From the NCBI RefSeq assembly GCF_014656435.1, contig NZ_BNCK01000002.1, positions 365,475-429,474 on the forward strand: DNA of 64,000 nt, in the 5' to 3' direction. This DNA is from Thalassotalea marina (GTDB lineage Bacteria > Pseudomonadota > Gammaproteobacteria > Enterobacterales > Alteromonadaceae). Positions 1 through 64,000 of this stretch are shown here, in pieces. The notes below the pieces were generated by a model that worked only from the letters and a program-made list of their open reading frames with translations, was not told the DNA's origin and did not search any database. Position numbers and translations under genes: made by a program. How positions within the stretch are numbered: the stretch's first letter is position 1; each line of letters starts with the position of its first letter.

Positions 1-336
1 AGAACGCACTATACCTTGATATTGATCTAAATAGACTTTGTACCAGTCTTTAGTGCCGTGTTTTATTACATACACTCTGTCTGCGGTTTTTCCATCATCG
101 AATACTTCCCAGCTGCCAATTTCATAGTGTGTTAACTGCTGATTTAACTTATTTCGCAGCAGATCATAACTTAGCCTAGTTCCTGGTTGTGCATTTACTG
201 TGGCCAGTTCTGGCATTATTAGATGATCAATTTCTTCTTTGAACACCAATATACTGCCAGTAAGTGAGATTATGATTAGTGGTATCGCTATAAATAGCCC
301 TAAATAACGATGCCATAAGTGAAGGGTTTTTTTCAT
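1..336 (-). CDS. PepSY-associated TM family protein (partial, C-terminus outside window)
   Basis: The first 112 codons are present and the frame runs open through the window edge. The protein begins MKKTLHLWHRYLGLF and has a hydrophobic segment at about residues 13-32 (IAIPLIIISLTGSILVF), followed by a soluble region with WYKVYLDQ. This is the usual start of PepSY-associated membrane proteins, where an H-x-W-x-G-L-type first helix precedes a periplasmic PepSY domain. These inner-membrane proteins often lie beside siderophore receptors, and several are thought to help reduce or release iron; that role is inference here. It lies on the same strand just downstream of the TonB receptor ending at 441, with a hairpin between them, so partial co-transcription is plausible. 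Truncated only by the window edge. Confidence 0.8.
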   Translation of the reverse strand, partial: MKKTLHLWHRYLGLFIAIPLIIISLTGSILVFKEEIDHLIMPELATVNAQPGTRLSYDLLRNKLNQQLTHYEIGSWEVFDDGKTADRVYVIKHGTKDWYKVYLDQYQGIVRS

Positions 337-408
337 CTTTTATAATGCCCCAACTTGTTAGAAATTATAGAGCCGCTTAGCTCAAAAATTTTTTGTTATT
401 AAACAAGA

Positions 409-428
409 AAGGCCGCATCGGCGGCCTT
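409..428 (-). terminator. Rho-independent terminator-like hairpin after the siderophore receptor
   Basis: An 8-bp perfect stem (AAGGCCGC / GCGGCCTT) with a 4-base loop lies 13 bp past the receptor stop. In the minus direction it is followed by a T-rich stretch (TTTCTTGTTT). It would end or attenuate the receptor transcript before the PepSY gene. Confidence 0.6.
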
Positions 429-440
429 ATGTTATGTTTT

Positions 441-2582
441 TTACAGTGACCAATTTAAAGTGACTGCAAAATTTCGAGGCGCGCCGTAATAACCTTGTGC
501 CCAATACAAAGAGTTTAGGTACTTCTTATCGAATACATTGTTTGCGTTAAACGTTATATTAACCTGCTCGTTAATATCGTAACTTGCCATAAAGTTAACT
601 ACCGCATAGGCACCTTGTTTTGTCACTATTAGTGGTTGCTGATTTTGGATTCTGCTGATGTCATCTTGCCATCGCATATTCATACCAAAACTTAACCCTT
701 TGACAGTTGCAACATCATGTTTTACTGCCAGTTTAAATACCTGTTTAGGGGTGTAGTTCTTCACTAATTGTGCTTCAACGTTGCCGGCGTTAATGGTGTC
801 AGATACATCGATATCAGTGTTGGTGTAGCCAAGGTTAGCACTAAAGCCATACCCTAAATCACCACTTAGCTCAATTTCATATCCTTTAGATTCAATGCCT
901 GGTGCAGCCTTGTGCACTGTATTGTTTGGTGTTGAGTTTGCAACGTCGGCGACAGCAATATTGCTTTGCTCTGCTTGGAATAACGCTACGTTTAACATCA
1001 GTTTTGCGTCAAACAATTCTGCTTTGATACCAAGTTCTTGAGTATCGCCTTCGATTGGTGCTAGCTGACGTCCTGTAAGGTCATTTTCACTTTGTGGTGC
1101 AAAGGTTTCGGTGTGCGACGTGTACAAGTTAACCTTGTCGTTTAACGAATAAACTAAGCCAAAGTGTGATGTGGTATCACTTTCTTTTCTGCCCTTGTTA
1201 TTCCCGTAAGATAAACCTTCAGTTTCCCACTTGGTATGTCTAAGGCCAGTAAGAAATTTTAAATCTTCAGTTAACGAAAAACGTGCTGAGATATATTGTG
1301 AACTTTGTTCACTGTTGACATCAGAACCCTCTGAGCCTGGCGTAATATCCTTTAAAACAGGTATTGGCGCATTACCTTTCCAGCCATTTAGATTTGGCAC
1401 TTTCGGGTAACCGTTGCCCGAGGTGTTATCATACAAAGAACGGTCACGATAAAACATATCAGCTTCACTTGCGCCAAAAGCCACTTGGTGTTCTTGGCCA
1501 AAAAGTTCAAAGCTGCCTCTAGCATATATGTCAAATAAGTTAATGCGATCGCGTAGTTGGTAATCACTTGCCCAACCCTTTAAACCTTCGCCTGTTTCAG
1601 CATCTGGCGTGCCATAAACGTAAAAAAGGTTAGAATCTTGTTCGTTTTGCGTATGTGCATAGCGTGCAACAACACTCCAGTTACTACCAATCAGCTGTTC
1701 AAGTTCTACAAAAGCTTGTTCAGAGGTATTGTTCCAATAGGCCCAATCGGCAGCCGTCGAGGTAGATACATCGTAATTTGTTGGATTCCCTTTGCTATCA
1801 AATAAGGCTAATGCTCCCCAAAGCGGACTGTCAGCATCGTTACTTTGATAAGTTAAACTAGTGGTTAGCGTTGTAGAATCTGTCAGGGAAAATTCGGCTA
1901 TGCCATAAAATACATCACGATCAACGGCGTAGCGGTCAAGATATGAATCACGCTTTTGTTTAACAACGACCGTTCGAGCTGAAATATTATCGGTAATACT
2001 ACCAGATACGTCACCTTCTAATCGTTTGTTTGACCAAGAACCCGTAGTAAAAGATACATCAGCACGAAAATCTGTAGTTGGACGTTTACGAATAAAATTC
2101 ACGGTTGCTGAAGGGTTACCCGCGCCAGTCATGATACCGTTTGCACCCATTGCTACTTCTATTCGTTGATAAATTGCGGTATCAAGCGTGCCTTGTAATG
2201 CACCTTGATCTTGGGGCAGACCTAGGCCGTCAACTTGAAAGTTAAGGATGTCGAAACCACGTGCCTTATAGTAAGTACGATCTGTTTCTATTTTTTCAAC
2301 CGAAACGCCTGGAGTGGTTTCGAGTACTTGATTGACATCATCTAATGAAAAGTCGTCCATTAATGCGCGTGTCACTACTCGAACTGTTTGGGGAGTTTCT
2401 TTGATAGAGATGCCTAACTTAGTGGCTGTTTCAGATTCAACCGCTAAGTAGTTACTGTGTTTGTTTCCCAATACCTGGATTTTTTCGATTTCCTTTTCGT
2501 CTTCAAATGCAAAGGCATTGACCGAAAATATTGCTGCAGTAGCAATATAAAGTGCACTTAGTTTAAATAAAGGACTTGTCAT
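441..2582 (-). CDS. TonB-dependent siderophore receptor
   Basis: Outer-membrane beta-barrel receptor that imports a ferric siderophore with energy from TonB/ExbBD. The open frame extends upstream to 2699, but the ATG at 2582 fits best: it has an AGG-containing ribosome site and gives a clean signal peptide (MTSPLFKLSALYIATAAIFS... cut after NAFA). The plug domain (about residues 45-170) carries SIKETPQTVRVVTR, LETTPGVSVEK and the R-G-F-D-I-x-N-F-Q-V-D-G motif typical of FhuE/FoxA-like receptors. The barrel ends in the expected aromatic pattern (NFAVTLNWSL). At 713 aa it is of normal length. A Fur-box-like dyad 48 bp upstream suggests iron repression. The siderophore cannot be told from sequence. 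Confidence 0.9.
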   Translation of the reverse strand: MTSPLFKLSALYIATAAIFSVNAFAFEDEKEIEKIQVLGNKHSNYLAVESETATKLGISIKETPQTVRVVTRALMDDFSLDDVNQVLETTPGVSVEKIETDRTYYKARGFDILNFQVDGLGLPQDQGALQGTLDTAIYQRIEVAMGANGIMTGAGNPSATVNFIRKRPTTDFRADVSFTTGSWSNKRLEGDVSGSITDNISARTVVVKQKRDSYLDRYAVDRDVFYGIAEFSLTDSTTLTTSLTYQSNDADSPLWGALALFDSKGNPTNYDVSTSTAADWAYWNNTSEQAFVELEQLIGSNWSVVARYAHTQNEQDSNLFYVYGTPDAETGEGLKGWASDYQLRDRINLFDIYARGSFELFGQEHQVAFGASEADMFYRDRSLYDNTSGNGYPKVPNLNGWKGNAPIPVLKDITPGSEGSDVNSEQSSQYISARFSLTEDLKFLTGLRHTKWETEGLSYGNNKGRKESDTTSHFGLVYSLNDKVNLYTSHTETFAPQSENDLTGRQLAPIEGDTQELGIKAELFDAKLMLNVALFQAEQSNIAVADVANSTPNNTVHKAAPGIESKGYEIELSGDLGYGFSANLGYTNTDIDVSDTINAGNVEAQLVKNYTPKQVFKLAVKHDVATVKGLSFGMNMRWQDDISRIQNQQPLIVTKQGAYAVVNFMASYDINEQVNITFNANNVFDKKYLNSLYWAQGYYGAPRNFAVTLNWSL

Positions 2583-2944
2583 AAAAGAGCCTAAATAAAT
2601 TAGTTGTAAAAATCGGACGGAAAGATAACGCAAATAAGAATGATTTGCAAAAACAATTGTGCAAATGTACAAATTACTAGGTATGACTAATACCGGCAAT
2701 AGTGCTTTGTGTTTAATAAATTATTTTAAAAACAATTGTTTAAGTTTTATTTTGTGTTGAAGGGAAGTGGTTAGTTAACATGAAATATAGTTTGTTTACG
2801 CGGTATACACAGGTAAGTTGTTATTTGGCGGAGAATTGGGAGAAGTTATTAGGTTTGTTTTTGTGTTATAAGTTTTATTCACCAATAGATGTTGGAATGA
2901 GTACCACTTGCATGTATAGATATTTAAACTATCTGATCAAACGG
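2583..2944. other. Intergenic region between two TonB receptors
   Basis: This 362-bp AT-rich stretch holds the promoter region of the siderophore receptor, including the Fur-box-like site at 2630-2648. Short open frames here have no coding character. No terminator is obvious after the upstream receptor that stops at 2945. Confidence 0.6.
2630..2648 (-). promoter_or_regulatory. Candidate Fur box upstream of the siderophore receptor
   Basis: A 19-bp imperfect dyad, GCAAATCATTCTTATTTGC on the minus strand, pairs at 7 of 9 arm positions and matches 11 of 19 positions of the classical Fur consensus. It lies 48 bp upstream of the receptor ATG, where a repressor site would be expected. Assigned by eye, no matrix score. 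Confidence 0.5.
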
Positions 2945-5083
2945 CTAAAAATTCATTGTATAACCAATCGACATCGCTGTGGCTTCGTTTCTATAGCTTC
3001 CAATAGAGTCACGGTAAGATCGTTTATTTAAATCCTTATCTATGACACCAAGTATATTGTGTAAATTAAAGGTTAAGTTTGAAAATTTTGACAACTGGTG
3101 GTGCAGGCCAATATTTAAATACAGCTGTTTTTTATAACCTTTTTTCCAGTCTTTGCTAATAATATCGTCACTATTTCCACCAAGAGCAATTCGGTAATCT
3201 CTATAATCACGTGAGCCTTCAAATCCCCAAATAGCTCGTAATGTCGTAGTTAGATTAGTATTTTCCGTTAACTGATAACTGTACCAAAACTTTGATGTGT
3301 GTTTTCCCCAATCCGCAAGGTCGTTGCCAAAGCCATAAGGAGCCGCGGTTATAAATGTTTGAGTGCCAGGTTGTGCAATGTCAAAATCAATAAGTTTGGT
3401 AAAGGCTTGGGAAAAGTTAAATCGATGATGATCAATTTCAAATTTGTACTCAAATTCAAAACCCCACTGTGTTTGGTTACCAACGACAGTAGAGCGACTA
3501 TTTGCTTGATCCCAACCCAAAGTATCTAAATCGATGTAATAAGCACTTAAGCCTAAAAGATTGTTATCTGTTGTACGTTCATAGCGGGCTTCAAGGCTGT
3601 TTAATACTTCTGGTTTTGCACTAGTGTCACTTCTGCTTTGCTGGTTATGAAGCCTTATAGCAGTTTTCATTCGTTGAGATTTAGTCATGATTAATTTATA
3701 AAAATTGATTTGATCTTTTGAATAAACAATGGAGAACCTTGGGGAAAACTCAGCGTCAGAATAAGTGTGATTATCAAGCCGACCACCCATGAAGACCAAC
3801 CAATCTTGATGTGGTCGCCATTGCCATTCACCAATAATTGAGTTGGTATGGGTATGCCAAGGCGACAAATTATCACCTATACTTCGAACTCCAAATTTTT
3901 CGTAACTATATTCAAAGCCCAATGCAATATTGGAATTGTTCGCTACTTGCCATGACGCTAAGACCTTTGCAAATAACTCATCTTCGCCGTAAATGTTCTT
4001 GTCCCAAATGTCCACCGGTTGAATTTTTTTGACATCGGTTTTATCAAAACTGATTAACCAATCAAGCTTTAACGTGCTGTTGAGTTTATGGGATTGATCA
4101 AGTGTTGCGGTTAACTGTTCATAGCCAATTTTAGACAAACCTTCCTTTTCAATGCCTAGATCTAATTCGCTGATATAAGGCTCTGCTATATATCTCAATG
4201 TTGTTGCTGAGTTTCTTCCTGCTTTGGTGTAACGTAACCAAAATTTTGTATTCTCAAAATCAAGCTCTAAGTGACTTTTAATAAAAGGTTTAGATGAAAA
4301 TCCTTCGCCATCTCTTGATCTAGTTGGGAAGGGCTGTCCTTTAGCAACATATTGACCGGTAGAAATGCTTGTGCCATCTGCAGCAAAAAATAAAGGGGCA
4401 TCCTTGTGGTTAGCCCCTTTAATGTCAGCTAGCTCAGCATTGAAATATATTCCTAGACCATTATCGAAATCTTTACTCAAGTTAATATCAAAAGCACTAA
4501 ACACCGAAGCTGCACCAACGCGAATGCTTGCACTATTTTCTTTGTGTGATGTGGCATCATAAGTGGTTATATCAATGACGATAGATACTGCTCCTAAACC
4601 ATACATTGAAGAGCCCGCTCCTCGAATCACATCTATGTGTTTTATGTCCCTCATCAGAGGAAAGTCGCGCTCAGTGATAGCGCCGCGCGCAGAACGTTCG
4701 TTCATTACTCGGCCGTTAACTCGAATCATCACTTTATCTTCTCGGTCGCTGGTGACACCGCGTAAGCCGATATGAGGAAGTTCCCAATGGTGGCGAATGA
4801 CCTGTAAACTTGGCACCGTTATTTCTAATAATTCAAGTAAAGATCGAGCGCCAAGTTGTTGTATATCGTGCTGGCTAACGCGGGTAACTGCAGCGGGGAT
4901 TTGAGCCCATTTGGTTTCAGTTAGTGTGCCCGTTTCAGAAACTTTAACATTCATGAGTTCTTGCAGGCTCATATCCCAAAGTCGAGTGTCGTCGGCATAG
5001 GCTACTGGGAATATAAATAGTGAGAGCGTTAGGAATGCGCCACTATACTTAGTTGGTTTTAGCATATCCTTTTTTAAATGCAT
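2945..5083 (-). CDS. TonB-dependent receptor with plug domain
   Basis: A 712-aa outer-membrane receptor. It has a hydrophobic leader (about residues 7-30, ending PVAYA), the segment W-D-M-S-L-Q-E-L-M-N-V-K-V seen at the start of a class of plug domains, then a plug with IGLRGVTSDREDKVMIRVNG and IDVIRGAGSSMYG (about residues 105-165). The C-terminus ends YTMNF, a barrel signature. The start is uncertain: ATG at 5083 or the internal ATG at 5065, which follows an AAGGA at very short spacing and gives a neater signal peptide (MLKPTKYSGAFLTLSLF). Substrate unknown; the class includes receptors for siderophores, vitamin B12 and other ligands. It is a distant homologue, not a duplicate, of the receptor beside it. 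Confidence 0.85.
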   Translation of the reverse strand: MHLKKDMLKPTKYSGAFLTLSLFIFPVAYADDTRLWDMSLQELMNVKVSETGTLTETKWAQIPAAVTRVSQHDIQQLGARSLLELLEITVPSLQVIRHHWELPHIGLRGVTSDREDKVMIRVNGRVMNERSARGAITERDFPLMRDIKHIDVIRGAGSSMYGLGAVSIVIDITTYDATSHKENSASIRVGAASVFSAFDINLSKDFDNGLGIYFNAELADIKGANHKDAPLFFAADGTSISTGQYVAKGQPFPTRSRDGEGFSSKPFIKSHLELDFENTKFWLRYTKAGRNSATTLRYIAEPYISELDLGIEKEGLSKIGYEQLTATLDQSHKLNSTLKLDWLISFDKTDVKKIQPVDIWDKNIYGEDELFAKVLASWQVANNSNIALGFEYSYEKFGVRSIGDNLSPWHTHTNSIIGEWQWRPHQDWLVFMGGRLDNHTYSDAEFSPRFSIVYSKDQINFYKLIMTKSQRMKTAIRLHNQQSRSDTSAKPEVLNSLEARYERTTDNNLLGLSAYYIDLDTLGWDQANSRSTVVGNQTQWGFEFEYKFEIDHHRFNFSQAFTKLIDFDIAQPGTQTFITAAPYGFGNDLADWGKHTSKFWYSYQLTENTNLTTTLRAIWGFEGSRDYRDYRIALGGNSDDIISKDWKKGYKKQLYLNIGLHHQLSKFSNLTFNLHNILGVIDKDLNKRSYRDSIGSYRNEATAMSIGYTMNF

Positions 5084-5346
5084 GGTACTACATCAATTGC
5101 GGAATAAGGATTTTTTTAGTGTAGGTGACAGATCGCAGTGCTTCAAGAATCTGTATAGCTTTGATGTGATTGTACCGTTAGCTAAAAATAGCAGAGCGCT
5201 ATTTAATGATAGAGTTAACTTAGAGCCAGAGGTTTAATTATGGCGGAAATTAGACATGAAAAAATGTCAGTAAACGGCAGGCCTAAAGCAGAATTAACTT
5301 ATATCAACTAAGGCGTGTTGGTATTAGACCTACCGAATAAAATTAA

Positions 5347-5856
5347 TTAATGAACTTCATCTTCGTCATGGTGATGAGAGCCACATCCACCTTCGCCATG
5401 AACATGGCCATGTGCTAATTCTTCTTCTGTTGCATCACGCACTTCAAGGATCTCTACATCAAACTTCAGGTCGATGCCAGCTAATGGATGATTTCCATCT
5501 ACTGTGATTTCATCATCTTGCACATCGATGACAATTACAGTTTGCTCACCGTCATCTGTTGTGGCTCGCAGTTGAGCGCCAACATGTAAATCTTCAATGC
5601 CTTCAAATAACGCCTTTGGAACGGTTTGGACATAGCCGTCAACACGCTCCCCATAAGCTTGATCAGCTTCAACTAAAACATCAAACTTTTCGCCAGCTTC
5701 TTTATCTGTTAAGGCATTTTCTAAACCAGGAATTAAGTAACCTGTGCCGTGGATAACTGACAATGGCTGATGATCATATGAGCTGTCGATTAAGTTGTCG
5801 TTAGAATCTGATACGGCGTAATGCAATACCACCACCTTATTGGGTGCAATTTTCAT
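5347..5856 (-). CDS. slyD: FKBP-type peptidyl-prolyl isomerase SlyD
   Basis: Cytoplasmic prolyl isomerase and chaperone that also binds nickel and other metals. The 169-aa product starts with the FKBP core (VVLHYAVSDSNDNLIDSS, about residues 8-25), has LIPGLENALTDKEAGEKF at about 50-67 and an inserted flap domain, and ends in a histidine/cysteine-rich tail (HGHVHGEGGCGSHHHDEDE) that is the metal-binding signature of SlyD. The ATG has a weak ribosome site (AGGAATTATT). Neighbouring ygfZ starts a separate unit on the same strand 12 bp upstream, so the two may be co-transcribed. Confidence 0.95.
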   Translation of the reverse strand: MKIAPNKVVVLHYAVSDSNDNLIDSSYDHQPLSVIHGTGYLIPGLENALTDKEAGEKFDVLVEADQAYGERVDGYVQTVPKALFEGIEDLHVGAQLRATTDDGEQTVIVIDVQDDEITVDGNHPLAGIDLKFDVEILEVRDATEEELAHGHVHGEGGCGSHHHDEDEVH

Positions 5857-5868
5857 AATAATTCCTAG

Positions 5869-6843
5869 TTATTTTGAGGTTTCGTCGCTTAACGCATAGG
5901 GTAAAGGTGTTAGCGTCAATTTTGAATCAATATCTTCTTTAAATCGTATGTTAATTTCGTTGGTCGTGTCGTTTGCTAAAACCGCTTGAACGTACACTTT
6001 TCCGTCATCACTTTGGTAAACACTAGTCACATCGCCAGCCTTTCGCCAGTTTTCGCCAAGTTGCTTTTCTAGCGTAGCTGCTATGTTGCCAGCACCTTCT
6101 AGGGCAAACATCGCTTTTTTGTTTTTACCAAGATATTGCATACGGGCGACCGTTTCTTGCCCTAAATAACAACCTTTAGTAAAGCTAATTCCGCCAATTG
6201 CTTGCATGTTTAGCATCTGAGGTACGTACTCGTGAGAGGTATCTACTATAAAAGGAATTCCGTTTTGTATTTCAAGTAAATTCCACACATCTGCTGGGTA
6301 AACTTCAATAGATAATTGCTCGATTAATGATTGGAGTTTTGCAGATTCACCTATTGCAATTAAAGTGTGACTTTTAGCATCTACCGTCAGTAATTTTATA
6401 CCGTTTGCTGATACTGCTTCTCCAGCTTTGCTGCCTAATGAAGGGAATTGTGAAGCAAGTTGTTTTGTTAAATCGCCAATGAGCGCAACATAGCTGATAT
6501 CACTAGTTGGTGAAATTTCTACTTTGGCAAAAACACCAAATTTTTTCAGCTCTGCTAATGATGCATCCATTGTAGTCTTGGGTTGGATGAGTAGGTAGCT
6601 ATCTTGCCACTCGGTCACGCGAAAACAGCTATACATTTTTCCTTTAGCATTACAATGTGCGCCGTACATCCAGTTGCTGTCTGTAAGTTTTGTTACGTCG
6701 CAGGTCACTTGTCCCTGTAGATATTTTGTCTTATCTTCACCGCTTAGTGAGATAGCTGACATATTGTCTAATGTAATGGCAAAAGTATTAGGTAATGCGG
6801 ATAAATCGGGTTTTGAATTAGTCGTTTGACGGATCATAATCAT
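5869..6843 (-). CDS. ygfZ: tRNA-modifying protein YgfZ (folate-binding)
   Basis: Folate-dependent protein of the GcvT-like fold that supports Fe-S cluster enzymes such as the tRNA methylthiotransferase MiaB. The family fingerprint K-G-C-Y-x-G-Q-E is at residues 223-230 (KGCYLGQE), containing the conserved cysteine. Length 324 aa is normal. Two starts are possible, ATG at 6843 or two codons later at 6837; neither has a strong ribosome site. It is divergent from sdhE, with 145 bp between them, the usual arrangement in gammaproteobacteria. Confidence 0.95.
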   Translation of the reverse strand: MIMIRQTTNSKPDLSALPNTFAITLDNMSAISLSGEDKTKYLQGQVTCDVTKLTDSNWMYGAHCNAKGKMYSCFRVTEWQDSYLLIQPKTTMDASLAELKKFGVFAKVEISPTSDISYVALIGDLTKQLASQFPSLGSKAGEAVSANGIKLLTVDAKSHTLIAIGESAKLQSLIEQLSIEVYPADVWNLLEIQNGIPFIVDTSHEYVPQMLNMQAIGGISFTKGCYLGQETVARMQYLGKNKKAMFALEGAGNIAATLEKQLGENWRKAGDVTSVYQSDDGKVYVQAVLANDTTNEINIRFKEDIDSKLTLTPLPYALSDETSK

Positions 6844-6988
6844 GTTGAAGCTTTGGTGACATTAGCCTAGTTATGGGGGCAAAGCATATAAAAACAAGTA
6901 ATTTACTAGTTTTTTATAGCAAAGCTAGCTCTTGAATAAATGAGTTTGCTAAAATGCGGCTAAACGACTTAAATAAATAAGGTTAAAT

Positions 6989-7240
6989 ATGTCAGCGCCA
7001 GTCAATAAAGCGAGATTAAAATGGGCGTGCCGTCGCGGTATGCTTGAGTTAGATGTGATATTTATGCCCTTTGTTGATAAAGCATACGATGACTTGGAAG
7101 AAGAGCAAAAAAGGACATTTGAACGATTATTAACGTGCCAAGATCCTGAATTATTTGCTTGGTTTATGGGGCACGAGGAATGTGACGATCCACAGCTTAA
7201 GGAAATGGTACAACTTATACTCAAGCGTATCAAAATGTAG
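6989..7240 (+). CDS. sdhE: FAD assembly factor SdhE
   Basis: Small cytoplasmic protein that promotes covalent flavinylation of succinate dehydrogenase and fumarate reductase. The 83-aa sequence has the diagnostic R-G-M-L-E-L-D motif at residues 16-22 and the helical tail DPELFAWFMGHE. An AAGG ribosome site precedes the ATG. The downstream gene ygfX overlaps its 3' end in another frame, as in many relatives. Confidence 0.95.
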   Translation: MSAPVNKARLKWACRRGMLELDVIFMPFVDKAYDDLEEEQKRTFERLLTCQDPELFAWFMGHEECDDPQLKEMVQLILKRIKM

Positions 7241-7664
7241 GCTAAACATAAAACCTTCAAAGCTAAACCAACAGTTAAACTGGTGTTTAGCTTTGTTTAT
7301 TTTTAGCGTCTATCTTGCGTTAGCTGCAACAGCAAATGTTTGGTTATTTTCTTTTGCTTATCTAGCCATTGGTGTTGCATTTACTTGTATTGCTATTAGC
7401 TGCATTACAAGTAAAACTAGCTACATAGAACTTAATGATTCAGGTGAAATTCAACTCAACCAGTGTGGACAATATCAATTACTGGCGAGCAGTCGCTTAA
7501 CTTGGATTGGTTGCTGGTTGTTGTTAAAAGATGCGCAATCAGGTGACAAAAAAATAACGTACCTGTTTGTTTTTAAAGATAGCTTATCTGGGCGGGACTA
7601 CGCCCGCCTTTGTCGTTGGGTATTACGCTTTAAGTTTAATGAGCTGCAGGAGTCAACACGGTGA
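7182..7664 (+). CDS. ygfX: YgfX-family membrane protein (CptA-like)
   Basis: Small inner-membrane protein encoded with sdhE; in E. coli YgfX (CptA) has been described as the partner of SdhE. Two adjacent hydrophobic helices are at [35 protein letters not shown] (written in two parts: [17 protein letters not shown] and [16 protein letters not shown]). They are followed by a soluble part with a tryptophan-rich strand and the C-terminal [12 protein letters not shown]. No ATG exists in the right place. GTG at 7182 follows a GAGGAAT ribosome site and is chosen; TTG at 7155 is possible. The first 20 residues then overlap sdhE. The 3' end overlaps the convergent nadB by 29 bp. Confidence 0.75.
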
Positions 7665-9231
7665 CTTTAGCTTCGTCATTCGTTTCTGGGTAATCTAACG
7701 TATAGTGCAGGCCTCGGCTTTCTTTGCGGCTCATGGCACATCGAATAATCAATTCTGCAACTTGTACTAAATTTCTCAATTCAAGTAAGTTATTGCTTAC
7801 TCTAAAGTGACGATAGTATTCATCAATTTCTTTTTGCAAAAGCTCAACTCGGTGCAATGCGCGTTCTAAGCGTTTTGTTGTTCTGACAATGCCGACATAA
7901 TCCCACATAAACAGTCGTAATTCGTGCCAGTTATGTTGGATAACAACTTCTTCATCAGAGTCAGTGACACGGCTTTCGTCCCAAGGCGGTAACGTTAAAT
8001 ACCTTTGTTTGTGATTTAAGTTCGCTTCAATATCTTGCGCTGCTGCTCGGGCATAAACTAAACACTCAAGTAGTGAGTTACTTGCCATTCGGTTAGCGCC
8101 GTGAAGACCAGTATAGGCAACTTCACCTATAGCATATAAGTTGGCAACGTCTGTTTGCCCCTTGTTATTAATCATAACGCCACCACAGGTGTAATGCGCC
8201 GCTGGTACTACAGGAATTGGCTGCTTAGTCATATCAATGCCCAAAGATTTCGTTTTGTCGTAAATCGTAGGGAAGTGCTGTTTGATAAAGTCAGCTGATT
8301 TGTGACTGATGTCTAAATACATACAGTCGGCACCTAAGCGTTTCATTTCAAAATCAATTGCTCGCGCAACGATATCTCTTGGTGCTAGCTCGGCACGTTC
8401 GTCAAACTGTGGCATAAAACGGCTGCCATCTGGACGGCGCAAAATTGCCCCTTCACCTCTTAATGCTTCTGTGATCAAAAAGTTGCCAGCATCAGGGTGA
8501 AACAGACAAGTAGGGTGAAATTGATTAAATTCCATATTGGCAACACGACAGCCCGCTCGCCATGCCATGGCAATACCGTCACCACTAGCAATGTCGGGGT
8601 TAGATGTGTATTGATAAACCTTAGATGCTCCGCCTGTAGCCAAAATGGTTTTTTTAGCAAAAATGCGTTCAACTTTTTCGCTGTTGCGGTTCCATATATA
8701 GGCGCCAATGCACGGGGAGTCTGATTGTTTGTTGTCTCGAACTAAGTCAATCGCATTGTAACGCTCAAAAATTCGGATCCTATTGTGCTGTTTTACTCTA
8801 TCAACTAACGTGGTTTGCACCGCTTGACCTGTTGCATCAGCGGCATGAAGAATACGTCTATGGCTATGACCGCCTTCTCGGGTAAGGTGGTATTTTACGT
8901 CGCCACCTTGATTATCTTCTTGATCAAAGTTAACACCTTGGTCAATTAACCATTCTAAACATGCACGAGCGTTTTCAGCAGTATATTGCACAGCTTCTTG
9001 CTCACATAAGCCAGCTCCGGCAATCAAAGTATCTGCGACATGAGACTCTATACTGTCGTTTTCATCAAAAACGGCTGCAATACCACCTTGCGCATAATAA
9101 GTTGAGCCTTCGTTTACTTTACTTTTACTTAAAATAACGACGTCAGCGTTTTGCGCTAAATGTAAAGCGAGCGACAAACCTGCCGCACCACTACCAATAA
9201 TTAATACATCACAGTTATGTTGTTGATTCAT
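7636..9231 (-). CDS. nadB: L-aspartate oxidase NadB
   Basis: FAD enzyme that oxidises L-aspartate to iminoaspartate, the first step of de novo NAD synthesis. The FAD motif [17 protein letters not shown] is near the N-terminus. Other signatures are [44 protein letters not shown] and the late [21 protein letters not shown]. The frame is open back to 9285, but the ATG at 9231 ([15 protein letters not shown]) gives 531 aa, close to the E. coli length of 540, and removes a leader with no family match. Divergent from rpoE, the conserved arrangement. Confidence 0.95.
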
Positions 9232-9345
9232 ATATGCAGATAATTGAGGTATTCTATAGGCGAAGAATTTTAGCCTGTTCTGCATTGCGATAACAGCACA
9301 TTAATAGGCTAAGTGAATTAATTTTTATTTTTTTTAAATTTTTTA

Positions 9346-9373
9346 GAACTTTTTCGCACAAGTGCAGTCCTAC
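9346..9373 (+). promoter_or_regulatory. Candidate sigma-E autoregulatory promoter of rpoE
   Basis: GAACTT at 9346-9351, then a 16-bp spacer, then TCCTAC at 9368-9373. This resembles the sigma-E consensus (GAACTT, 16-17 bp, TCtgA/TCtaA) and lies 62 bp upstream of the rpoE start, where sigma-E autoregulation is known in relatives. The -35 match is perfect and the -10 partial. Confidence 0.5.
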
Positions 9374-9434
9374 TTGATGCGTTTGCTGTGAGCCAGATGT
9401 CAATAAGTAAAAGTTTGTAGGAGAATCGGCTCGG

Positions 9435-10013
9435 ATGAGCGAACAAAACGTCGACCAGAAATTGGTTGAGCAGGTGCAACGCGGTGATAAAAAAGCGTTT
9501 AACCTGCTAGTAACAAAGTATCAGAATAAGGTGGCAAATTTAGTTTCGCGCTATGTAAAAAACCACAGTGATGTACCAGATATTGTGCAAGAGGCCTTTA
9601 TTAAAGCCTATCGCGCTCTGCCAAACTTTAGAGGTGAAAGCGCGTTTTATACTTGGCTATATCGTATTGCGGTGAATTGCGCAAAAAACCATATGGTTGC
9701 CAGTGGTCGAAAGCCACCGGGATCAGATGTTGAAATTGAAGATGCAGAGATTTATGATTCAGGTGATGCTTTACGAGAAAATGCGTCACCTGAGAAATTA
9801 CTGTTAACGAAAGAAATAAAAAAGGTGGTGTTTAGCACCATCGAACAGTTACCAGATGATTTGCGCACAGCAATCAATCTGCGAGAACTGGAAGGATTGA
9901 GTTACGAAGAAATAGCGATAATTATGGAATGTCCTGTGGGCACAGTACGTTCAAGAATATTTAGAGCTCGTGAAGCTGTAGATAAAAAAATTCGTCCATT
10001 ACTTCAGCGCTAA
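9435..10013 (+). CDS. rpoE: RNA polymerase sigma-E factor RpoE
   Basis: Extracytoplasmic-function sigma factor that directs the envelope-stress regulon. Region 2 is visible (NLVSRYVKNHSDVPDIVQEAF and FYTWLYRIAVNCAKN, residues 35-80), and region 4 has LPDDLRTAINLRELEGLSYEEIA with PVGTVRSRIFRARE (about residues 138-182). At 192 aa it has the family length. Preceded by GTAGGAG. It heads the operon rpoE-rseA-rseB-rseC, whose next two products hold it inactive. Confidence 0.97.
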   Translation: MSEQNVDQKLVEQVQRGDKKAFNLLVTKYQNKVANLVSRYVKNHSDVPDIVQEAFIKAYRALPNFRGESAFYTWLYRIAVNCAKNHMVASGRKPPGSDVEIEDAEIYDSGDALRENASPEKLLLTKEIKKVVFSTIEQLPDDLRTAINLRELEGLSYEEIAIIMECPVGTVRSRIFRAREAVDKKIRPLLQR

Positions 10014-10037
10014 AATTTAAATTGTTAAGGTGTTTTT

Positions 10038-10640
10038 ATGAGTGAGAGCAAATTTGAAACTGTGTCGTCTTTGGTAGATAACTATCAGGCACAAGATGAT
10101 TCGGTTTTACAAGATGTGCTTAAAGACAATGATATGGCAGATACTTGGCAAAGATATCACCTCATTGGTGATGCGATACGAGACGAATTGCCAAATGAGT
10201 TAGACTTTGATCTGACAGATGCCATTGCCAACGCCATCGCTGAAGAGCCTACCGTGTTAGCACCAATTGCTAAACCTACTATCAAAGAAAAAATCAAAGC
10301 AAAAGTTGTACAGTTTTCAAAGCCGTTTGGGCAAGTTGCTATTGCGGCCTCAGCTGCAGGTATGATGGTTATTGGTGTACAGCAAAATGTGGCGAGCAAC
10401 GATACTCAAACGCCATATCAAGTTGCTGATACAGGTCGTGCAGTAGGTGGTATTGCTGAGCCAGTTAGTTTAAACTTCCAACAAAATGCACGAGTTTCTC
10501 AAGAACCAACGATGGCTGAACAACACAGAAAGTTTCATGCGTTATTACAAGATCACAAGCAACAATTGAAAATTTCAGCGCTAGCTACGTCTGAGGTGAC
10601 AGAAACTCCAATACAAGAGGCTGAAAAATCAGCTAAATGA
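10038..10640 (+). CDS. rseA: Anti-sigma-E factor RseA
   Basis: Inner-membrane anti-sigma factor. The N-terminal domain (about 1-90) includes the conserved LVDNYQAQDD...DTWQRYHLIGDAIRDELP that wraps sigma-E. One transmembrane helix is at about residues 95-115 (FGQVAIAASAAGMMVIGVQQN), followed by a periplasmic tail that would be bound by RseB and cut by DegS/RseP in the known pathway. 200 aa. Ribosome site TAAGGTG. Its stop overlaps the rseB start by 4 bp. Confidence 0.93.
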   Translation: MSESKFETVSSLVDNYQAQDDSVLQDVLKDNDMADTWQRYHLIGDAIRDELPNELDFDLTDAIANAIAEEPTVLAPIAKPTIKEKIKAKVVQFSKPFGQVAIAASAAGMMVIGVQQNVASNDTQTPYQVADTGRAVGGIAEPVSLNFQQNARVSQEPTMAEQHRKFHALLQDHKQQLKISALATSEVTETPIQEAEKSAK

Positions 10641-11611
10641 AACAATTAGTCCTATTTATTTCACTGGTATTGTCGGCGATACCAGTGAAAGCGTCGCAGC
10701 AAGACGCTATCGATGATGCCGAGTCTTGGTTAACTCAACTTTCCCACTCTCTTAATTCACTAAATTTTAGTACTTCATTTGTTGTCGTAAAAAACAATCA
10801 TGCAGAGCCATATCATTGGTTTCATGGGGTTAACGAAAATGGAGAACGTTTAGAAATATTATCCTTACTTAATGGCCCTCGTCGTGATGTTCTTAAAAAA
10901 GGCGATGTTGTCAGTTATATAGAGCCTGAGTTACCTCCTTATTCAGTAAATACTGAAACGCTTAGTGGTCCTATTCCAAATATCTTTAGTGGTGATATTT
11001 TGTCGCTAAAAGAGCATTACAATATTATTCCAGCGGGTAAAAGTCGTGTGTTGGGACGAAGTGCACAAATAGTGAGAATTTTACCGAAAGACGCGGGTAA
11101 GTACGCTTATTGGGTATGGTTAGATCAAAGCTCACATTTGTTGTTGAAACTGGCTATTGTAAACAGGAAAGGTCAGCAATTAGAGCAGATTCAATTTACT
11201 CACTTAGATATTGACGACAAGATACCTGAAAGTCTAAACATTCTTGAGAAAACAGAATTGCCAGAGGTGGTAACTATTCCCGAGGGCTTTCAAGAACAGA
11301 AATTGTCTTGGGTGGTAGATTGGCTTCCGTCGGGTTTTAAACATATAAATGCCAATCGCCATAGTATTTTAACCACTAAACAACCGGTTGAATTCCAATC
11401 ATTTACTGATGGGCTTGTGCATGTTTCTGTTTATGTTTCACCAGCTCAAGAACAACAGCGAGCCGCTGATTTTGTTTTTGATGGTGCAACCATTGCGCTT
11501 AATCAAGTTGTAAACGGTATTGAAGTGAGCGTGGTCGGAAAGGTGCCATCTGTATCGGCCAAACGCATAGCTGATTCTGTTCGTTTATTGGTGACGAACA
11601 ATACCCCATGA
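10637..11611 (+). CDS. rseB: Periplasmic sigma-E regulator RseB (MucB)
   Basis: Periplasmic protein that shields RseA from proteolysis until it senses mislocalised lipopolysaccharide or lipoprotein. A signal peptide (about residues 1-19, ending PVKA) is followed by the MucB/RseB fold: W-L-x-x-L-S-H-S-L-N, then YHWFHGVNENGERLEILSLLNG and, in the C-terminal domain, WVVDWLPSGF and FTDGLVHVSVYV. 324 aa, normal length. Start and stop overlap rseA and rseC by 4 bp each, so the operon is translationally coupled. Confidence 0.95.
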   Translation: MKQLVLFISLVLSAIPVKASQQDAIDDAESWLTQLSHSLNSLNFSTSFVVVKNNHAEPYHWFHGVNENGERLEILSLLNGPRRDVLKKGDVVSYIEPELPPYSVNTETLSGPIPNIFSGDILSLKEHYNIIPAGKSRVLGRSAQIVRILPKDAGKYAYWVWLDQSSHLLLKLAIVNRKGQQLEQIQFTHLDIDDKIPESLNILEKTELPEVVTIPEGFQEQKLSWVVDWLPSGFKHINANRHSILTTKQPVEFQSFTDGLVHVSVYVSPAQEQQRAADFVFDGATIALNQVVNGIEVSVVGKVPSVSAKRIADSVRLLVTNNTP

Positions 11612-12081
11612 TCGAAGAGATTGCTCAAGTAACACAAATCAATGGCACACACATTACGGTGCGTTCCACGGTTAAGTCATCGTGTAGTGGCTGCCAACAA
11701 CTCGAAAACTGTGGTAGTGGGCAAATCGCCAAAGCGTTTAATCACAAAGCGGTAGAATTTTCTTTAGTCACTGAGAAAAAGCTAACGCTTGGTGATCAAG
11801 TGCTAATAGGGTTGCCAGAAAAGTTGTTGTTAAGTGCTGCATGGCAAGTCTACATGTGGCCATTGTTTGGTCTGATTTTAACTAGTTTATTGGCTCAGTG
11901 GGCGCTAGACTCTCTGGGTATTTCTCATGAGTTGTTTGCGTTGGCGTTTGGTGTGGTTGGTGGCTATGTTGGTTATAAATTGGCACAAAACCGACAATCA
12001 GCTTGCCAATTACATGAGGGCTGGCAAGTAAAATTGATCAAAGTTTTACCCTCAAATATCCCTGTTGAAGTGATTAATTGA
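11608..12081 (+). CDS. rseC: SoxR-reducing / sigma-E regulatory protein RseC
   Basis: Inner-membrane protein with an N-terminal cysteine cluster (C-S-G-C-x5-C-G, about residues 27-37), two hydrophobic helices (about 80-97 and 105-123) and a cytoplasmic tail, the RseC/MucC pattern. Homologues act with the Rsx/Rnf complex to reduce SoxR and weakly affect sigma-E; which role applies here is not visible. 157 aa. Last gene of the rpoE operon. Confidence 0.92.
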   Translation: MIEEIAQVTQINGTHITVRSTVKSSCSGCQQLENCGSGQIAKAFNHKAVEFSLVTEKKLTLGDQVLIGLPEKLLLSAAWQVYMWPLFGLILTSLLAQWALDSLGISHELFALAFGVVGGYVGYKLAQNRQSACQLHEGWQVKLIKVLPSNIPVEVIN

Positions 12082-12174
12082 TAGTTGCTTCAACAAAAGA
12101 TAGCCCCAAGGCGTTAAATTAGATAAAATCTCGCCACTATTGACTTGTATATGCTGTAAATTTATTTCCCTTTT

Positions 12175-13965
12175 ATGAAGAATATCCGAAATTTTTCTAT
12201 TATTGCCCATATTGACCACGGTAAATCTACGTTATCAGACCGACTGATCCAACATTGTGGAGGCCTATCTGATCGTGAAATGGCAGAGCAAGTTTTGGAT
12301 TCTATGGATCTAGAACGTGAACGTGGCATTACGATCAAGGCACAAAGTGTTACCTTAGACTACAAAGCTAAAGATGGTGAAACATATCAACTAAACTTTA
12401 TCGACACTCCAGGTCACGTAGATTTCTCTTATGAAGTATCTCGTTCTTTGGCGTCTTGTGAAGGTGCATTATTAGTTGTTGATGCTGGCCAAGGTGTAGA
12501 AGCTCAAACGGTTGCTAACTGTTACACTGCGATTGAAATGGACTTAGAAGTCCTACCTATCTTAAATAAAATTGACTTACCACAAGCTGATCCAGATCGT
12601 GTGTGTGAAGAAATCGAAGATATTATAGGGATTGATGCTACAGGTGCGGTGGCTTGTTCGGCAAAAACTGGTTTAGGTATTGAAGATGTATTGGAATGTA
12701 TTGTTGAAAACATTCCACCACCTAAAGGCGAGCCTAACAGTAACTTGCAAGCTTTGATTATCGACTCTTGGTTCGATAACTATCAAGGGGTTGTTTCACT
12801 TGTTCGTGTGATGAACGGCGAAGTGAAAAAAGGCGATAAAATGTTGGTGATGTCGACAGGACAAACTCACGTTATTGATAAAGTGGGTATTTTTACGCCT
12901 AAGCAAAAAGAAACTAACATACTTAAAACGGGTGAAGTTGGTTTTATTATTGCTGGTATTAAAGAGATTCATGGTGCGCCTGTTGGTGATACTATCACCA
13001 TCCACAAGAAAGAAGCAGAAAAGCCGTTAGCCGGATTTAAAAAAGCGCAACCACAAGTATACGCTGGTGTTTTCCCTATCAGCTCTGACGATTATGAAAG
13101 TTTTCGTGATGCGTTAAACAAATTAAGTTTAAATGACGCGTCATTATTTTTTGAACCTGAAAACTCATCTGCATTAGGCTTCGGTTTCCGTATAGGCTTC
13201 TTAGGCATGTTACACATGGAGATTATTCAAGAGCGTTTAGCTCGCGAATATGACCTAGATTTAATCACAACGGCACCTACGGTAAACTACGAAGTAGAAA
13301 CTACCAAAGGCAAGGTGTTATCCATTGATAACCCAAGTGACTTGCCACCTGTTAACGAAATTCATGAAATTCGTGAACCTATCGTTCAGGCAAATATCTT
13401 AGTGCCTCAAGAGCATTTAGGTAATGTGATTACCTTGTGTATAGAAAAACGCGGCATTCAAAAAGATATCGTATATCACGGCAAACAAGTAGCGGTAACA
13501 TACGAATTACCCATGGCTGAAGTGGTAATGGACTTCTTCGATAAATTGAAGTCAACTAGCCGGGGTTATGCTTCTTTAGATTATCATTTTGTTCGTTTCC
13601 AAGCGTCTGACATGGTTCGAGCGGATGTGATGATTAACGGTGATAGAGTTGATGCACTTGCTATGATCACTCACCGTTCAAATTCTGTTGCTCGTGGCCG
13701 CATGTTAGTTGAAAAGCTACGTGAACTAATTCATCGCCAAATGTTTGATATTGCTATTCAAGCTGCAATTGGTAACAACATTATTGCGCGTACAACAGTT
13801 AAGCAATTACGTAAAAACGTAACAGCAAAATGTTATGGTGGTGACGTTTCACGTAAGAAGAAACTTCTACAGAAACAAAAAGAAGGTAAAAAACGCATGA
13901 AGCAAGTAGGTAACGTTGAAGTGCCTCAAGAAGCCTTCTTAGCGGTACTGAAATTAGAAAACTAA
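12175..13965 (+). CDS. lepA: Elongation factor 4 (LepA), ribosome GTPase
   Basis: Translational GTPase that back-translocates ribosomes. The G1 motif [10 protein letters not shown] is at residues 9-18; DTPGHVDF and NKIDLP follow in order. The LepA-specific C-terminal domain contains [19 protein letters not shown] and the lysine-rich end. 596 aa, close to the family length of about 599. The start ([16 protein letters not shown]) matches the family, yet no clear Shine-Dalgarno sequence precedes it (TTTATTTCCCTTTT). It heads lepA-lepB-rnc-era-recO-pdxJ-acpS. Confidence 0.98.
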
Positions 13966-13974
13966 AGGATATTT

Positions 13975-14895
13975 ATGGCGGTTTATTTTTCAATTTTGTT
14001 GGTTGCTTTAACCCTAGTTTGCGGTGTTGTTTGGGTGATAGATAAGTTTCACTGGGCACCACAACGTCGTTTGAAACTTGCAGTAGCTCAGGCGCAATGT
14101 GAAGGCGAATTAGGTGCAGACGCAGAAGCGAAAATCATGGAAGCGCCATTTTTTATCGATACGCCAGTACAAATCTTCCCTGTGATAGCCTTTGTGTTGG
14201 TATTGCGTTCTTTTTTGTATGAACCATTTCAAATTCCATCAGGTTCAATGATGCCAACATTGCTTGATGGTGATTTCATTTTGGTAAACAAATATAACTA
14301 CGGTCTGCGTGATCCAGTTTTCCGCGAAAAATTTGTTGAGATTGGTGCACCAGAGCGTGGTGACGTTGTTGTATTTAAATACCCTCTTGATACTCGTATT
14401 GATTATATTAAACGTGTGATCGGCCTTCCAGGTGACCGCATTATTTATCGTAATAAATCAATTTACATAAAACCTGCGTGTACTGATGAAGTGAAAGATT
14501 GTGGTAGTTACAAGCAAATAGAACAGAACTTTGTCAGCAATGGTGATTACCACGATGGTGATGTACCGTTAACGCGTTATAAATTAAAGCTAGGTGAGAA
14601 AACTCACGATATTTTAGTCAACAATCAAATATTACCAAGAACAGCACATTTCTTTAAACAAGCCGGCACTCAAAAGGATGAGTTTGTAGTACCTGAAGGG
14701 CACTACTTTGTTATGGGTGATAACCGTGATAACAGTTTAGATGGTCGTTTTTGGGGCTTTGTACCAGAAGAGAACCTAGTTGGTGAAGCGGTGTTTATTT
14801 GGACAAGTTTTGATTTTGAAAGAACACAAGAAGATCTATTACCGACATGGGTGCCAACTGGCATTAGATTTTCTCGTATAGGTAGCATTGAATAA
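13975..14895 (+). CDS. lepB: Signal peptidase I (LepB)
   Basis: Inner-membrane serine/lysine protease that removes signal peptides from exported proteins. Two N-terminal hydrophobic segments (about 3-22 and 64-80) precede the periplasmic catalytic domain. The nucleophile is Ser91 in P-S-G-S-M-M-P-T-L and the general base is Lys146 in [25 protein letters not shown] is the third family box. 306 aa. It follows lepA after 9 bp and its TAA/ATG overlaps the start of rnc. Confidence 0.97.
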
Positions 14896-15611
14896 TGGTA
14901 AAAAATACGCCTCAAGCAATTGCGCAGTTAGAAAAACGCTTAGGCTATCAGTTTAAAGAACAATCTTTACTTATGCGGGCGTTAACACACCGCAGTGCTA
15001 AAGGTTTACACAATGAGCGTTTAGAGTTTTTAGGTGACTCCATTTTGGGGTTTATTATCGCTCAAGCGTTGTTTGACAAGTTTCCTAAAGAAAATGAAGG
15101 TGACTTAACTCGAATGCGCTCTAGTTTAGTGAAAGGGGTAACTTTAGCTGAATTAGGCAGACACTTTGAATTGGGTGAACATTTGATATTAGGCCCAGGC
15201 GAATTAAAAAGCGGCGGTCATCGAAGAGAATCTATTTTAGAAGATGCAGTAGAAGCCATCATTGGCGCTGTTTATCTCGATTCTGATATAAAAACCTGCA
15301 AAGCCTTGGTATTAACTTGGTTTGACAAAAAACTAGCACAAATTAAACCGGGCCAAGCGCAAAAAGATCCTAAAACACGACTACAAGAATACTTGCAAGG
15401 TAGAAGAATCGCTTTGCCAGTGTATGAAGTGATTGAAACAACGGGGCAATCTCACAATCAAGAATTCACTGTGCGTTGTACCACGAGTGAAATTGACAAC
15501 GAAGTTGTTACCAAAGGCACTAGTCGCCGTAAAGCTGAACAAGCAGCTGCACAAAAAGTGCTAGAATTAATCAAAGAGAAAAACCCAAAAGCTAAATTGG
15601 CGAGTCAATAA
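14895..15611 (+). CDS. rnc: Ribonuclease III
   Basis: Double-strand RNA endonuclease that processes rRNA precursors and regulatory RNA. The catalytic signature [12 protein letters not shown] is at residues 41-52, and the second acidic box is [12 protein letters not shown] (about 115-126). The double-stranded-RNA-binding domain occupies about residues 155-225 ([11 protein letters not shown] ... [17 protein letters not shown]). 238 aa. It begins one base within the lepB stop and ends 1 bp before era. Confidence 0.97.
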
Positions 15612-15612
15612 T

Positions 15613-16521
15613 ATGAGTCAGGTAAATCATTGTGGCCTAATTGCCATCGTTGGTAGGCCAAACGTTGGAAAGTCTACCTTACTTAATGCGCTTTTGGGGC
15701 AAAAGGTGAGTATCACTTCTAAAAAGCCGCAAACCACACGTCACCGTATTTTAGGGATCTTAACTGAAGGTCATCATCAGGCAGTATTAGTAGACACTCC
15801 AGGCCTACATTCAGACGAAAAACGTGCAATTAACCGCTTAATGAACAGAGCGGCGAGTAGTTCTATTGCAGAAGTTGAGCTAGTACTGTTTTTAGTTGAA
15901 GGTACACACTGGACAGACGACGACAACTTAGTGCTGCAAAAAGTTAAAAATACTGGTGCACCTTGCATTATGGTGATCAATAAAATTGATAATGTGCAAG
16001 ACAAAGAAGAGCTATTGCCACACCTTAGCATGTTAAGTGAACAATATAATTTTAAAGATATTATTCCTATTTCTGCTTCTAAAGGTGATAACGTTGAAAA
16101 AATAAAACAGCTTTGTTTGTCAGCATTACCTGAAGGCGAGTTTTGGTTTCCAGAAGATTATATTACTGACAGATCAAGTCGTTTTATGGCATCAGAAATT
16201 ATTCGTGAAAAGCTGATGCGATTCACAGGCGATGAGTTGCCTTACTCAACGACGGTAGAAATAGAACAGTTTAAAATTGATGATCGTGGCGTACTTCACA
16301 TAAACGCTTTAATTCTTGTTGAGCGTAATAGCCAAAAGCGCATGGTAATTGGCAACAAAGGTGAGCGTTTAAAAACAATTGGTCGCGAAGCTCGTCGAGA
16401 TCTAGAAGAGTTGTTTGAACGACAAGTGTTTTTAGAATCTTGGGTAAAAGTTAAATCAGGTTGGGCAGATGATGAAAGAGCACTGCGCAGCTTAGGTTAT
16501 GGCGACGATTACTCAGGATAA
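15613..16521 (+). CDS. era: GTPase Era
   Basis: Essential Ras-like GTPase that binds 16S rRNA and helps 30S maturation. G1 is GRPNVGKS (13-20), G3 is DTPG (about 60), G4 is NKID (about 122-125). The KH RNA-binding domain in the last third has [21 protein letters not shown]. 302 aa, normal length. It sits directly behind rnc, the conserved order, and shares its transcript. Confidence 0.97.
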
Positions 16522-16536
16522 CCAGCAGGCCCTGTT

Positions 16537-17217
16537 ATGCGTGATGTTGAGCAACAAGCCTATTTACTGCATTCAAGACCATTTAAAGACAATCAGGTGA
16601 TCGCTGAATTCCTTACTAAAGATCTTGGTAAGGTGGCAGCGGTTACTTATGTTAGTTCTTCGTCTAAACACTCTAAAAAGGCAATACTCCAGCCTTTTAT
16701 TCCACTTGTTATTACACTCAAAGGTAAAGGTAACTTAAAGTCAGCTTCAGCAATTGAAGCGACTGGAAAGTCATTTGTTCTGGCTGGGACTCATTTATTT
16801 AGCGCGCTTTATGTCAACGAATTACAATGTAAGCTGTTAACTGAATCAGTGCCATCACCTCTCCTGTTTGACTTTTATCAAGAGACTATTTCTCGTTTAG
16901 CGCAGCAACAAGAAGTTGAACCCATTTTGCGTGCATTTGAATGGCAACTGTTGCAAGAGCTTGGATATGCGCTTGATTTTTCATCGTTAGAACACCTAAA
17001 GTGTCAATATTGCCAGTTTCTTCCTGACGTAGGATTTATTGCGTTTGAGCAAAGCAATCAAGGTTCTGCGTTGGAACGCAGCCATTTGCTCGCTATTGCT
17101 AACGAGCAAGCGTTAGACAAAGCAGCAATGCAAACATTTAAATTATTAATGAGGCAAGTGATTCATTACTTGCTAGATGGACGGCCATTAAACAGCCGTA
17201 AATTATTTACCCGATAG
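16537..17217 (+). CDS. recO: DNA repair protein RecO
   Basis: Recombination mediator that works with RecR and RecF to load RecA on gaps. N-terminal OB-fold with [30 protein letters not shown] (shown in part), central helical domain with [15 protein letters not shown], and the cysteine pair C-x-x-C in [14 protein letters not shown]. 226 aa, slightly shorter than E. coli RecO (242). ATG at 16537 follows AGCAGG. Fifth gene of the lepA block. Confidence 0.93.
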
Positions 17218-17227
17218 AGAATTACAC

Positions 17228-17959
17228 ATGAAGGATATTTTACTAGGCGTTAATGTTGACCATATTGCTACATTAAGACAAGCACGAGGCACTACCTATC
17301 CTGATCCTGCCCACGCGGCGTCAGTGGCTGAACATGCTGGCGCTGATGGTATTACCATTCATTTACGTGAAGATCGTCGTCATATTATTGACCGTGATGT
17401 TTATGTGATGAAAGAAACAATACAAACTCGTATGAACTTAGAAATGGCGGTCACTGAAGAAATGTTAGCCATTGCCTGCGAGGTCGAGCCAGAATTTGTC
17501 TGTTTAGTGCCTGAAAAGCGTGAAGAGCTTACTACCGAAGGTGGCTTAGATGTTGCCGGTCAGCTAGATAAAATTACTGACGCCGTTGCTCGATTGGCTG
17601 AGCATGGTATCAAAACCAGCTTGTTTATTGACGCAGATAAAACACAAATTGATGCCGCACTTGCTTCAAAAGCACCTTTTATTGAAATTCACACTGGTCA
17701 GTATGCTGAAGCTGAAACAGAAGAAGAACAGCTTGCAGAATTAGCGCGTTTAGAAGAAGGAATTAAGTACGCCCACAGCATTGGACTAAAAGTTAATGCG
17801 GGTCACGGCTTAACTTACCATAATGTCAAACCTATCGCTGCTATTGAAGAAATCATTGAATTAAACATAGGTCATGCAATTATTGCTCGTGCTGCTATCG
17901 ATGGTTTAGAAAAAGCAGTTCGTGATATGAAAAGACTGATGTTAGAAGCAAGAATGTAG
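17228..17959 (+). CDS. pdxJ: Pyridoxine 5'-phosphate synthase PdxJ
   Basis: Condenses 1-deoxyxylulose 5-phosphate with 3-amino-2-oxopropyl phosphate to form pyridoxine phosphate, the last ring-forming step of vitamin B6 synthesis. TIM-barrel with [18 protein letters not shown] at the N-terminus, [32 protein letters not shown] and the C-terminal [16 protein letters not shown]. 243 aa, the family length. Precedes acpS by 6 bp, as in E. coli. Confidence 0.97.
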
Positions 17960-17965
17960 GGCGTT

Positions 17966-18346
17966 ATGTCAGTTGTTGGAATTGGCACAGACATAGTGCA
18001 AATAAGTCGCTTGGAAAAGATGCCTGAAAAGGTACTTAATTCACTGGCAAAGCGGGTGCTAACACCTGAAGAATTAGCGGTGTTTAACGAGCTGAAATTT
18101 AAAATCCCCTTTTTAGCCAAACGCTGGGCTGGTAAAGAAGCCGCAGCTAAAGCACTAGGAACGGGTATTGCCGATGGTGTGTCTTTCCAACACATGCAGA
18201 TCAATTCACTTGCAAGTGGACAACCTATTTTAGCGTTGAGTGATGTTGCGTTGACAAAAGCTAAAGGTCTAGGTGCTAAATCGTGGCATATTTCGTTGTC
18301 AGATGAAATCGAATATGCAACGGCATTTGTTGTATTGTCTAGCTAA
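17966..18346 (+). CDS. acpS: Holo-[acyl-carrier-protein] synthase AcpS
   Basis: Transfers 4'-phosphopantetheine from coenzyme A to apo-ACP. The magnesium-binding GIGTDIVQISRLE is at residues 5-17, and the second signature FLAKRWAGKEAAAKALGTG at about 50-68. 126 aa. Terminal gene of the lepA-to-acpS block. Confidence 0.96.
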   Translation: MSVVGIGTDIVQISRLEKMPEKVLNSLAKRVLTPEELAVFNELKFKIPFLAKRWAGKEAAAKALGTGIADGVSFQHMQINSLASGQPILALSDVALTKAKGLGAKSWHISLSDEIEYATAFVVLSS

Positions 18347-18457
18347 CGGACTAAATTGACCAAACTCAGCATAGGTGGCTTTGGCATAACTTTCTTTTTG
18401 TATAAAAAATGTACTATACTGAATTGGTGTGTATATTTTTGTTATTGGAAGTGTGTT

Positions 18458-18706
18458 ATGCAGTCACCTAATCAACCAGTAGTAGACAGAAGAAGAGAGC
18501 CTCCCGAGCAATCCGTTTGGTGGTCTAAATTATCGCTGGCGCAAAAGTTTTCCGCTAGCAGTCTTGGTAAGTTCGGTTATGAACTGGCCTTTGTTCGAAT
18601 AGAAAATGGTCATAGCTTAGCCGTAATGATGTGCAATGGTGGCGTTGCTGTTATTTCCGAAGAAGGTGACATTAACACATCACCAGATATCCATATCAGA
18701 AAATAA
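18458..18706 (+). CDS. Small conserved hypothetical protein
   Basis: An 82-aa protein starting MQSPNQPVVDRRREPPEQ. The open frame extends upstream to 18356, but only the ATG at 18458 has a good ribosome site (TTGGAAGTGTGTT). The sequence is basic at first, with WWSKLSLAQKFSASSLGKFGYELAF and then VRIENGHSLAVMMCNGGVAVISEEGDI. No signal peptide or membrane helix. I recall similar small proteins beside acpS/barA in Alteromonadales but cannot name a function. A terminator follows. Confidence 0.7.
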   Translation: MQSPNQPVVDRRREPPEQSVWWSKLSLAQKFSASSLGKFGYELAFVRIENGHSLAVMMCNGGVAVISEEGDINTSPDIHIRK

Positions 18707-18720
18707 AAAAATGTTAAATT

Positions 18721-18740
18721 GAGGCGTTTATTAACGCCTC
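18721..18740. terminator. Bidirectional terminator between the small protein gene and barA
   Basis: Perfect 8-bp stem GAGGCGTT / AACGCCTC with loop TATT. It overlaps the last codons of barA. On the minus strand it is followed by AATTTAACATTTTTTT, so it best serves barA; for the plus strand the T-tract is weak. Confidence 0.6.
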
Positions 18741-21580
18741 ATTTGATCTATCTCTTCAAATGCTTGGTCAGCAAACGCTAATACGTTATCGACATGTTCA
18801 AAAAACTCTAAAAACTCCGGCTCTAAATCATCAATGTTTGCGCCTCGCTTCAATTCAGTTTCTAATTGATGCACGAGTTTGCCAAGATCGGGTACGCCAG
18901 AATAACAACACGCACCGTTGAGTTTATGCATAAGCTCTTTTACTCGCTCTAGATCTTGGGAAGTTATCGCTTCTTGCATGCCTGTTCTAACCTCGGGAAG
19001 ACTCTCAACAAGTCCGGTTAACATATCTTTAGCCAACTTGGGTTTTCTGCCTGCTCGTTTTAAAGCCAGTGGCCAATTGATAACACTTGAAGTTTCCAAA
19101 CTAAAACCAGACTGCGGTGTAACATCAATAGCTGGTAGTGGCTGCTCAACTGATTTTTCAAAGGGTAAATCGGCATTTAACAGTTTTGCTCTTGAAGCTT
19201 GGGCACCAAGAAGATCTAAGTCACAATACTCATATATGGTGTGTCTAAGCATTGTTTCGTCAATAGGTTTGGTCATGTACGAGTCAAAACCTTCTTGTAA
19301 CAACCTATCTTTTTCGCCACTTAAAGCGTGTGCGGTCACGGCAATAATGGGCGTATCTTCGTTAAACGTTTGTGCTTTGATATGTTTGAGGGCGCTGATC
19401 CCGTCCATTACTGGCATTTGAATATCCATAAAGATAAGCGCAAATTTTTCATTTTTACATAAATCGAGCGCTTCTTGGCCATTGGTTGCGGTAATCACTT
19501 CGGCAACTTGCTCCTGCAACAATGCTTCTATCAGCTTTAAGTTAGCGTCATTGTCATCGACGGCAAGTACTTTAATAGGCACTTTGTGCTCGAGTACTTC
19601 GGTCAGAGAGTTGGCAAAGTCAAAGTGCTGGGGAATAAGGGCTTTACACAGTTTTTCCGGCGTTAACGGTTTACTCATACAGCTTTTGGCGCCAACAACA
19701 ATAAGGGCTTCTTGTAAGCTTGGTGAGTTACTGTTTATCGCTAAATGTATCGATGGAATATGGGCTTTAAGAGAAACAATTAGCTGTTTTAAATCATTGA
19801 TGGCTATTGGTGAAACATCGTGGCCTAGCAAAGCAAAATCAAAGGATTTTTTTCGAGATAGGGCACTGGTTACTTCCGCTAAGTTAGTTACAGGTGTCAC
19901 CTGCATTTTCCAAGACTCTAAAATCTCACTGTTGGCGATTCGGCTATGTGTGTGTGGCTCTAAATATAAAATACTTTTATCGCGTAATGCCGGAGGTGAA
20001 AGCAGCGCATCATCTGGTATTGGGTTAATTTCACACTGAAAGGTAAACCAGAAGGTAGAGCCTTTTTGTTGGTCACTCATAAAGCCAATATCACCATGCA
20101 TTTCTTTAACAAGACGCTGTGAAATGACCAAACCAAGACCTGTGCCACCATAGAGTCGAGTAACACTTTTATCCGCTTGACCAAAGGCTTCAAAAATTGT
20201 GTTTTGTTGATCACTGTTCATACCAATACCAGTATCGGTAACAGTAATTTTAAGCACTGCAACATTATTGTTGGCACTTTGGCAATCGATGTCTAAGTTG
20301 ACGGAGCCTTTTTCGGTAAACTTAATCGCATTATTGGCAAGGTTAATCAATATTTGTTTAACGCGCATGGCATCGCCAATAAGCGAATCAGGTAAGTCAG
20401 GTGCGACACGTAATGATAACTCAATATTTTTCTTATGAGCACTAGGTGCTAACAATACAATGGTTTCTTCTACCGTTTCACGCATTGAAAAAGGAATTTT
20501 TTCAATCACCATTTTGCCGGCGTCAAGTTTAGAAAAGTCCAAAATGTCGTTGATAATTGCCAATAAATTATTGGCTGAACGTTCAATTGTTTGTAAATAA
20601 TCTCGCTGAGTATCTGATAAAGGCGTTTTTAAAACTTGGCGAGTAAAACCTATAACTCCATTTAATGGCGTTCTTAATTCGTGACTCATATTGGCCAAGA
20701 ACTCTGATTTCACTTTGTTTGCGTCTTGTGCTTTACGCTTTGCGATGTCTAACTCAACGTTTTGAATTTCAAATTGCTCTAAGCTCTCCCGTAAGTCTAA
20801 CGTTGCTTGGTCAATACTGCGCTGCATTTCATCGCGATAATCACTTAGTGATTGTGCCATGACATTAACACCGTTTTTCAAGAAGTTAAGCTCACCAATT
20901 AATTGTCCTGTAATACGTGATTCAAGTTTTCCTTCACGGATCCTGTCCACCGCTTGCACCATGGATGAAATTGGTCGAGTGACATCTTTAATCAATCTTA
21001 AGGTAAACAATGCACTAATTAATGAACCCAATAGGGCTATTGCAAATGCGATGATAAGCTCATTTTGTTTATCATATTGCACTTGGTGTTTATCTATATG
21101 AATTGCAACATAGCCCATAGTCACTTGTGTAGAGATGTTATTAGCAATGACTTGAGTAGCACTTTGTTCATCGATAATCGGCGAACGTACGATGATAAAG
21201 TCATCAAAATGCCGAAAAGTTGTTATAGCAGGTATTTGGCTACCAGAGTCAATTCGCATTAATTCAATATCACCATGGTATGCGCTAGTGACAAAGAGTT
21301 GATTGTCTTTGGTAAAGATACTCACGCTTTTTACCAGTTCAGATTGGCTGCGGTGGGCAAAATTTACCAGTTCTCGCAATCGGTCACGTTCTTTATTTTT
21401 TAGCGAATGCACACCTGCAATGGCGATGGGTTCAATGATACTTTGTGCTCGGCTTTCCAAATAACTGTTAAGCTCAACATGGCGGTTATAAGAAAAATAA
21501 CCTGCAATTGCTAAAGCAATTATTGTGGTGGGAACAATGGTCAATAAAATGACCCAGTCTTTAAGACTAAATTTATGCAT
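18731..21580 (-). CDS. barA: Hybrid sensor histidine kinase BarA
   Basis: Membrane sensor of the BarA/UvrY (GacS/GacA) two-component system, which in relatives drives CsrB/C small RNAs and carbon metabolism. Domain order over 949 aa: TM1 (about 10-30), periplasmic sensor, TM2 (about 175-195), HAMP, HisKA with FLANMSHELRTPLNGVIGF, HATPase_c with NLANNAIKFTEKG and GGTGLGLVISQ, a degenerate receiver, a full receiver with VLAVDDNDANLKLI and FMDIQMPVMDG, and a C-terminal Hpt with MHKLNGACCYSG. It is divergent from relA. The 23S rRNA methyltransferase gene rlmD, often found between barA and relA, is absent. Confidence 0.94.
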   Translation of the reverse strand: MHKFSLKDWVILLTIVPTTIIALAIAGYFSYNRHVELNSYLESRAQSIIEPIAIAGVHSLKNKERDRLRELVNFAHRSQSELVKSVSIFTKDNQLFVTSAYHGDIELMRIDSGSQIPAITTFRHFDDFIIVRSPIIDEQSATQVIANNISTQVTMGYVAIHIDKHQVQYDKQNELIIAFAIALLGSLISALFTLRLIKDVTRPISSMVQAVDRIREGKLESRITGQLIGELNFLKNGVNVMAQSLSDYRDEMQRSIDQATLDLRESLEQFEIQNVELDIAKRKAQDANKVKSEFLANMSHELRTPLNGVIGFTRQVLKTPLSDTQRDYLQTIERSANNLLAIINDILDFSKLDAGKMVIEKIPFSMRETVEETIVLLAPSAHKKNIELSLRVAPDLPDSLIGDAMRVKQILINLANNAIKFTEKGSVNLDIDCQSANNNVAVLKITVTDTGIGMNSDQQNTIFEAFGQADKSVTRLYGGTGLGLVISQRLVKEMHGDIGFMSDQQKGSTFWFTFQCEINPIPDDALLSPPALRDKSILYLEPHTHSRIANSEILESWKMQVTPVTNLAEVTSALSRKKSFDFALLGHDVSPIAINDLKQLIVSLKAHIPSIHLAINSNSPSLQEALIVVGAKSCMSKPLTPEKLCKALIPQHFDFANSLTEVLEHKVPIKVLAVDDNDANLKLIEALLQEQVAEVITATNGQEALDLCKNEKFALIFMDIQMPVMDGISALKHIKAQTFNEDTPIIAVTAHALSGEKDRLLQEGFDSYMTKPIDETMLRHTIYEYCDLDLLGAQASRAKLLNADLPFEKSVEQPLPAIDVTPQSGFSLETSSVINWPLALKRAGRKPKLAKDMLTGLVESLPEVRTGMQEAITSQDLERVKELMHKLNGACCYSGVPDLGKLVHQLETELKRGANIDDLEPEFLEFFEHVDNVLAFADQAFEEIDQMRR

Positions 21581-21764
21581 AATGACAAATTAACCGAGCA
21601 AATAATAAATTGCGAATTTTCTGTGTTTTGTTACACACTTTTTTCTCATTCTTTTGTATCATGGCACAGTCGTCAAACATTTTCATCAGTAAGTCAAAAA
21701 TATCAATGACTTTACCAGTTTTGGTTTATCTTGATGAAAGCTAAACCTTTTTGTAGGAAGTAAT

Positions 21765-23960
21765 ATGGTTTCGGTTCGAAAATCACACCAAATGACGGAA
21801 ACAAACTTTGGTCACTGGTTAGACTCTTTAGAAATTTCAAATGATAAAAGGCTGGCATTAAATAATATATGGCAGCAACATCACTCGTTGTTTGACGACA
21901 AAGAAGAGTGCCAGACCAAATCTTTGGAAATGGTTGAAATATTAGCAAGTTTAAATCTCGACAAAGATTCCCTTACCGCAGCATTTCTTGTGCCATTGGT
22001 CGAATATCGATTGCTTAGTCTCGAACAGGTTGAAGAGAATTACAGTAAAGCCGTGCTATCACTTTGTGAAGGCGTTTTACAAATGGACGCTATTAAAACC
22101 CTACAACAAGGTCAATCTAGTAAAGTTTCAGTTAATCAAGTAGACAATATTCGCCGTATGTTACTAGCTATGGTGGAAGACGTTCGCGCAGTGGTTATTA
22201 AATTGGCAGAGCGTTTAGTTTACTTGAGGTTAGTGAAAAAGTCTGACGAGGAAACTCGTGTACTCGCGGCAAAAGAAACAGCCAACATCTATGCACCATT
22301 AGCAAATCGATTAGGTATCGGGCAATTAAAGTGGGAATTGGAAGATATTTCCTTTCGTTACTTACATCCCGACACTTACATGAAAATTGCTAAGTTACTG
22401 GATGAAAAGCGCCTAGATCGCGAACAATACATGTTAGATTTTGTTGCAGACCTGAACAAAAAAATCAAAGATGCGGGTATTGATGGCGAAGTTTATGGAC
22501 GTCCAAAACACATTTACAGTATTTGGAAAAAAATGCGGAAGAAATCGCTCGACTTTGACCAATTATTTGATGTCAGAGCCGTGCGGATTGTCGTTGATAA
22601 ATTGCAAGACTGTTATGGTGCTTTAGGTATCGTCCACACAAGCTGGAATCACCTACCGAGTGAATTTGACGATTACGTTGCAACACCTAAAGCCAATGGT
22701 TATCAGTCGATTCACACTGTAGTACTTGGCCCTGAAGGCAAAACCGTTGAAATTCAAATTAGAACGCGTCAGATGCATGATGACGCTGAGCTTGGTGTTG
22801 CTGCTCATTGGCGCTATAAAGAAGGTACAGCTTCAGGGAAAACCAGTGGTTTTGATGAAAAAGTCAGTTGGCTGAGAAAAATCCTTCAATGGCAAGAAGA
22901 TGTCAGTGAAAGTGGTGAGCTACTTGATGAATTAAGAAGCCAAGTATTTGAAGATCGCATCTATGTGTTTACCCCCAATGGCGATGTTATCGATTTACCC
23001 ATAGGCGCTACGCCATTAGATTTTGCTTATTATATTCATTCAAATGTAGGGCACTGTTGCATTGGTGCCAAAGTTTTTGGTCGAATTGTGCCATTTACCC
23101 ATAGATTACATACGGGTGATCAGGTTGAAATACTTACCAGTAAAAACCCAAACCCAAGCAGAGACTGGTTAAATCCTTCACTTAATTATATTCATACACC
23201 TAGGGCGCGCGCTAAGGTTCAGCACTTTTTTAAACTGTTAGACAGAGACAAACACGTTGCTCATGGCAAAGAGCAACTTGAACAAGAACTTGAGCGTTTA
23301 CATATTGATAAATATGATCTAACGCCTATTTGTACAAAGTATAACGTCAATACGGTTGATGATTTATACGCAGCCATTGGCTCGGGAAACGCCCGTTTAC
23401 AACAAGTTGTAAATTCGATTGCTTCTCAGGAAGAAAAAAACAAACCTGCAACTGATTTTGACCCTCAGTCTATCGTTAAACCAAGTAGTTCACCGCAAAA
23501 ACAGCAAGTTGATGCTAATGGTATTACTGTGTCGGGTGTTGGTAATTTATTAACGCATATGGCCAACTGTTGTCACCCTGTACCTGGAGATGATATCTGT
23601 GGCTTTATCACTCAGGGGCGTGGAATTTCAGTGCATCGCCTTGATTGCGAACAGCTACAACACTTGTTAACGCAACAGCCAGAACGTGAAGTTGACGTGC
23701 AGTGGGGCGATCAAGACAAAGGCAACTATCAAGTCACCATAGAAATTAAAGCTTATGATCGTCATGGTTTATTGCGAGATTTATCAACCATCATTGCCAA
23801 TGAGCGAATATTAATTGTTGGTCTTGAAACTCGTTTAGATCGTAAAACTCACATTAATACCTTAACAATTGATATCGAAATTTCTCATCAAGAAACGCTG
23901 CAACGCCTGTTAAATAAATTTATGCAACTTGATGATGTATTAGAAGCAAAGAGAAAATAA
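21765..23960 (+). CDS. relA: (p)ppGpp synthetase RelA
   Basis: Ribosome-associated stringent-response enzyme that makes (p)ppGpp when uncharged tRNA enters the A site. The N-terminal hydrolase-like domain lacks the catalytic HD pair (FLVPLVEYRLL at about 75-85), as in other RelA proteins. The synthetase domain has YGRPKHIYSIWKKM and FDVRAVRIV (about 245-275), TGS has VFTPNGDVIDLP (about 405), and ACT is at the C-terminus (YDRHGLLRDLSTIIANE). 731 aa; start MVSVRKSH resembles E. coli MVAVRSAH. Followed after 3 bp by a broken mazG start. Confidence 0.97.
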   Translation: MVSVRKSHQMTETNFGHWLDSLEISNDKRLALNNIWQQHHSLFDDKEECQTKSLEMVEILASLNLDKDSLTAAFLVPLVEYRLLSLEQVEENYSKAVLSLCEGVLQMDAIKTLQQGQSSKVSVNQVDNIRRMLLAMVEDVRAVVIKLAERLVYLRLVKKSDEETRVLAAKETANIYAPLANRLGIGQLKWELEDISFRYLHPDTYMKIAKLLDEKRLDREQYMLDFVADLNKKIKDAGIDGEVYGRPKHIYSIWKKMRKKSLDFDQLFDVRAVRIVVDKLQDCYGALGIVHTSWNHLPSEFDDYVATPKANGYQSIHTVVLGPEGKTVEIQIRTRQMHDDAELGVAAHWRYKEGTASGKTSGFDEKVSWLRKILQWQEDVSESGELLDELRSQVFEDRIYVFTPNGDVIDLPIGATPLDFAYYIHSNVGHCCIGAKVFGRIVPFTHRLHTGDQVEILTSKNPNPSRDWLNPSLNYIHTPRARAKVQHFFKLLDRDKHVAHGKEQLEQELERLHIDKYDLTPICTKYNVNTVDDLYAAIGSGNARLQQVVNSIASQEEKNKPATDFDPQSIVKPSSSPQKQQVDANGITVSGVGNLLTHMANCCHPVPGDDICGFITQGRGISVHRLDCEQLQHLLTQQPEREVDVQWGDQDKGNYQVTIEIKAYDRHGLLRDLSTIIANERILIVGLETRLDRKTHINTLTIDIEISHQETLQRLLNKFMQLDDVLEAKRK

Positions 23961-23963
23961 AGT

Positions 23964-24119
23964 ATGTTAGAACAACCGGCCTCAATTGAAAAACTAAAGT
24001 GGATCATGGCGCAATTGCGCAATCCTGAAACGGGATGTCCTTGGGATTTAAAACAGACTTTTGCCACTATAGTGCCTCATACTTTAGAAGAGAAATGTAA
24101 TTTGTCACGGAAAACATAG
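23964..24119 (+). pseudogene. Truncated duplicate of the mazG 5' end
   Basis: A 51-codon frame, starting at an ATG 3 bp after relA, whose first 43 codons are the N-terminus of MazG ([20 protein letters not shown] and on to VPHTLEE). It then runs into unrelated sequence (KCNLSRKT) and a TAG. The stretch 24006-24088 is identical over 83 bp to the start of the intact mazG downstream, with 3 differences in the 30 or so bases before it. It is the remnant of the original junction relA-mazG, interrupted by an insertion. Not expected to be functional. Confidence 0.85.
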
Positions 24120-24150
24120 TTAAATTTTTTTATCGTGGAAACGTAAAAAG

Positions 24151-24639
24151 ATGGAGTTTAGAAAGAAAATCACTTATTTCAGTATCACGCATTTTTGGGT
24201 GATTTTTATTTTTATAATGGCGTATTTTTCATATTACATTTTTGAACATCCAGATGCGTGGACGCATCAGGATACTCGTTTCAAAAGAATAGTTGGATAT
24301 TATACTGCTCCATACATTATGGTTTTATCAATAGTTTTTCCACTCTATCAATGGTTTAAATGTCGAAAAATAGAAGTGAGACTGAATGAGAGAGTGATTT
24401 ATTGGAATGGTAATGTTATCGATATTAGTAAGGTAAATGAAATACATAAAATATATATTCCTTTAACGAAATCATTTCAATATATATTTTATGAAGTTGT
24501 TCCAATGGAGCATCGAAAGAAAGCTGTAATTCCTATTTTTTTTATTCCTAACTCGGAAAGAGAATTTGAAAGAGAATTAAACGAATTCTGCATTAAAAAT
24601 CATGTAGAACTTGTTCTCAGCAAAAATATTAAAATGTGA
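24151..24639 (+). CDS. Hypothetical membrane protein inserted at mazG
   Basis: A 162-aa protein of unrecognised family. It has two hydrophobic helices (FWVIFIFIMAYFSYYIF at about 15-31 and APYIMVLSIVFPLYQWF at about 53-69) followed by a cytoplasmic-looking domain with alternating hydrophobic residues (KIEVRLNERVIYWNGNVIDI) that could be a bacterial PH-like fold; this is a guess from pattern only. Start ATG 24151 has a weak site (GTAAAAAG). It sits between the truncated and the intact mazG and is more AT-rich than its neighbours, which suggests transfer. Confidence 0.65.
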   Translation: MEFRKKITYFSITHFWVIFIFIMAYFSYYIFEHPDAWTHQDTRFKRIVGYYTAPYIMVLSIVFPLYQWFKCRKIEVRLNERVIYWNGNVIDISKVNEIHKIYIPLTKSFQYIFYEVVPMEHRKKAVIPIFFIPNSEREFERELNEFCIKNHVELVLSKNIKM

Positions 24640-24652
24640 GTGATATTTTCAA

Positions 24653-25450
24653 ATGTTAAATGACAAAGCCTCAATAGAAAAACTTAAGTGGATTATGGCG
24701 CAATTGCGCAATCCTGAAACGGGATGTCCTTGGGATTTAAAACAGACTTTTGCCACTATAGTGCCTCATACTTTAGAGGAAGCTTACGAAGTAGCAGACG
24801 CCATTGAGCAACAAGACTTTGCAGAGCTGGAAAAAGAATTAGGGGATTTACTGTTTCAAGTAATTTTCTATAGCCAATTGGGTCAAGAAGAAAAAAAGTT
24901 TGATTTTGATTCTGTAGTTGCTGCAGTTTGTGAAAAATTAATAAGACGACACCCTCATGTTTTTGGTGATACCGCTTTAGCAACAGATGAAGAAATTAAA
25001 GCTAATTGGGAAAATGAAAAAGCCAAAGAACGTGCGGTTAAAAATAATGATGACAACATCAGTATTTTGGCTGATATTCCTAAAAATTTACCAGCACTCT
25101 CTCAAGCGGCTAAAATTCAAAAACGCTGTGCTCACGTAGGATTTGATTGGCCTGATAAGTTTCAAGTATTTGAAAAAATTGAAGAAGAAGTCGCAGAAGT
25201 TAAACAAGAGTTAGATCAAGGCACAGATGGCCTAGCGGAAGAGCTAGGTGATTTATTATTTGCTGTGGTCAACTTATGTCGACATGCAAAACAAGACCCA
25301 GAAGCCTTATTAAGGCAAGCAAACAGCAAGTTTACTAAACGGTTTAATCATGTTGAACAAAAGGTTAAACAAAGTGAAAAATCCTTTGAACAGCACGATT
25401 TACAAGAACTTGAAGATTACTGGCAAGATGCCAAAGTCCAATTAAAATAA
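24653..25450 (+). CDS. mazG: Nucleoside triphosphate pyrophosphohydrolase MazG
   Basis: Hydrolyses NTPs to NMPs and pyrophosphate, and in E. coli also lowers ppGpp during starvation. Two tandem MazG domains are visible: CPWDLKQTF with EEAYEVADAIE and ELGDLLFQVIFYSQL (about 25-80), and the second with EEVAEVKQELDQ and ELGDLLFAVVNLCRH (about 175-220). 265 aa, the family length. The gene is intact, but its start region is a second copy of the 5' end found at 23964. The ribosome site before ATG 24653 is poor (GATATTTTCAA), so expression may have changed after the insertion. Confidence 0.95.
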   Translation: MLNDKASIEKLKWIMAQLRNPETGCPWDLKQTFATIVPHTLEEAYEVADAIEQQDFAELEKELGDLLFQVIFYSQLGQEEKKFDFDSVVAAVCEKLIRRHPHVFGDTALATDEEIKANWENEKAKERAVKNNDDNISILADIPKNLPALSQAAKIQKRCAHVGFDWPDKFQVFEKIEEEVAEVKQELDQGTDGLAEELGDLLFAVVNLCRHAKQDPEALLRQANSKFTKRFNHVEQKVKQSEKSFEQHDLQELEDYWQDAKVQLK

Positions 25451-25474
25451 CAAGAAAACAAAAACTAAAGGTAA

Positions 25475-26278
25475 ATGGTGATGAACCTACCCAAACTCAG
25501 TGACAGCAAACTTACCGTTGAAAATAATATCGCACTGTTAACGTTTGATCGCCATGACGTGCGCAATGCACTCACTGGTACCAAACTTACCGACGATATT
25601 GTCGCTACTGTTGAATGGGTTAACCAATATGAACATATTGCGGTGTTGGTTATCACTGGTAATGGCTCTGCGTTTTCTGCTGGCGGCAACGTTAAAGATA
25701 TGGCTGATAAACAAGGCGACTTTGCTGGCGATGTTGCAACTTTAGAACAGAAATATCGCCAAGGTATTCAACGTATTCCTAAGGCATTACACAACTGTGA
25801 TGTACCCATTATTGCCGCTGTAAATGGCCCAGCTATAGGTGCAGGCTTTGATTTAGCAAATATGTGTGACATTAGAATTGCTTCTGAACAGGCAAAATTT
25901 GGTGAAACCTTTATCAACTTGGGGTTGATCCCCGGTGATGGTGGTGCTTGGTTTATGCAGCGACTGATTGGCTATCAACAAGCGGCGGCACTTACGTTTA
26001 CTGGTAAAGTGATCAATGCTGAACAAGCTTTGCAGATGGGGGTAGTATTGGCGGTTTATGCTCATGATGAATTTTTATCTAAGGCGATGGCATTGGCAGA
26101 AGAAATCGCGAGTAAACCTACTGCAGCACTGCGTAAAACCAAGCGCTCAATGAAACTTGCTCAGCGTACTCAGTTAAACGACTTTCTTGATATTTGTGCG
26201 GCGTTTCAGGGCATGTGTCATCAAAACGATGAACATATGCAGGCGGTAAACCAGTTATTAGAAAAACTAGCAAAATGA
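25475..26278 (+). CDS. Enoyl-CoA hydratase/isomerase (crotonase) family protein
   Basis: Cytoplasmic acyl-CoA enzyme. The oxyanion-hole motif S-A-G-G-N is at 68-72, and NGPAIGAGFDLANMCDIRIAS (shown in parts NGPAIGAGF and DIRIAS) forms the second part. The acid region is FGETFINLGLIPGDGG. 267 aa; start ATG 25475 or 25481 behind AAAGG. The stop overlaps the downstream alcohol dehydrogenase by 4 bp, so they are translationally coupled. Exact reaction is unknown; beta-oxidation of an acyl-CoA is the default inference. Confidence 0.88.
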   Translation: MVMNLPKLSDSKLTVENNIALLTFDRHDVRNALTGTKLTDDIVATVEWVNQYEHIAVLVITGNGSAFSAGGNVKDMADKQGDFAGDVATLEQKYRQGIQRIPKALHNCDVPIIAAVNGPAIGAGFDLANMCDIRIASEQAKFGETFINLGLIPGDGGAWFMQRLIGYQQAAALTFTGKVINAEQALQMGVVLAVYAHDEFLSKAMALAEEIASKPTAALRKTKRSMKLAQRTQLNDFLDICAAFQGMCHQNDEHMQAVNQLLEKLAK

Positions 26279-27483
26279 TCAAAGCAACGTTGCATCATTT
26301 AGTTATCGGGGGCAGACGTTATATTAATCGACTGATTCATATTCCGTTACCTACCTTGGTGACAGGAGCCGACCATATAAGTGATGCAACTGAGTTACTG
26401 CATCGACATAAATTTAATAATGTTATGGTGGTTTCCGACCCTCAGCTTATTAAACTCAATTTAGTACAGCCTTTGTTAGATTCCCTAAAACAAACTCAGA
26501 TCAGTTATTCCTTATTTGATCAAGTTACACCCGACCCAACTATAGCGGTTGTTGAACAAGGTTGTGAGCTATATCGGAATGAAAGTTGTGATGCCATCAT
26601 CGCATTTGGTGGTGGCTCTGTGATTGATTGTGCAAAGGCGATAGGTGCGAGTATCACTAAAAACAAGCCGATTAATAAGCTGGCAGGATTGTTTAAAGTT
26701 CGTAAAAAGCTGCCATATTTTATAGCTATTCCAACTACTGCTGGTACAGGTTCAGAAGCCACTTTAGTTGCGGTGATCACAGATGCCACTGCCCGTAAAA
26801 AGTTTACCGTGATTGACCCCTGTTTAGTACCTAATGTGGCTTTGTTAGATCCTGCACTGATGAAAGGGTTACCTGCTAACATTACGGCTGAAACTGGTAT
26901 TGATGCGTTAACTCACGCCATCGAGTCTTATATCGGTTGCCACGCATATCCATTAACAAAACAATATGCTATTTCGGCGATGAGTAAAATTTTCAACTTT
27001 CTTCCCGTTGCCTACGCCAATGGAAATAATGAACAAGCACGTGCTGAAATGGCGATTGCCAGTTTTTATGCTGGTGCCGCTTTTACTCGAACATCCGTCG
27101 GTTATGTTCACGCCATCGCTCATCAACTAGGTGGTGTTTATCATGTTCCACATGGCTTAGCTAATGCCATTGTATTACCCCATGTATTGCATTTTTCATT
27201 GACCAATGCTGCCACTAAGTTGGCCCAATTGGCGAAAATTTTACACATGGTGGATATGGATTGTAATGAACAATTAGCAGCAAACACTTTTGTTAAACGA
27301 GTAGAACAGCTACTTGAAACGCTAAATATTCCTAAACACTTACCACAATTGCAACAAGCAGATATTAACATGTTAGCCGAGCGTGCAATTAAAGAAGCGT
27401 ATTGTGATTACCCTGTACCAAGGTTAATGAATGAAGCGCAGTGCCGAGATATTTTGCAAAATCTTTTAACTACTCACAGTTAA
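26275..27483 (+). CDS. Iron-containing alcohol dehydrogenase
   Basis: NAD(P)-dependent group III alcohol dehydrogenase. The dinucleotide motif GGGSVIDCAKAIGA is near residue 110, the family signature PTTAGTGSEAT near 153-163, and the metal-binding histidines lie in HAIAHQLGGVYHVPHG (about 280-295). 402 aa, slightly longer than the usual 380-390 because of an N-terminal segment (MIKATLHHLVIGGRRYINRL). It overlaps the crotonase gene by 4 bp. Substrate unknown; short-chain alcohols or aldehydes are typical. Confidence 0.9.
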   Translation: MIKATLHHLVIGGRRYINRLIHIPLPTLVTGADHISDATELLHRHKFNNVMVVSDPQLIKLNLVQPLLDSLKQTQISYSLFDQVTPDPTIAVVEQGCELYRNESCDAIIAFGGGSVIDCAKAIGASITKNKPINKLAGLFKVRKKLPYFIAIPTTAGTGSEATLVAVITDATARKKFTVIDPCLVPNVALLDPALMKGLPANITAETGIDALTHAIESYIGCHAYPLTKQYAISAMSKIFNFLPVAYANGNNEQARAEMAIASFYAGAAFTRTSVGYVHAIAHQLGGVYHVPHGLANAIVLPHVLHFSLTNAATKLAQLAKILHMVDMDCNEQLAANTFVKRVEQLLETLNIPKHLPQLQQADINMLAERAIKEAYCDYPVPRLMNEAQCRDILQNLLTTHS

Positions 27484-27812
27484 ATAACAAAAATTTTTCT
27501 ACATTTTACTTATGAAATAGCTCAGATCATTGCTTTAACACTAGGCTTTATTAGCAAGGTATTAATGCTATGTTCGTATTTTCTTATGAACTTGTTATGT
27601 GTCGAGCTTTTATATGTGTTTTTCCAATCTTAATTTGTTGAAAATAATAATTAAAAACCAAATATTATCTTGTTTGTAACCTTTATTTTACATATGTTAC
27701 AAAATGTAATCGTGTGCTGATTTTGTACGATTGGGTGAAGTACAGATTCCTGTCTTATGTTTGAAAAGTCCCAAATTAGGGGCAAACAATAACAAAATAA
27801 GAAGGAATACAC
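27484..27812. other. Promoter region of the M4 protease gene
   Basis: This 329-bp AT-rich stretch has no gene. It contains the TTTGTAAC dyad at 27674-27704 and an AAGGAA ribosome site immediately before the protease ATG. Confidence 0.6.
27674..27704. promoter_or_regulatory. Inverted repeat upstream of the M4 protease
   Basis: Perfect 8-bp arms TTTGTAAC (27674-27681) and GTTACAAA (27697-27704), separated by 15 bases, about 110 bp before the protease start. It could be a regulator site; no regulator is assigned. Confidence 0.35.
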
Positions 27813-30041
27813 ATGAAGATTAAACTTCTGGCACTTTCAACCATGTGGGTATACGCCGTCTCATACTCGGCAAATACTCTAGCGGCTGAAAGCAAAGCGA
27901 CTCAATTAAACGAACACGGTAAAGCATCATTTGTAACGGGTGAGGTGGGTTTGTTATCTGCTAAGCCTAGTGCAAGCCAATTATCGAGTGTGATAAGCGA
28001 CGCGTACGGTATTAAACTAAATTCAAATGTTTCATTTGAAATTAAAGATCGTTGGTTAGATAAACTAGGCATGTCTCACATTCGTTTAAATCAGACAATC
28101 AATGGCATACCTGTCGTTGGTGCAAATGTAACTTTGCACATGGAAAAGCAGCCACTAGGCTTGCAAAAGGGTGAAAGCAAAAACAAAGTTTATGCCGTAA
28201 CGGGGATTGTGGCACAGCATAGTGCAGCAAATTCTCGTGATCTAGATAGCCCGTTAGCCAAAAATAACGGTGGCGATTCTGCATCTATTAACAGTGATTC
28301 AAAACGTGTCTCAGAGCTGGCTAGCCAAGAAGGGTCGATAGTTTCAGCGCCAAAACAAGTTTATGTTTATCTGCCTATTTCTGGAGAAACGAAATTAGCC
28401 TGGCAAGTAGAAGTTTCTTGGAACAATGGGGGGATGGATTTTGGTCAAGACAAGCTGTTTTACGATACAGCAAATTTTGATCTACTGACGCGTCACCCTC
28501 AAATTTACCCTGCTAAGTCTTGGAAAACTTACGACTTACAAAACCAAGATCAAAACGCTGCACCGGGTGTATTAAAATGCACTAACAATCAAAACTGTAA
28601 CGACGCATCAGCTCAGCGCGCTCATAATGGCGCCTCAAAAGTTTACGATTATTATCTAGCTCGTTTTAATCGCGACAGCATTAACAATGCCGGTATGACT
28701 ATGGTATCTAGTGTGCATCTAGGTAACAACGTCGCTAATGCTTATTGGACAGGCAGCCAGATGATGTACGGTGACGGTGATGGCAATATTCTTGATGATC
28801 TAACGCTAAGTTTTGATGTCATTGGTCATGAGCTGACGCACGGTGTGACACAATATACTGCTGGTTTAATTTATAACAACGCCTCAGGTGCGTTAAATGA
28901 AGCGTGGTCAGATATTATCGGTGTAACTGCTAAGGCGTATCGTGATAACACTACGGTCGTTGATTGGAATTTAGCGGAAGAGAGCTATACACCAAATACA
29001 CCGGGTGACGCGATGCGTTACATGAAAAATCCAACCGCTGATAACTACTCTAAAGATTGGTACCCTGAACGTATTCCATTTACTTCAAACCCAAATAACG
29101 GTAACGATTACGGTGGTGTCCACGGTAACTCCGGGATTGCTAACTTAGCTTTTGCGCTATTAGTCGATGGTGGCAGTCATCCAAGAGGTAAGTCTCCTGC
29201 GCAAGTGCCAGGTATAGGCGTATTAAAGGCTGAGCAAATTTTTTACCGCGCATTAACTACCTATATGAACCAAAGCACTAATTTTTCGGGCGCAAGAACC
29301 GCAACGGCACAAGCGGCGCAAGATTTATATGGTAGCGCGGAAAAAACAGCGGTTGAAACTGCATGGTGTGCTGTAGGAGTAGGCTCGTGTCCAACGGGTA
29401 ATACTGATCCTATCGCATTGCAAAATGGTGTGGCGCAAGGTGGCATCACCGGCGGTGAAAAATCAAATCATTACTTCACATTAAATGTACCTACTGGCGC
29501 ATCAAACTTAAACTTTGCTACTACAGGGGGGACTGGTGATGCCGACCTATACGTTAAATATGGTAGTCAAGCTAGCTTAACTGACTACGATTGTAATAGT
29601 GAAACTTCGACTAGTAATGAAAGCTGCTCAATTAGTAATATTCAGGCTGGTACCTATCACGTTACTGTTCATGCTTGGAATGCCATAAATAATGTAAGCT
29701 TAACCGGCAGTTATAGCACTAGCGGTGGTGGTTTACAGCCTATTAGTGAACAAGAAACTAATATTTCTGTTGGTGCACAAGCATGGACTCGGTACTGGTA
29801 TGACTTACCAGCAGGTTACAGCTCAATGACGGTGGCAATTTCTGGTGGTACTGGTGATGTTGATATGTATGTGCGATTTGGTAGCCAATCAACCTTAAAT
29901 AACTATGATTGCCGTCCATGGAAAAATGGTAATAGCGAGTCTTGTACATTTAACAATCCAGCCAGTGGCCGCTGGCATTTAGATTTATATGGCTATAGTG
30001 CCGCATCAGGCGTCACTTTAACGCTACAAGCTAATCCATAA
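27813..30041 (+). CDS. Secreted M4 (thermolysin-like) metalloprotease, vibriolysin type
   Basis: Extracellular zinc endopeptidase. Signal peptide at about 1-25 (ending TLAAES), then the FTP and PepSY propeptide (about 30-215, with MSHIRLNQTINGIPVVGANV and KLAWQVEVSW), then the peptidase domain. The zinc motif HELTH is at 339-343 and the third ligand is in GALNEAWSD; GGVHGNSGIANLAFALL holds the catalytic-histidine region. Two C-terminal pre-peptidase C-terminal (PPC) domains follow (about 535-635 and 650-742). 742 aa. Likely exported by Sec and then a type II system and matured by autocleavage. Followed by a strong terminator. Confidence 0.95.
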   Translation: MKIKLLALSTMWVYAVSYSANTLAAESKATQLNEHGKASFVTGEVGLLSAKPSASQLSSVISDAYGIKLNSNVSFEIKDRWLDKLGMSHIRLNQTINGIPVVGANVTLHMEKQPLGLQKGESKNKVYAVTGIVAQHSAANSRDLDSPLAKNNGGDSASINSDSKRVSELASQEGSIVSAPKQVYVYLPISGETKLAWQVEVSWNNGGMDFGQDKLFYDTANFDLLTRHPQIYPAKSWKTYDLQNQDQNAAPGVLKCTNNQNCNDASAQRAHNGASKVYDYYLARFNRDSINNAGMTMVSSVHLGNNVANAYWTGSQMMYGDGDGNILDDLTLSFDVIGHELTHGVTQYTAGLIYNNASGALNEAWSDIIGVTAKAYRDNTTVVDWNLAEESYTPNTPGDAMRYMKNPTADNYSKDWYPERIPFTSNPNNGNDYGGVHGNSGIANLAFALLVDGGSHPRGKSPAQVPGIGVLKAEQIFYRALTTYMNQSTNFSGARTATAQAAQDLYGSAEKTAVETAWCAVGVGSCPTGNTDPIALQNGVAQGGITGGEKSNHYFTLNVPTGASNLNFATTGGTGDADLYVKYGSQASLTDYDCNSETSTSNESCSISNIQAGTYHVTVHAWNAINNVSLTGSYSTSGGGLQPISEQETNISVGAQAWTRYWYDLPAGYSSMTVAISGGTGDVDMYVRFGSQSTLNNYDCRPWKNGNSESCTFNNPASGRWHLDLYGYSAASGVTLTLQANP

Positions 30042-30054
30042 ATAAAAAGACAAA

Positions 30055-30081
30055 AGCGCTGATAACCTCAGCGCTTTTTTT
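30055..30081 (+). terminator. Rho-independent terminator of the M4 protease gene
   Basis: Eight-bp stem AGCGCTGA / TCAGCGCT, loop TAACC, followed by TTTTTTT. It lies 14 bp after the stop codon. Confidence 0.85.
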
Positions 30082-30197
30082 AAACTAGTGATCACCCTGT
30101 AAAGGCATGAACTTAAAACAAAGATTGGCGAATCATTACTATATTGCTTTACAATGCAATGCAGTAAATTTGACGTTTAGCTAAGGATAAGGGATTA

Positions 30198-31823
30198 GTG
30201 CATTATTGTATTGGTGATTTTACACTGCACCCGTTAACCAACAAGGTTGTTATTGGTAATGAAGATAAACCCATAAGACAAAAAACTTTACAGCTATTGG
30301 TTTATTTACTTGAACATCAAGACGCTATTCACAGTAAACAGCAGCTGTTAGATGCCATTTGGCAAAGTGCAGGTGCTCAAGAACATGTGCTCTTTCAATC
30401 AATTAACGAAATTAGAGCGATTTTTAAGCCTTTGGAAGTGGTAAAAACCTTTCCTCGTCAAGGTTACCAGTGGATTTATCCTTATTCAAAAGTAGAAACT
30501 GTCACTAAAACTTCTCACGAAATACCTACACAGAAGAAAAATCGTTACGCAATATTCGCTTTATTGACTATTTGTCTCGCTGTCTTTTCGGCTCTATTTC
30601 TGAGTAGTTGGCAAGTTGATAGGCAGCAACCGAATGATACAGCAGGCAGTGCATTAAATAGCCCGATAATGAGTCGAGAGTTAGTTGTTTTACCGGTAGA
30701 GAATACGGTGAGCGATAAAAGTTTAGCTTGGGTACGGCTAGGTGGTATGGACATCATGATTAAACAACTACAAGCGCAAAATAAACTTGCCGTGCTTGAT
30801 GTTGAAGATGTGATGATGACACTTGCGCGAGGTAATAGTTTTGATCTCAATAATGTTGAACAGCAAGCAAGAATGATCCGCACCAATGTGGGTGAAGCAG
30901 TGACCTTACAAACTAAGTTGTTGGGTGCGCCAATGCAATATCAGTTGCATTACCGCCTTGTCGGGCGATATCAACAAAAACAAAACATTATCTATGCAGA
31001 TACAGTAGATCAGCTTTGGCCACAATTGGTCACACAAATATTGCATCATTATCAAGAACCACAAACGGCAACTGACTTTAATGAGCAATATGCTGATCAC
31101 CACTTATTGCAAGCGATGGAGCATTTTCACCGCCAAGATTTTGATAAAGCTGAGCAATATTTTAATGTATTACACGATCAACGCCCTAGCTCAGTGATCG
31201 CCATGCGCTACTTAGTTAAGTTGTTGCGATTTCGCAGTGCCTATGAACAAGCTGAAGAACTGGCGAGCAAAGCGTTAATTGAAGCTGATCGACAGGGAAA
31301 AATGCGCGAATATTCTCGTATTGTCTTTCAACAGGGGGTTATTGCGAGCAGCCAGCTACAGTTTGAAAAAGCCAATAAGTATTTTGAACAATCAAGAGCC
31401 TTAGCGGATAAATATGGAGACAAACTTTATGTTGCGTTTTCACATACTGAAATCGCTCGATTGTTAGCGATAAAAGGCTACTACTCCCAAGCTGAAGCTT
31501 TATATCTTGAAGCGCTCAAGTATCATGAATCATTTCGTTGCCCCTATGGCCAAGTGGCTAATTTACACGCTCTGGCAGAGCTACAATGGCAAGTAAAAGA
31601 CAAGCTGCAAACGAATGATTATTATGTTGAAGCAATGGCGGTGGCGAAACAAAACAATTTAAAAGTTGAGCAGGTGTTTTTACTACTCAGCCTTAAAACA
31701 CATACCGTTACTCAAGAAGATAAACAACAAATAACGGATAAAATTTACGCCCTTATAGAGACCTTACCTAACGACAATATCCGGAAGTATCTGACTGGTA
31801 TATTAGAGAACAAACAAGTTTAG
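30198..31823 (+). CDS. CadC-like membrane regulator with winged helix and TPR repeats
   Basis: One-component transmembrane regulator. An N-terminal OmpR/PhoB-type winged helix spans about 1-95 (FTLHPLTNKVVIG, LLEHQDAIHSKQQLLDAIW, VVKTFPRQGYQWI). One transmembrane helix is at about 115-135, and a periplasmic part ends in tetratricopeptide-like repeats (about 295-535, for example MEHFHRQDFDKAEQYFNVL). 541 aa. Start is GTG at 30198, preceded by AAGGATAAGGG. It lies between the protease and the molybdenum hydroxylase operon on the same strand and might control either; no operator is assigned. Confidence 0.85.
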   Translation: MHYCIGDFTLHPLTNKVVIGNEDKPIRQKTLQLLVYLLEHQDAIHSKQQLLDAIWQSAGAQEHVLFQSINEIRAIFKPLEVVKTFPRQGYQWIYPYSKVETVTKTSHEIPTQKKNRYAIFALLTICLAVFSALFLSSWQVDRQQPNDTAGSALNSPIMSRELVVLPVENTVSDKSLAWVRLGGMDIMIKQLQAQNKLAVLDVEDVMMTLARGNSFDLNNVEQQARMIRTNVGEAVTLQTKLLGAPMQYQLHYRLVGRYQQKQNIIYADTVDQLWPQLVTQILHHYQEPQTATDFNEQYADHHLLQAMEHFHRQDFDKAEQYFNVLHDQRPSSVIAMRYLVKLLRFRSAYEQAEELASKALIEADRQGKMREYSRIVFQQGVIASSQLQFEKANKYFEQSRALADKYGDKLYVAFSHTEIARLLAIKGYYSQAEALYLEALKYHESFRCPYGQVANLHALAELQWQVKDKLQTNDYYVEAMAVAKQNNLKVEQVFLLLSLKTHTVTQEDKQQITDKIYALIETLPNDNIRKYLTGILENKQV

Positions 31824-31933
31824 AGATTTTTAACGTATTGTTTTATATGGATTATAGAAAATTATAGCGTTTTATAGTATCTGCAGTTACAAGGCTTTTT
31901 TAAAGTGAGACAAAACAATTATTAGGGGTTGTA

Positions 31934-34090
31934 ATGTCTCATCCACACCTTCAATCTCGTCGCTTATTTCTTAAATTAACAGCGACCACATCGGGCTTAC
32001 TTTTTTCAGGGTTGGCGTTCACAGCAGAAAATAGTGCCATTGTGAATCGTCAAAATGATGAAGAAAATGCAGCACAGTTTCCTTTACTAATTTTACATGC
32101 CGACAATTCTATTACGGTAATAAACACTCGTGCAGAAATGGGGCAGGGCGTAAGTACTAGTCTTACACAGTTGTTGTTTGAAGATCTCGATGCTGATTGG
32201 CAACAGTTAAAGACTGTTGAACAAGGCTGGGCAGATGACACTCGTTTTGGTCATCAAAATACCATAGGGGCCATTTCAAGCCTGATTGCATGGAACTTTC
32301 ATCGTCAAGTAGGCGCTAAAATTAACCTATTACTTAGAGAAGCGGCATGTAAAGTGTGGAAGTTATCACTGAGCGAGGTAAAAACAAATCAGGGAGTTGT
32401 TACCAACTTAAAAACAGGCCAATACCTTACTTATGGACAATTGTCGAAACTGGTGCAAACAGATCTACCCAAAGATAAACTTGCTTTAAAGCAGCCCGCC
32501 TCCTTTTCCGTTATCGGTCAGAGTAAACCTCGTGTTGACTTGCTAGAAAAAGTGAATGGCACCGCCATGTTTGGGCTTGATGTCAATCTTCCTCAACTGA
32601 AAGTGGCTGTTGTGGCGAGATGTCCGGTATTTGGTGGAAAAGTACAGAGTTTTGACGCGACAGAAGCTGCAAAAATTAAAGGAGTGCAGCAGATTTTTGC
32701 TGTGCCATCTGGCGTTGCGGTTGTTGCTGATAATTACTGGCAAGCGATATCGGCAAGAAAATTACTGCAAATAACATGGCAAGAAGGTGATTTTGCAACC
32801 GTATCTAGTAACGAAGTGCTAGCAGAGTTTAAACAACTGCTTGATGCACCAGGCAAAGTGGTGAAAGAGCAGGGCGATATTGCATTACTGGATGAAAAGA
32901 AAGAGCGAATACTGACGCGAGATTTTGAATTTCCATTAGTTGCGCACATGACCATGGAGCCGATGAACTGTACCGTTTGGTTAAAGGCGGGAAGTTGTGA
33001 AATTTGGGCACCAACACAGAATTCACAAGATGCACAAAGCTCAGCGGCAAAAGTATTGTCGTTAGCGAAAGAAAAAGTACGAGTCAATATGACCTATATG
33101 GGCGGTGGTTTTGGTCGCAGAGCACAAGACGATTTTATTGTTGAAGCTTGTTATATTGCCAAAAAATTTGCTCATCCAATTAAACTAGTTTGGAGTCGTG
33201 AAGATGATATTCAACACGATTTTTATCGACCACTGAATGCCCAGCGTATTTCCGTTCGTTTAGATAATAATAAAATTTACGCTTGGCAACATAAAGTCGC
33301 AACCTATTCAACTTCGCCTTATCACTTTAGTTTAAGGGATAGAGGGACGCCTAGTGGGGACTGGGTGGCATATGGTGGTGCAGATTCCAGCCTTTATCAA
33401 ATTGAAAATTTTCAAACTCAAGTGCACTTACAAGAATCGCCACTGACGGTTGGTATTTTACGAGGTATCAGTCATGGTTATACCCATTTTGCCATTGAAA
33501 GTGTTATCGATGAATTGGCTGAACAAGTGGCAGCAGACGCTATTGACTTTAGATTGGCACAGATCACTGAAACTAGAGCAATCAAGGTATTACAGCGCTT
33601 ACAAACTAGATTGGCAAATGTCGTTTTGCAAGACAATGAGTCACTTGGTGTCGCATTTGGTCATGAAAAAGCGCCGTCTGGTCCGTATCAATATTACAAC
33701 GCCGTAGCGGCTATCATTGAGCGAACGGCAGAGCGCTATCGTGTGAAGCGTTTAATCGTTTCGTTAGATCATGGGCAAGTGATCAACCCTGATGGACTAC
33801 TAGCACAGGTACAAGGTTCGGCAGTTTTTGCCGTGAGCATGATGTTTGGTCAAGCAATAACACTAAAAAATGGCCGTATAGAGCAATCAAATTTTCACGA
33901 CTCGCCAGTGGCACGCATAGCGCAAAGTGTAGAAGTCGATTTGTTGACCTCTGACAGTACTGAATGGCCAATGGGGGTCGGAGAAAAACTTCAAGGCACC
34001 ATTCAACCTGCTATTGCCAATGCACTTTATCGTGCAACTGGGCAGCGCATTACTTCATTACCTGTTGATTTCTCATCTTTAGGAGCCTAA
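31934..34090 (+). CDS. Molybdenum hydroxylase large subunit (IorB-like, xanthine dehydrogenase family)
   Basis: Molybdopterin-binding subunit of an aldehyde- or isoquinoline-oxidoreductase-type enzyme. A twin-arginine-type leader is present (SRRLFLKLTATTSGLLFSGL, about residues 8-27), so the enzyme is probably periplasmic. Motifs include FPLLILHADNSITVIN, RAEMGQGVSTSLTQLL, MTMEPMNCTVW, GGGFGRRAQDDFIVEA and near the end PMGVGEKLQG with the expected catalytic glutamate. 718 aa, close to IorB-type subunits. The gene for the 2Fe-2S subunit follows after 5 bp. No cytochrome subunit gene is adjacent. Substrate unknown. Confidence 0.88.
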   Translation: MSHPHLQSRRLFLKLTATTSGLLFSGLAFTAENSAIVNRQNDEENAAQFPLLILHADNSITVINTRAEMGQGVSTSLTQLLFEDLDADWQQLKTVEQGWADDTRFGHQNTIGAISSLIAWNFHRQVGAKINLLLREAACKVWKLSLSEVKTNQGVVTNLKTGQYLTYGQLSKLVQTDLPKDKLALKQPASFSVIGQSKPRVDLLEKVNGTAMFGLDVNLPQLKVAVVARCPVFGGKVQSFDATEAAKIKGVQQIFAVPSGVAVVADNYWQAISARKLLQITWQEGDFATVSSNEVLAEFKQLLDAPGKVVKEQGDIALLDEKKERILTRDFEFPLVAHMTMEPMNCTVWLKAGSCEIWAPTQNSQDAQSSAAKVLSLAKEKVRVNMTYMGGGFGRRAQDDFIVEACYIAKKFAHPIKLVWSREDDIQHDFYRPLNAQRISVRLDNNKIYAWQHKVATYSTSPYHFSLRDRGTPSGDWVAYGGADSSLYQIENFQTQVHLQESPLTVGILRGISHGYTHFAIESVIDELAEQVAADAIDFRLAQITETRAIKVLQRLQTRLANVVLQDNESLGVAFGHEKAPSGPYQYYNAVAAIIERTAERYRVKRLIVSLDHGQVINPDGLLAQVQGSAVFAVSMMFGQAITLKNGRIEQSNFHDSPVARIAQSVEVDLLTSDSTEWPMGVGEKLQGTIQPAIANALYRATGQRITSLPVDFSSLGA

Positions 34091-34095
34091 CCACC

Positions 34096-34563
34096 ATGAC
34101 TAAGTTAAACATCAATGGCAATGATATTCATACTGAATTAAGTGCTGATACACCATTACTTTGGTTATTACGTGATGAACTTAAGCTAACTGCTACTAAA
34201 TTTGGCTGTGGCTTAGGTCAATGTGGTGCATGTACTGTGCATGTTAACGGGCAAGCAGTTAGGTCATGTATTACTCCTATTGCTTCATTGTCAGGGCAAA
34301 CAATTGAAACGATGGAGCATGTTAATACAGAACTGATGACAGCATTGAAACGTCAATGGCAAGTTCATAATGTGCCACAATGTGGTTATTGTCAGGTTGG
34401 TCAGTTAATGACAGCAAGTAGTTTACTGAATCAAAATCAACAACCTTCAATTCATGAAATAGAACAAGCTATGTCTGGAAATATATGCCGCTGTGGTACT
34501 TATGGAAGGATTAAAACGGCTATTTTACAAACTGCCGAGCAACTGGCGACAGAGATAAAATAA
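34096..34563 (+). CDS. (2Fe-2S) iron-sulfur subunit of molybdenum hydroxylase (IorA-like)
   Basis: Electron-transfer subunit carrying two 2Fe-2S clusters. The plant-ferredoxin-type cluster motif is CGLGQCGACTVHVNG followed by C at RSC (about 38-60), and the second cluster is CGYCQVGQ with CRCGTYGRI (about 97-137). 155 aa, the family length. Translated with the large subunit; here the large-subunit gene comes first, whereas many iorAB operons have the small one first. Confidence 0.93.
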   Translation: MTKLNINGNDIHTELSADTPLLWLLRDELKLTATKFGCGLGQCGACTVHVNGQAVRSCITPIASLSGQTIETMEHVNTELMTALKRQWQVHNVPQCGYCQVGQLMTASSLLNQNQQPSIHEIEQAMSGNICRCGTYGRIKTAILQTAEQLATEIK

Positions 34564-34579
34564 CTTTCTACAAAGACAA

Positions 34580-34606
34580 AAAAAGCGCTGGTATCAGCGC
34601 TTTTTG
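34580..34606. terminator. Bidirectional terminator between the hydroxylase operon and the YebC-family gene
   Basis: Stem AAAAAGCGCTG / CAGCGCTTTTT with loop GTAT between convergent genes. A-tract on one side and T-tract on the other allow it to work in both directions. Confidence 0.8.
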
Positions 34607-34620
34607 TTTAAGACTAAAAG

Positions 34621-35355
34621 TTAGTCTTCTTGAGCTGGTAAATCAGCATTATGATAAATGTTTTGTACATCATCACAATCTTCTAACATCATCATGAACT
34701 TTTCGAAGTTCGCAATATCATCTTCGTTAGTAATTTCAGTGTAGGTTTGTGGAACCCAAGTGATTTCTTCTACTTCCAGTTCATATTCTGGCATTTCATC
34801 AGCAAAGATAGTTTTGATTTTGAAAAACTCAGTATGTGGAGCGTAAACAGTAATAATGCCGTCTTCAAGTTCTACATCTGTTACATCAGCTTCAGCCATC
34901 ATCAATGTTTCAAGTACGGCTTCATCATCTTCACCCTTAAACGAAAATACCGCTTGGTGGTTAAACATGTGAGAAACTGTGCCAGTAGAACCAATTTTTG
35001 AGTTGGTTTTAGTAAAACACTGGCGAACATCTTTGATCGTGCGATTGCCGTTATCTGTTAAACAGTCAATGATCACCATACAGTTACCTGGTCCAAAACC
35101 TTCGTAACGCGCTTCAGTATAGTCTTCACCACCGGCACCTGTTGCTTTGTCGATAGCTTTGTCAATAACATGACCAGGGACTTGGTCTTTCTTCGCTTTA
35201 TCAATTAAGCTGCGTAACGCCAAGTTACCGTCTGGGTCAGCGCCACCACTTTTAGCAACTGCATAAATTGCTTTACCATATTTGGAATACACTTTAGTTT
35301 TGTGTGCTGCGGTTTTTGCCATAGACAACTTACGGTTTTGGAACGCTCTACCCAT
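34621..35355 (-). CDS. YebC/PmpR-family DNA-binding regulator
   Basis: A 244-aa YebC-family protein; members bind DNA as regulators or, in newer work, help ribosomes at proline-rich stretches. Family features are [55 protein letters not shown] (in parts) and the C-terminal acidic end. The start [25 protein letters not shown] resembles the shorter-headed subgroup close to YeeN, so this may be the second paralogue and not the one beside ruvC. Confidence 0.88.
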
Positions 35356-35858
35356 GTTCTAACTATCTCTTTGACTCTGAAAAAAATTGGCTAGATTCTA
35401 GCAAGCAATTCAGTTGCTTTCTAGTGTTGGTAGGCGATCAATATAAATTCTTGCAGGAATATTGTGTTGAATGTTTCTGGTTGTAATAAAACTGAGTGCA
35501 CACAATGCGTGCATCAAGGTGGTACCTTTATAAAAGTACCACCGAGACTTTGTTAATGCAGACGATATTTTAGATGTTGTCTTTGAATACGAACTACGTA
35601 ACTTTGAGCTGATTCCACGTCCCACTGAGCGAAACTTAAATGTCTGAGTTGATGATAAAATAATCCGTGTTTTTTTAGATTGTTCTTTATCAGAATGAAC
35701 ATAGTCTACCTCCAGTAGGTTTAGCTATTGACTTATAACTCGATTTCTTTGTGTTGATATGGCAACTTTATCCGTGCGCTTATCACCTGACAAACGAGAT
35801 AAATCACTCTGTCGAATGAAATAAATTCAACTATTTGTAAGGCCTTGTTTTATTGGGT
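35356..35858. other. 503-bp region without a convincing gene
   Basis: The region between the YebC-family gene and the LysR gene. It contains a short inverted repeat (TGCAC/GTGCA) and directly after it the strong palindrome at 35518-35543. Short open frames on either strand have no start with a ribosome site and no recognisable sequence. It could hold a degraded gene or a structured RNA. Confidence 0.5.
35518..35543. repeat. 26-bp near-perfect palindrome
   Basis: Arms GGTGGTAC and GTACCACC pair perfectly, and the centre TTTATAAA is itself a palindrome, with one mismatched pair between. There is no T-tract on either side, so it is not a standard terminator. It may be an operator or the end of a small mobile repeat. 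Confidence 0.6.
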
Positions 35859-36737
35859 TTAAGCCTTGAAGTTGTTAGTGATCCACGATGAAAATAACGC
35901 TAAAGCGTTGTCAGATGTCACGGTTTCATGCTGGATCAAATAGTATTTATCATTGGTCGTGAGTTCTTGATCAAACAGCTTGATCAACAGCTGTTCAGCA
36001 AACCAGGCCTTACTTATTGGTAAAGGTATAAGTGCAATGCCCATACCTTGTTGTGCAGCTCTGGCAACGCCGAACATGGTATCAAATTGGATAATTTGCT
36101 TAGGATCAAAGTTGTGAATATTTACTTTGTCTGCCCATTGATGCCAAGACCAAGGACGCGCTTGGTGCAAAATTAACGGAACGTGATTAAGTGCGTCAAA
36201 CCCATGATTTACCCATTGACGATATAGTTTTTTATTGCAGGCGGGAGCATAGCGTAATGGAAATAATTCTTTTGCAACTCCTGTATTTGGCACTCCTTTA
36301 GAAAGTACGATGGAAAGATCAGTGTTGGACATTAATTTATCTGCTGTTTTTAACGTTTCAAGTTGAAGATCGATATTTGGATGTTCTTTTGTCCAAGAGC
36401 TTAACTTCGGAATAAATAGCTCGCTGGCAAAAAACTCTGGCATGGCGATAGTAATGGTTTGATTGGGCCTATTGTTTGTGAAACTTAAAATGGTTGATTC
36501 AAGTTCATTTAAAATAGGTTGCATGGCTAAATGAAATTGTTTACCTGCATTGGTCAATTCAATAGCACGGGTATGTCGTTGAAATAACTCAAACCCTAAT
36601 TGTTCCTCAAGCTGCTTAATTTGGTGACTAACGGCAGAAGGGGTCAAAAAAAGTTGCTCAGCTGCATGTTTAAAACTTAAACATTTTGCTGCTATACAAA
36701 ATGAGCGCAGTCCTCTAATAGGTGTGTGAATTGGCAT
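35859..36737 (-). CDS. LysR-family transcriptional regulator
   Basis: A 292-aa LysR protein of the GcvA-like subgroup. The winged helix-turn-helix occupies about 6-65 (LRSFCIAAKCLSFKHAAEQLF, LTPSAVSHQIKQLEEQLGFELF), and the effector-binding domain about 90-290 (TITIAMPEFFASELFIPKL). The start MPIHTPIRGLRSFC is the usual one for the subgroup. Target genes are unknown; nothing adjacent is divergent except the distant hydrolase at 37191. Confidence 0.9.
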   Translation of the reverse strand: MPIHTPIRGLRSFCIAAKCLSFKHAAEQLFLTPSAVSHQIKQLEEQLGFELFQRHTRAIELTNAGKQFHLAMQPILNELESTILSFTNNRPNQTITIAMPEFFASELFIPKLSSWTKEHPNIDLQLETLKTADKLMSNTDLSIVLSKGVPNTGVAKELFPLRYAPACNKKLYRQWVNHGFDALNHVPLILHQARPWSWHQWADKVNIHNFDPKQIIQFDTMFGVARAAQQGMGIALIPLPISKAWFAEQLLIKLFDQELTTNDKYYLIQHETVTSDNALALFSSWITNNFKA

Positions 36738-36887
36738 AGTGTTTATTAATTAATTAATCCACAATGGATTAGGCAAAGCTTATGCCTAGTATGTAAGTTG
36801 TTGTTTATATTGGGCTATAAAGCAATTCTGAGAGTTTTACTTATTATGTTGATTCAGATTGAATCACCCGTTGCACTTAATTAGTGC

Positions 36888-36914
36888 AAAAAAAAGCGCT
36901 GCAAAAGCAGCGCT
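36888..36914 (-). terminator. Orphan Rho-independent terminator
   Basis: Perfect 8-bp stem with loop TTTT and an eight-base T-tract on the minus strand only. No protein gene lies upstream of it on that strand, which points to a small transcript. Confidence 0.8.
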
Positions 36915-36961
36915 AGGATATCAAACAAGTGTTTTGTAGAAATCTGGGGAGACTTCAAAAC
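36888..36961 (-). ncRNA. Candidate small regulatory RNA, about 74 nt
   Basis: On the minus strand, -35 TTGTCA (36991-36996) and -10 TATGGT (36968-36973) are 17 bp apart. The start would be near 36961. The predicted RNA has a hairpin GTTTTG / CAAAAC with a long loop containing CUCCCC, then a perfect 8-bp GC-rich terminator stem AGCGCTGC / GCAGCGCT (36895-36914) and eight U residues ending at 36888. No open frame fits. The exposed CUCCCC could pair with ribosome-binding sites; this is inference. Family not recognised. Confidence 0.5.
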
Positions 36962-36967
36962 AAGTAA

Positions 36968-36996
36968 ACCATACCGAGATGACAACCAAGTGACAA
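36968..36996 (-). promoter_or_regulatory. Sigma-70-type promoter of the candidate sRNA
   Basis: TTGTCA and TATGGT with a 17-bp spacer, reading toward the orphan terminator. Five of six and four of six matches to the consensus hexamers. Confidence 0.5.
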
Positions 36997-37190
36997 ATGA
37001 AATAAATTCGATGAATAAGTGAGTATTTTTCATCTGTTTAACGGAATAGTAAATTCCCTAAATAATTGAACCATAGAATGACTATGTTTAAATTATTTAG
37101 CTTATGCTAAGCACGCTAATGTAGTTCTATGTTGGCCGAATAGTTAAAAGATTTGTTATGATGCGCCATGTATTTATAAACACGTAAAAT

Positions 37191-37763
37191 ATGCCAGTGA
37201 ATATTCTAATTGTCAGTGATATTTTTGGTTTAAATGATTCAACAGATTTTATCTCTCAGTTTTTATCCTCTCTTGGGCATATCAAAGTATTTGATCCATA
37301 TGAAACCCAGAAAATGCACTTTAGTGATGAGCAACAAGCTTATGACTACTTTACTTCAATTGGTGGTGTAAATAACTATGCAGATAAGCTTATTTGCTCA
37401 TTACAATTAGGTGAAGTGGTTGATTTTGCTATCGGCTTTAGTGTTGGGGGCTCGGCGCTTTGGCAAATTTCAAGTGTAATGCAAAAGCCTTTAATCAAAA
37501 GGCAAATGTGTTTTTATCCTAACCAAGTAAGGCACATGACTCACCTATCCCCCCAATGCGCAACAACAGTTTTATTACCTCAGAGTGAGCAACATTTTTG
37601 TGTGCAAACATTAGCAAAGAACATACAAAACAAGGCGTTAGTTGATGTAAGCTTTGTGGAAGCCTTACATGGCTTTATGAATGAAAGCTCGCAATACTTT
37701 AACGCAGTAGCTCGTCAAGCTTGGTTAGATAAAATCAAAGATACCGTACAAGGTAAAAATTAA
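37191..37763 (+). CDS. Dienelactone-hydrolase-like alpha/beta hydrolase
   Basis: A 190-aa single-domain alpha/beta hydrolase. The nucleophile elbow is G-F-S-V-G-G with Ser84, and a late histidine at 160 (ALHGFMN) completes the expected triad; classic dienelactone hydrolases use cysteine instead. The N-terminus MPVNILIVSDIFGLNDST matches the family opening strand and DIFG motif. Shorter than typical family members (about 230-250 aa). Convergent with arfB, overlapping it by 4 bp. Substrate unknown. Confidence 0.75.
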   Translation: MPVNILIVSDIFGLNDSTDFISQFLSSLGHIKVFDPYETQKMHFSDEQQAYDYFTSIGGVNNYADKLICSLQLGEVVDFAIGFSVGGSALWQISSVMQKPLIKRQMCFYPNQVRHMTHLSPQCATTVLLPQSEQHFCVQTLAKNIQNKALVDVSFVEALHGFMNESSQYFNAVARQAWLDKIKDTVQGKN

Positions 37764-38173
37764 TAGTTTACTTTGCCGCGCAATACTTTGGTATTACCAC
37801 GTTTACTTTTACTGTCCATGCGCTTGGTTTGAGAGCTTTTAGTTGGTTTGGTGGCGCGTCTCTTTTTTTGCACCACCATCGCAGATAAAATAAGCTCTTT
37901 GAGTCTGTCTAACGCATCTTGTTTGTTTTTTTCTTGTGTTCTAAATGACTGTGCTTTAATGACGATAACACCATCTGAGCTAATTCTCGCGTCTGACAAT
38001 GCCAACAGTTTTTCTTTATAAACTGCAGGCAAAGAAGAACGTTTGATATCGAATCTTAAGTGAATTGCAGTGGCCACCTTATTTACATTTTGGCCGCCAC
38101 TGCCTTGAGAGCGAATCGCGTTTAGCTCAATTTCCCATTCAGCTAATTCAACCGTGTTTGAAATTTTGAGCAT
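37760..38173 (-). CDS. arfB: Alternative ribosome-rescue factor ArfB (peptidyl-tRNA hydrolase)
   Basis: Releases stalled peptides from ribosomes lacking a stop codon. The catalytic GGQ is at 26-28 in RSQGSGGQNVNKV, and the basic C-terminal tail that enters the empty mRNA channel is present (KKRRATKPTKSSQTKRMDSK). 137 aa, family length about 140. Single gene on the minus strand. Confidence 0.95.
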   Translation of the reverse strand: MLKISNTVELAEWEIELNAIRSQGSGGQNVNKVATAIHLRFDIKRSSLPAVYKEKLLALSDARISSDGVIVIKAQSFRTQEKNKQDALDRLKELILSAMVVQKKRRATKPTKSSQTKRMDSKSKRGNTKVLRGKVNY

Positions 38174-38217
38174 AAGCGCTGTTTACCGTATTTTTTCTCT
38201 AGTTTAATAATAGGTTA

Positions 38218-39042
38218 TTAGTTAGCTTTTGTTTCTTCGAAGGCATCAACGACTTCTTGCTGTTCTATAGAAACTTCTTGATCTTGAGCATGTTTGACTC
38301 CGGCGGCAATACCGATAGAAAGGCCAAAACTGAAAACAAAAAGTAGCATTGCGAGAATATAGCTAACCAAAGATCTAACAAGGTTTGGCAGCCATTTTCC
38401 ATCAAAAAATGTGGTATATGCGTATATGCAGAAAACAAAACCAATGAGTGTAGTAACAGCTATGCCACTAGGGGTGTTATACCAACCAAGTCCAACGAGT
38501 ATTGCTGTCACCCAGGTAATATGTGCACTTGGCAAAATAGCTAAAATATAAAGTTCAAAAATATTAAAATCCTGTTTTCGAAAAAATATCCGTAACACCA
38601 ATGCAAATACTGCCGCATAAAAAAACACGATAAAAAATTGAGAGCTATCGATTAAGTTTCGAAGTGTTGCGCTAAACTGCTTGTCATCTTCACTTTTCGT
38701 TGACGAAATTTCACCGAATGCTTGAAAGTCCGACAATGAGTTATTTGTGAATGCGGAAATAAATACGGTCACAGTAACAACCCATAAAGCATACTTTATT
38801 GGATTAAAATAGCGCTCTCGTTTACCTTCAACATAATCACGACACACTTTACCTGGGGCAATAGTCAACATTTTAAAGGTATGTAGAAAGGGCGACCTAA
38901 ACTCAAGCAGCCCCATTTGTATGGTTCTCATAAGCTCTTTAAAGGTAATTCTTACCGCTTTAGGTTGACCACAATGCCCACAAAATGGGGTAGTTAATGG
39001 TTCGTCACAATTTTTACAGCTTGTTTGATTGTTAAAATCCAT
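38218..39042 (-). CDS. DUF3667 membrane protein with zinc-ribbon
   Basis: The open frame reaches back to 39141, but the ATG at 39042 (MDFNNQTSCKNCDEPL) is preferred because the zinc ribbon starts there. Cysteine pairs C-K-N-C and C-G-H-C (about residues 9-27) form the ribbon. The DUF3667 signature follows (LLEFRSPFLHTFKMLTIAPG, YVEGKRERYFNPIKYALW), then about four to five transmembrane helices. About 274 aa from the chosen start. Function unknown; the family is common in Bacteroidota and also occurs in marine gammaproteobacteria. No strong ribosome site. Confidence 0.75.
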   Translation of the reverse strand: MDFNNQTSCKNCDEPLTTPFCGHCGQPKAVRITFKELMRTIQMGLLEFRSPFLHTFKMLTIAPGKVCRDYVEGKRERYFNPIKYALWVVTVTVFISAFTNNSLSDFQAFGEISSTKSEDDKQFSATLRNLIDSSQFFIVFFYAAVFALVLRIFFRKQDFNIFELYILAILPSAHITWVTAILVGLGWYNTPSGIAVTTLIGFVFCIYAYTTFFDGKWLPNLVRSLVSYILAMLLFVFSFGLSIGIAAGVKHAQDQEVSIEQQEVVDAFEETKAN

Positions 39043-39236
39043 AATACAACAATAAGTTAATACAAAATTAGTGGGGCGAATTCTCGCTAACTGATTAAAT
39101 TGTGTCAAAACTATTTGTAAATAAAATGTTGAAAAGAACAAAAAGTGAGCTGAATTGCGGTGGAATTAAAAAATGTGACTATAATTTTTAAAGTTACGTT
39201 TTTATGACAAGAAGTCACCATCTGCAAGGAGCGCTT

Positions 39237-40106
39237 ATGTCTATTCGAACTGCTTTTTTATCTATCTCTTTTCTAGTGTTTATCGCCATGGCTGCAATGT
39301 CTATCATGTTATGGCAAACCAGTAACAAAATTGCCGACTTAGGCCACCAGTACGCAGACTCTAAGGCTATTATGAATGACATGCTGATGTTAAGGCGTCA
39401 TGAAAAGGATTTTTTACTGCGTAAAGAAGAAAAGTATGTCGAAAAATTTAATCAACGCTTAGAGGATATGCGCGGTAATATTTTGCGCTTATCTTCACAG
39501 CTTAAATATGCCCCCGAGCTCCAATTAGCCTTATCTGAATCGCTAAATTTACTCAATAATTACCAGCTAAAACTAGAACAGTTAGTTGAACTTGATAGAA
39601 CTATTGGTTTTACCGGTAAAGAAGGATTACGGGCACAATTAAACCAAGCGGAATTAGACTTGCACCAAGGGGTTTTAGAGAGTAACGACAAACATGCTTT
39701 GGCTAATATTTTACGTGTTGTGTTGTTAGAAAACGACTTTCAATCTGATTATGACCTAACAGTTAAATCGTTAGTGCACCAAGAAATAACAGGGGCACAA
39801 AACTATTTTCGTCAGGTTAATCACAGTATGGTACCCAAGGTTGAGCAATTTGAAACAGTTGCAGCAAAGCTTACTCAGGCTCTTATCGACCGTGGCCTAG
39901 ATCAAAACTTGGGTAAGCGTGGAGAATTGCGCCAAAGTATTCATGAAGTTGAAGCTCGCATGTTGGAGGTTAGTGGTAACTTGTCAAACACTATAGAGTC
40001 ATCATTAATCAGCTCTCAAAAGCAAGGTGTTTCCATGGCGATTTTTCTCACGGGGTTAATAGCTTCTGTACTGCTGTGGCAAACGTTTCGTTTATTGCGA
40101 AGATAA
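39237..40106 (+). CDS. Methyl-accepting chemotaxis protein, N-terminal half (interrupted gene)
   Basis: Ligand-binding half of a chemoreceptor. ATG at 39237 follows a perfect AAGGAG; the frame opens earlier at 39204. TM1 is at about 5-25 (FLSISFLVFIAMAAMSIML), followed by a long helical periplasmic domain with MLMLRRHEKDFLLRKEEKY (about 50-68), typical of helical-bimodular sensors, and TM2 near the end (MAIFLTGLIASVLLWQTF). It stops with TAA at 40104-40106 just where the HAMP linker should begin. The missing half follows in the same frame at 40125, so this is one receptor gene broken by an in-frame stop. Confidence 0.85.
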   Translation: MSIRTAFLSISFLVFIAMAAMSIMLWQTSNKIADLGHQYADSKAIMNDMLMLRRHEKDFLLRKEEKYVEKFNQRLEDMRGNILRLSSQLKYAPELQLALSESLNLLNNYQLKLEQLVELDRTIGFTGKEGLRAQLNQAELDLHQGVLESNDKHALANILRVVLLENDFQSDYDLTVKSLVHQEITGAQNYFRQVNHSMVPKVEQFETVAAKLTQALIDRGLDQNLGKRGELRQSIHEVEARMLEVSGNLSNTIESSLISSQKQGVSMAIFLTGLIASVLLWQTFRLLRR

Positions 40107-40124
40107 AGTGTAACGAACAATAAA

Positions 40125-41084
40125 ATGCACGATATTAGCCATGGTGGTGGCGACTTAACTAAACATTTAGAAGTTGGAGGAGAAGACGAAGTCAGTGAAC
40201 TGGCACATTCGGTCAATGAATTTATCGATACTACGGCTGGTTTAGTGCGCGAAATTAAAGAAAAAGGTAGCCATGTGGAAGAGGGCGCACATCATTCATT
40301 GGAGCTTAACCGTCGCTCGATGGAAGCCGTAGAAGATCAACGCAACAATACATTAGCGGTTAATCAAGCCGTTCATGAGCTAGTGCAATCTGTCACTTTA
40401 ATTGCCGACAGTTCAGTGTCGGTGCAAAACAGTATTAGTCACGCCGACAAAGAAATGCAAAACGGTGAAAGCCTGATGACAAATGCGTCAGATCAGATGA
40501 CAACATTGCGCTCTCAAATTCAAGAAAACTCTGAACTAATGAACCAATTATGTGAGTCAAGCAATGAGATTGGTAATGTTACTAGTGTTATTCGCGCCAT
40601 TACCGAACAAACCAATTTGCTTGCACTAAATGCCGCTATTGAGGCTGCGCGCGCTGGTGAAAGTGGTCGAGGGTTTGCAGTGGTTGCAGATGAAGTGCGC
40701 TCGTTAGCACAACGCACACAGGCAAGCACGGTAGAAATTGAACGTATGATCCAAGAGTTGCAGCTCAAAGTGAGAGATTCTGAAGCAAAAATGCTCGAAA
40801 GTGCTGATATGAGTCAGGTGACAACCGACAAAATTGTATCAGCGACACACTCTATTCACGAAAATAGAAAAGCAATGAATGAAGTGAGACAAATGATCGA
40901 ACAGATTGCCGGAGCTACGGAGGAACAGCGCCATACGGTACAAAATGTTGAAGATGCTACACGCAATATTTTAGTTGCCGCAGAGCAGCTGTTAGTTGAC
41001 TCCAGCGAAAATTGCCGCAATTGTGAGTCATTAGAGAAAGACGCACACCAAATGCGTGAAGATGTGGAAAAATTTGTTGTCTAG
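40125..41084 (+). CDS. Methyl-accepting chemotaxis protein, signalling half (interrupted gene)
   Basis: HAMP remainder ([26 protein letters not shown] in parts [13 protein letters not shown] and [14 protein letters not shown]) and the conserved signalling tip [20 protein letters not shown] with [18 protein letters not shown] (about 160-205). The frame is the same as the preceding half; six codons (SVTNNK) separate the TAA from this ATG. The HAMP start also looks about 6-8 codons short, so a small deletion may accompany the stop. No ribosome site precedes the ATG. As a soluble fragment it is unlikely to work normally; pseudogene is the default reading. Confidence 0.8.
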
Positions 41085-41182
41085 TTAACCTCAGCTTCGA
41101 CCTAGAAATATAAGAGACTGCTAACTTATTGTTTTCTTTGATTTAGCACTATTTCTTATACAAACCTCAGGTTAGTTAACCT

Positions 41183-41226
41183 CATCGCTGCAGTTTAATA
41201 TGTGTTGCAGCGATGAAGATGTTTTT
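41183..41226 (+). terminator. Terminator-like hairpin between the chemoreceptor and the SIMPL gene
   Basis: Perfect 10-bp stem CATCGCTGCA (41183-41192) / TGCAGCGATG (41206-41215), 13-base loop, followed after a few bases by GTTTTTG on the plus strand. It lies about 100 bp after the chemoreceptor stop. Confidence 0.5.
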
Positions 41227-41228
41227 GT

Positions 41229-41945
41229 TTAATCTGATAAATAATACTCAACCGTAGAAACTACACGGATCTTTTTAATATGGGGGTTATTTTTATCACG
41301 TGCTGATATTGAAAATTGCCCCTGAGATGCTCGCTTTATTTTGCCTAAACTACTGCTAGAATCTTCGGCGAATTTATTGGCAACCTCTCGTGCATTCTTA
41401 GTGGCTTCTTCCACCATTTCAGGTTTTATTTTATTGAGGTTCGCATAGATGTATTCCGTTTGAGATTGGTAGTCGCCAGCTGTTAACACTATGCCTTGTT
41501 TGCCCAGCTCAGACAATTTACTCATTACCTGTCTAACCAGTTCTATCTCTTTTGAATACACAGTAACATTTTGCCTTGCGGTATAACGAAACTCCGCTCT
41601 ACCTTCATTACCCCATTGTTGTGCAGATTTATCAGTAATAGAAGGGGAGGCAAATGAGATGTCCTTTTGATTGATACCATTGGTTTCTAAAAAGCTGCTA
41701 ATGCTTTTTGCGTTGGCATCCAAAGATTCGTATAACTGTTTAAGGTCATTACTGGCAGCACTGAATTGAATTGGCCAGATAACGAGATCTGCTAAAACTT
41801 CTCTTTCTGAAAGCCCTTTAACCGTAACGGTTCGTTCATATTCCTTTATAGAAATAGCGGCTTTTGACAGGACAACTCCTAGAAGGGTAAGACCTAAAAA
41901 TATACCTAAAGCTAAAAACAGGTTATTGCCTGATTTTTGATTCAT
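41229..41945 (-). CDS. SIMPL-domain (DUF541) periplasmic or membrane-anchored protein
   Basis: A 238-aa protein with an N-terminal hydrophobic helix (about 10-28, LFLALGIFLGLTLLGVVLS), then the SIMPL/DUF541 domain: VTVKGLSEREVLADLVIWPI and SKLSELGKQGIVLTAGDY. The ATG has a good AGGAA site. Members of this family are exported and of unknown role; some are linked to oxidative-stress survival. No lipobox. Separate from its neighbour by 29 bp on the same strand, so it is likely downstream of the propeller lipoprotein gene in one transcript. Confidence 0.85.
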   Translation of the reverse strand: MNQKSGNNLFLALGIFLGLTLLGVVLSKAAISIKEYERTVTVKGLSEREVLADLVIWPIQFSAASNDLKQLYESLDANAKSISSFLETNGINQKDISFASPSITDKSAQQWGNEGRAEFRYTARQNVTVYSKEIELVRQVMSKLSELGKQGIVLTAGDYQSQTEYIYANLNKIKPEMVEEATKNAREVANKFAEDSSSSLGKIKRASQGQFSISARDKNNPHIKKIRVVSTVEYYLSD

Positions 41946-41974
41946 TGTTTTTCCTATTAATGGTGCGTTGCTGT

Positions 41975-42889
41975 TTATTTTGCGCTGTTAAGTATTAACC
42001 TTGCCTTAATCCATGAAGCTTGTGAAGCGCCGGTAATCAGCTTTTGTAATTCACTGCCGTCATGATTCATTTTGTATATGTCGGAAAATTGATTTGGCAC
42101 ATTTGAAGTAAATACAATTTCTTCACCATTTGAAGACCAAGATGGGTTCCAGTCGTCAACATTGTTATTGGTCAGACGTTTTTGGTTAGTACCGTCTATG
42201 TTCATGGTATAAATTTCTCTGTTACCATCCCTATTAGACATAAACACAATTTTTTGTTCGTTAGGTGAAATATCGGGATACCAATTTTCGGCGTCATTAT
42301 GGGTTATTTGGACTAAATTAGAGCCGTCGCGGTTTGCGATATAAATGGCGCTAGTTTTATCCTGAGTAAAAAATAATATTCTATTTTTAGAGATGAATTT
42401 AGGCCCTAAACCTCGAAGCGATTTTACTTGGTGTGTATTCGAGCCATCCGCAGCAGCAAGCCAAATTTCATTTTGCCACTCACCTTGCTCATTTTTGTAT
42501 TCTCGAGCAAAAGTAATGTTTTGACTATCAGCAGACCAAGATGGAGCGCTGTCCCAAACGTTTGGTGTATTTGTAATTCGGCGAATGCCTGAGCCATCGA
42601 GATTAATAATATGGATAGACCAAGTTTTGTTGTTATCGTATTTACCATAGAAAGCCATTTTTGTTCCATCTGGAGAAACCGATGGGTAACCTTCTATTTT
42701 GATCAGGTTGGTCACTTGTTTGGCGTAGTTACCATCTGCATCAGCAAAATGAATGTGGCGTTCGTCATTGTTTTTGTATGAGAACGCGATGGAATAAGCA
42801 GAATCTTGGGGGGGAGGGGATAGTTGACATCCGGATAACACAACAGTCGATGATAAAAGTATACCTGCTAAAATCTCTCTTCGTTTCAC
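41975..42889 (-). CDS. TolB-like beta-propeller lipoprotein
   Basis: Starts with GTG at 42889 behind AGGATAAATTAGAC. The leader has a lipobox L-S-G-C (Cys20), so the protein is a lipoprotein. The rest is a run of PD40/WD40-like TolB repeats, such as YPSVSPDGTKMAFYGKYD, APSWSADSQNITFAREY, YPDISPNEQKIVFMSNRDG and NPSWSSNGEEIVFTSN. 304 aa. Not TolB of the Tol-Pal system (which is larger and lies with pal). Function unknown. Confidence 0.85.
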   Translation of the reverse strand: MKRREILAGILLSSTVVLSGCQLSPPPQDSAYSIAFSYKNNDERHIHFADADGNYAKQVTNLIKIEGYPSVSPDGTKMAFYGKYDNNKTWSIHIINLDGSGIRRITNTPNVWDSAPSWSADSQNITFAREYKNEQGEWQNEIWLAAADGSNTHQVKSLRGLGPKFISKNRILFFTQDKTSAIYIANRDGSNLVQITHNDAENWYPDISPNEQKIVFMSNRDGNREIYTMNIDGTNQKRLTNNNVDDWNPSWSSNGEEIVFTSNVPNQFSDIYKMNHDGSELQKLITGASQASWIKARLILNSAK

Positions 42890-43037
42890 GTCTAATTTAT
42901 CCTAATGCTGATTTTGATGTCGAATATCATTACGATAAACTAAATGATAAATAAACCAAAAGAGATAAATGTAACATAACGCTTAAAAAGCCTATTGCAC
43001 TTAAAATAACGTTTAAATGCAATAAGGGAAAACTGGA

Positions 43038-44528
43038 TTAGTTTTTTACGAACACTACATTATCGTATGTTAGGCCAGTGACTTGTTGATTATTGACCGA
43101 GAATTGAATAATTTCGCCGTTATTAGGAATAAGCTCAACTCGCATTGTGTCAGGTTTGGTATAAGCCGTTGCGATTGTTGACAGGTGACCCCAAGAAACA
43201 TTTAGGCTGTTATTATCATCTTTTGTAATTAGCACTTCACCCAATAGTGGATGTTTGTAGCTTCCTGTATAGCTGTGTTTTTCTAATGATAATTGCCACT
43301 TTCTTTCAGCCAATTTTTTTTGTTGCTTTGCTAATTGCAGTGAAAGCTGATTAAGTTTGTTTCTTAATGTGTTAGCCTCTGCTTTTGCGGTAATGTTAGC
43401 GTTTTTGTCATCTAGTAACAGGCTATAAATTTGCTTCGCAATAATGCCTGTGAATTTTGAACTCAACATATCTTCGTTATTTAAAATGACCACACCAATG
43501 TTTTTTTCTGGCATAAAAGACAAGTGCGAATGAGTACCTGCATAGCCGCCAAAATGATGATACAAAGTTTCATTCAAATATGGCCCTACATACCAACCCC
43601 ATGCATATTGCTCACGTTTAAATTCACCGTAACTTTTATTAAGTGATGCTAATGGCTGTTGTGATTTTTTGATGACTTCAACAGGGAACACTTGTTTTCC
43701 GTTAACTTTGCCTTGATTAAGCTGAGCAATTAAAAAAGAAGCCATGTCCTTTGCTGAGCTGACCATCCCGCCGGCAGAATGCATCGTGTCGTTGTATTTT
43801 GATAAATACAGTGGTTCCTGTTCAGGCTTTGATATGGAATATGGTTTTGTTTTCTGCCAGTGTTTTTTATCGATATCTGATATAAATGCCGAAGTATGTG
43901 CCAGTGAAAGTGGCTGAAAAACAGTTTTATCTAACAGTGTTTGCCAAGGCATTTGCTCCGTCTGGTCTACCCAAACACTCAAAATATTGTAGCCAACATT
44001 GGAATAGTCAAATGTGCCTAGTGGCGCTTGACTGTTAGGGTAACTATTTGCAACTAGCTGTTGGCGCTCTGTTAAACTATGACCACCTCGATATGCACTG
44101 ATCATGGCAAGTGGGCTGTTATCAATTCCCATGGTATGTGATAACAAGTGTTTTACCGTCACTTGCTTAGCATCGATATTGGCGAAGTTTAGTTTTGGAA
44201 ATAAAGTTGCCATTGTTGTGGATTCGTCGATTTGGCCTTGCTGCTCTTTTAATAACATTGATAAAGCAAAATAAGGTTTGGTAATTGAGGCGATATAAAA
44301 AGGCGTGGCGGCATTTACTTCTGTTTTGTTTTCTATGTCACTATAACCAAAATAGCCTTGGTAAATTATTTCGTCACCTTTAACTACTGCGATAGCTGTA
44401 CCGTAAGGAAAGTTGGTTTGCTGCTTCATGTCGTTAACTAAGTTAGTCACTTCGCTAAAGTCTGTTGCATTACTTGTTGTCATACCAGCGGCAAAACAAA
44501 GTGCCGTAAATGTTTTTATCACTTTCAT
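43038..44528 (-). CDS. Serine hydrolase, class C beta-lactamase / PBP4* family
   Basis: Exported serine hydrolase. Signal peptide (about 1-21). The SxxK motif is S81-I-T-K84, the Y-x-N equivalent is Y-S-N in FDYSNVGYN (about residue 170), and the third motif is HHFGGYAGT (about 336). The last 120 residues form an extra beta-rich domain (SYTGSYKHPLLGEVLIT) as in many ABC-transporter-linked peptidases. 496 aa. Starts 4 bp inside the TrmB regulator gene, so they are translationally coupled. May be a D-aminopeptidase or an esterase; true lactamase activity is unlikely. Confidence 0.88.
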   Translation of the reverse strand: MKVIKTFTALCFAAGMTTSNATDFSEVTNLVNDMKQQTNFPYGTAIAVVKGDEIIYQGYFGYSDIENKTEVNAATPFYIASITKPYFALSMLLKEQQGQIDESTTMATLFPKLNFANIDAKQVTVKHLLSHTMGIDNSPLAMISAYRGGHSLTERQQLVANSYPNSQAPLGTFDYSNVGYNILSVWVDQTEQMPWQTLLDKTVFQPLSLAHTSAFISDIDKKHWQKTKPYSISKPEQEPLYLSKYNDTMHSAGGMVSSAKDMASFLIAQLNQGKVNGKQVFPVEVIKKSQQPLASLNKSYGEFKREQYAWGWYVGPYLNETLYHHFGGYAGTHSHLSFMPEKNIGVVILNNEDMLSSKFTGIIAKQIYSLLLDDKNANITAKAEANTLRNKLNQLSLQLAKQQKKLAERKWQLSLEKHSYTGSYKHPLLGEVLITKDDNNSLNVSWGHLSTIATAYTKPDTMRVELIPNNGEIIQFSVNNQQVTGLTYDNVVFVKN

Positions 44529-45400
44529 ATGTTCCCCTGACGTATATTTTTATATTGGTTGTAATATTGTTGAAATACTTGGTTTTCTGTAGAAATTGGG
44601 TGCAGATGTGCTGTTTGATCGAGAAGCTTTTGTACTCCTTGATAGTCTTTATTGGGCATTAATTGTTTAACACCGGTTAAGACAATTTCATAAAGTAAAC
44701 CACTGTATATATTGAACGCCATTAATACACTATTTGAGCGGTAGGCTTGAACAACATGATGTCCATCTAAGGTTATATTAGCCATCACCATGGCGTTACC
44801 ATCAGCGGCAAAAGTAAATGCTGTGTCATTAGTTTTTGCGAAAATTTCTTCTCCATTTTCCCTTAACATGATGTTGACCCCTTTTAAGTCACTTGGCTGA
44901 TATAGTTTTAGCCAAATTTCCACTCCGCGATTGGCTGCTGCTTCAAGTGCGGCCTTAAACCAATTCAGTGCTCTAGGATCAATATCTGCTAATAAGGTGT
45001 GTTGTGCGTTGTTGATTAACGCCAGTGTTTGGGCTTTTACTTGCTCTGCTTGCTCTATTTGAAATACTTGCTCATGTTGATCATCATGTGGTTTAAAGTT
45101 TTCTAAGTTTTTAGCTAAAGTCTGCCAAGTATCATCAAACTGTTTTTTACGGCGCTCTAATAATTGTTGCCAATGCACAGCAATACAGCGTTTTTTATTA
45201 CTTATCGAATACTCAATTGCACCTTTTAGGCTCAATGCTTCAATGGCCTTATAAACATTGGCTGCTGCTTTATTAATGCCTTTGGCAATGGCGTAACCTG
45301 TCTGCTCACCATAAACAAGTAAATATAAATAGATTTCAGCTTCGAGTGAGTTAAAGCCCATTTCAATCAGTTGCTGTGTTATTTCTTGTCGTTTTTCCAT
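44525..45400 (-). CDS. TrmB-family transcriptional regulator
   Basis: Winged-helix regulator of the TrmB type, which is chiefly archaeal. The N-terminal TrmB helix-turn-helix is clear (MGFNSLEAEIYLYLLVYGEQ, then GYAIAKGINKAAANVYKAIEAL, about 14-60), followed by a coiled segment and a PLD-like effector domain (LLADIDPRALNWFKAALEAA). 291 aa. It overlaps the serine hydrolase gene and diverges from the ABC transporter operon. A 24-bp dyad lies 11 bp upstream of its ATG and is a likely autoregulatory site. Confidence 0.85.
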   Translation of the reverse strand: MEKRQEITQQLIEMGFNSLEAEIYLYLLVYGEQTGYAIAKGINKAAANVYKAIEALSLKGAIEYSISNKKRCIAVHWQQLLERRKKQFDDTWQTLAKNLENFKPHDDQHEQVFQIEQAEQVKAQTLALINNAQHTLLADIDPRALNWFKAALEAAANRGVEIWLKLYQPSDLKGVNIMLRENGEEIFAKTNDTAFTFAADGNAMVMANITLDGHHVVQAYRSNSVLMAFNIYSGLLYEIVLTGVKQLMPNKDYQGVQKLLDQTAHLHPISTENQVFQQYYNQYKNIRQGNI

Positions 45401-45410
45401 ATTGATACTT

Positions 45411-45434
45411 TATTAGTAGCTGTAACTACTAATA
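45411..45434. promoter_or_regulatory. Operator-like dyad before the TrmB gene
   Basis: Perfect 9-bp arms TATTAGTAG and CTACTAATA around a 6-base centre (CTGTAA). It begins 11 bp upstream of the TrmB start codon, in the divergent region toward the ABC operon. TrmB-type proteins bind dyads of this size. Confidence 0.6.
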
Positions 45435-45643
45435 TGTGGTTTTGTTTAAATTTTAGCAATTAACTATTTGTAAATGAGTGTGACAAATCAAAGAGCACTC
45501 GCAATTGAGCCTTTGTTTATGCATGCTTTAGGCGGAAGATTTTTAAAAATGAATTTACAAGATGAACTTGTACATAATGGATGTTGTCAATTAACCTTGT
45601 GTTTGTAATAGATTTGTTAAACGACTGACTAATAAAAATAATC

Positions 45644-45662
45644 ATAAGCAACGTTTGCTTAT
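45644..45662. promoter_or_regulatory. Operator-like dyad before the ABC transporter operon
   Basis: Perfect 8-bp arms ATAAGCAA and TTGCTTAT with a 3-base centre CGT, ending 35 bp upstream of the ATPase start. It is unrelated in sequence to the dyad before the TrmB gene. Confidence 0.5.
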
Positions 45663-45697
45663 TACTTAATAATAAAAATAACGCAGGAAGGAATAAC

Positions 45698-46573
45698 ATG
45701 CTAAAAATTAAAAATTTATCCAAAACCTACGACAATGGTGTGCATGCACTCAATAACGTCAACTTAGATATTCCCAAAGGAATGTTTGGACTATTGGGTC
45801 CTAATGGTGCAGGAAAATCATCATTAATGCGCACTATTTCTACTCTACAAGATGCTGATTCTGGCTCTGTTGAATTTGACGGCATTGATGTATTTGCCGA
45901 TCCCCAAGCGATGAGACAGCGCCTAGGTTATTTACCTCAAGACTTTGGCGTTTACCCAAGGATCAGTGCTTATGACTTGTTAGAGCATATGGCCATTTTG
46001 AAAGGTATTGATAATAAGGCTGAACGCAAAGAAGCTGTTGAAGGATTGTTAGCGCATACTAATTTGTATCAACATCGCAATAAGGCGGTAAGTGGCTTTT
46101 CTGGTGGTATGCGTCAGCGCTTTGGTATTGCACAAGCATTATTAGGTGACCCTGATTTATTAGTTGTTGATGAGCCAACAGCAGGGTTAGATCCTGAAGA
46201 AAGAAACCGCTTTCATAACTTGTTAGTGAGTCTTGGTGAAGAAAAGGTCATTATTTTATCCACACATATTGTTGAAGATGTCTCAGAGCTATGTCCAAAC
46301 ATGGCGGTACTCGCTTCGGGACAGATTTTACTTCAAGGCAACCCCATCCTGTTAACACAGCAATTAAATGGTCAAATATGGCGTAAAACAGTTTCACAAC
46401 AAGAAGCCGTTGAAATTGAACAAAATATGCCAGTTATTTCTAAGCGTTTGTTTGCTGGCCAAACCATAATTCATGTCATGGCAGAGCAGGCGCCAGAAGG
46501 ATTTGAAACCGCCCCGGCTAATTTAGAAGACGTGTATTTTTCTACACTACATTCACATCGCTCAGCAGCATAA
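45698..46573 (+). CDS. ABC transporter ATP-binding protein
   Basis: ATPase subunit of an ABC-2-type exporter. Walker A is GPNGAGKSS (about 34-42), the signature is SGGMRQR (about 130-136) and Walker B is LLVVDEPTAGLDPEE. 291 aa, with a C-terminal extension after the nucleotide-binding domain. Ribosome site AGGAAGGAA. The permease-peptidase gene follows after 11 bp; the two form one transporter. Confidence 0.93.
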   Translation: MLKIKNLSKTYDNGVHALNNVNLDIPKGMFGLLGPNGAGKSSLMRTISTLQDADSGSVEFDGIDVFADPQAMRQRLGYLPQDFGVYPRISAYDLLEHMAILKGIDNKAERKEAVEGLLAHTNLYQHRNKAVSGFSGGMRQRFGIAQALLGDPDLLVVDEPTAGLDPEERNRFHNLLVSLGEEKVIILSTHIVEDVSELCPNMAVLASGQILLQGNPILLTQQLNGQIWRKTVSQQEAVEIEQNMPVISKRLFAGQTIIHVMAEQAPEGFETAPANLEDVYFSTLHSHRSAA

Positions 46574-46584
46574 GGAGTGATCTG

Positions 46585-49500
46585 ATGTTAGGTAAAATGT
46601 TTTTATTTGAATGGCGATATTTTATTCGTCAACCGTCGTTTTATGTTACGAGTACTATATTCTTTTTGTTAACCTTTTTTGCCACGGTAAGTGAAAACGT
46701 GCAAATAGGTGGCGGTGGAAATGTGCTATATAACGGCCCCTATTCGATTGCACAAACCCTTTGTATTATGGGGCTTTTTGCGATGTTTTTGGTGGTGAAC
46801 TTTGTCGCAAGTACAGCAACAAGGAATGACACCTCTAAAATGGCGGAAATTTTATACAGTAAACCGATCAATCCGCTTAGTTATCAGTTGGGGCGTTTTT
46901 TAGGCTCCTTTGCCATGGTTGCTACCGTCTTTGCCTTTGTACCTCTGGGTATATTAGTCGGGACTGTTATTGGTGGATTACTCGGATGGGTTGATGCTGA
47001 GCGCTTAGGGCCAACAAACTTTACATATTATTTTACTGCTTACTTCTATTTAGCATTGCCAACACTACTGGTGTTGTCTTGTATGTTTTATGCGGTCGCT
47101 ATTCGCTTTCGCAGTATGATGGCGGTTTATCTCGTTGCGGTTGGTTTCTTTATTCTTTACACGGTGGCGGGACAGTTATTTTCTGATCCGGAATATCGTA
47201 CTATCGTCGCATTATCAGATCCTTTTGCTTTAAATACTTTTGGTGAAGTGACACGTTACTGGACGATGTTTGACAAAAACAATACCCCAGTAGCTTTAGA
47301 AGGTATTTTGCTGCAAAACCGCATTATTTGGTTGTTTGCAGCGGTTGTTATCATGGTGTTATTTGGTGGTTTTTCTCAAAAGGTAAAACTAAATCATCCC
47401 AAAGCATCTAAAAAAGAGCGACAAAAGCTAAGCAGTAACGGCGATGAAAAGTTAGCAAATAATATTCAATACAAATCAAGTGGTATTAAAACGGGTGCAC
47501 ATTTATTAATGCGCATTAAGTTTGAAATAAAGCAGGTTATATTTAGTGCGCCGTTTTTAGTGCTAGGTGCTTTGACTATTTTTGCGTTAGTTGCACCATT
47601 AATTGATCCTCGTGCCATGTTTGGTACACCTAATTGGCCAATTACCCAAAGTATGGTGTCATTGGTATTCTCTTCTACAAGCACGCTAATTTTAATCGTG
47701 TTGGCGTATTACAGCGCAGAGATTGTTTGGCGTGAGCGCAACTCTGGTATGGGAGATATAGTTGATTCAATGCCGGTTAATAACATAACGTTTTGGTTAT
47801 CAAAACTTGTTGCCATTAGCTTAGTTATCGCATTGCTTTATGTGTTTGGCACCTGTGTTACGGTAATGAATCAATTAATTCGAGGTTATGACAACTTAGA
47901 GTTATCGCAATACTTTATTCGCTTAGGTTACGTTAATTTAGTGCCTATGATCATGACAGCGGTATTAGCTTTCTTTTTACAAGTGATCAGTCCTAATAAG
48001 TACGCCGGTATGATGCTGTTTGTTCTTTACATCATATCAACGATAGTACTGAGTAATTTTGGCTTTAGTCACAATATGTTCCAGTTCTCTGGTGCACCAA
48101 CTGTTCAATACACTGACATCAACACTTATGGCAACTTTTTAACCGCTCATTCTTGGTACATGTTGTATTGGTTAGGTATGTCGATTGTATTGTCAGCACT
48201 AACTTATGCTTTATGGCATAGAGGACCGGCTAAATCATTAAAAGCACGTGTTAATACGCTTGGTTACTACTTAGGTAAAACCGGCAAAATAGCCGTTGCA
48301 TTGGGTGTAGGTATTTTTGTCATTGCTGGTAGTTATATACATTACAACACGCGAGTGCTAAATGAATATGTTATTCAAGATGATATTGAAGACAGACGGG
48401 CAGATTACGAAAAAAGCTACGTACAATATAAAAACGACCAATTGCCGACAATAACTCAAACTCACGCAAAAGTAGATATCTACCCAAGCGCACGTCGTAT
48501 TGAGGCCGTTGCGGAAATTACCATTGAAAATAAATCTGATCAGCCAATTACTCGATTCCTAGTGTCTCAACCGAATTATACTCCTGAGTGGGGAGTTGAA
48601 ATTGAAGGTGGAAAAGTTAGTGAGTTTGATGAAACTTACAACACAGGTTGGTTCGTTTTTGATGAGCCTTTGCAGCCGGGTGAACAGCGCACAGGTAAAT
48701 TGATCGCCAAGCGAGTTCACCAAGGATTTACTGACGGTAATTATGACTATTCGTTAGTGGAAAATGGTACTTTTATCAATAATTTTGATTTATTCCCTGT
48801 GTTTGGTTATCGAGAAGACTGGCAATTGTCTGATCGTCACGAAAGGCGTAAACGTGAACTTGAACCTTTGCAGCGCGCTAACAAGCTTGAAGAGTCTCAA
48901 TTTTACAATGAAAGCTTTTTTGGCAAAGGGATTGGCTTTATCAACTTTGAAGCAACTATCTCAACCAGTGAAGATCAATTTGCCATTGCACCTGGCTACA
49001 TTCAAAGTGAAAAAGTAGAAAATGGTCGTCGTATTTACCATTACAAAATGGACGCGCCTATGGTGAATTTCTACTCTATTATGTCGGCACGTTTAGAGTC
49101 TAAAAAAGAGACTTATAAAGGCATTAATATTGAGGTTTACTACCATAAAGATCATTTTATGAACGTAGACCGCATGATTGAATCTGTGCGTGATTCTATC
49201 GATTATTTCAGTAAAGTATTTGGTCCATACCAGCATCAACAAATGCGTATTATCGAGTTCCCTGGATATCGAAGTTTTGCACAAAGTTTCGCAAACACTG
49301 TGCCATATTCAGAAAGAATTGGATTTATAACGGATCTAAGGGATCCTGAAAATATCGACCCTGTTTATTACGTTACTGCTCATGAAGTGGCTCATCAATG
49401 GTGGGGACATCAAGTAGGTGCTGCCAATGTTCAAGGCAGTGCTATAATCTCTGAAACCTTGTCTCAGTATGCTGCGCTTATGGTCATGGAGAAAAAGTAC

Positions 49501-50160
49501 GGCCCTGAAAAAATCCGTAAGTTTCTAAAATATGAATTAGATTCATACTTACGTGGCCGCAGCGTTGAAAGGCTTGAAGAAATGCCTCTGTATCGCAGTG
49601 AAAATCAGGCCTACATTCACTATCGAAAAGGCTCTGTGGTGATGATGGCGATAAAAGACCGTATTGGAGAAAACAGGTTAAACAAAGCATTATCTGATTT
49701 TCTTGATGCGTATAAATATCAAAGTACACCGTATCCAACAACTCGTGATTTAATGGCGTACCTCAATCAAGATACCAATGAGCAAGAGCAAGCTTTTATC
49801 AGTAACTTGTTTGAACACATTACCTTGTATGACTTAAAAACAAGGCTTGTTGAAGTCAACGAGCGTGAAGATGGTCAATTTGATGTAGTAATTACAGTGG
49901 ATGCCGCCTTAAAACGTGCTGATGGCCAAGGACAAGAAACTGATGAAGACTTTGTTGAAATGATTGATATCGGTTTGTTCAGTGACGATCCAGAAGATCT
50001 TTCAGCAGATAATTTAGTGCAATACTTACAAAAGCATGAGATTAAATCTGGCGAAAATGTCATCACACTTGTGGTTAAGGAAAAACCTAAATATGTGGGG
50101 GTAGATCCTTTTGTGAAGTTAATTGACCGCGATAGTGCCGATAATATTTATCGACTATAA
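46585..50160 (+). CDS. ABC-2 permease fused to an M1-peptidase-like domain
   Basis: A 1191-aa fusion. The first about 600 residues hold two sets of ABC-2 permease helices (for example LGRFLGSFAMVATVFAFVPLG and FWLSKLVAISLVIALLYVFG), joined by a soluble linker. The rest (about 640-1191) is an M1-aminopeptidase-like domain, probably periplasmic. The zinc motif HEVAH is at 933-937; the next glutamate is 19 residues later instead of the classical 18. The exopeptidase motif GxMEN is not found at the expected place (IIEFPGYRSFAQSFANTVPY). Similar fusions exist in other bacteria, but their role is not established. It forms an operon with the ATPase gene. Confidence 0.9.
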   Translation: MLGKMFLFEWRYFIRQPSFYVTSTIFFLLTFFATVSENVQIGGGGNVLYNGPYSIAQTLCIMGLFAMFLVVNFVASTATRNDTSKMAEILYSKPINPLSYQLGRFLGSFAMVATVFAFVPLGILVGTVIGGLLGWVDAERLGPTNFTYYFTAYFYLALPTLLVLSCMFYAVAIRFRSMMAVYLVAVGFFILYTVAGQLFSDPEYRTIVALSDPFALNTFGEVTRYWTMFDKNNTPVALEGILLQNRIIWLFAAVVIMVLFGGFSQKVKLNHPKASKKERQKLSSNGDEKLANNIQYKSSGIKTGAHLLMRIKFEIKQVIFSAPFLVLGALTIFALVAPLIDPRAMFGTPNWPITQSMVSLVFSSTSTLILIVLAYYSAEIVWRERNSGMGDIVDSMPVNNITFWLSKLVAISLVIALLYVFGTCVTVMNQLIRGYDNLELSQYFIRLGYVNLVPMIMTAVLAFFLQVISPNKYAGMMLFVLYIISTIVLSNFGFSHNMFQFSGAPTVQYTDINTYGNFLTAHSWYMLYWLGMSIVLSALTYALWHRGPAKSLKARVNTLGYYLGKTGKIAVALGVGIFVIAGSYIHYNTRVLNEYVIQDDIEDRRADYEKSYVQYKNDQLPTITQTHAKVDIYPSARRIEAVAEITIENKSDQPITRFLVSQPNYTPEWGVEIEGGKVSEFDETYNTGWFVFDEPLQPGEQRTGKLIAKRVHQGFTDGNYDYSLVENGTFINNFDLFPVFGYREDWQLSDRHERRKRELEPLQRANKLEESQFYNESFFGKGIGFINFEATISTSEDQFAIAPGYIQSEKVENGRRIYHYKMDAPMVNFYSIMSARLESKKETYKGINIEVYYHKDHFMNVDRMIESVRDSIDYFSKVFGPYQHQQMRIIEFPGYRSFAQSFANTVPYSERIGFITDLRDPENIDPVYYVTAHEVAHQWWGHQVGAANVQGSAIISETLSQYAALMVMEKKYGPEKIRKFLKYELDSYLRGRSVERLEEMPLYRSENQAYIHYRKGSVVMMAIKDRIGENRLNKALSDFLDAYKYQSTPYPTTRDLMAYLNQDTNEQEQAFISNLFEHITLYDLKTRLVEVNEREDGQFDVVITVDAALKRADGQGQETDEDFVEMIDIGLFSDDPEDLSADNLVQYLQKHEIKSGENVITLVVKEKPKYVGVDPFVKLIDRDSADNIYRL

Positions 50161-50169
50161 ACAAGATAA

Positions 50170-50197
50170 AAGGTCACATGAATTGTGACCTTTTTTA
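50170..50197. terminator. Bidirectional terminator after the ABC operon and yghU
   Basis: Stem GGTCACA / TGTGACC with flanking A-tract and T-tract, loop TGAAT, in the convergent gap. Supports both the permease and yghU transcripts. Confidence 0.8.
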
Positions 50198-50204
50198 TTG
50201 GATG

Positions 50205-51044
50205 TTATTTTTTATTAAAGTCATCGCTGCTGTGCCTTTCTGGCAGTTGCTCTTCGGGTTCTCCCCAATTGCGATTAACCATGCGACCACGCTGAACCGC
50301 AGGTCTGTCGTTGATGCGCTCAGCCCATTGCTTAACATGTTGATAGTTTTCAACATCAAGAAATTCAGCTGCGTCATATAATTTGCCTAAAACTAATGCG
50401 CCATACCAAGGCCAAATTGCCATATCGGCAATACTGTATTCATCACCGGCCATAAAACTATTTGTCGCTAAATGTTTATCTAACACATCTAATTGACGTT
50501 TAACTTCCATGGTAAAACGATCAATAGGATATTGGTATTTTTCTGGAGCGTAAGCATAAAAATGTCCAAAGCCTCCGCCGAGTATTGGTGCGCTGCCCAT
50601 TTGCCAAAATAGCCATGACATACAAGCCGTTTTTTGCTGATGATCTTTGGGAATAAAAGCATTAAATTTCTCAGCTAAATAAAGCAATATGGCACCCGAC
50701 TCAAAGACACGAGTTGATTTGCCATCACTTTTATCGAGTAAAGCGGGAATTTTTGAATTTGGGTTTAACTCAACAAAGCCACTACCAAATTGTTCGCCTT
50801 CCATAATATCAACGAGGTAGGCGTCATATTGCGCTTCTTCAATGCCAGCTTGCAATAACTCCTCAAGTAAAATGGTAACTTTTACTCCATTGGGGGTTGC
50901 CAAAGAATAAAGCTGCAAGTCGTGTTTGCCTTGAGGCAAATCAGCGACAAAAGTAGCACCAGAAGTAGGGCGGTTTATATTGGCAAATTTACCACCATTG
51001 CTATTATCCCATTGCCAAACTTTGGGTGGTTGATACTCAGACAT
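50205..51044 (-). CDS. yghU: Glutathione-dependent disulfide-bond oxidoreductase YghU
   Basis: Nu-class glutathione transferase with disulfide-bond reductase activity. Characteristic start PPKVWQWDNSNGGKFANINRP (in parts), then the thioredoxin fold (LQLYSLATPNGVKVTILLEEL), the glutathione-binding FESGAILLYLAEKF and a helical C-terminal domain with YSIADMAIWPWYG. 279 aa, near the E. coli 288. ATG behind GGAAG. Single gene. Confidence 0.94.
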   Translation of the reverse strand: MSEYQPPKVWQWDNSNGGKFANINRPTSGATFVADLPQGKHDLQLYSLATPNGVKVTILLEELLQAGIEEAQYDAYLVDIMEGEQFGSGFVELNPNSKIPALLDKSDGKSTRVFESGAILLYLAEKFNAFIPKDHQQKTACMSWLFWQMGSAPILGGGFGHFYAYAPEKYQYPIDRFTMEVKRQLDVLDKHLATNSFMAGDEYSIADMAIWPWYGALVLGKLYDAAEFLDVENYQHVKQWAERINDRPAVQRGRMVNRNWGEPEEQLPERHSSDDFNKK

Positions 51045-51204
51045 AACGATTTACTTCCTCTGTTATCCATTTTATCGAAAAGAATAATTGAATAGACATA
51101 GAATTTATTGAGTCTATTTCAATTAAGCAAAATAAAAATAGGACAAAGTTTAATTGTATTTGTTAGCTATACTAAATTAACCTCAGCTTCGCTTAAGGAG
51201 CCCT

Positions 51205-51969
51205 ATGAAAGCACTATTAATTTGCTTTTTTATGTTGTTTTCGTTGGTTAGCCATGCCAAACGTTATGTTATAGGCGTGCAAGATGTATCTTATTTCCCG
51301 CTGTACGACTTTCCTAATGCGAGTTTTTCAAAAGAATTGCTTGACGCTTTTGCTGCTTCTAAAGGTTACACATTCGACTATTTACCCCTACCAATAAAAC
51401 GCATTAATCACTGGTTTAGTGAAAATGATATCGACTTTAAATTTCCAGATAATAGCCGATGGTTAATTGGCTCTAACTTTCACGATACCGTTAAATATAG
51501 TGAGCCAATTATCGAATTAATTGCTTGTACGGTAGTGCATCGCAATAATAAAGATGCCAGTAAAAAAGATATTCATAAGTTAGGTACTTTGCTTGGGTTT
51601 CACCCAACACTGTGGCTTGACCAAATAGCCAATGGTCAAACTGCATTAATTGAAAGTACTTCTACACTAAATATTGTGCGGCAAACGGTATTAGGTGCTG
51701 TTGATGGCACTAACATTGAACCCAATGTGGTTTTTCATCAATTAAGAATACTTAAACAAGATAGTCAGTTGGTTATCTCTAAAAACATTCATCATGAAAC
51801 TTATTTTTATCATTTGTCTACGAGAAAGCATCATGACGTATTAAAAGAGTTTAATCAGTTTCTAAAAGCAAACACTGAGTTTATCGAAACACTGAAAAAA
51901 AAGTACAAAATAATAGATCCAACCCCCTACCGACAACCTAGCCCTAACCCCTTAATATCACTTCTGTAA
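51205..51969 (+). CDS. Periplasmic solute-binding-like protein
   Basis: A 254-aa exported protein (signal peptide about 1-18, ending VSHA) of the extracellular solute-binding family 3 type: YVIGVQDVSYFPLYDF, then FSKELLDAFAASKGYTFDYLPLPI and VKYSEPIIEL. Perfect AAGGAG ribosome site. No transporter genes are adjacent; members standing alone in marine gammaproteobacteria often act as sensors or are orphans. Ligand unknown. Confidence 0.8.
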   Translation: MKALLICFFMLFSLVSHAKRYVIGVQDVSYFPLYDFPNASFSKELLDAFAASKGYTFDYLPLPIKRINHWFSENDIDFKFPDNSRWLIGSNFHDTVKYSEPIIELIACTVVHRNNKDASKKDIHKLGTLLGFHPTLWLDQIANGQTALIESTSTLNIVRQTVLGAVDGTNIEPNVVFHQLRILKQDSQLVISKNIHHETYFYHLSTRKHHDVLKEFNQFLKANTEFIETLKKKYKIIDPTPYRQPSPNPLISLL

Positions 51970-52018
51970 TTGCCTGTTGATTGGATAATTACTAAGTTTT
52001 TTGATAATGAGTGTCCCT

Positions 52019-53380
52019 TCATGGCTTAAAACTAATGGTTGTACGTGTGCGTTTCATTATCAAATATACGATAAAGAGTGATGCAGCATGGCTAAGTGCA
52101 ATACCTAGGTAAAATCCTTGTTTATCCCAGTAGTTGGCACCAATAAAAGCAAAAGAAAGCAATAAAACTAATTTATGGCTAATAGCTAATACTGTTGCTT
52201 CTAACGTTTTGTTTTTTGCGTTAAGACATGATTGAAACACCATTAGGATCCCAGTAGCGCCATATGCCCAAGGAACCCAAGTTAGGAATGTAAAAAGATG
52301 ATTGGATATCGCTTGATGTGAACAAATAAAGTTTGACAACAAGTGGTGCTGATTCAATAAAAGTGCGGCTAATAGCAGCTGAAAAAGCATAATAAAACCA
52401 AATGTGATGCTATAAAATTGTTCAACTCTTGAGTGTTGTTCTCGCCAAAAGTTTGCACCAACAAGCGCTGGCAACGAGGTTGTTAATACCATAGGTATGA
52501 GCAAAAACAATAATTCTAAGCGAAATATTAATGCCAGTGCTGCAACGTAGCTTGTATCGAATGTCGCGGCCATGTAGGTTAAAAACGCCATACTAATAGG
52601 GGTAACAAACTGCTGTAAAACAATAAGACAGCTATCTTTAGAAGGCGTAATTAAAGGTATTGATAGGCGAGTCAAAGTAGGCTTTTTAAGGCCAACTTTT
52701 TGATGAAGAAAATATAATGAAATGACAGCACAACATACATCGGTAGCAATGTGTAACCAAGCCACCACAGATAAAGAAATTTCGTTATTTGACTCTGGGG
52801 ATAATAATACTATTGCCAATATACATTTGGTTGTCGCCCAGCAAAACATTAAGGCACTTGCCAGTGGCATCCATCCTAACGCTCTTAACGTAGCGTTTAT
52901 CATCCAAATGGCGGCTAAAAAGACCCAGCCTATAAATCTCAAATCTAAATAAGTTTGTTGCTGTTTGGCAATTGAATGTGTCAGAGCTCCCGGAAGCTGC
53001 TGAGAATTCCCCGTTAAAAGTAAAAGAGCTTCCTGATTAAAATAAAACAGTAGGGAAAAGAGGAATACGATAAGGCTGTTTTTTAATAAACAGTTGGAAA
53101 TTTCAAGAGGAACTTGTTGTTTATCAATGCAGTTTTGGCGGATTATTTTGTTGTTTGTACGAATGCTAAGTGCTATTGCTAGCGCGGTCATTGCTGCAGT
53201 AATAGGTACAGTAAAGCCAAAAGATGTTAATACATGCTGTGGTTGAGCGGCCAAGAGGGAAGATTCAAGTAGATCATAGGCTAGCAGGGCTAAAATAGCT
53301 CCAACCATAGGCAATGAATTTTTAAAAATTAGGTTACTTGGATCAGCATGTATAAATGACTGACTATTACAAACTGCCAT
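52019..53380 (-). CDS. MATE-family efflux transporter
   Basis: A 453-aa inner-membrane protein with twelve hydrophobic segments in two halves, the size and pattern of multidrug and toxin extrusion transporters that use a sodium or proton gradient. Recognisable stretches are NSLPMVGAILALLAYDLLES and, in the second half, QQFVTPISMAFLTYMAATFD with FRLELLFLLIPMVLTTSLPAL. The sequence is divergent from NorM, so substrate and cation are unknown. It lies downstream of the AdoMet decarboxylase on the same strand, 308 bp away. Confidence 0.75.
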   Translation of the reverse strand: MAVCNSQSFIHADPSNLIFKNSLPMVGAILALLAYDLLESSLLAAQPQHVLTSFGFTVPITAAMTALAIALSIRTNNKIIRQNCIDKQQVPLEISNCLLKNSLIVFLFSLLFYFNQEALLLLTGNSQQLPGALTHSIAKQQQTYLDLRFIGWVFLAAIWMINATLRALGWMPLASALMFCWATTKCILAIVLLSPESNNEISLSVVAWLHIATDVCCAVISLYFLHQKVGLKKPTLTRLSIPLITPSKDSCLIVLQQFVTPISMAFLTYMAATFDTSYVAALALIFRLELLFLLIPMVLTTSLPALVGANFWREQHSRVEQFYSITFGFIMLFQLLLAALLLNQHHLLSNFICSHQAISNHLFTFLTWVPWAYGATGILMVFQSCLNAKNKTLEATVLAISHKLVLLLSFAFIGANYWDKQGFYLGIALSHAASLFIVYLIMKRTRTTISFKP

Positions 53381-53688
53381 GTATTTTTATCTCTTTTTAT
53401 TTATTCTGAATGAGATAGGGGCTTCACCGATTCTGTTTCACTATCGGATGTAACAATACGTGTCAGCTTCTTATACACTTCTTGTTATAAATGCTCGTTG
53501 GTTTTTTATAACTGATTGTTTTGTAGGTGATAGTTTTGGTTGGTTTGATATTTGTATACTACTCAGATAAGGCTGTGTTTTAGTACATTTGGAGTAGTTA
53601 ATTTGCCAATTATGTTACGCACGCCTAACATCTCCCATTGACATAGGCGCTGAGCTTGTACAGTAGGCGTCTGTGTCTAACTTATTCC
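53381..53688. other. 308-bp intergenic region between the decarboxylase and MATE genes
   Basis: AT-rich sequence without a gene. It contains the motif GTTACGCACGCCTAAC, which resembles half of an integron recombination site, but no partner half is present. Confidence 0.4.
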
Positions 53689-54669
53689 CTATAAAGCGTG
53701 ACTTATGCTTTTTGTATCCAAACGCTGTGCATCTGTGTAAATAGTTTGTGGCCATATAAAGGTTGCAAAACATACTAAATAACCATTTGATAATTCATCT
53801 TTTACTAATGCTTTGCTTTTATATTGCTCAGGTACATATGTGGTAATTTGCTGGTCAAAGTTAGACTCATTAAAGGTTAGAAAATCAAACGAAGCAGGTT
53901 GCAAAATAGAGAGTAATTGTTTTGTCACTTTAAAAAGATCTACATTTGACTCAAAGCTCACGTAACTGCTCATTGCCTGAGGGGTAATATGTATTGTTAT
54001 ATATTCCTCACCTCTAATGGCATTTAGGGAGTAACCGTATGGCTGAAAAACAAAATCATCAATGCTATAACCTGGAAATAACACTTCAATATTTAGAAAA
54101 TCTCTAACGCATGCGGGTGTTAAATTGGGTCTTGTTAAACGTTCAGATACCTGTTTATTAATTTGATAAGCCAGTAATTGATAAGTTTTGTTATTTTCGT
54201 TCGCTTGAAAGTTATTGTGTTGGTGAAAAATATAATTGTGGTGGCTGTCAATTTCGCCAAAACGGTAGGCTTTACCATCAATAATACTTGATAGCCTTTT
54301 AGAGTCCTCACTGAAACTGCTTAGTTGAGCATGTGCGAAATATTCATTTTTGCGTTGATATATAACCTGCCTAATAAGGATGTTATCTATGTGCTGTAAA
54401 AAATATTCCACCGAATCAACTAAAGTAGTAACACCACAGGTGATAATGAGTAACTTGTTATGCCAAACAAAAAGGCTTGATTCAGAGAGTAAAAATGCTT
54501 TGCATTCTGAGTTTGATACAGAAGAGATAATTTGCGCGTTGCAGCGTTCTACCATGTTTTGCCAAAAACAATCATCAATATCATTCAATAAAGATAAACT
54601 GTTTTTATCAATAATAATTTCAGCTTTTTTTTCAGAACCTTCGAAAAACAAGATAACTCCCTTGGTCAA
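53689..54669 (-). CDS. S-adenosylmethionine decarboxylase, eukaryotic-type (class 2)
   Basis: Makes decarboxylated AdoMet, the aminopropyl donor for spermidine. The 326-aa protein matches the eukaryotic enzyme rather than bacterial SpeD. F-F-E-G-S-E (8-13) gives the two acidic residues equal to human Glu8 and Glu11. The self-cleavage motif L-S-E-S-S-L-F puts the pyruvoyl serine at Ser64, with Cys78 14 residues later, as Cys82 is in human. F-Q-P-Y-G-Y-S-L-N gives Phe208 and Ser214; TIHITP gives His227; YVSFESN follows. Human Glu247 is replaced by Gln231. Chain length is near human (334). Polyamine genes speB and speA lie 1.4 kb away. Confidence 0.88.
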   Translation of the reverse strand: MTKGVILFFEGSEKKAEIIIDKNSLSLLNDIDDCFWQNMVERCNAQIISSVSNSECKAFLLSESSLFVWHNKLLIITCGVTTLVDSVEYFLQHIDNILIRQVIYQRKNEYFAHAQLSSFSEDSKRLSSIIDGKAYRFGEIDSHHNYIFHQHNNFQANENNKTYQLLAYQINKQVSERLTRPNLTPACVRDFLNIEVLFPGYSIDDFVFQPYGYSLNAIRGEEYITIHITPQAMSSYVSFESNVDLFKVTKQLLSILQPASFDFLTFNESNFDQQITTYVPEQYKSKALVKDELSNGYLVCFATFIWPQTIYTDAQRLDTKSISHAL

Positions 54670-54879
54670 TTTTTACAGTCAGTTCGGTAAATTTATAACG
54701 CCATTTTTATAGGCTTATTAAGTAAAAACACTGGCTAGTTTAACCGCTTAATGTTTGTTTGTGTTTAAAAAGCTGCAAAAATGGTTATTTTATTATAAGG
54801 TGTTCGCCCAATAAGCACTCATTAAACAAATATTGATGAGTGTCGGATTAATAGGATCATACATTTTAAAAGGAATTAG

Positions 54880-55668
54880 ATGATGTTTAAGTTATCACTC
54901 ATCGCCGTTATATTTTTTTTGAATTTTTCAGTATTTGCAGATGAAATTGCGGCAGACAACTTTGGTTATAAGTTAACCTCCCTCGAATATAAGTTAAAAA
55001 ATATTCAAGAAAATGGCAATGACATTGGTTTAGATGAAGCCGATGATAAAACAGTCATTGTCCCTATAGGTTTTAGTTTTTCTTTTTATGGTGAAGAATA
55101 CACAGAACTTGAAATATCTTCGAATGGTTTTGTTACTTTTACACCCACAGGAGATGCAGTGTGTTGTGATGGGCAAGTCATTCCAACATTAGGTGGAGAA
55201 TTAGACAACTTTATTGCTGGGTATTGGCAAGATTTTGATTTATCAGAAAGTGGCGTTATTCGCACCTTAAATCAAGACATTAATGGACAAACAACATTTA
55301 CTATCGGCTTTTATCAATTAGCTGATAATGATAATGCTAGTGAAGCGGTAAGCACTTTTGAAATAACACTATACCAAGGTACCAATGACATAGAGCTTCA
55401 ATATGCTCAAATACAATATGATGAAATTGATGACAAAGTTTTAGGTATCGAAAACCAAGACGGTTCAGATGGCATTCAATTAGCATTTTATGAAGCCAAC
55501 AATGGCATGGCCAATGGTACTATTTTACAGCAAGAAAAAGGTTATTGTTTTAGTACAAAATATCAATGTAAAACGCCGACCAAAGAGCCTACACCTATTC
55601 CTGAACCACCGATGATATTACTGTTTATATTAAGCTCTTTATTTTTAGCAACTAGATACTTTAAATAA
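54880..55668 (+). CDS. PEP-CTERM sorting-domain protein
   Basis: A 262-aa exported protein. Signal peptide at about 1-20 (ending SVFA), followed by a beta-rich domain with VPIGFSFSFYGEEYTELEIS and SNGFVTFTPTGD that resembles nidogen-like or similar surface domains. Then comes a proline-rich linker and the C-terminal P-E-P, a hydrophobic helix (MILLFILSSLFLA) and the basic end RYFK. This is the PEP-CTERM tripartite signal recognised by exosortase. Two ATG codons (54880, 54883) follow AAAAGGAATTAG. Its function is unknown; exosortase is not in the window. Confidence 0.75.
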   Translation: MMFKLSLIAVIFFLNFSVFADEIAADNFGYKLTSLEYKLKNIQENGNDIGLDEADDKTVIVPIGFSFSFYGEEYTELEISSNGFVTFTPTGDAVCCDGQVIPTLGGELDNFIAGYWQDFDLSESGVIRTLNQDINGQTTFTIGFYQLADNDNASEAVSTFEITLYQGTNDIELQYAQIQYDEIDDKVLGIENQDGSDGIQLAFYEANNGMANGTILQQEKGYCFSTKYQCKTPTKEPTPIPEPPMILLFILSSLFLATRYFK

Positions 55669-55682
55669 TGCTAGAGGCAGCG

Positions 55683-55720
55683 AAAAAATGTTAACTGGGT
55701 AATGTTGTTTACATTTTTTT
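55683..55720 (+). terminator. Terminator of the PEP-CTERM gene
   Basis: Stem AAAAAATGTTAAC / GTTTACATTTTTT with one mismatch and an 11-base loop, ending in a T-tract. AT-rich stem, so strength is uncertain. Confidence 0.55.
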
Positions 55721-55752
55721 GCCTTTAACTATTTAACCTTTACTCAGATAGT

Positions 55753-55789
55753 CAACGCGTTATAAATATAAAATTGGCTTAACGCGTTG
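55753..55789. repeat. Inverted repeat with AACGCGTT arms
   Basis: Perfect 10-bp arms CAACGCGTTA (55753-55762) and TAACGCGTTG (55780-55789) separated by 17 bases. No T-tract follows directly. Could be a regulator site or second hairpin. Confidence 0.45.
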
Positions 55790-56040
55790 TTATTAACTTC
55801 AGTCTTATTTAATCAAGTTACTATTATTATTCAAACTTGAGTTGCTTTGATTATTTATCTTATGTTTTCTCCACAAATTTTTACAGATTTTCCAATAAAA
55901 ATCTCTGTAGTATTCTATTCTAACTACTTGGTTTTATTTGTCATTTTTTAGTAGGTTTCACATGCTAAATACTATGTGATAAGTTACACAAACAAATGTG
56001 CGTAGCACATGTAAAAAATTACTATACATACAAAAAAATA

Positions 56041-56056
56041 ACGGCATAATTGCCGT
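56041..56056. other. Hairpin 33 bp upstream of speB
   Basis: Perfect stem ACGGCA / TGCCGT with loop TAAT, followed on the plus strand by CCTTATTTTT and preceded by an A-tract (T-tract in minus direction). It could be a weak terminator or a leader element of the speB-speA operon. Confidence 0.4.
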
Positions 56057-56088
56057 CCTTATTTTTGCCTTAAAAGGTGTTATGAATC

Positions 56089-57036
56089 GTGATAAAAGTC
56101 AAAGATATTGACATCGAGTTACAACATACTGATGCACAGTATAGTGGCTCATTAGATACTCAAGGTATTTTCGCTAATGCTACGCATTTAATTGGCTTTG
56201 GTTTTGATGGTACTGCGTGTTTTCGCAAGGGTACTAAACATGGCCCAGATGCGTTACGTGCTGTATCTGATGATATAGAAACGTATTCACCGTATCTTGA
56301 TGAAGATATTAGTGATGTCATGTTTTATGACTTAGGAAATTTAAAGGTTGAACCTGCCGATGGTGTTAACCGCGACGCGCTTTCCGAGCATGACTTGATT
56401 GAAGCAAGCTGGCAACGAGCAACTGATGATTACTGTAGTTTAATGTCAGGCATCGATTTAGAAAAACATCAGGTAAAAACGTTAGTGCTTGGTGGTGAAC
56501 ATTCTATTTCTTATGGACCTATTAAAACCTATTTGGCGCAATACCCAAATTTAGTGTTACTACATTTAGATGCTCATGCAGATTTACGCGATGGATATTT
56601 AGGTTTTCATCAATCTCACGCATCGATTATTCGTCGTTCATTAGATCATTTTGGACCAGACCATCAATTAATCCAATACGGCATTCGCTCTGGAACTCGA
56701 GATGAGTACAAGTGGATGCGTGAAAATGGTACGTTAAAAACAAGTCGTCAAGAGTTTTTAGATGCGGTAGCAGCGATCCCTGAAGATCGCCCTATATACT
56801 TGACGTTTGACTTGGACTTTTTTGATCCGAGTTATTTTCCTGGTACGGGGACACCTGAGCCGGGCGGTGAAGATTTTCATGCTTTTGTAAGTTTATGCAA
56901 GCTTTTGAAAAACAAAAAATTTGTAGGTTGTGATGTTGTGGAGTTGTCTCCTGAGATTGATCCGACAGGCAATAGTGATGTGTTTGCCGCGAAAGTGGTA
57001 CGTGAATTAGTTTTGTGTTTAAGAGAAAGAGACTAA
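56089..57036 (+). CDS. speB: Agmatinase / ureohydrolase SpeB
   Basis: Manganese enzyme that hydrolyses agmatine to putrescine and urea. Metal-binding motifs are GGEHSISYG (His, about 144), LDAHADLRD (about 168-176) and TFDLDFFDPSYFPGTGTPEPGG (about 240-260, in parts). 315 aa, typical. Start is GTG at 56089, but AAAAGG is better spaced for an ATG at 56082 in another frame that encodes nine codons ending inside speB, so leader-peptide coupling is possible. The next gene, speA, is 4 bp downstream. Assignment rests on context; other ureohydrolases use the same motifs. Confidence 0.88.
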   Translation: MIKVKDIDIELQHTDAQYSGSLDTQGIFANATHLIGFGFDGTACFRKGTKHGPDALRAVSDDIETYSPYLDEDISDVMFYDLGNLKVEPADGVNRDALSEHDLIEASWQRATDDYCSLMSGIDLEKHQVKTLVLGGEHSISYGPIKTYLAQYPNLVLLHLDAHADLRDGYLGFHQSHASIIRRSLDHFGPDHQLIQYGIRSGTRDEYKWMRENGTLKTSRQEFLDAVAAIPEDRPIYLTFDLDFFDPSYFPGTGTPEPGGEDFHAFVSLCKLLKNKKFVGCDVVELSPEIDPTGNSDVFAAKVVRELVLCLRERD

Positions 57037-57040
57037 AGAA

Positions 57041-58978
57041 TTGGGCAATAAAGTAGAAAGTAGCAGCAATTCAGCTGCTTGGACTGTTGCAGACGCAGAG
57101 AACGTATATCGTGTAAAGCGTTGGGGGAATGGCTATTTTGACATTGGTGACAATGGCAATCTACACGTCATTCCGCGATATGATCAACCAAATTTAAAAA
57201 TTGATATGCTCGAAGTTATCAATGAAATGCAGGCCGAAGGGATAGAATTTCCTGCGGTGATTCGATTTCACGATATTTTGAGATCTCAAGTCGAGCTATT
57301 AAATAAAACGTTTCGCCGAATTATGGAAGAAGCGGATTACGAAGGCAGATACTTTGGCGTTTTTCCTGTCAAAGTAAACCAAATGCGTGAAGTAATTGAA
57401 GAAATTGTTGATGCAGGTACTCGGTTTAACTACGGATTAGAAGCTGGCTCCAAGCCAGAATTAATCGCTGCTTTAGCTTACAACACCAACAAAGACTCAT
57501 TAACGGTGTTAAATGGATACAAAGACGAAGAATATTTACGTCTAGCCATGCTTGGCACGCAAATGAATCGCAAAGTTGTTGTGGTCATTGAAAAATTCTC
57601 TGAGCTTAGAAAACTCATCGCATTGACAAAAGTCACCGGCATTATGCCTATGATTGGTCTGCGCGTTAAAATGATGGTTAAAGGGCGAGGTAAGTGGGAA
57701 AGCTCAAGCGGTGAACGCGCAAAGTTCGGATTAAGTATTGCTGAAATATTAAATGCTGTTGAGTTACTTGAGCGTGAAAACATGCTTGAAGCAGCTAAAT
57801 TATTACACTTTCACATTGGCAGCCAATTAACTGATATTCGAGCAATTAAAGAAGCAGTACAAGAAGCTTCAACAATCTATACGCAGTTAGTGAAAAGAGG
57901 TGTGCCATTACAGTATGTTGATGTTGGCGGTGGTTTAGCGATTGATTATGATGGCTCTCAATCAACACAAGATTCATCATGTAACTACAACTTAGATGAA
58001 TACGTGTCAGATATAGTTTATGGCTTCAAACAAAGTTGTGACCTTGCCGATGTACCACATCCTCATTTAGTGAGCGAAAGCGGTCGTGCAATGACGGCTC
58101 ATCACTCTTGTGTGGTAACTAAAGTTATAGGTGAAATTCAACCGAATGGCATCGACTTTTCAACACGCAAAGCCACAGGTGAACATATTATTGTAAGTAA
58201 TATGCGTACACTTGAAACTGATTTAACTGAATTAAATCTACAAGAAGCATTTAATGACGCTAACCAGTTGAAAGAACAAGCCATTCAAGCTTTTAAGTTA
58301 GGTGTGTTAAACATCATCGAAATGGGCAAGGTTGAAACTATCTACTGGCGCTTGTTAAAGAATATTAATACAGCATTGCAGGGTGAAGAGTTTATACCAG
58401 AAGAAATGCAGGAAATCCCTGAAATGTTGTCATCACAATACTTGGCTAACTTTTCAGTATTCCAGTCAGCAGCTGACTCGTGGGCTATCGACCAAGTACT
58501 GCCTGTTGTACCAATTTCTCGCTTAAATGAAAAGCCAACTAAATTATGTAGTTTGGTTGATATTACCTGTGACAGTGACGGTAAAATTGACAAGTTCATC
58601 GGTGAAGGTGAAGTTGCTACAAACTTACCAATGCATGAACTACAACCGGAGCAAGACTATTTCATCGGCTTGTTTTTAACAGGTGCATACCAAGACGTAA
58701 TGGGTGATATGCATAACTTATTTGGCAGGTTGAATGAGGTGCATGTATTTAGTTATGACGACGACCCTAAAGACTTCTACATTGAAGAAGTGGTCAAAGG
58801 ATCGTCCATTGACCACGTGCTTTCAACGATGCAGTATAACCCGGCTATTATGGCGCAGATGATCAAAAAAGAAATTGACCAACAAATCCAGCGCGGTTCA
58901 ATCAAGCCAAGGCAAGGGGTGCAATTAGTCGACTTTTACGAAGACTGCTTGGGTGCATATACTTATCTAAAAAGCTAA
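57041..58978 (+). CDS. speA: Biosynthetic arginine decarboxylase SpeA
   Basis: PLP enzyme that makes agmatine from arginine, the substrate of the neighbouring SpeB. Start is TTG at 57041, 4 bp after the speB stop. The alanine-racemase-fold barrel has the PLP lysine in GVFPVKVNQMREV (Lys111), and HFHIGSQLTDIRAI with VDVGGGLAIDYDG. 645 aa, the family length of 630-660. It lies in operon with speB. Putrescine made here is the acceptor of aminopropyl groups derived from the AdoMet decarboxylase product. Confidence 0.95.
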   Translation: MGNKVESSSNSAAWTVADAENVYRVKRWGNGYFDIGDNGNLHVIPRYDQPNLKIDMLEVINEMQAEGIEFPAVIRFHDILRSQVELLNKTFRRIMEEADYEGRYFGVFPVKVNQMREVIEEIVDAGTRFNYGLEAGSKPELIAALAYNTNKDSLTVLNGYKDEEYLRLAMLGTQMNRKVVVVIEKFSELRKLIALTKVTGIMPMIGLRVKMMVKGRGKWESSSGERAKFGLSIAEILNAVELLERENMLEAAKLLHFHIGSQLTDIRAIKEAVQEASTIYTQLVKRGVPLQYVDVGGGLAIDYDGSQSTQDSSCNYNLDEYVSDIVYGFKQSCDLADVPHPHLVSESGRAMTAHHSCVVTKVIGEIQPNGIDFSTRKATGEHIIVSNMRTLETDLTELNLQEAFNDANQLKEQAIQAFKLGVLNIIEMGKVETIYWRLLKNINTALQGEEFIPEEMQEIPEMLSSQYLANFSVFQSAADSWAIDQVLPVVPISRLNEKPTKLCSLVDITCDSDGKIDKFIGEGEVATNLPMHELQPEQDYFIGLFLTGAYQDVMGDMHNLFGRLNEVHVFSYDDDPKDFYIEEVVKGSSIDHVLSTMQYNPAIMAQMIKKEIDQQIQRGSIKPRQGVQLVDFYEDCLGAYTYLKS

Positions 58979-58990
58979 TCGTATTCGAGA

Positions 58991-59014
58991 AAAAAGAAGC
59001 CTCCTAGGAGGCTT
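58991..59014 (-). terminator. Terminator between speA and the small secreted protein gene
   Basis: Near-perfect palindrome AAGCCTCC / GGAGGCTT around TA. In the minus direction it is followed by CTTTTTTC, so it ends the small-protein transcript; on the plus strand the T-tract is absent. Confidence 0.6.
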
Positions 59015-59059
59015 ATAAAGGGATCTCTAATCCGAAAAGTTTAAACTCGGTTGCGTAAG

Positions 59060-59311
59060 CTATTTACGCTTACGCAACGTTTCTTGTTGTTCTTCTTGCT
59101 TGTCAGTTTGTGAGCTTTGTTCAACCAACGTATCCGAAATCATCGGGCAGTATGGTGGAAAGTTTTGGCAAAAGTTTGCACCCAATGACTCTAATAATAC
59201 ATCTGCAACGTTAACCCCATCTTCCTTTTTAGCTGATTCAACAGCATAAGCATTTGAAGCAATTGCCAACGCTAGTGCAGTAGCTGTCGCGATTTTTTTT
59301 ACTATATTCAT
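59060..59311 (-). CDS. Small exported hypothetical protein
   Basis: An 83-aa protein with signal peptide (MNIVKKIATATALALAIASNAYA, in parts), then a mature part with two cysteines in F-C-Q-N-F-P-P-Y-C and a polar, charged tail rich in Q, E and K (KQEEQQETLRKRK). ATG behind AAGGAATAG. Strong ribosome site, a terminator and the signal peptide suggest a real gene. Function not recognised. A 9-bp tandem repeat lies in its promoter region. Confidence 0.7.
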   Translation of the reverse strand: MNIVKKIATATALALAIASNAYAVESAKKEDGVNVADVLLESLGANFCQNFPPYCPMISDTLVEQSSQTDKQEEQQETLRKRK

Positions 59312-59849
59312 AGACTATTCCTTATACGCTTGTGTATACGTTATATACGTAATATACGTAATATACGTTGTTTGTTTTTAGTTTGTTGCGAGCAAATCTA
59401 AGCAAATAGTACATTGATTTAGGTGTAAGTGTATTTTGAGTTACTTATTTAATTCTTATGTTTTTTAAATTTGTTAAATATTGAATTATTGGTTAGATGT
59501 TGATGTTTTATTGTATGTGTTACAGCGCTTATTGCTGCGGTGTGATGTTGAAGTGCTTCTTTATTCTCTTTCAATTTAACTAATTGAAATTTAAATTTTA
59601 AAAAAATACTTCATAAGGTTTCATAATGACTTGGTAATATTAATATTTGTCAAAATTAACCGCATAATTTCTAAATTATATAATTAACTAGCCTCAACTG
59701 CCGTTTACTTCGTTTAAACGAACAACTGAAAGGGCAAATAAAATTTACAATGTTAAGTAATGGTTACTTATGCAAAAACATAGTGTGACTGCATATGCTT
59801 GTATACAAGTTATTAAATTTTAACGATTGGCTTTAACGTATCGACGTGT
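59312..59849. other. 538-bp AT-rich intergenic region
   Basis: Between the small exported protein gene and the 3' end of the propeller regulator. It holds the TATACGT tandem repeat and promoter sequence of the small protein. I see no other gene, tRNA or clear terminator. Confidence 0.5.
59335..59368. repeat. Four copies of TATACGT at 9-bp period
   Basis: TATACGT occurs at 59335, 59344, 59353 and 59362, with a variant TATACGC at 59323. The array is 24-57 bp upstream of the small exported protein start, so it may be a repeated operator. Confidence 0.65.
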
Positions 59850-62024
59850 TCACATCTCAGGGAGTTGTATCGAAAGAATATTGGTTTGGTTATCTGCCAT
59901 TAATGTGTAAAAGAAACCACCTGAATTATCAGCAGAAAAGTGGTTTGCAAATCCAATCAAAGAGTGGCATTCAGTACGCTCTCTCGTTTCAATATCAAGA
60001 GCCACTATTTTTCCTCTCAATGAGAAAAACAAATTGTTATCCGCAATTGTCCACGCCGTTGTATCGATTATATTAAGTTTATCAAGTAGAATTTTTTCCT
60101 CATTATTTGAATCTATAATTTTTAGTTTACTTCCTGATTCACTAAGAAATACTAAGCCTCGTTGATCAAATACCTTTGGGGAAACACCCCCTGTAAAAGA
60201 TAACTGTTGTGATAAATCGTTGGTTAAATCGTATTGCCAAATATTCCATTTGCTATTGTGAGTCTTGGCGTAATAAACATAACGTCCATCTGTTGACCAA
60301 GTAGGTGAGCTAATAATCTCTCCATCTAACATTAAGTATTTTACATGTTTACTTTTTAAATTAAGAATAAATATTTTATTACCGGCCATTCCTAAGATAT
60401 TTTGACCATCGTTAGACCAACTTAAAAAAGATAGTTTGCCAACATTTTCAAAATTTGAAACGAGTGTCTCTTGTTCATTTTCCTTGCGTAACCATATTTG
60501 ATTAGATCCTGTACGGTTTGAAACAAAGGCTAATTGCTTTTTAAATGTTGGAAAAAAGTCAGAGTAGCTAGAATTAACAACCGCTTTGTCTGATTTTACT
60601 TTGTTATTAGGGCCATATTGGCAAGAGGATTTATAGAATATGTCTTGGTAAAACATACTATCTGATGTAACAAGCAATTCATTTTCTTTATATAACGCAA
60701 GATACTCTATTGGTTTATTGAAGCTTAGTTTTTGTTTTTTTATAGCTTGCGTAGATGTGTCTATTTTATAAAGAGCACCAGGCGACTTCATAAAAAGTAA
60801 AGAATTGTTATCGCTTTGCCACACTACAGAGTAAAGCATAGTTTCTGATTCATAAATTCGACGTGTACTTTCAGACACTAAGTCAATGATATAAATTTGA
60901 CTTTTTTTCCAGTTGTCTGTTCTCAGCACTGCCAATTTTGAACCATCAGGAGAGCGCCTAAGGAAATAATCTCCGGCTGAACCAGGCCTTGGTGTAGATA
61001 GTGAATAATCCTCTCCAGACTTTAAACTGACAGCCTTAACAAGTGATGGTTCACGCAAGGAGTTTTCTTGAATAAAAAATAGTTCGCTTTTGTCTAGAGA
61101 GAAAGCGGCTGAGGAATATTTTATTCTTGGCAATGAAACCAGTTTTTTATGGTTAACAACTTCCTCTTCATATTCTAAACTCCAAATCTCAGAAATTTCT
61201 CCTGATGTTTTTTGATAAAGCAATGTTTGGTTATGCCAGCTCAAAGGAAAAAAATCTGTTTTTTGTTCATTTATTAAAGACCGTGTATCGTTCTTTAGAT
61301 TTTTTATGATCAATTGCCAATTGTCAGTTGCCTTCTCTCTATAACCAAAAGCAAGTAGATCTCCATTCCTTTGCATCGTTGGATACACTGTTTGACCTTT
61401 TAACCAGGTGATAGCTTTAGTTTGAATAGCAACTGTTTCATCAGTGTTCTCAGGTAGTTCATTACTCTGGAATTGCAGTATAGTGAATGCTAAGCCGATA
61501 CATAGCATCAAAACGAAAAGAGGAATTTTAAATTGATCAAAACTTTGATTGGCTTTGGCATTAGTTGGAATTTCGGATGAGTACGAGTCATTTTCTAAAG
61601 ATGGCTGATTTTGGTTATCCGTTTGGTAAAGACCAACGTTGTGGTTTTCATTAACGCTATAGTCGGCCTTGTTGTCATCTACTGGCTCTGAGGGAACATC
61701 AAAATGTTCAACATCAACTTGTAGGCTATATCCTTTTTTATAGTGGGTTTTTAGTAAGTCTGTGACATTACAGTGTTGTTTTAATGTTTTTCTAAGCTCT
61801 GATATGGCACGATTAATTGCATTGTCGTCAACATAGCCTTGCTGCCATACTTGCTCAATAAGTTCATCGCGAGTAATTAAAGTTCTAGGCTTGAGTACAA
61901 AGACTTCTAGCAAATCAAAGAGCAGGGGCTCTAGCTTTACGAGGGTGTTGTTTGCAAAGAGCTCTCTGTTTTGAGTATTTAAATGAATATTGGAAAAACG
62001 GTAAATAGTACTCTTTTTATTCAA
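59850..62024 (-). CDS. CadC-like regulator with C-terminal beta-propeller
   Basis: Transmembrane one-component regulator. Winged helix OmpR/PhoB type at about 1-105 (LVKLEPLLFDLLEVFVLKPRT, NAINRAISELRKTLKQH, LLKTHYKKGYSLQ). One transmembrane helix is at about 168-186 (IPLFVLMLCIGLAFTILQF), and the periplasmic part (about 200-720) has repeating TolB-like blades such as RRSPDGSKLAVLRTDNWKK, SPTWSTDGRYVYYAK and LSFLSWSNDGQNILGMAG. 724 aa. The dyad at 62046-62066 upstream may be its own operator. Next to the divergent M1 peptidase gene, a possible target. Confidence 0.88.
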   Translation of the reverse strand: MNKKSTIYRFSNIHLNTQNRELFANNTLVKLEPLLFDLLEVFVLKPRTLITRDELIEQVWQQGYVDDNAINRAISELRKTLKQHCNVTDLLKTHYKKGYSLQVDVEHFDVPSEPVDDNKADYSVNENHNVGLYQTDNQNQPSLENDSYSSEIPTNAKANQSFDQFKIPLFVLMLCIGLAFTILQFQSNELPENTDETVAIQTKAITWLKGQTVYPTMQRNGDLLAFGYREKATDNWQLIIKNLKNDTRSLINEQKTDFFPLSWHNQTLLYQKTSGEISEIWSLEYEEEVVNHKKLVSLPRIKYSSAAFSLDKSELFFIQENSLREPSLVKAVSLKSGEDYSLSTPRPGSAGDYFLRRSPDGSKLAVLRTDNWKKSQIYIIDLVSESTRRIYESETMLYSVVWQSDNNSLLFMKSPGALYKIDTSTQAIKKQKLSFNKPIEYLALYKENELLVTSDSMFYQDIFYKSSCQYGPNNKVKSDKAVVNSSYSDFFPTFKKQLAFVSNRTGSNQIWLRKENEQETLVSNFENVGKLSFLSWSNDGQNILGMAGNKIFILNLKSKHVKYLMLDGEIISSPTWSTDGRYVYYAKTHNSKWNIWQYDLTNDLSQQLSFTGGVSPKVFDQRGLVFLSESGSKLKIIDSNNEEKILLDKLNIIDTTAWTIADNNLFFSLRGKIVALDIETRERTECHSLIGFANHFSADNSGGFFYTLMADNQTNILSIQLPEM

Positions 62025-62533
62025 AGCTATGACCCTCTAAAATCCTCATATTAACCCTCAATATGAAAAGGCTTGCCTAGCATTTCAGACGCGCAAAATC
62101 GAATTTTCTGGTTGACCAATATATATTTATAAATTTTCAATATCAACAAACTGTTACGTCGCAATCAAGAGGAAAAAACTAGTGTGCTCATGATTTGTAA
62201 TAATTTGTTTACCTTGTGACGAATAATGCGTTTAGTTTTACATATTACAATTTTGCGTTCTAGAGTTTGCATAGTTTAAAAAAACGTTAATTACCCCGTA
62301 AAAGATAAAGCTAAACTAGGTTACTTGTCATCCTTAAATTACTCTCTAGTTAAAACTGAAATTCGCTAGTAGTAGGGAAAATCGCGATTTAAAGAGGACT
62401 GTGCATTGATTTTAAAGCTTATAATTGTTTGTTCTTTTATGTAATTAAAAGTTGCTCAAAATAAACCGATTCGATTACTGTAAGTCATGTAAATCAAAAA
62501 TAACTTCTAATAATAAAAAGAAAAGGACTAATT
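62025..62533. other. 509-bp divergent regulatory region
   Basis: Between the propeller regulator and the M1 peptidase gene, which diverge. It holds the dyad at 62046-62066 and AT-rich promoter sequence. No gene is seen. Confidence 0.5.
62046..62066. promoter_or_regulatory. Operator-like dyad upstream of the propeller regulator
   Basis: Perfect 7-bp arms TCATATT and AATATGA around AACCCTC, beginning 22 bp upstream of the regulator start codon. Confidence 0.4.
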
Positions 62534-64000
62534 TTGAAAAACCTACAATGTATTGTACTTGTTTTTGGCTTTATTTTGTCGGTGAGCACCATGGCATCTG
62601 CACTTAGAATTGCTGGGCCACATAGTGAACGTGTTCATCAAACAACAATAAAAGCTAGTCTCGATGTCGAATCACATCGTGTGACCGCAGAAATGAACTT
62701 GAAGTGGAAGAATACCACTAATGATACCCTTCACGAGATCCCGTTTCATTTATACCTGAACGCATTTTCTTCCACTGATACTGTTTTTATGCGTGAAAGT
62801 GGCGGAGGACAATTGCGTGGTGATAAAAGGGAAGGTGATGATAAGGAAAACTTTGGCTATGTCATTGTTACTAAACTGTCTAATGCTCAAGGTAAAGACT
62901 TACTTGCTAACTGGCAAATGGACAACAGTGTCGCAACACTTTCTCTTTCTGAGCCTCTCGAGTCAGGCCAGACAATAGAATTTAACATGTCGTTTACGAG
63001 CCAACTGCCCAAAGTGTTTGCACGAAGTGGTCATAATGGAGATACCTTTAACTTTGTTGCGCAGTGGTTCCCAAAGCCTAGTGTTTACATCAATGGTAAA
63101 TGGGTTAACCATCGATATCATGCACATAGCGAGTTTTTTGCCGATTTTGGTAGCTATGACGTTACTTTGACTGTTCCTACTGACTATGTTGTTGGAGCTA
63201 CGGGGTTTTTAGCTGATAAGCAACAAGAAGGTGATTTAACTAGGCATCATTATGTTGCCGAAGATGTTCACGACTTTGTTTGGACCGCAGATAAAAACTT
63301 TGCCGAAGCTAACCAACAATGGCAAGGCATTAACATTCGACTACTTTATCAAGAACCTCTGGATGAAAAGTCGATACAAAACCAGTTTGATGCAGCTATT
63401 GCTTCTTTTGAGTGGTTTGAAAAGTATGTTGGTGCTTATCCTTATTCAACGATGACATTGGTTCAACCGCCTGAAGATGCTAGTGGAGCTGGCGGTATGG
63501 AGTATCCAACATTAGTAACAACAATAACTGACTTAGATTACTCGAGTTTTCAACATTCAGCAGCACTCGTTACGATTCATGAGATAGGTCATAACTATTG
63601 GCAGGGAATATTAGCTTCAAATGAATTTGAAGAGTCTTGGATGGACGAGGGTATAAACAGCTATACCGAAGGTAGGATCCTAGCAGAAGCTATGAAGCGA
63701 AAGAATGTCGCTCAGTTTGCTCATTTATCAATTGAGTTACCTATGGTTCACCACGCCTCGACAGCGAGAACGCCAACCTTTGATCCTGTTAACACCAATT
63801 CTTGGAGCTTTATTAATAGTCGTGCCTACGGTACAAACTCTTATTCAAAACCTGCAACTATTCTAAATACTGTTGAACGTGTTTGGGGAGTGGAAAAAGT
63901 AGATCTGCTGTTAACCGCATATTATCAGCAATGGGCCTTCAAACACCCTAATACTAAGAATTTTTTAGATGTCGCTAAAACAATTGACGTTGAAATGGCA
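62534..64000 (+). CDS. M1-family metallopeptidase (partial, cut by window end)
   Basis: The frame starts with TTG at 62534 behind AAAAGGA and runs open to the window end (489 codons). A signal peptide is visible (about 1-24: LQCIVLVFGFILSVSTMASA). The M1 exopeptidase-type motif GGMEY is at 320-324, and the zinc motif HEIGH is at 349-353 with the canonical 18-residue gap to the third ligand in SWMDEG. The mature enzyme is exported. The remaining part lies outside the window. Confidence 0.88.
   Translation, partial: MKNLQCIVLVFGFILSVSTMASALRIAGPHSERVHQTTIKASLDVESHRVTAEMNLKWKNTTNDTLHEIPFHLYLNAFSSTDTVFMRESGGGQLRGDKREGDDKENFGYVIVTKLSNAQGKDLLANWQMDNSVATLSLSEPLESGQTIEFNMSFTSQLPKVFARSGHNGDTFNFVAQWFPKPSVYINGKWVNHRYHAHSEFFADFGSYDVTLTVPTDYVVGATGFLADKQQEGDLTRHHYVAEDVHDFVWTADKNFAEANQQWQGINIRLLYQEPLDEKSIQNQFDAAIASFEWFEKYVGAYPYSTMTLVQPPEDASGAGGMEYPTLVTTITDLDYSSFQHSAALVTIHEIGHNYWQGILASNEFEESWMDEGINSYTEGRILAEAMKRKNVAQFAHLSIELPMVHHASTARTPTFDPVNTNSWSFINSRAYGTNSYSKPATILNTVERVWGVEKVDLLLTAYYQQWAFKHPNTKNFLDVAKTIDVEMA

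Follow-up and report, generated by a model that had tools for sequence, protein, structure and literature searches.

A class 2 AdoMetDC gene beside speB and speA

The window (the whole stretch of 64,000 nucleotides of Thalassotalea marina DNA that was analysed) contains an open reading frame of 326 aa, starting with TTG, at 53689–54669 on the minus strand, which the original prediction took as the gene of a class 2 S-adenosylmethionine decarboxylase (AdoMetDC). The ORF list and the translation showed the frame to be real, but a shorter gene is more probable. A probable ribosome-binding site, AAGGGAG (54657–54663, minus strand), was read directly inside the longer frame and sits 5 bases upstream of another TTG at 54651, so that translation probably starts there and the gene spans 53689–54651 (minus strand, 320 aa). 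On the plus strand lie speB, encoding agmatinase (56089–57036), and speA, encoding biosynthetic arginine decarboxylase (57041–58978), both of which passed their NCBIfam cut-offs; relatives, too, have speB next to the class 2 gene. In the window these two genes are separated by an ORF of 262 aa (54880–55668, plus strand) with weak PEP-CTERM matches below the cut-offs (E 0.017 and 0.045), and the spacing of the two genes was tighter in the relatives read than in the window.

The identity of the protein was examined using profile searches. PF01536 (SAM_decarbox) matched at 5e-54 (184.1 bits against a cut-off of 22.2), with residues 8–304 of the protein aligned to positions 3–342 of the 343 in the profile, and it was the sole Pfam family found at E 0.1; the class 1 family PF02675 did not match. 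Since the TIGR00535 equivalog cut-off was missed (126.6 against 233.15 bits), class 2 membership rests on PF01536 and on the residues. Human AdoMetDC (1MSV) matched the protein with an E-value of 2.9e-22, and of 1.6e-46 when a profile of 14 relatives was used. Alignment with the human enzyme located the equivalent of human Glu67-Ser68, the predicted self-cleavage site, at Glu57-Ser58 (codons 54478–54483, minus strand), and this pair was kept in 44/44 SpeE-adjacent and 29/29 SpeE-less rows of bacterial class 2 enzymes. The equivalents of Glu8, Glu11, Cys82, Ser229 and His243 were also all present. E10, E13, S64, C78, F208, S214 and H227 (326-aa numbering) and the LSESS motif stand where they had been placed, and the predicted replacement of human Glu247 by Gln231 (same numbering) was confirmed by the alignment. 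We considered whether this Gln was a peculiarity of the window protein and rejected the idea, as it is general in bacterial relatives (42/44 SpeE-adjacent enzymes and 27/29 from SpeE-less genomes).

Judged by its sequence, the gene encodes an intact class 2 (eukaryote-type) AdoMetDC, in agreement with the prediction. It matches the eukaryotic enzymes (human AMD1, 1MSV/1JL0/1I7B; PF01536) over its whole length and shares their cleavage motif and catalytic residues, and differs from human AMD1 in having Gln at Glu247, Asn at Asp174 and Gln at Glu178, and in belonging to a genome without SpeE. Self-cleavage is expected between Glu57 and Ser58, forming a pyruvoyl group, and the enzyme would convert AdoMet into decarboxylated AdoMet (dcAdoMet).

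Polyamine genes in the rest of the genome

The genome comprises 4.87 Mb in 31 contigs, with a completeness of 100. It carries one PF01536 match, the window gene, and a search of the whole genome for a PF02675 speD found none, while the same search was positive in 8/14 control genomes. The window gene is thus the sole AdoMetDC, class 1 or class 2, that the genome searches found, and the normal speD that would have spoken against the prediction did not turn up. When the genome was searched using PF01564, no soluble SpeE was found; the two matches were a protein of 573 aa (109 bits) and a weak relative of 296 aa. The latter (L003; 49–50 bits) was not adopted as the missing aminopropyltransferase, as DAFNG replaces DxxDP in its sequence. 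The PF02675 and PF01564 genome searches also led us to reject a normal speD or SpeE hidden elsewhere. The expectation that the gene would complete a putrescine-to-spermidine supply with an aminopropyltransferase encoded elsewhere is therefore unsupported: the genome search did not find the soluble spermidine synthase of the SpeD–SpeE pathway.

We also found a gene pair resembling carboxynorspermidine synthase and decarboxylase (CANSDH/CANSDC-like; L055 176–2625, G000:C3 about 208294–210743), neither member of which reached its NCBIfam equivalog cut-off. The pair could be an AdoMetDC-independent source of (nor)spermidine. As a general explanation of SpeE loss this route failed, because TIGR01047 at E 1e-30 was found in just 2/50 class 2 genomes. 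An ORF on the opposite strand after the pair resembles, by eye, a TonB-dependent receptor.

Bacterial class 2 enzymes and the absence of SpeE

Class 2 AdoMetDC in bacteria is a kind already in print. According to an excerpt of PMC10407285, which cites Li et al. 2019, certain bacteria have a class 2 AdoMetDC whose phylogeny points to a eukaryotic origin; the window enzyme belongs to this same bacterial kind. Relatives were found to be encoded by 366 stretches of the GTDB collection, selected by carrying one of two conserved peptides, and the best 80 of these 366 loci, from Pseudomonadota and Bdellovibrionota, were kept for analysis. PF01536 was detected in 15/59 relatives, 60/295 genomes of the order and 10/398 of the phylum, so the bacterial branch that had been suspected has many members. 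Class 1 speD occurred in 12/59 relatives and in 0/15 of those with class 2.

In many relatives speA-speB stands divergent from class 2-speE, and the window locus is the speA-speB plus class 2 arrangement of these relatives minus speE; no trace of speE was found when it was looked for in the window. A full-length SpeE-like gene was present in the flanks of 50 of the best 80 of 366 loci and absent from those of the other 30. In two of these 30 (L062 and L065) SpeE is fragmented and lacks its middle part, and the flanks of L085 hold a weak SpeE trace. For 50 of the 80 loci the genome was searched with PF01564; of the 30 in this set without nearby SpeE, 9 had SpeE elsewhere and 21 had none. In the order sample, 44/60 class 2 genomes were without SpeE and 16 had it. 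These SpeE states, and those of the membrane protein described below, were assigned from the score and the length of the frame (for SpeE, some 200 bits or more; for the membrane protein, about 90–137 bits and a frame of at least 560 aa). On an 81-row tree, in which the no-SpeE label also covers the second copies L063 and L106, supported branches alone required the SpeE label to change at least 5 times, and the best trees had 13 to 16 changes. Because of the shared gene order and the two broken SpeE copies, we infer that the absence of SpeE is loss and not gain, a question on which the change counts alone cannot tell.

Many of the SpeE-less enzymes sit on longer branches of the tree. The ratio dN/dS was 0.07–0.13 in six class 2 pairs without adjacent SpeE (one including L063 and one with dS above 2; a seventh was saturated), and 0.03–0.10 in four SpeE-linked pairs (a fifth was saturated).

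A membrane aminopropyltransferase-like protein in a PspA operon

The 573-aa protein, here called mAPT for membrane aminopropyltransferase, contains hydrophobic stretches as far as residue 243, followed by a PF01564 domain at 302–493, with the motifs GGGDG and DLPDP (DxxDP). It passes NF002956, a polyamine aminopropyltransferase model (592 against 472 bits), and is the one plausible aminopropyltransferase, and thus consumer of dcAdoMet, found in the genome. Its gene adjoins those of DUF350, DUF2170 and PspA in a row about 70 kb from the window gene; a DUF4178-like gene, below its cut-off, comes next after the DUF350-mAPT-DUF2170-PspA row. An operon group of this composition is on record: an excerpt of PMC11237479 describes CesT/Tir(DUF2170)-PspA with a seven-transmembrane (7TM) spermine/spermidine-synthase-like protein and DUF350, and the genome has the same row. 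The excerpt also mentions that related operons include an AdoMetDC gene and, citing Li 2019, raises the aminopropylation of other substrates. For the CesT/Tir(DUF2170)-PspA group itself it lists no AdoMetDC, whereas here the class 2 enzyme, encoded elsewhere in the genome, would supply dcAdoMet.

The occurrence of mAPT was then compared with that of SpeE. Among the genomes of the 50 loci, mAPT was present in 21/21 without SpeE compared to 15/29 with SpeE (Fisher 9e-5, kinship ignored), and among class 2 genomes of the order sample in 44/44 without SpeE compared to 10/16 with it. Across the 59 relatives, it was found in 22/27 with any AdoMetDC and in 1/32 without. In the flanks of the best 80 of 366 loci no mAPT was found, only SpeE-like matches to it. 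In one genome (G035; L170 8865–13096), lipoprotein-like, DUF350 and mAPT genes stand in a row and a class 1b speD-like gene follows directly after mAPT; this last gene scored above the PF02675 cut-off and below that of TIGR03330 (47 against 75.65 bits).

Changes at the putrescine site

Human AdoMetDC is activated by putrescine, which is commonly seen as a control tying the enzyme to spermidine synthesis. A quartet of residues, Glu15, Asp174, Glu178 and Glu256, was chosen before any ranking of columns, with Glu178 and Glu256 included as what we take to be putrescine-site residues; Thr176 joined the site after the ranking had shown it. Table 3 of PMC3686867 gives Glu15, Asp174 and Thr176 as hydrogen bonding putrescine in human 1I7B, and an excerpt of PMC5201418 names Asp174 and Glu15 as shared with trypanosome sites. 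The window enzyme retains Glu15, Thr176 and Glu256, and it has Asn154 (codon 54190–54192, minus strand) at the contact Asp174 and Gln158 (codon 54178–54180, minus strand) at Glu178. With that contact changed, though Glu15 and Thr176 are kept, it lacks the full contact set of a putrescine-activated AdoMetDC.

An alignment that took in 72 of the best 80 of 366 loci (L072, L081, L096, L128, L130, L134, L138 and L136 were not in it; the second copies L063 and L106 were tabled apart) revealed that the quartet was intact in 44/44 enzymes with SpeE nearby, in 6/6 with SpeE elsewhere and in 3/29 from SpeE-less genomes (L009, L013 and L085). The catalytic positions stayed in the 29 SpeE-less enzymes, except for Glu11 to Val in L013, from the genus of the window (G003), which keeps its quartet in a SpeE-less genome. 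We further ranked columns blind, scoring the 54 that were invariant in 50 SpeE-bearing rows by the number of differing rows among 27 SpeE-less ones, with L016 and L017 left out for their very long branches. Columns 174 (13) and 176 (13, of which 11 were Thr to Ser) came first, followed by 15 (11), 72 (8, Val to Ile) and 256 (7), and the median was 0. In two genomes with two copies (L075/L063 and L088/L106), the copy on the SpeE side keeps the quartet and the copy without nearby SpeE has it broken.

The expectation on the quartet was noted first, and the class 2 genes of the order sample were then fetched as a test. Among 44 new genes, the quartet was intact in 8/8 with SpeE compared to 6/36 without (Fisher 2e-5, kinship ignored). 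This count is without nine genomes already among the loci, all of which agree with the pattern; two of the nine, those of L096 and L130, were absent from the earlier alignment too. The six new SpeE-less keepers were all among 12 SpeE-less enzymes of the Shewanella group, and the eight catalytic positions were intact in 44/44 new genes, including the 36 from SpeE-less genomes. Ranking the columns on the new rows only, where 8 SpeE-bearing rows define invariance, failed to single out the putrescine site: without families f11 and f12, columns 174 and 176 came out near ninth place among 108, and for Shewanella by itself neither was among the 12 columns listed.

The class 2 enzymes of these two families are short, many of them around 270 aa, and highly divergent (f11, for example L016, L210–L221, L223–L228, L230 and L231; f12, L017, L222, L229 and L232). 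They keep the eight catalytic positions, the quartet is broken in 23/23 of their new rows, and two f11 genes contain stops within the family match.

A set of 95 rows was also analysed, omitting L016, L017, L063, L106, the same nine genomes, all f11 and f12 rows and three near-copies. Columns 176, 174 and 15 were again the top three (20, 19 and 12 of 39 SpeE-less rows), and the contact triad Glu15-Asp174-Thr176 was intact in 56/56 SpeE-bearing compared to 6/39 SpeE-less rows. An initial test of pairs, run on a quickly built tree, did not reach significance (p 0.125). On a careful tree of the 95 rows, with the site columns masked and seven independent SpeE-differing pairs on supported branches, the triad changed in the same direction in 6.8 of the seven pairs and never in reverse (median p 0.0156, 0.0156–0.0625); for the quartet the figure was 5.7 pairs (median p 0.031, range to 0.125). 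Collectively, the absence of SpeE is repeatedly associated with the presence of mAPT and with changes at the putrescine site.

A proposed role for the decarboxylase

We think it probable that the window gene encodes a working class 2 AdoMetDC, uncoupled from putrescine, that feeds mAPT. The ancestral type of locus would have been speA-speB with class 2-speE, from which SpeE was presumably lost in the lineage of the window and in others. The decarboxylase would then have been kept with its catalytic residues while the residues holding putrescine changed, and with them, we infer, activation was lost. The flow of dcAdoMet to mAPT would constitute a putrescine-uncoupled supply of aminopropyl donor to the DUF350/DUF2170/PspA envelope system. 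That the genome is without the usual partner SpeE and that the putrescine pocket is altered suggest that the donor now feeds the membrane enzyme of an envelope-stress operon. Several results count against this reading: the class 2 gene is not adjacent to mAPT in this genome or in the flanks of the 80 loci, the quartet survives in six of the 12 SpeE-less Shewanella enzymes and in L009, L013 and L085, and the window enzyme itself retains Glu15, Thr176 and Glu256. The ranking on the new rows, which was not site-specific, and the non-significant first pair test weigh in the same direction. A wider proposal, which we offer tentatively and would not yet bet on, is that in several marine gammaproteobacterial lineages the class 2 AdoMetDC lost SpeE and then its putrescine pocket, and became a dedicated donor source for the membrane enzyme, whose aminopropylation target in the PspA envelope-stress system would be something other than a polyamine (a lipid, cell-wall material or a protein). 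A polyamine-independent role of AdoMetDC is named in the title of Li 2019.

Ordinary spermidine synthesis, with mAPT having replaced SpeE and using putrescine from SpeA and SpeB together with dcAdoMet from the class 2 enzyme, is an account that we consider rather unlikely. mAPT passes a polyamine aminopropyltransferase model and keeps GGGDG and DxxDP, speA and speB are retained, and mAPT might still be a spermidine synthase because neither SpeE nor CANSDC (E 1e-30) was found in 19/21 of the SpeE-less genomes with a class 2 gene, which thus have no other spermidine route among those looked for. Nor does insensitivity to putrescine exclude spermidine as the product, because plant AdoMetDC is described in an excerpt of PMC3686867 as being without the putrescine site. 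However, the putrescine contacts decay where SpeE is absent, the window genome has the CANSDH/CANSDC-like pair, and mAPT also co-occurs with intact SpeE in 15/29 genomes.

A change of substrate has been reported, in an excerpt of PMC10407285, for class 1b SpeD homologues that turned into arginine or ornithine decarboxylases in genomes without SpeE. Such a change here strikes us as very improbable, considering that the equivalents of human Glu67, Phe223 and His243 are kept in 29/29 SpeE-less enzymes, that the place of Phe7 holds Phe in 25 and Tyr in 4 of them, that SpeA is encoded next door, and that the mAPT present in all 44 SpeE-less class 2 genomes of the order sample needs dcAdoMet if it is an aminopropyltransferase. 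We give still less credence to a decaying leftover without present function. The longer branches of many SpeE-less enzymes and the stops in the two f11 genes would fit decay, but dN/dS is 0.07–0.13 where adjacent SpeE is missing, catalytic positions are fully kept in the later genes, and the changes concentrate in one pocket.

Bacteria keeping AdoMetDC without SpeE provide a natural test of the idea that putrescine control is tied to spermidine synthesis: the contacts of the activator change once the pathway is gone, and the active site stays. The question of what mAPT does in PspA operons is also narrowed, as organisms with no other aminopropyltransferase and with a putrescine-detuned decarboxylase are a good place for an acceptor search. 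We found no title or opening abstract on putrescine-site change with SpeE loss in bacterial class 2 enzymes; the text of Li 2019 lay outside that search, so the association is not claimed to be unpublished.

Another gene in the window

At 46585–50160 (plus strand) the window encodes a protein of 1191 aa that by eye combines a membrane transporter part with an M1-type peptidase (HEVAHQWWGHQ), and an ABC ATPase gene precedes it.
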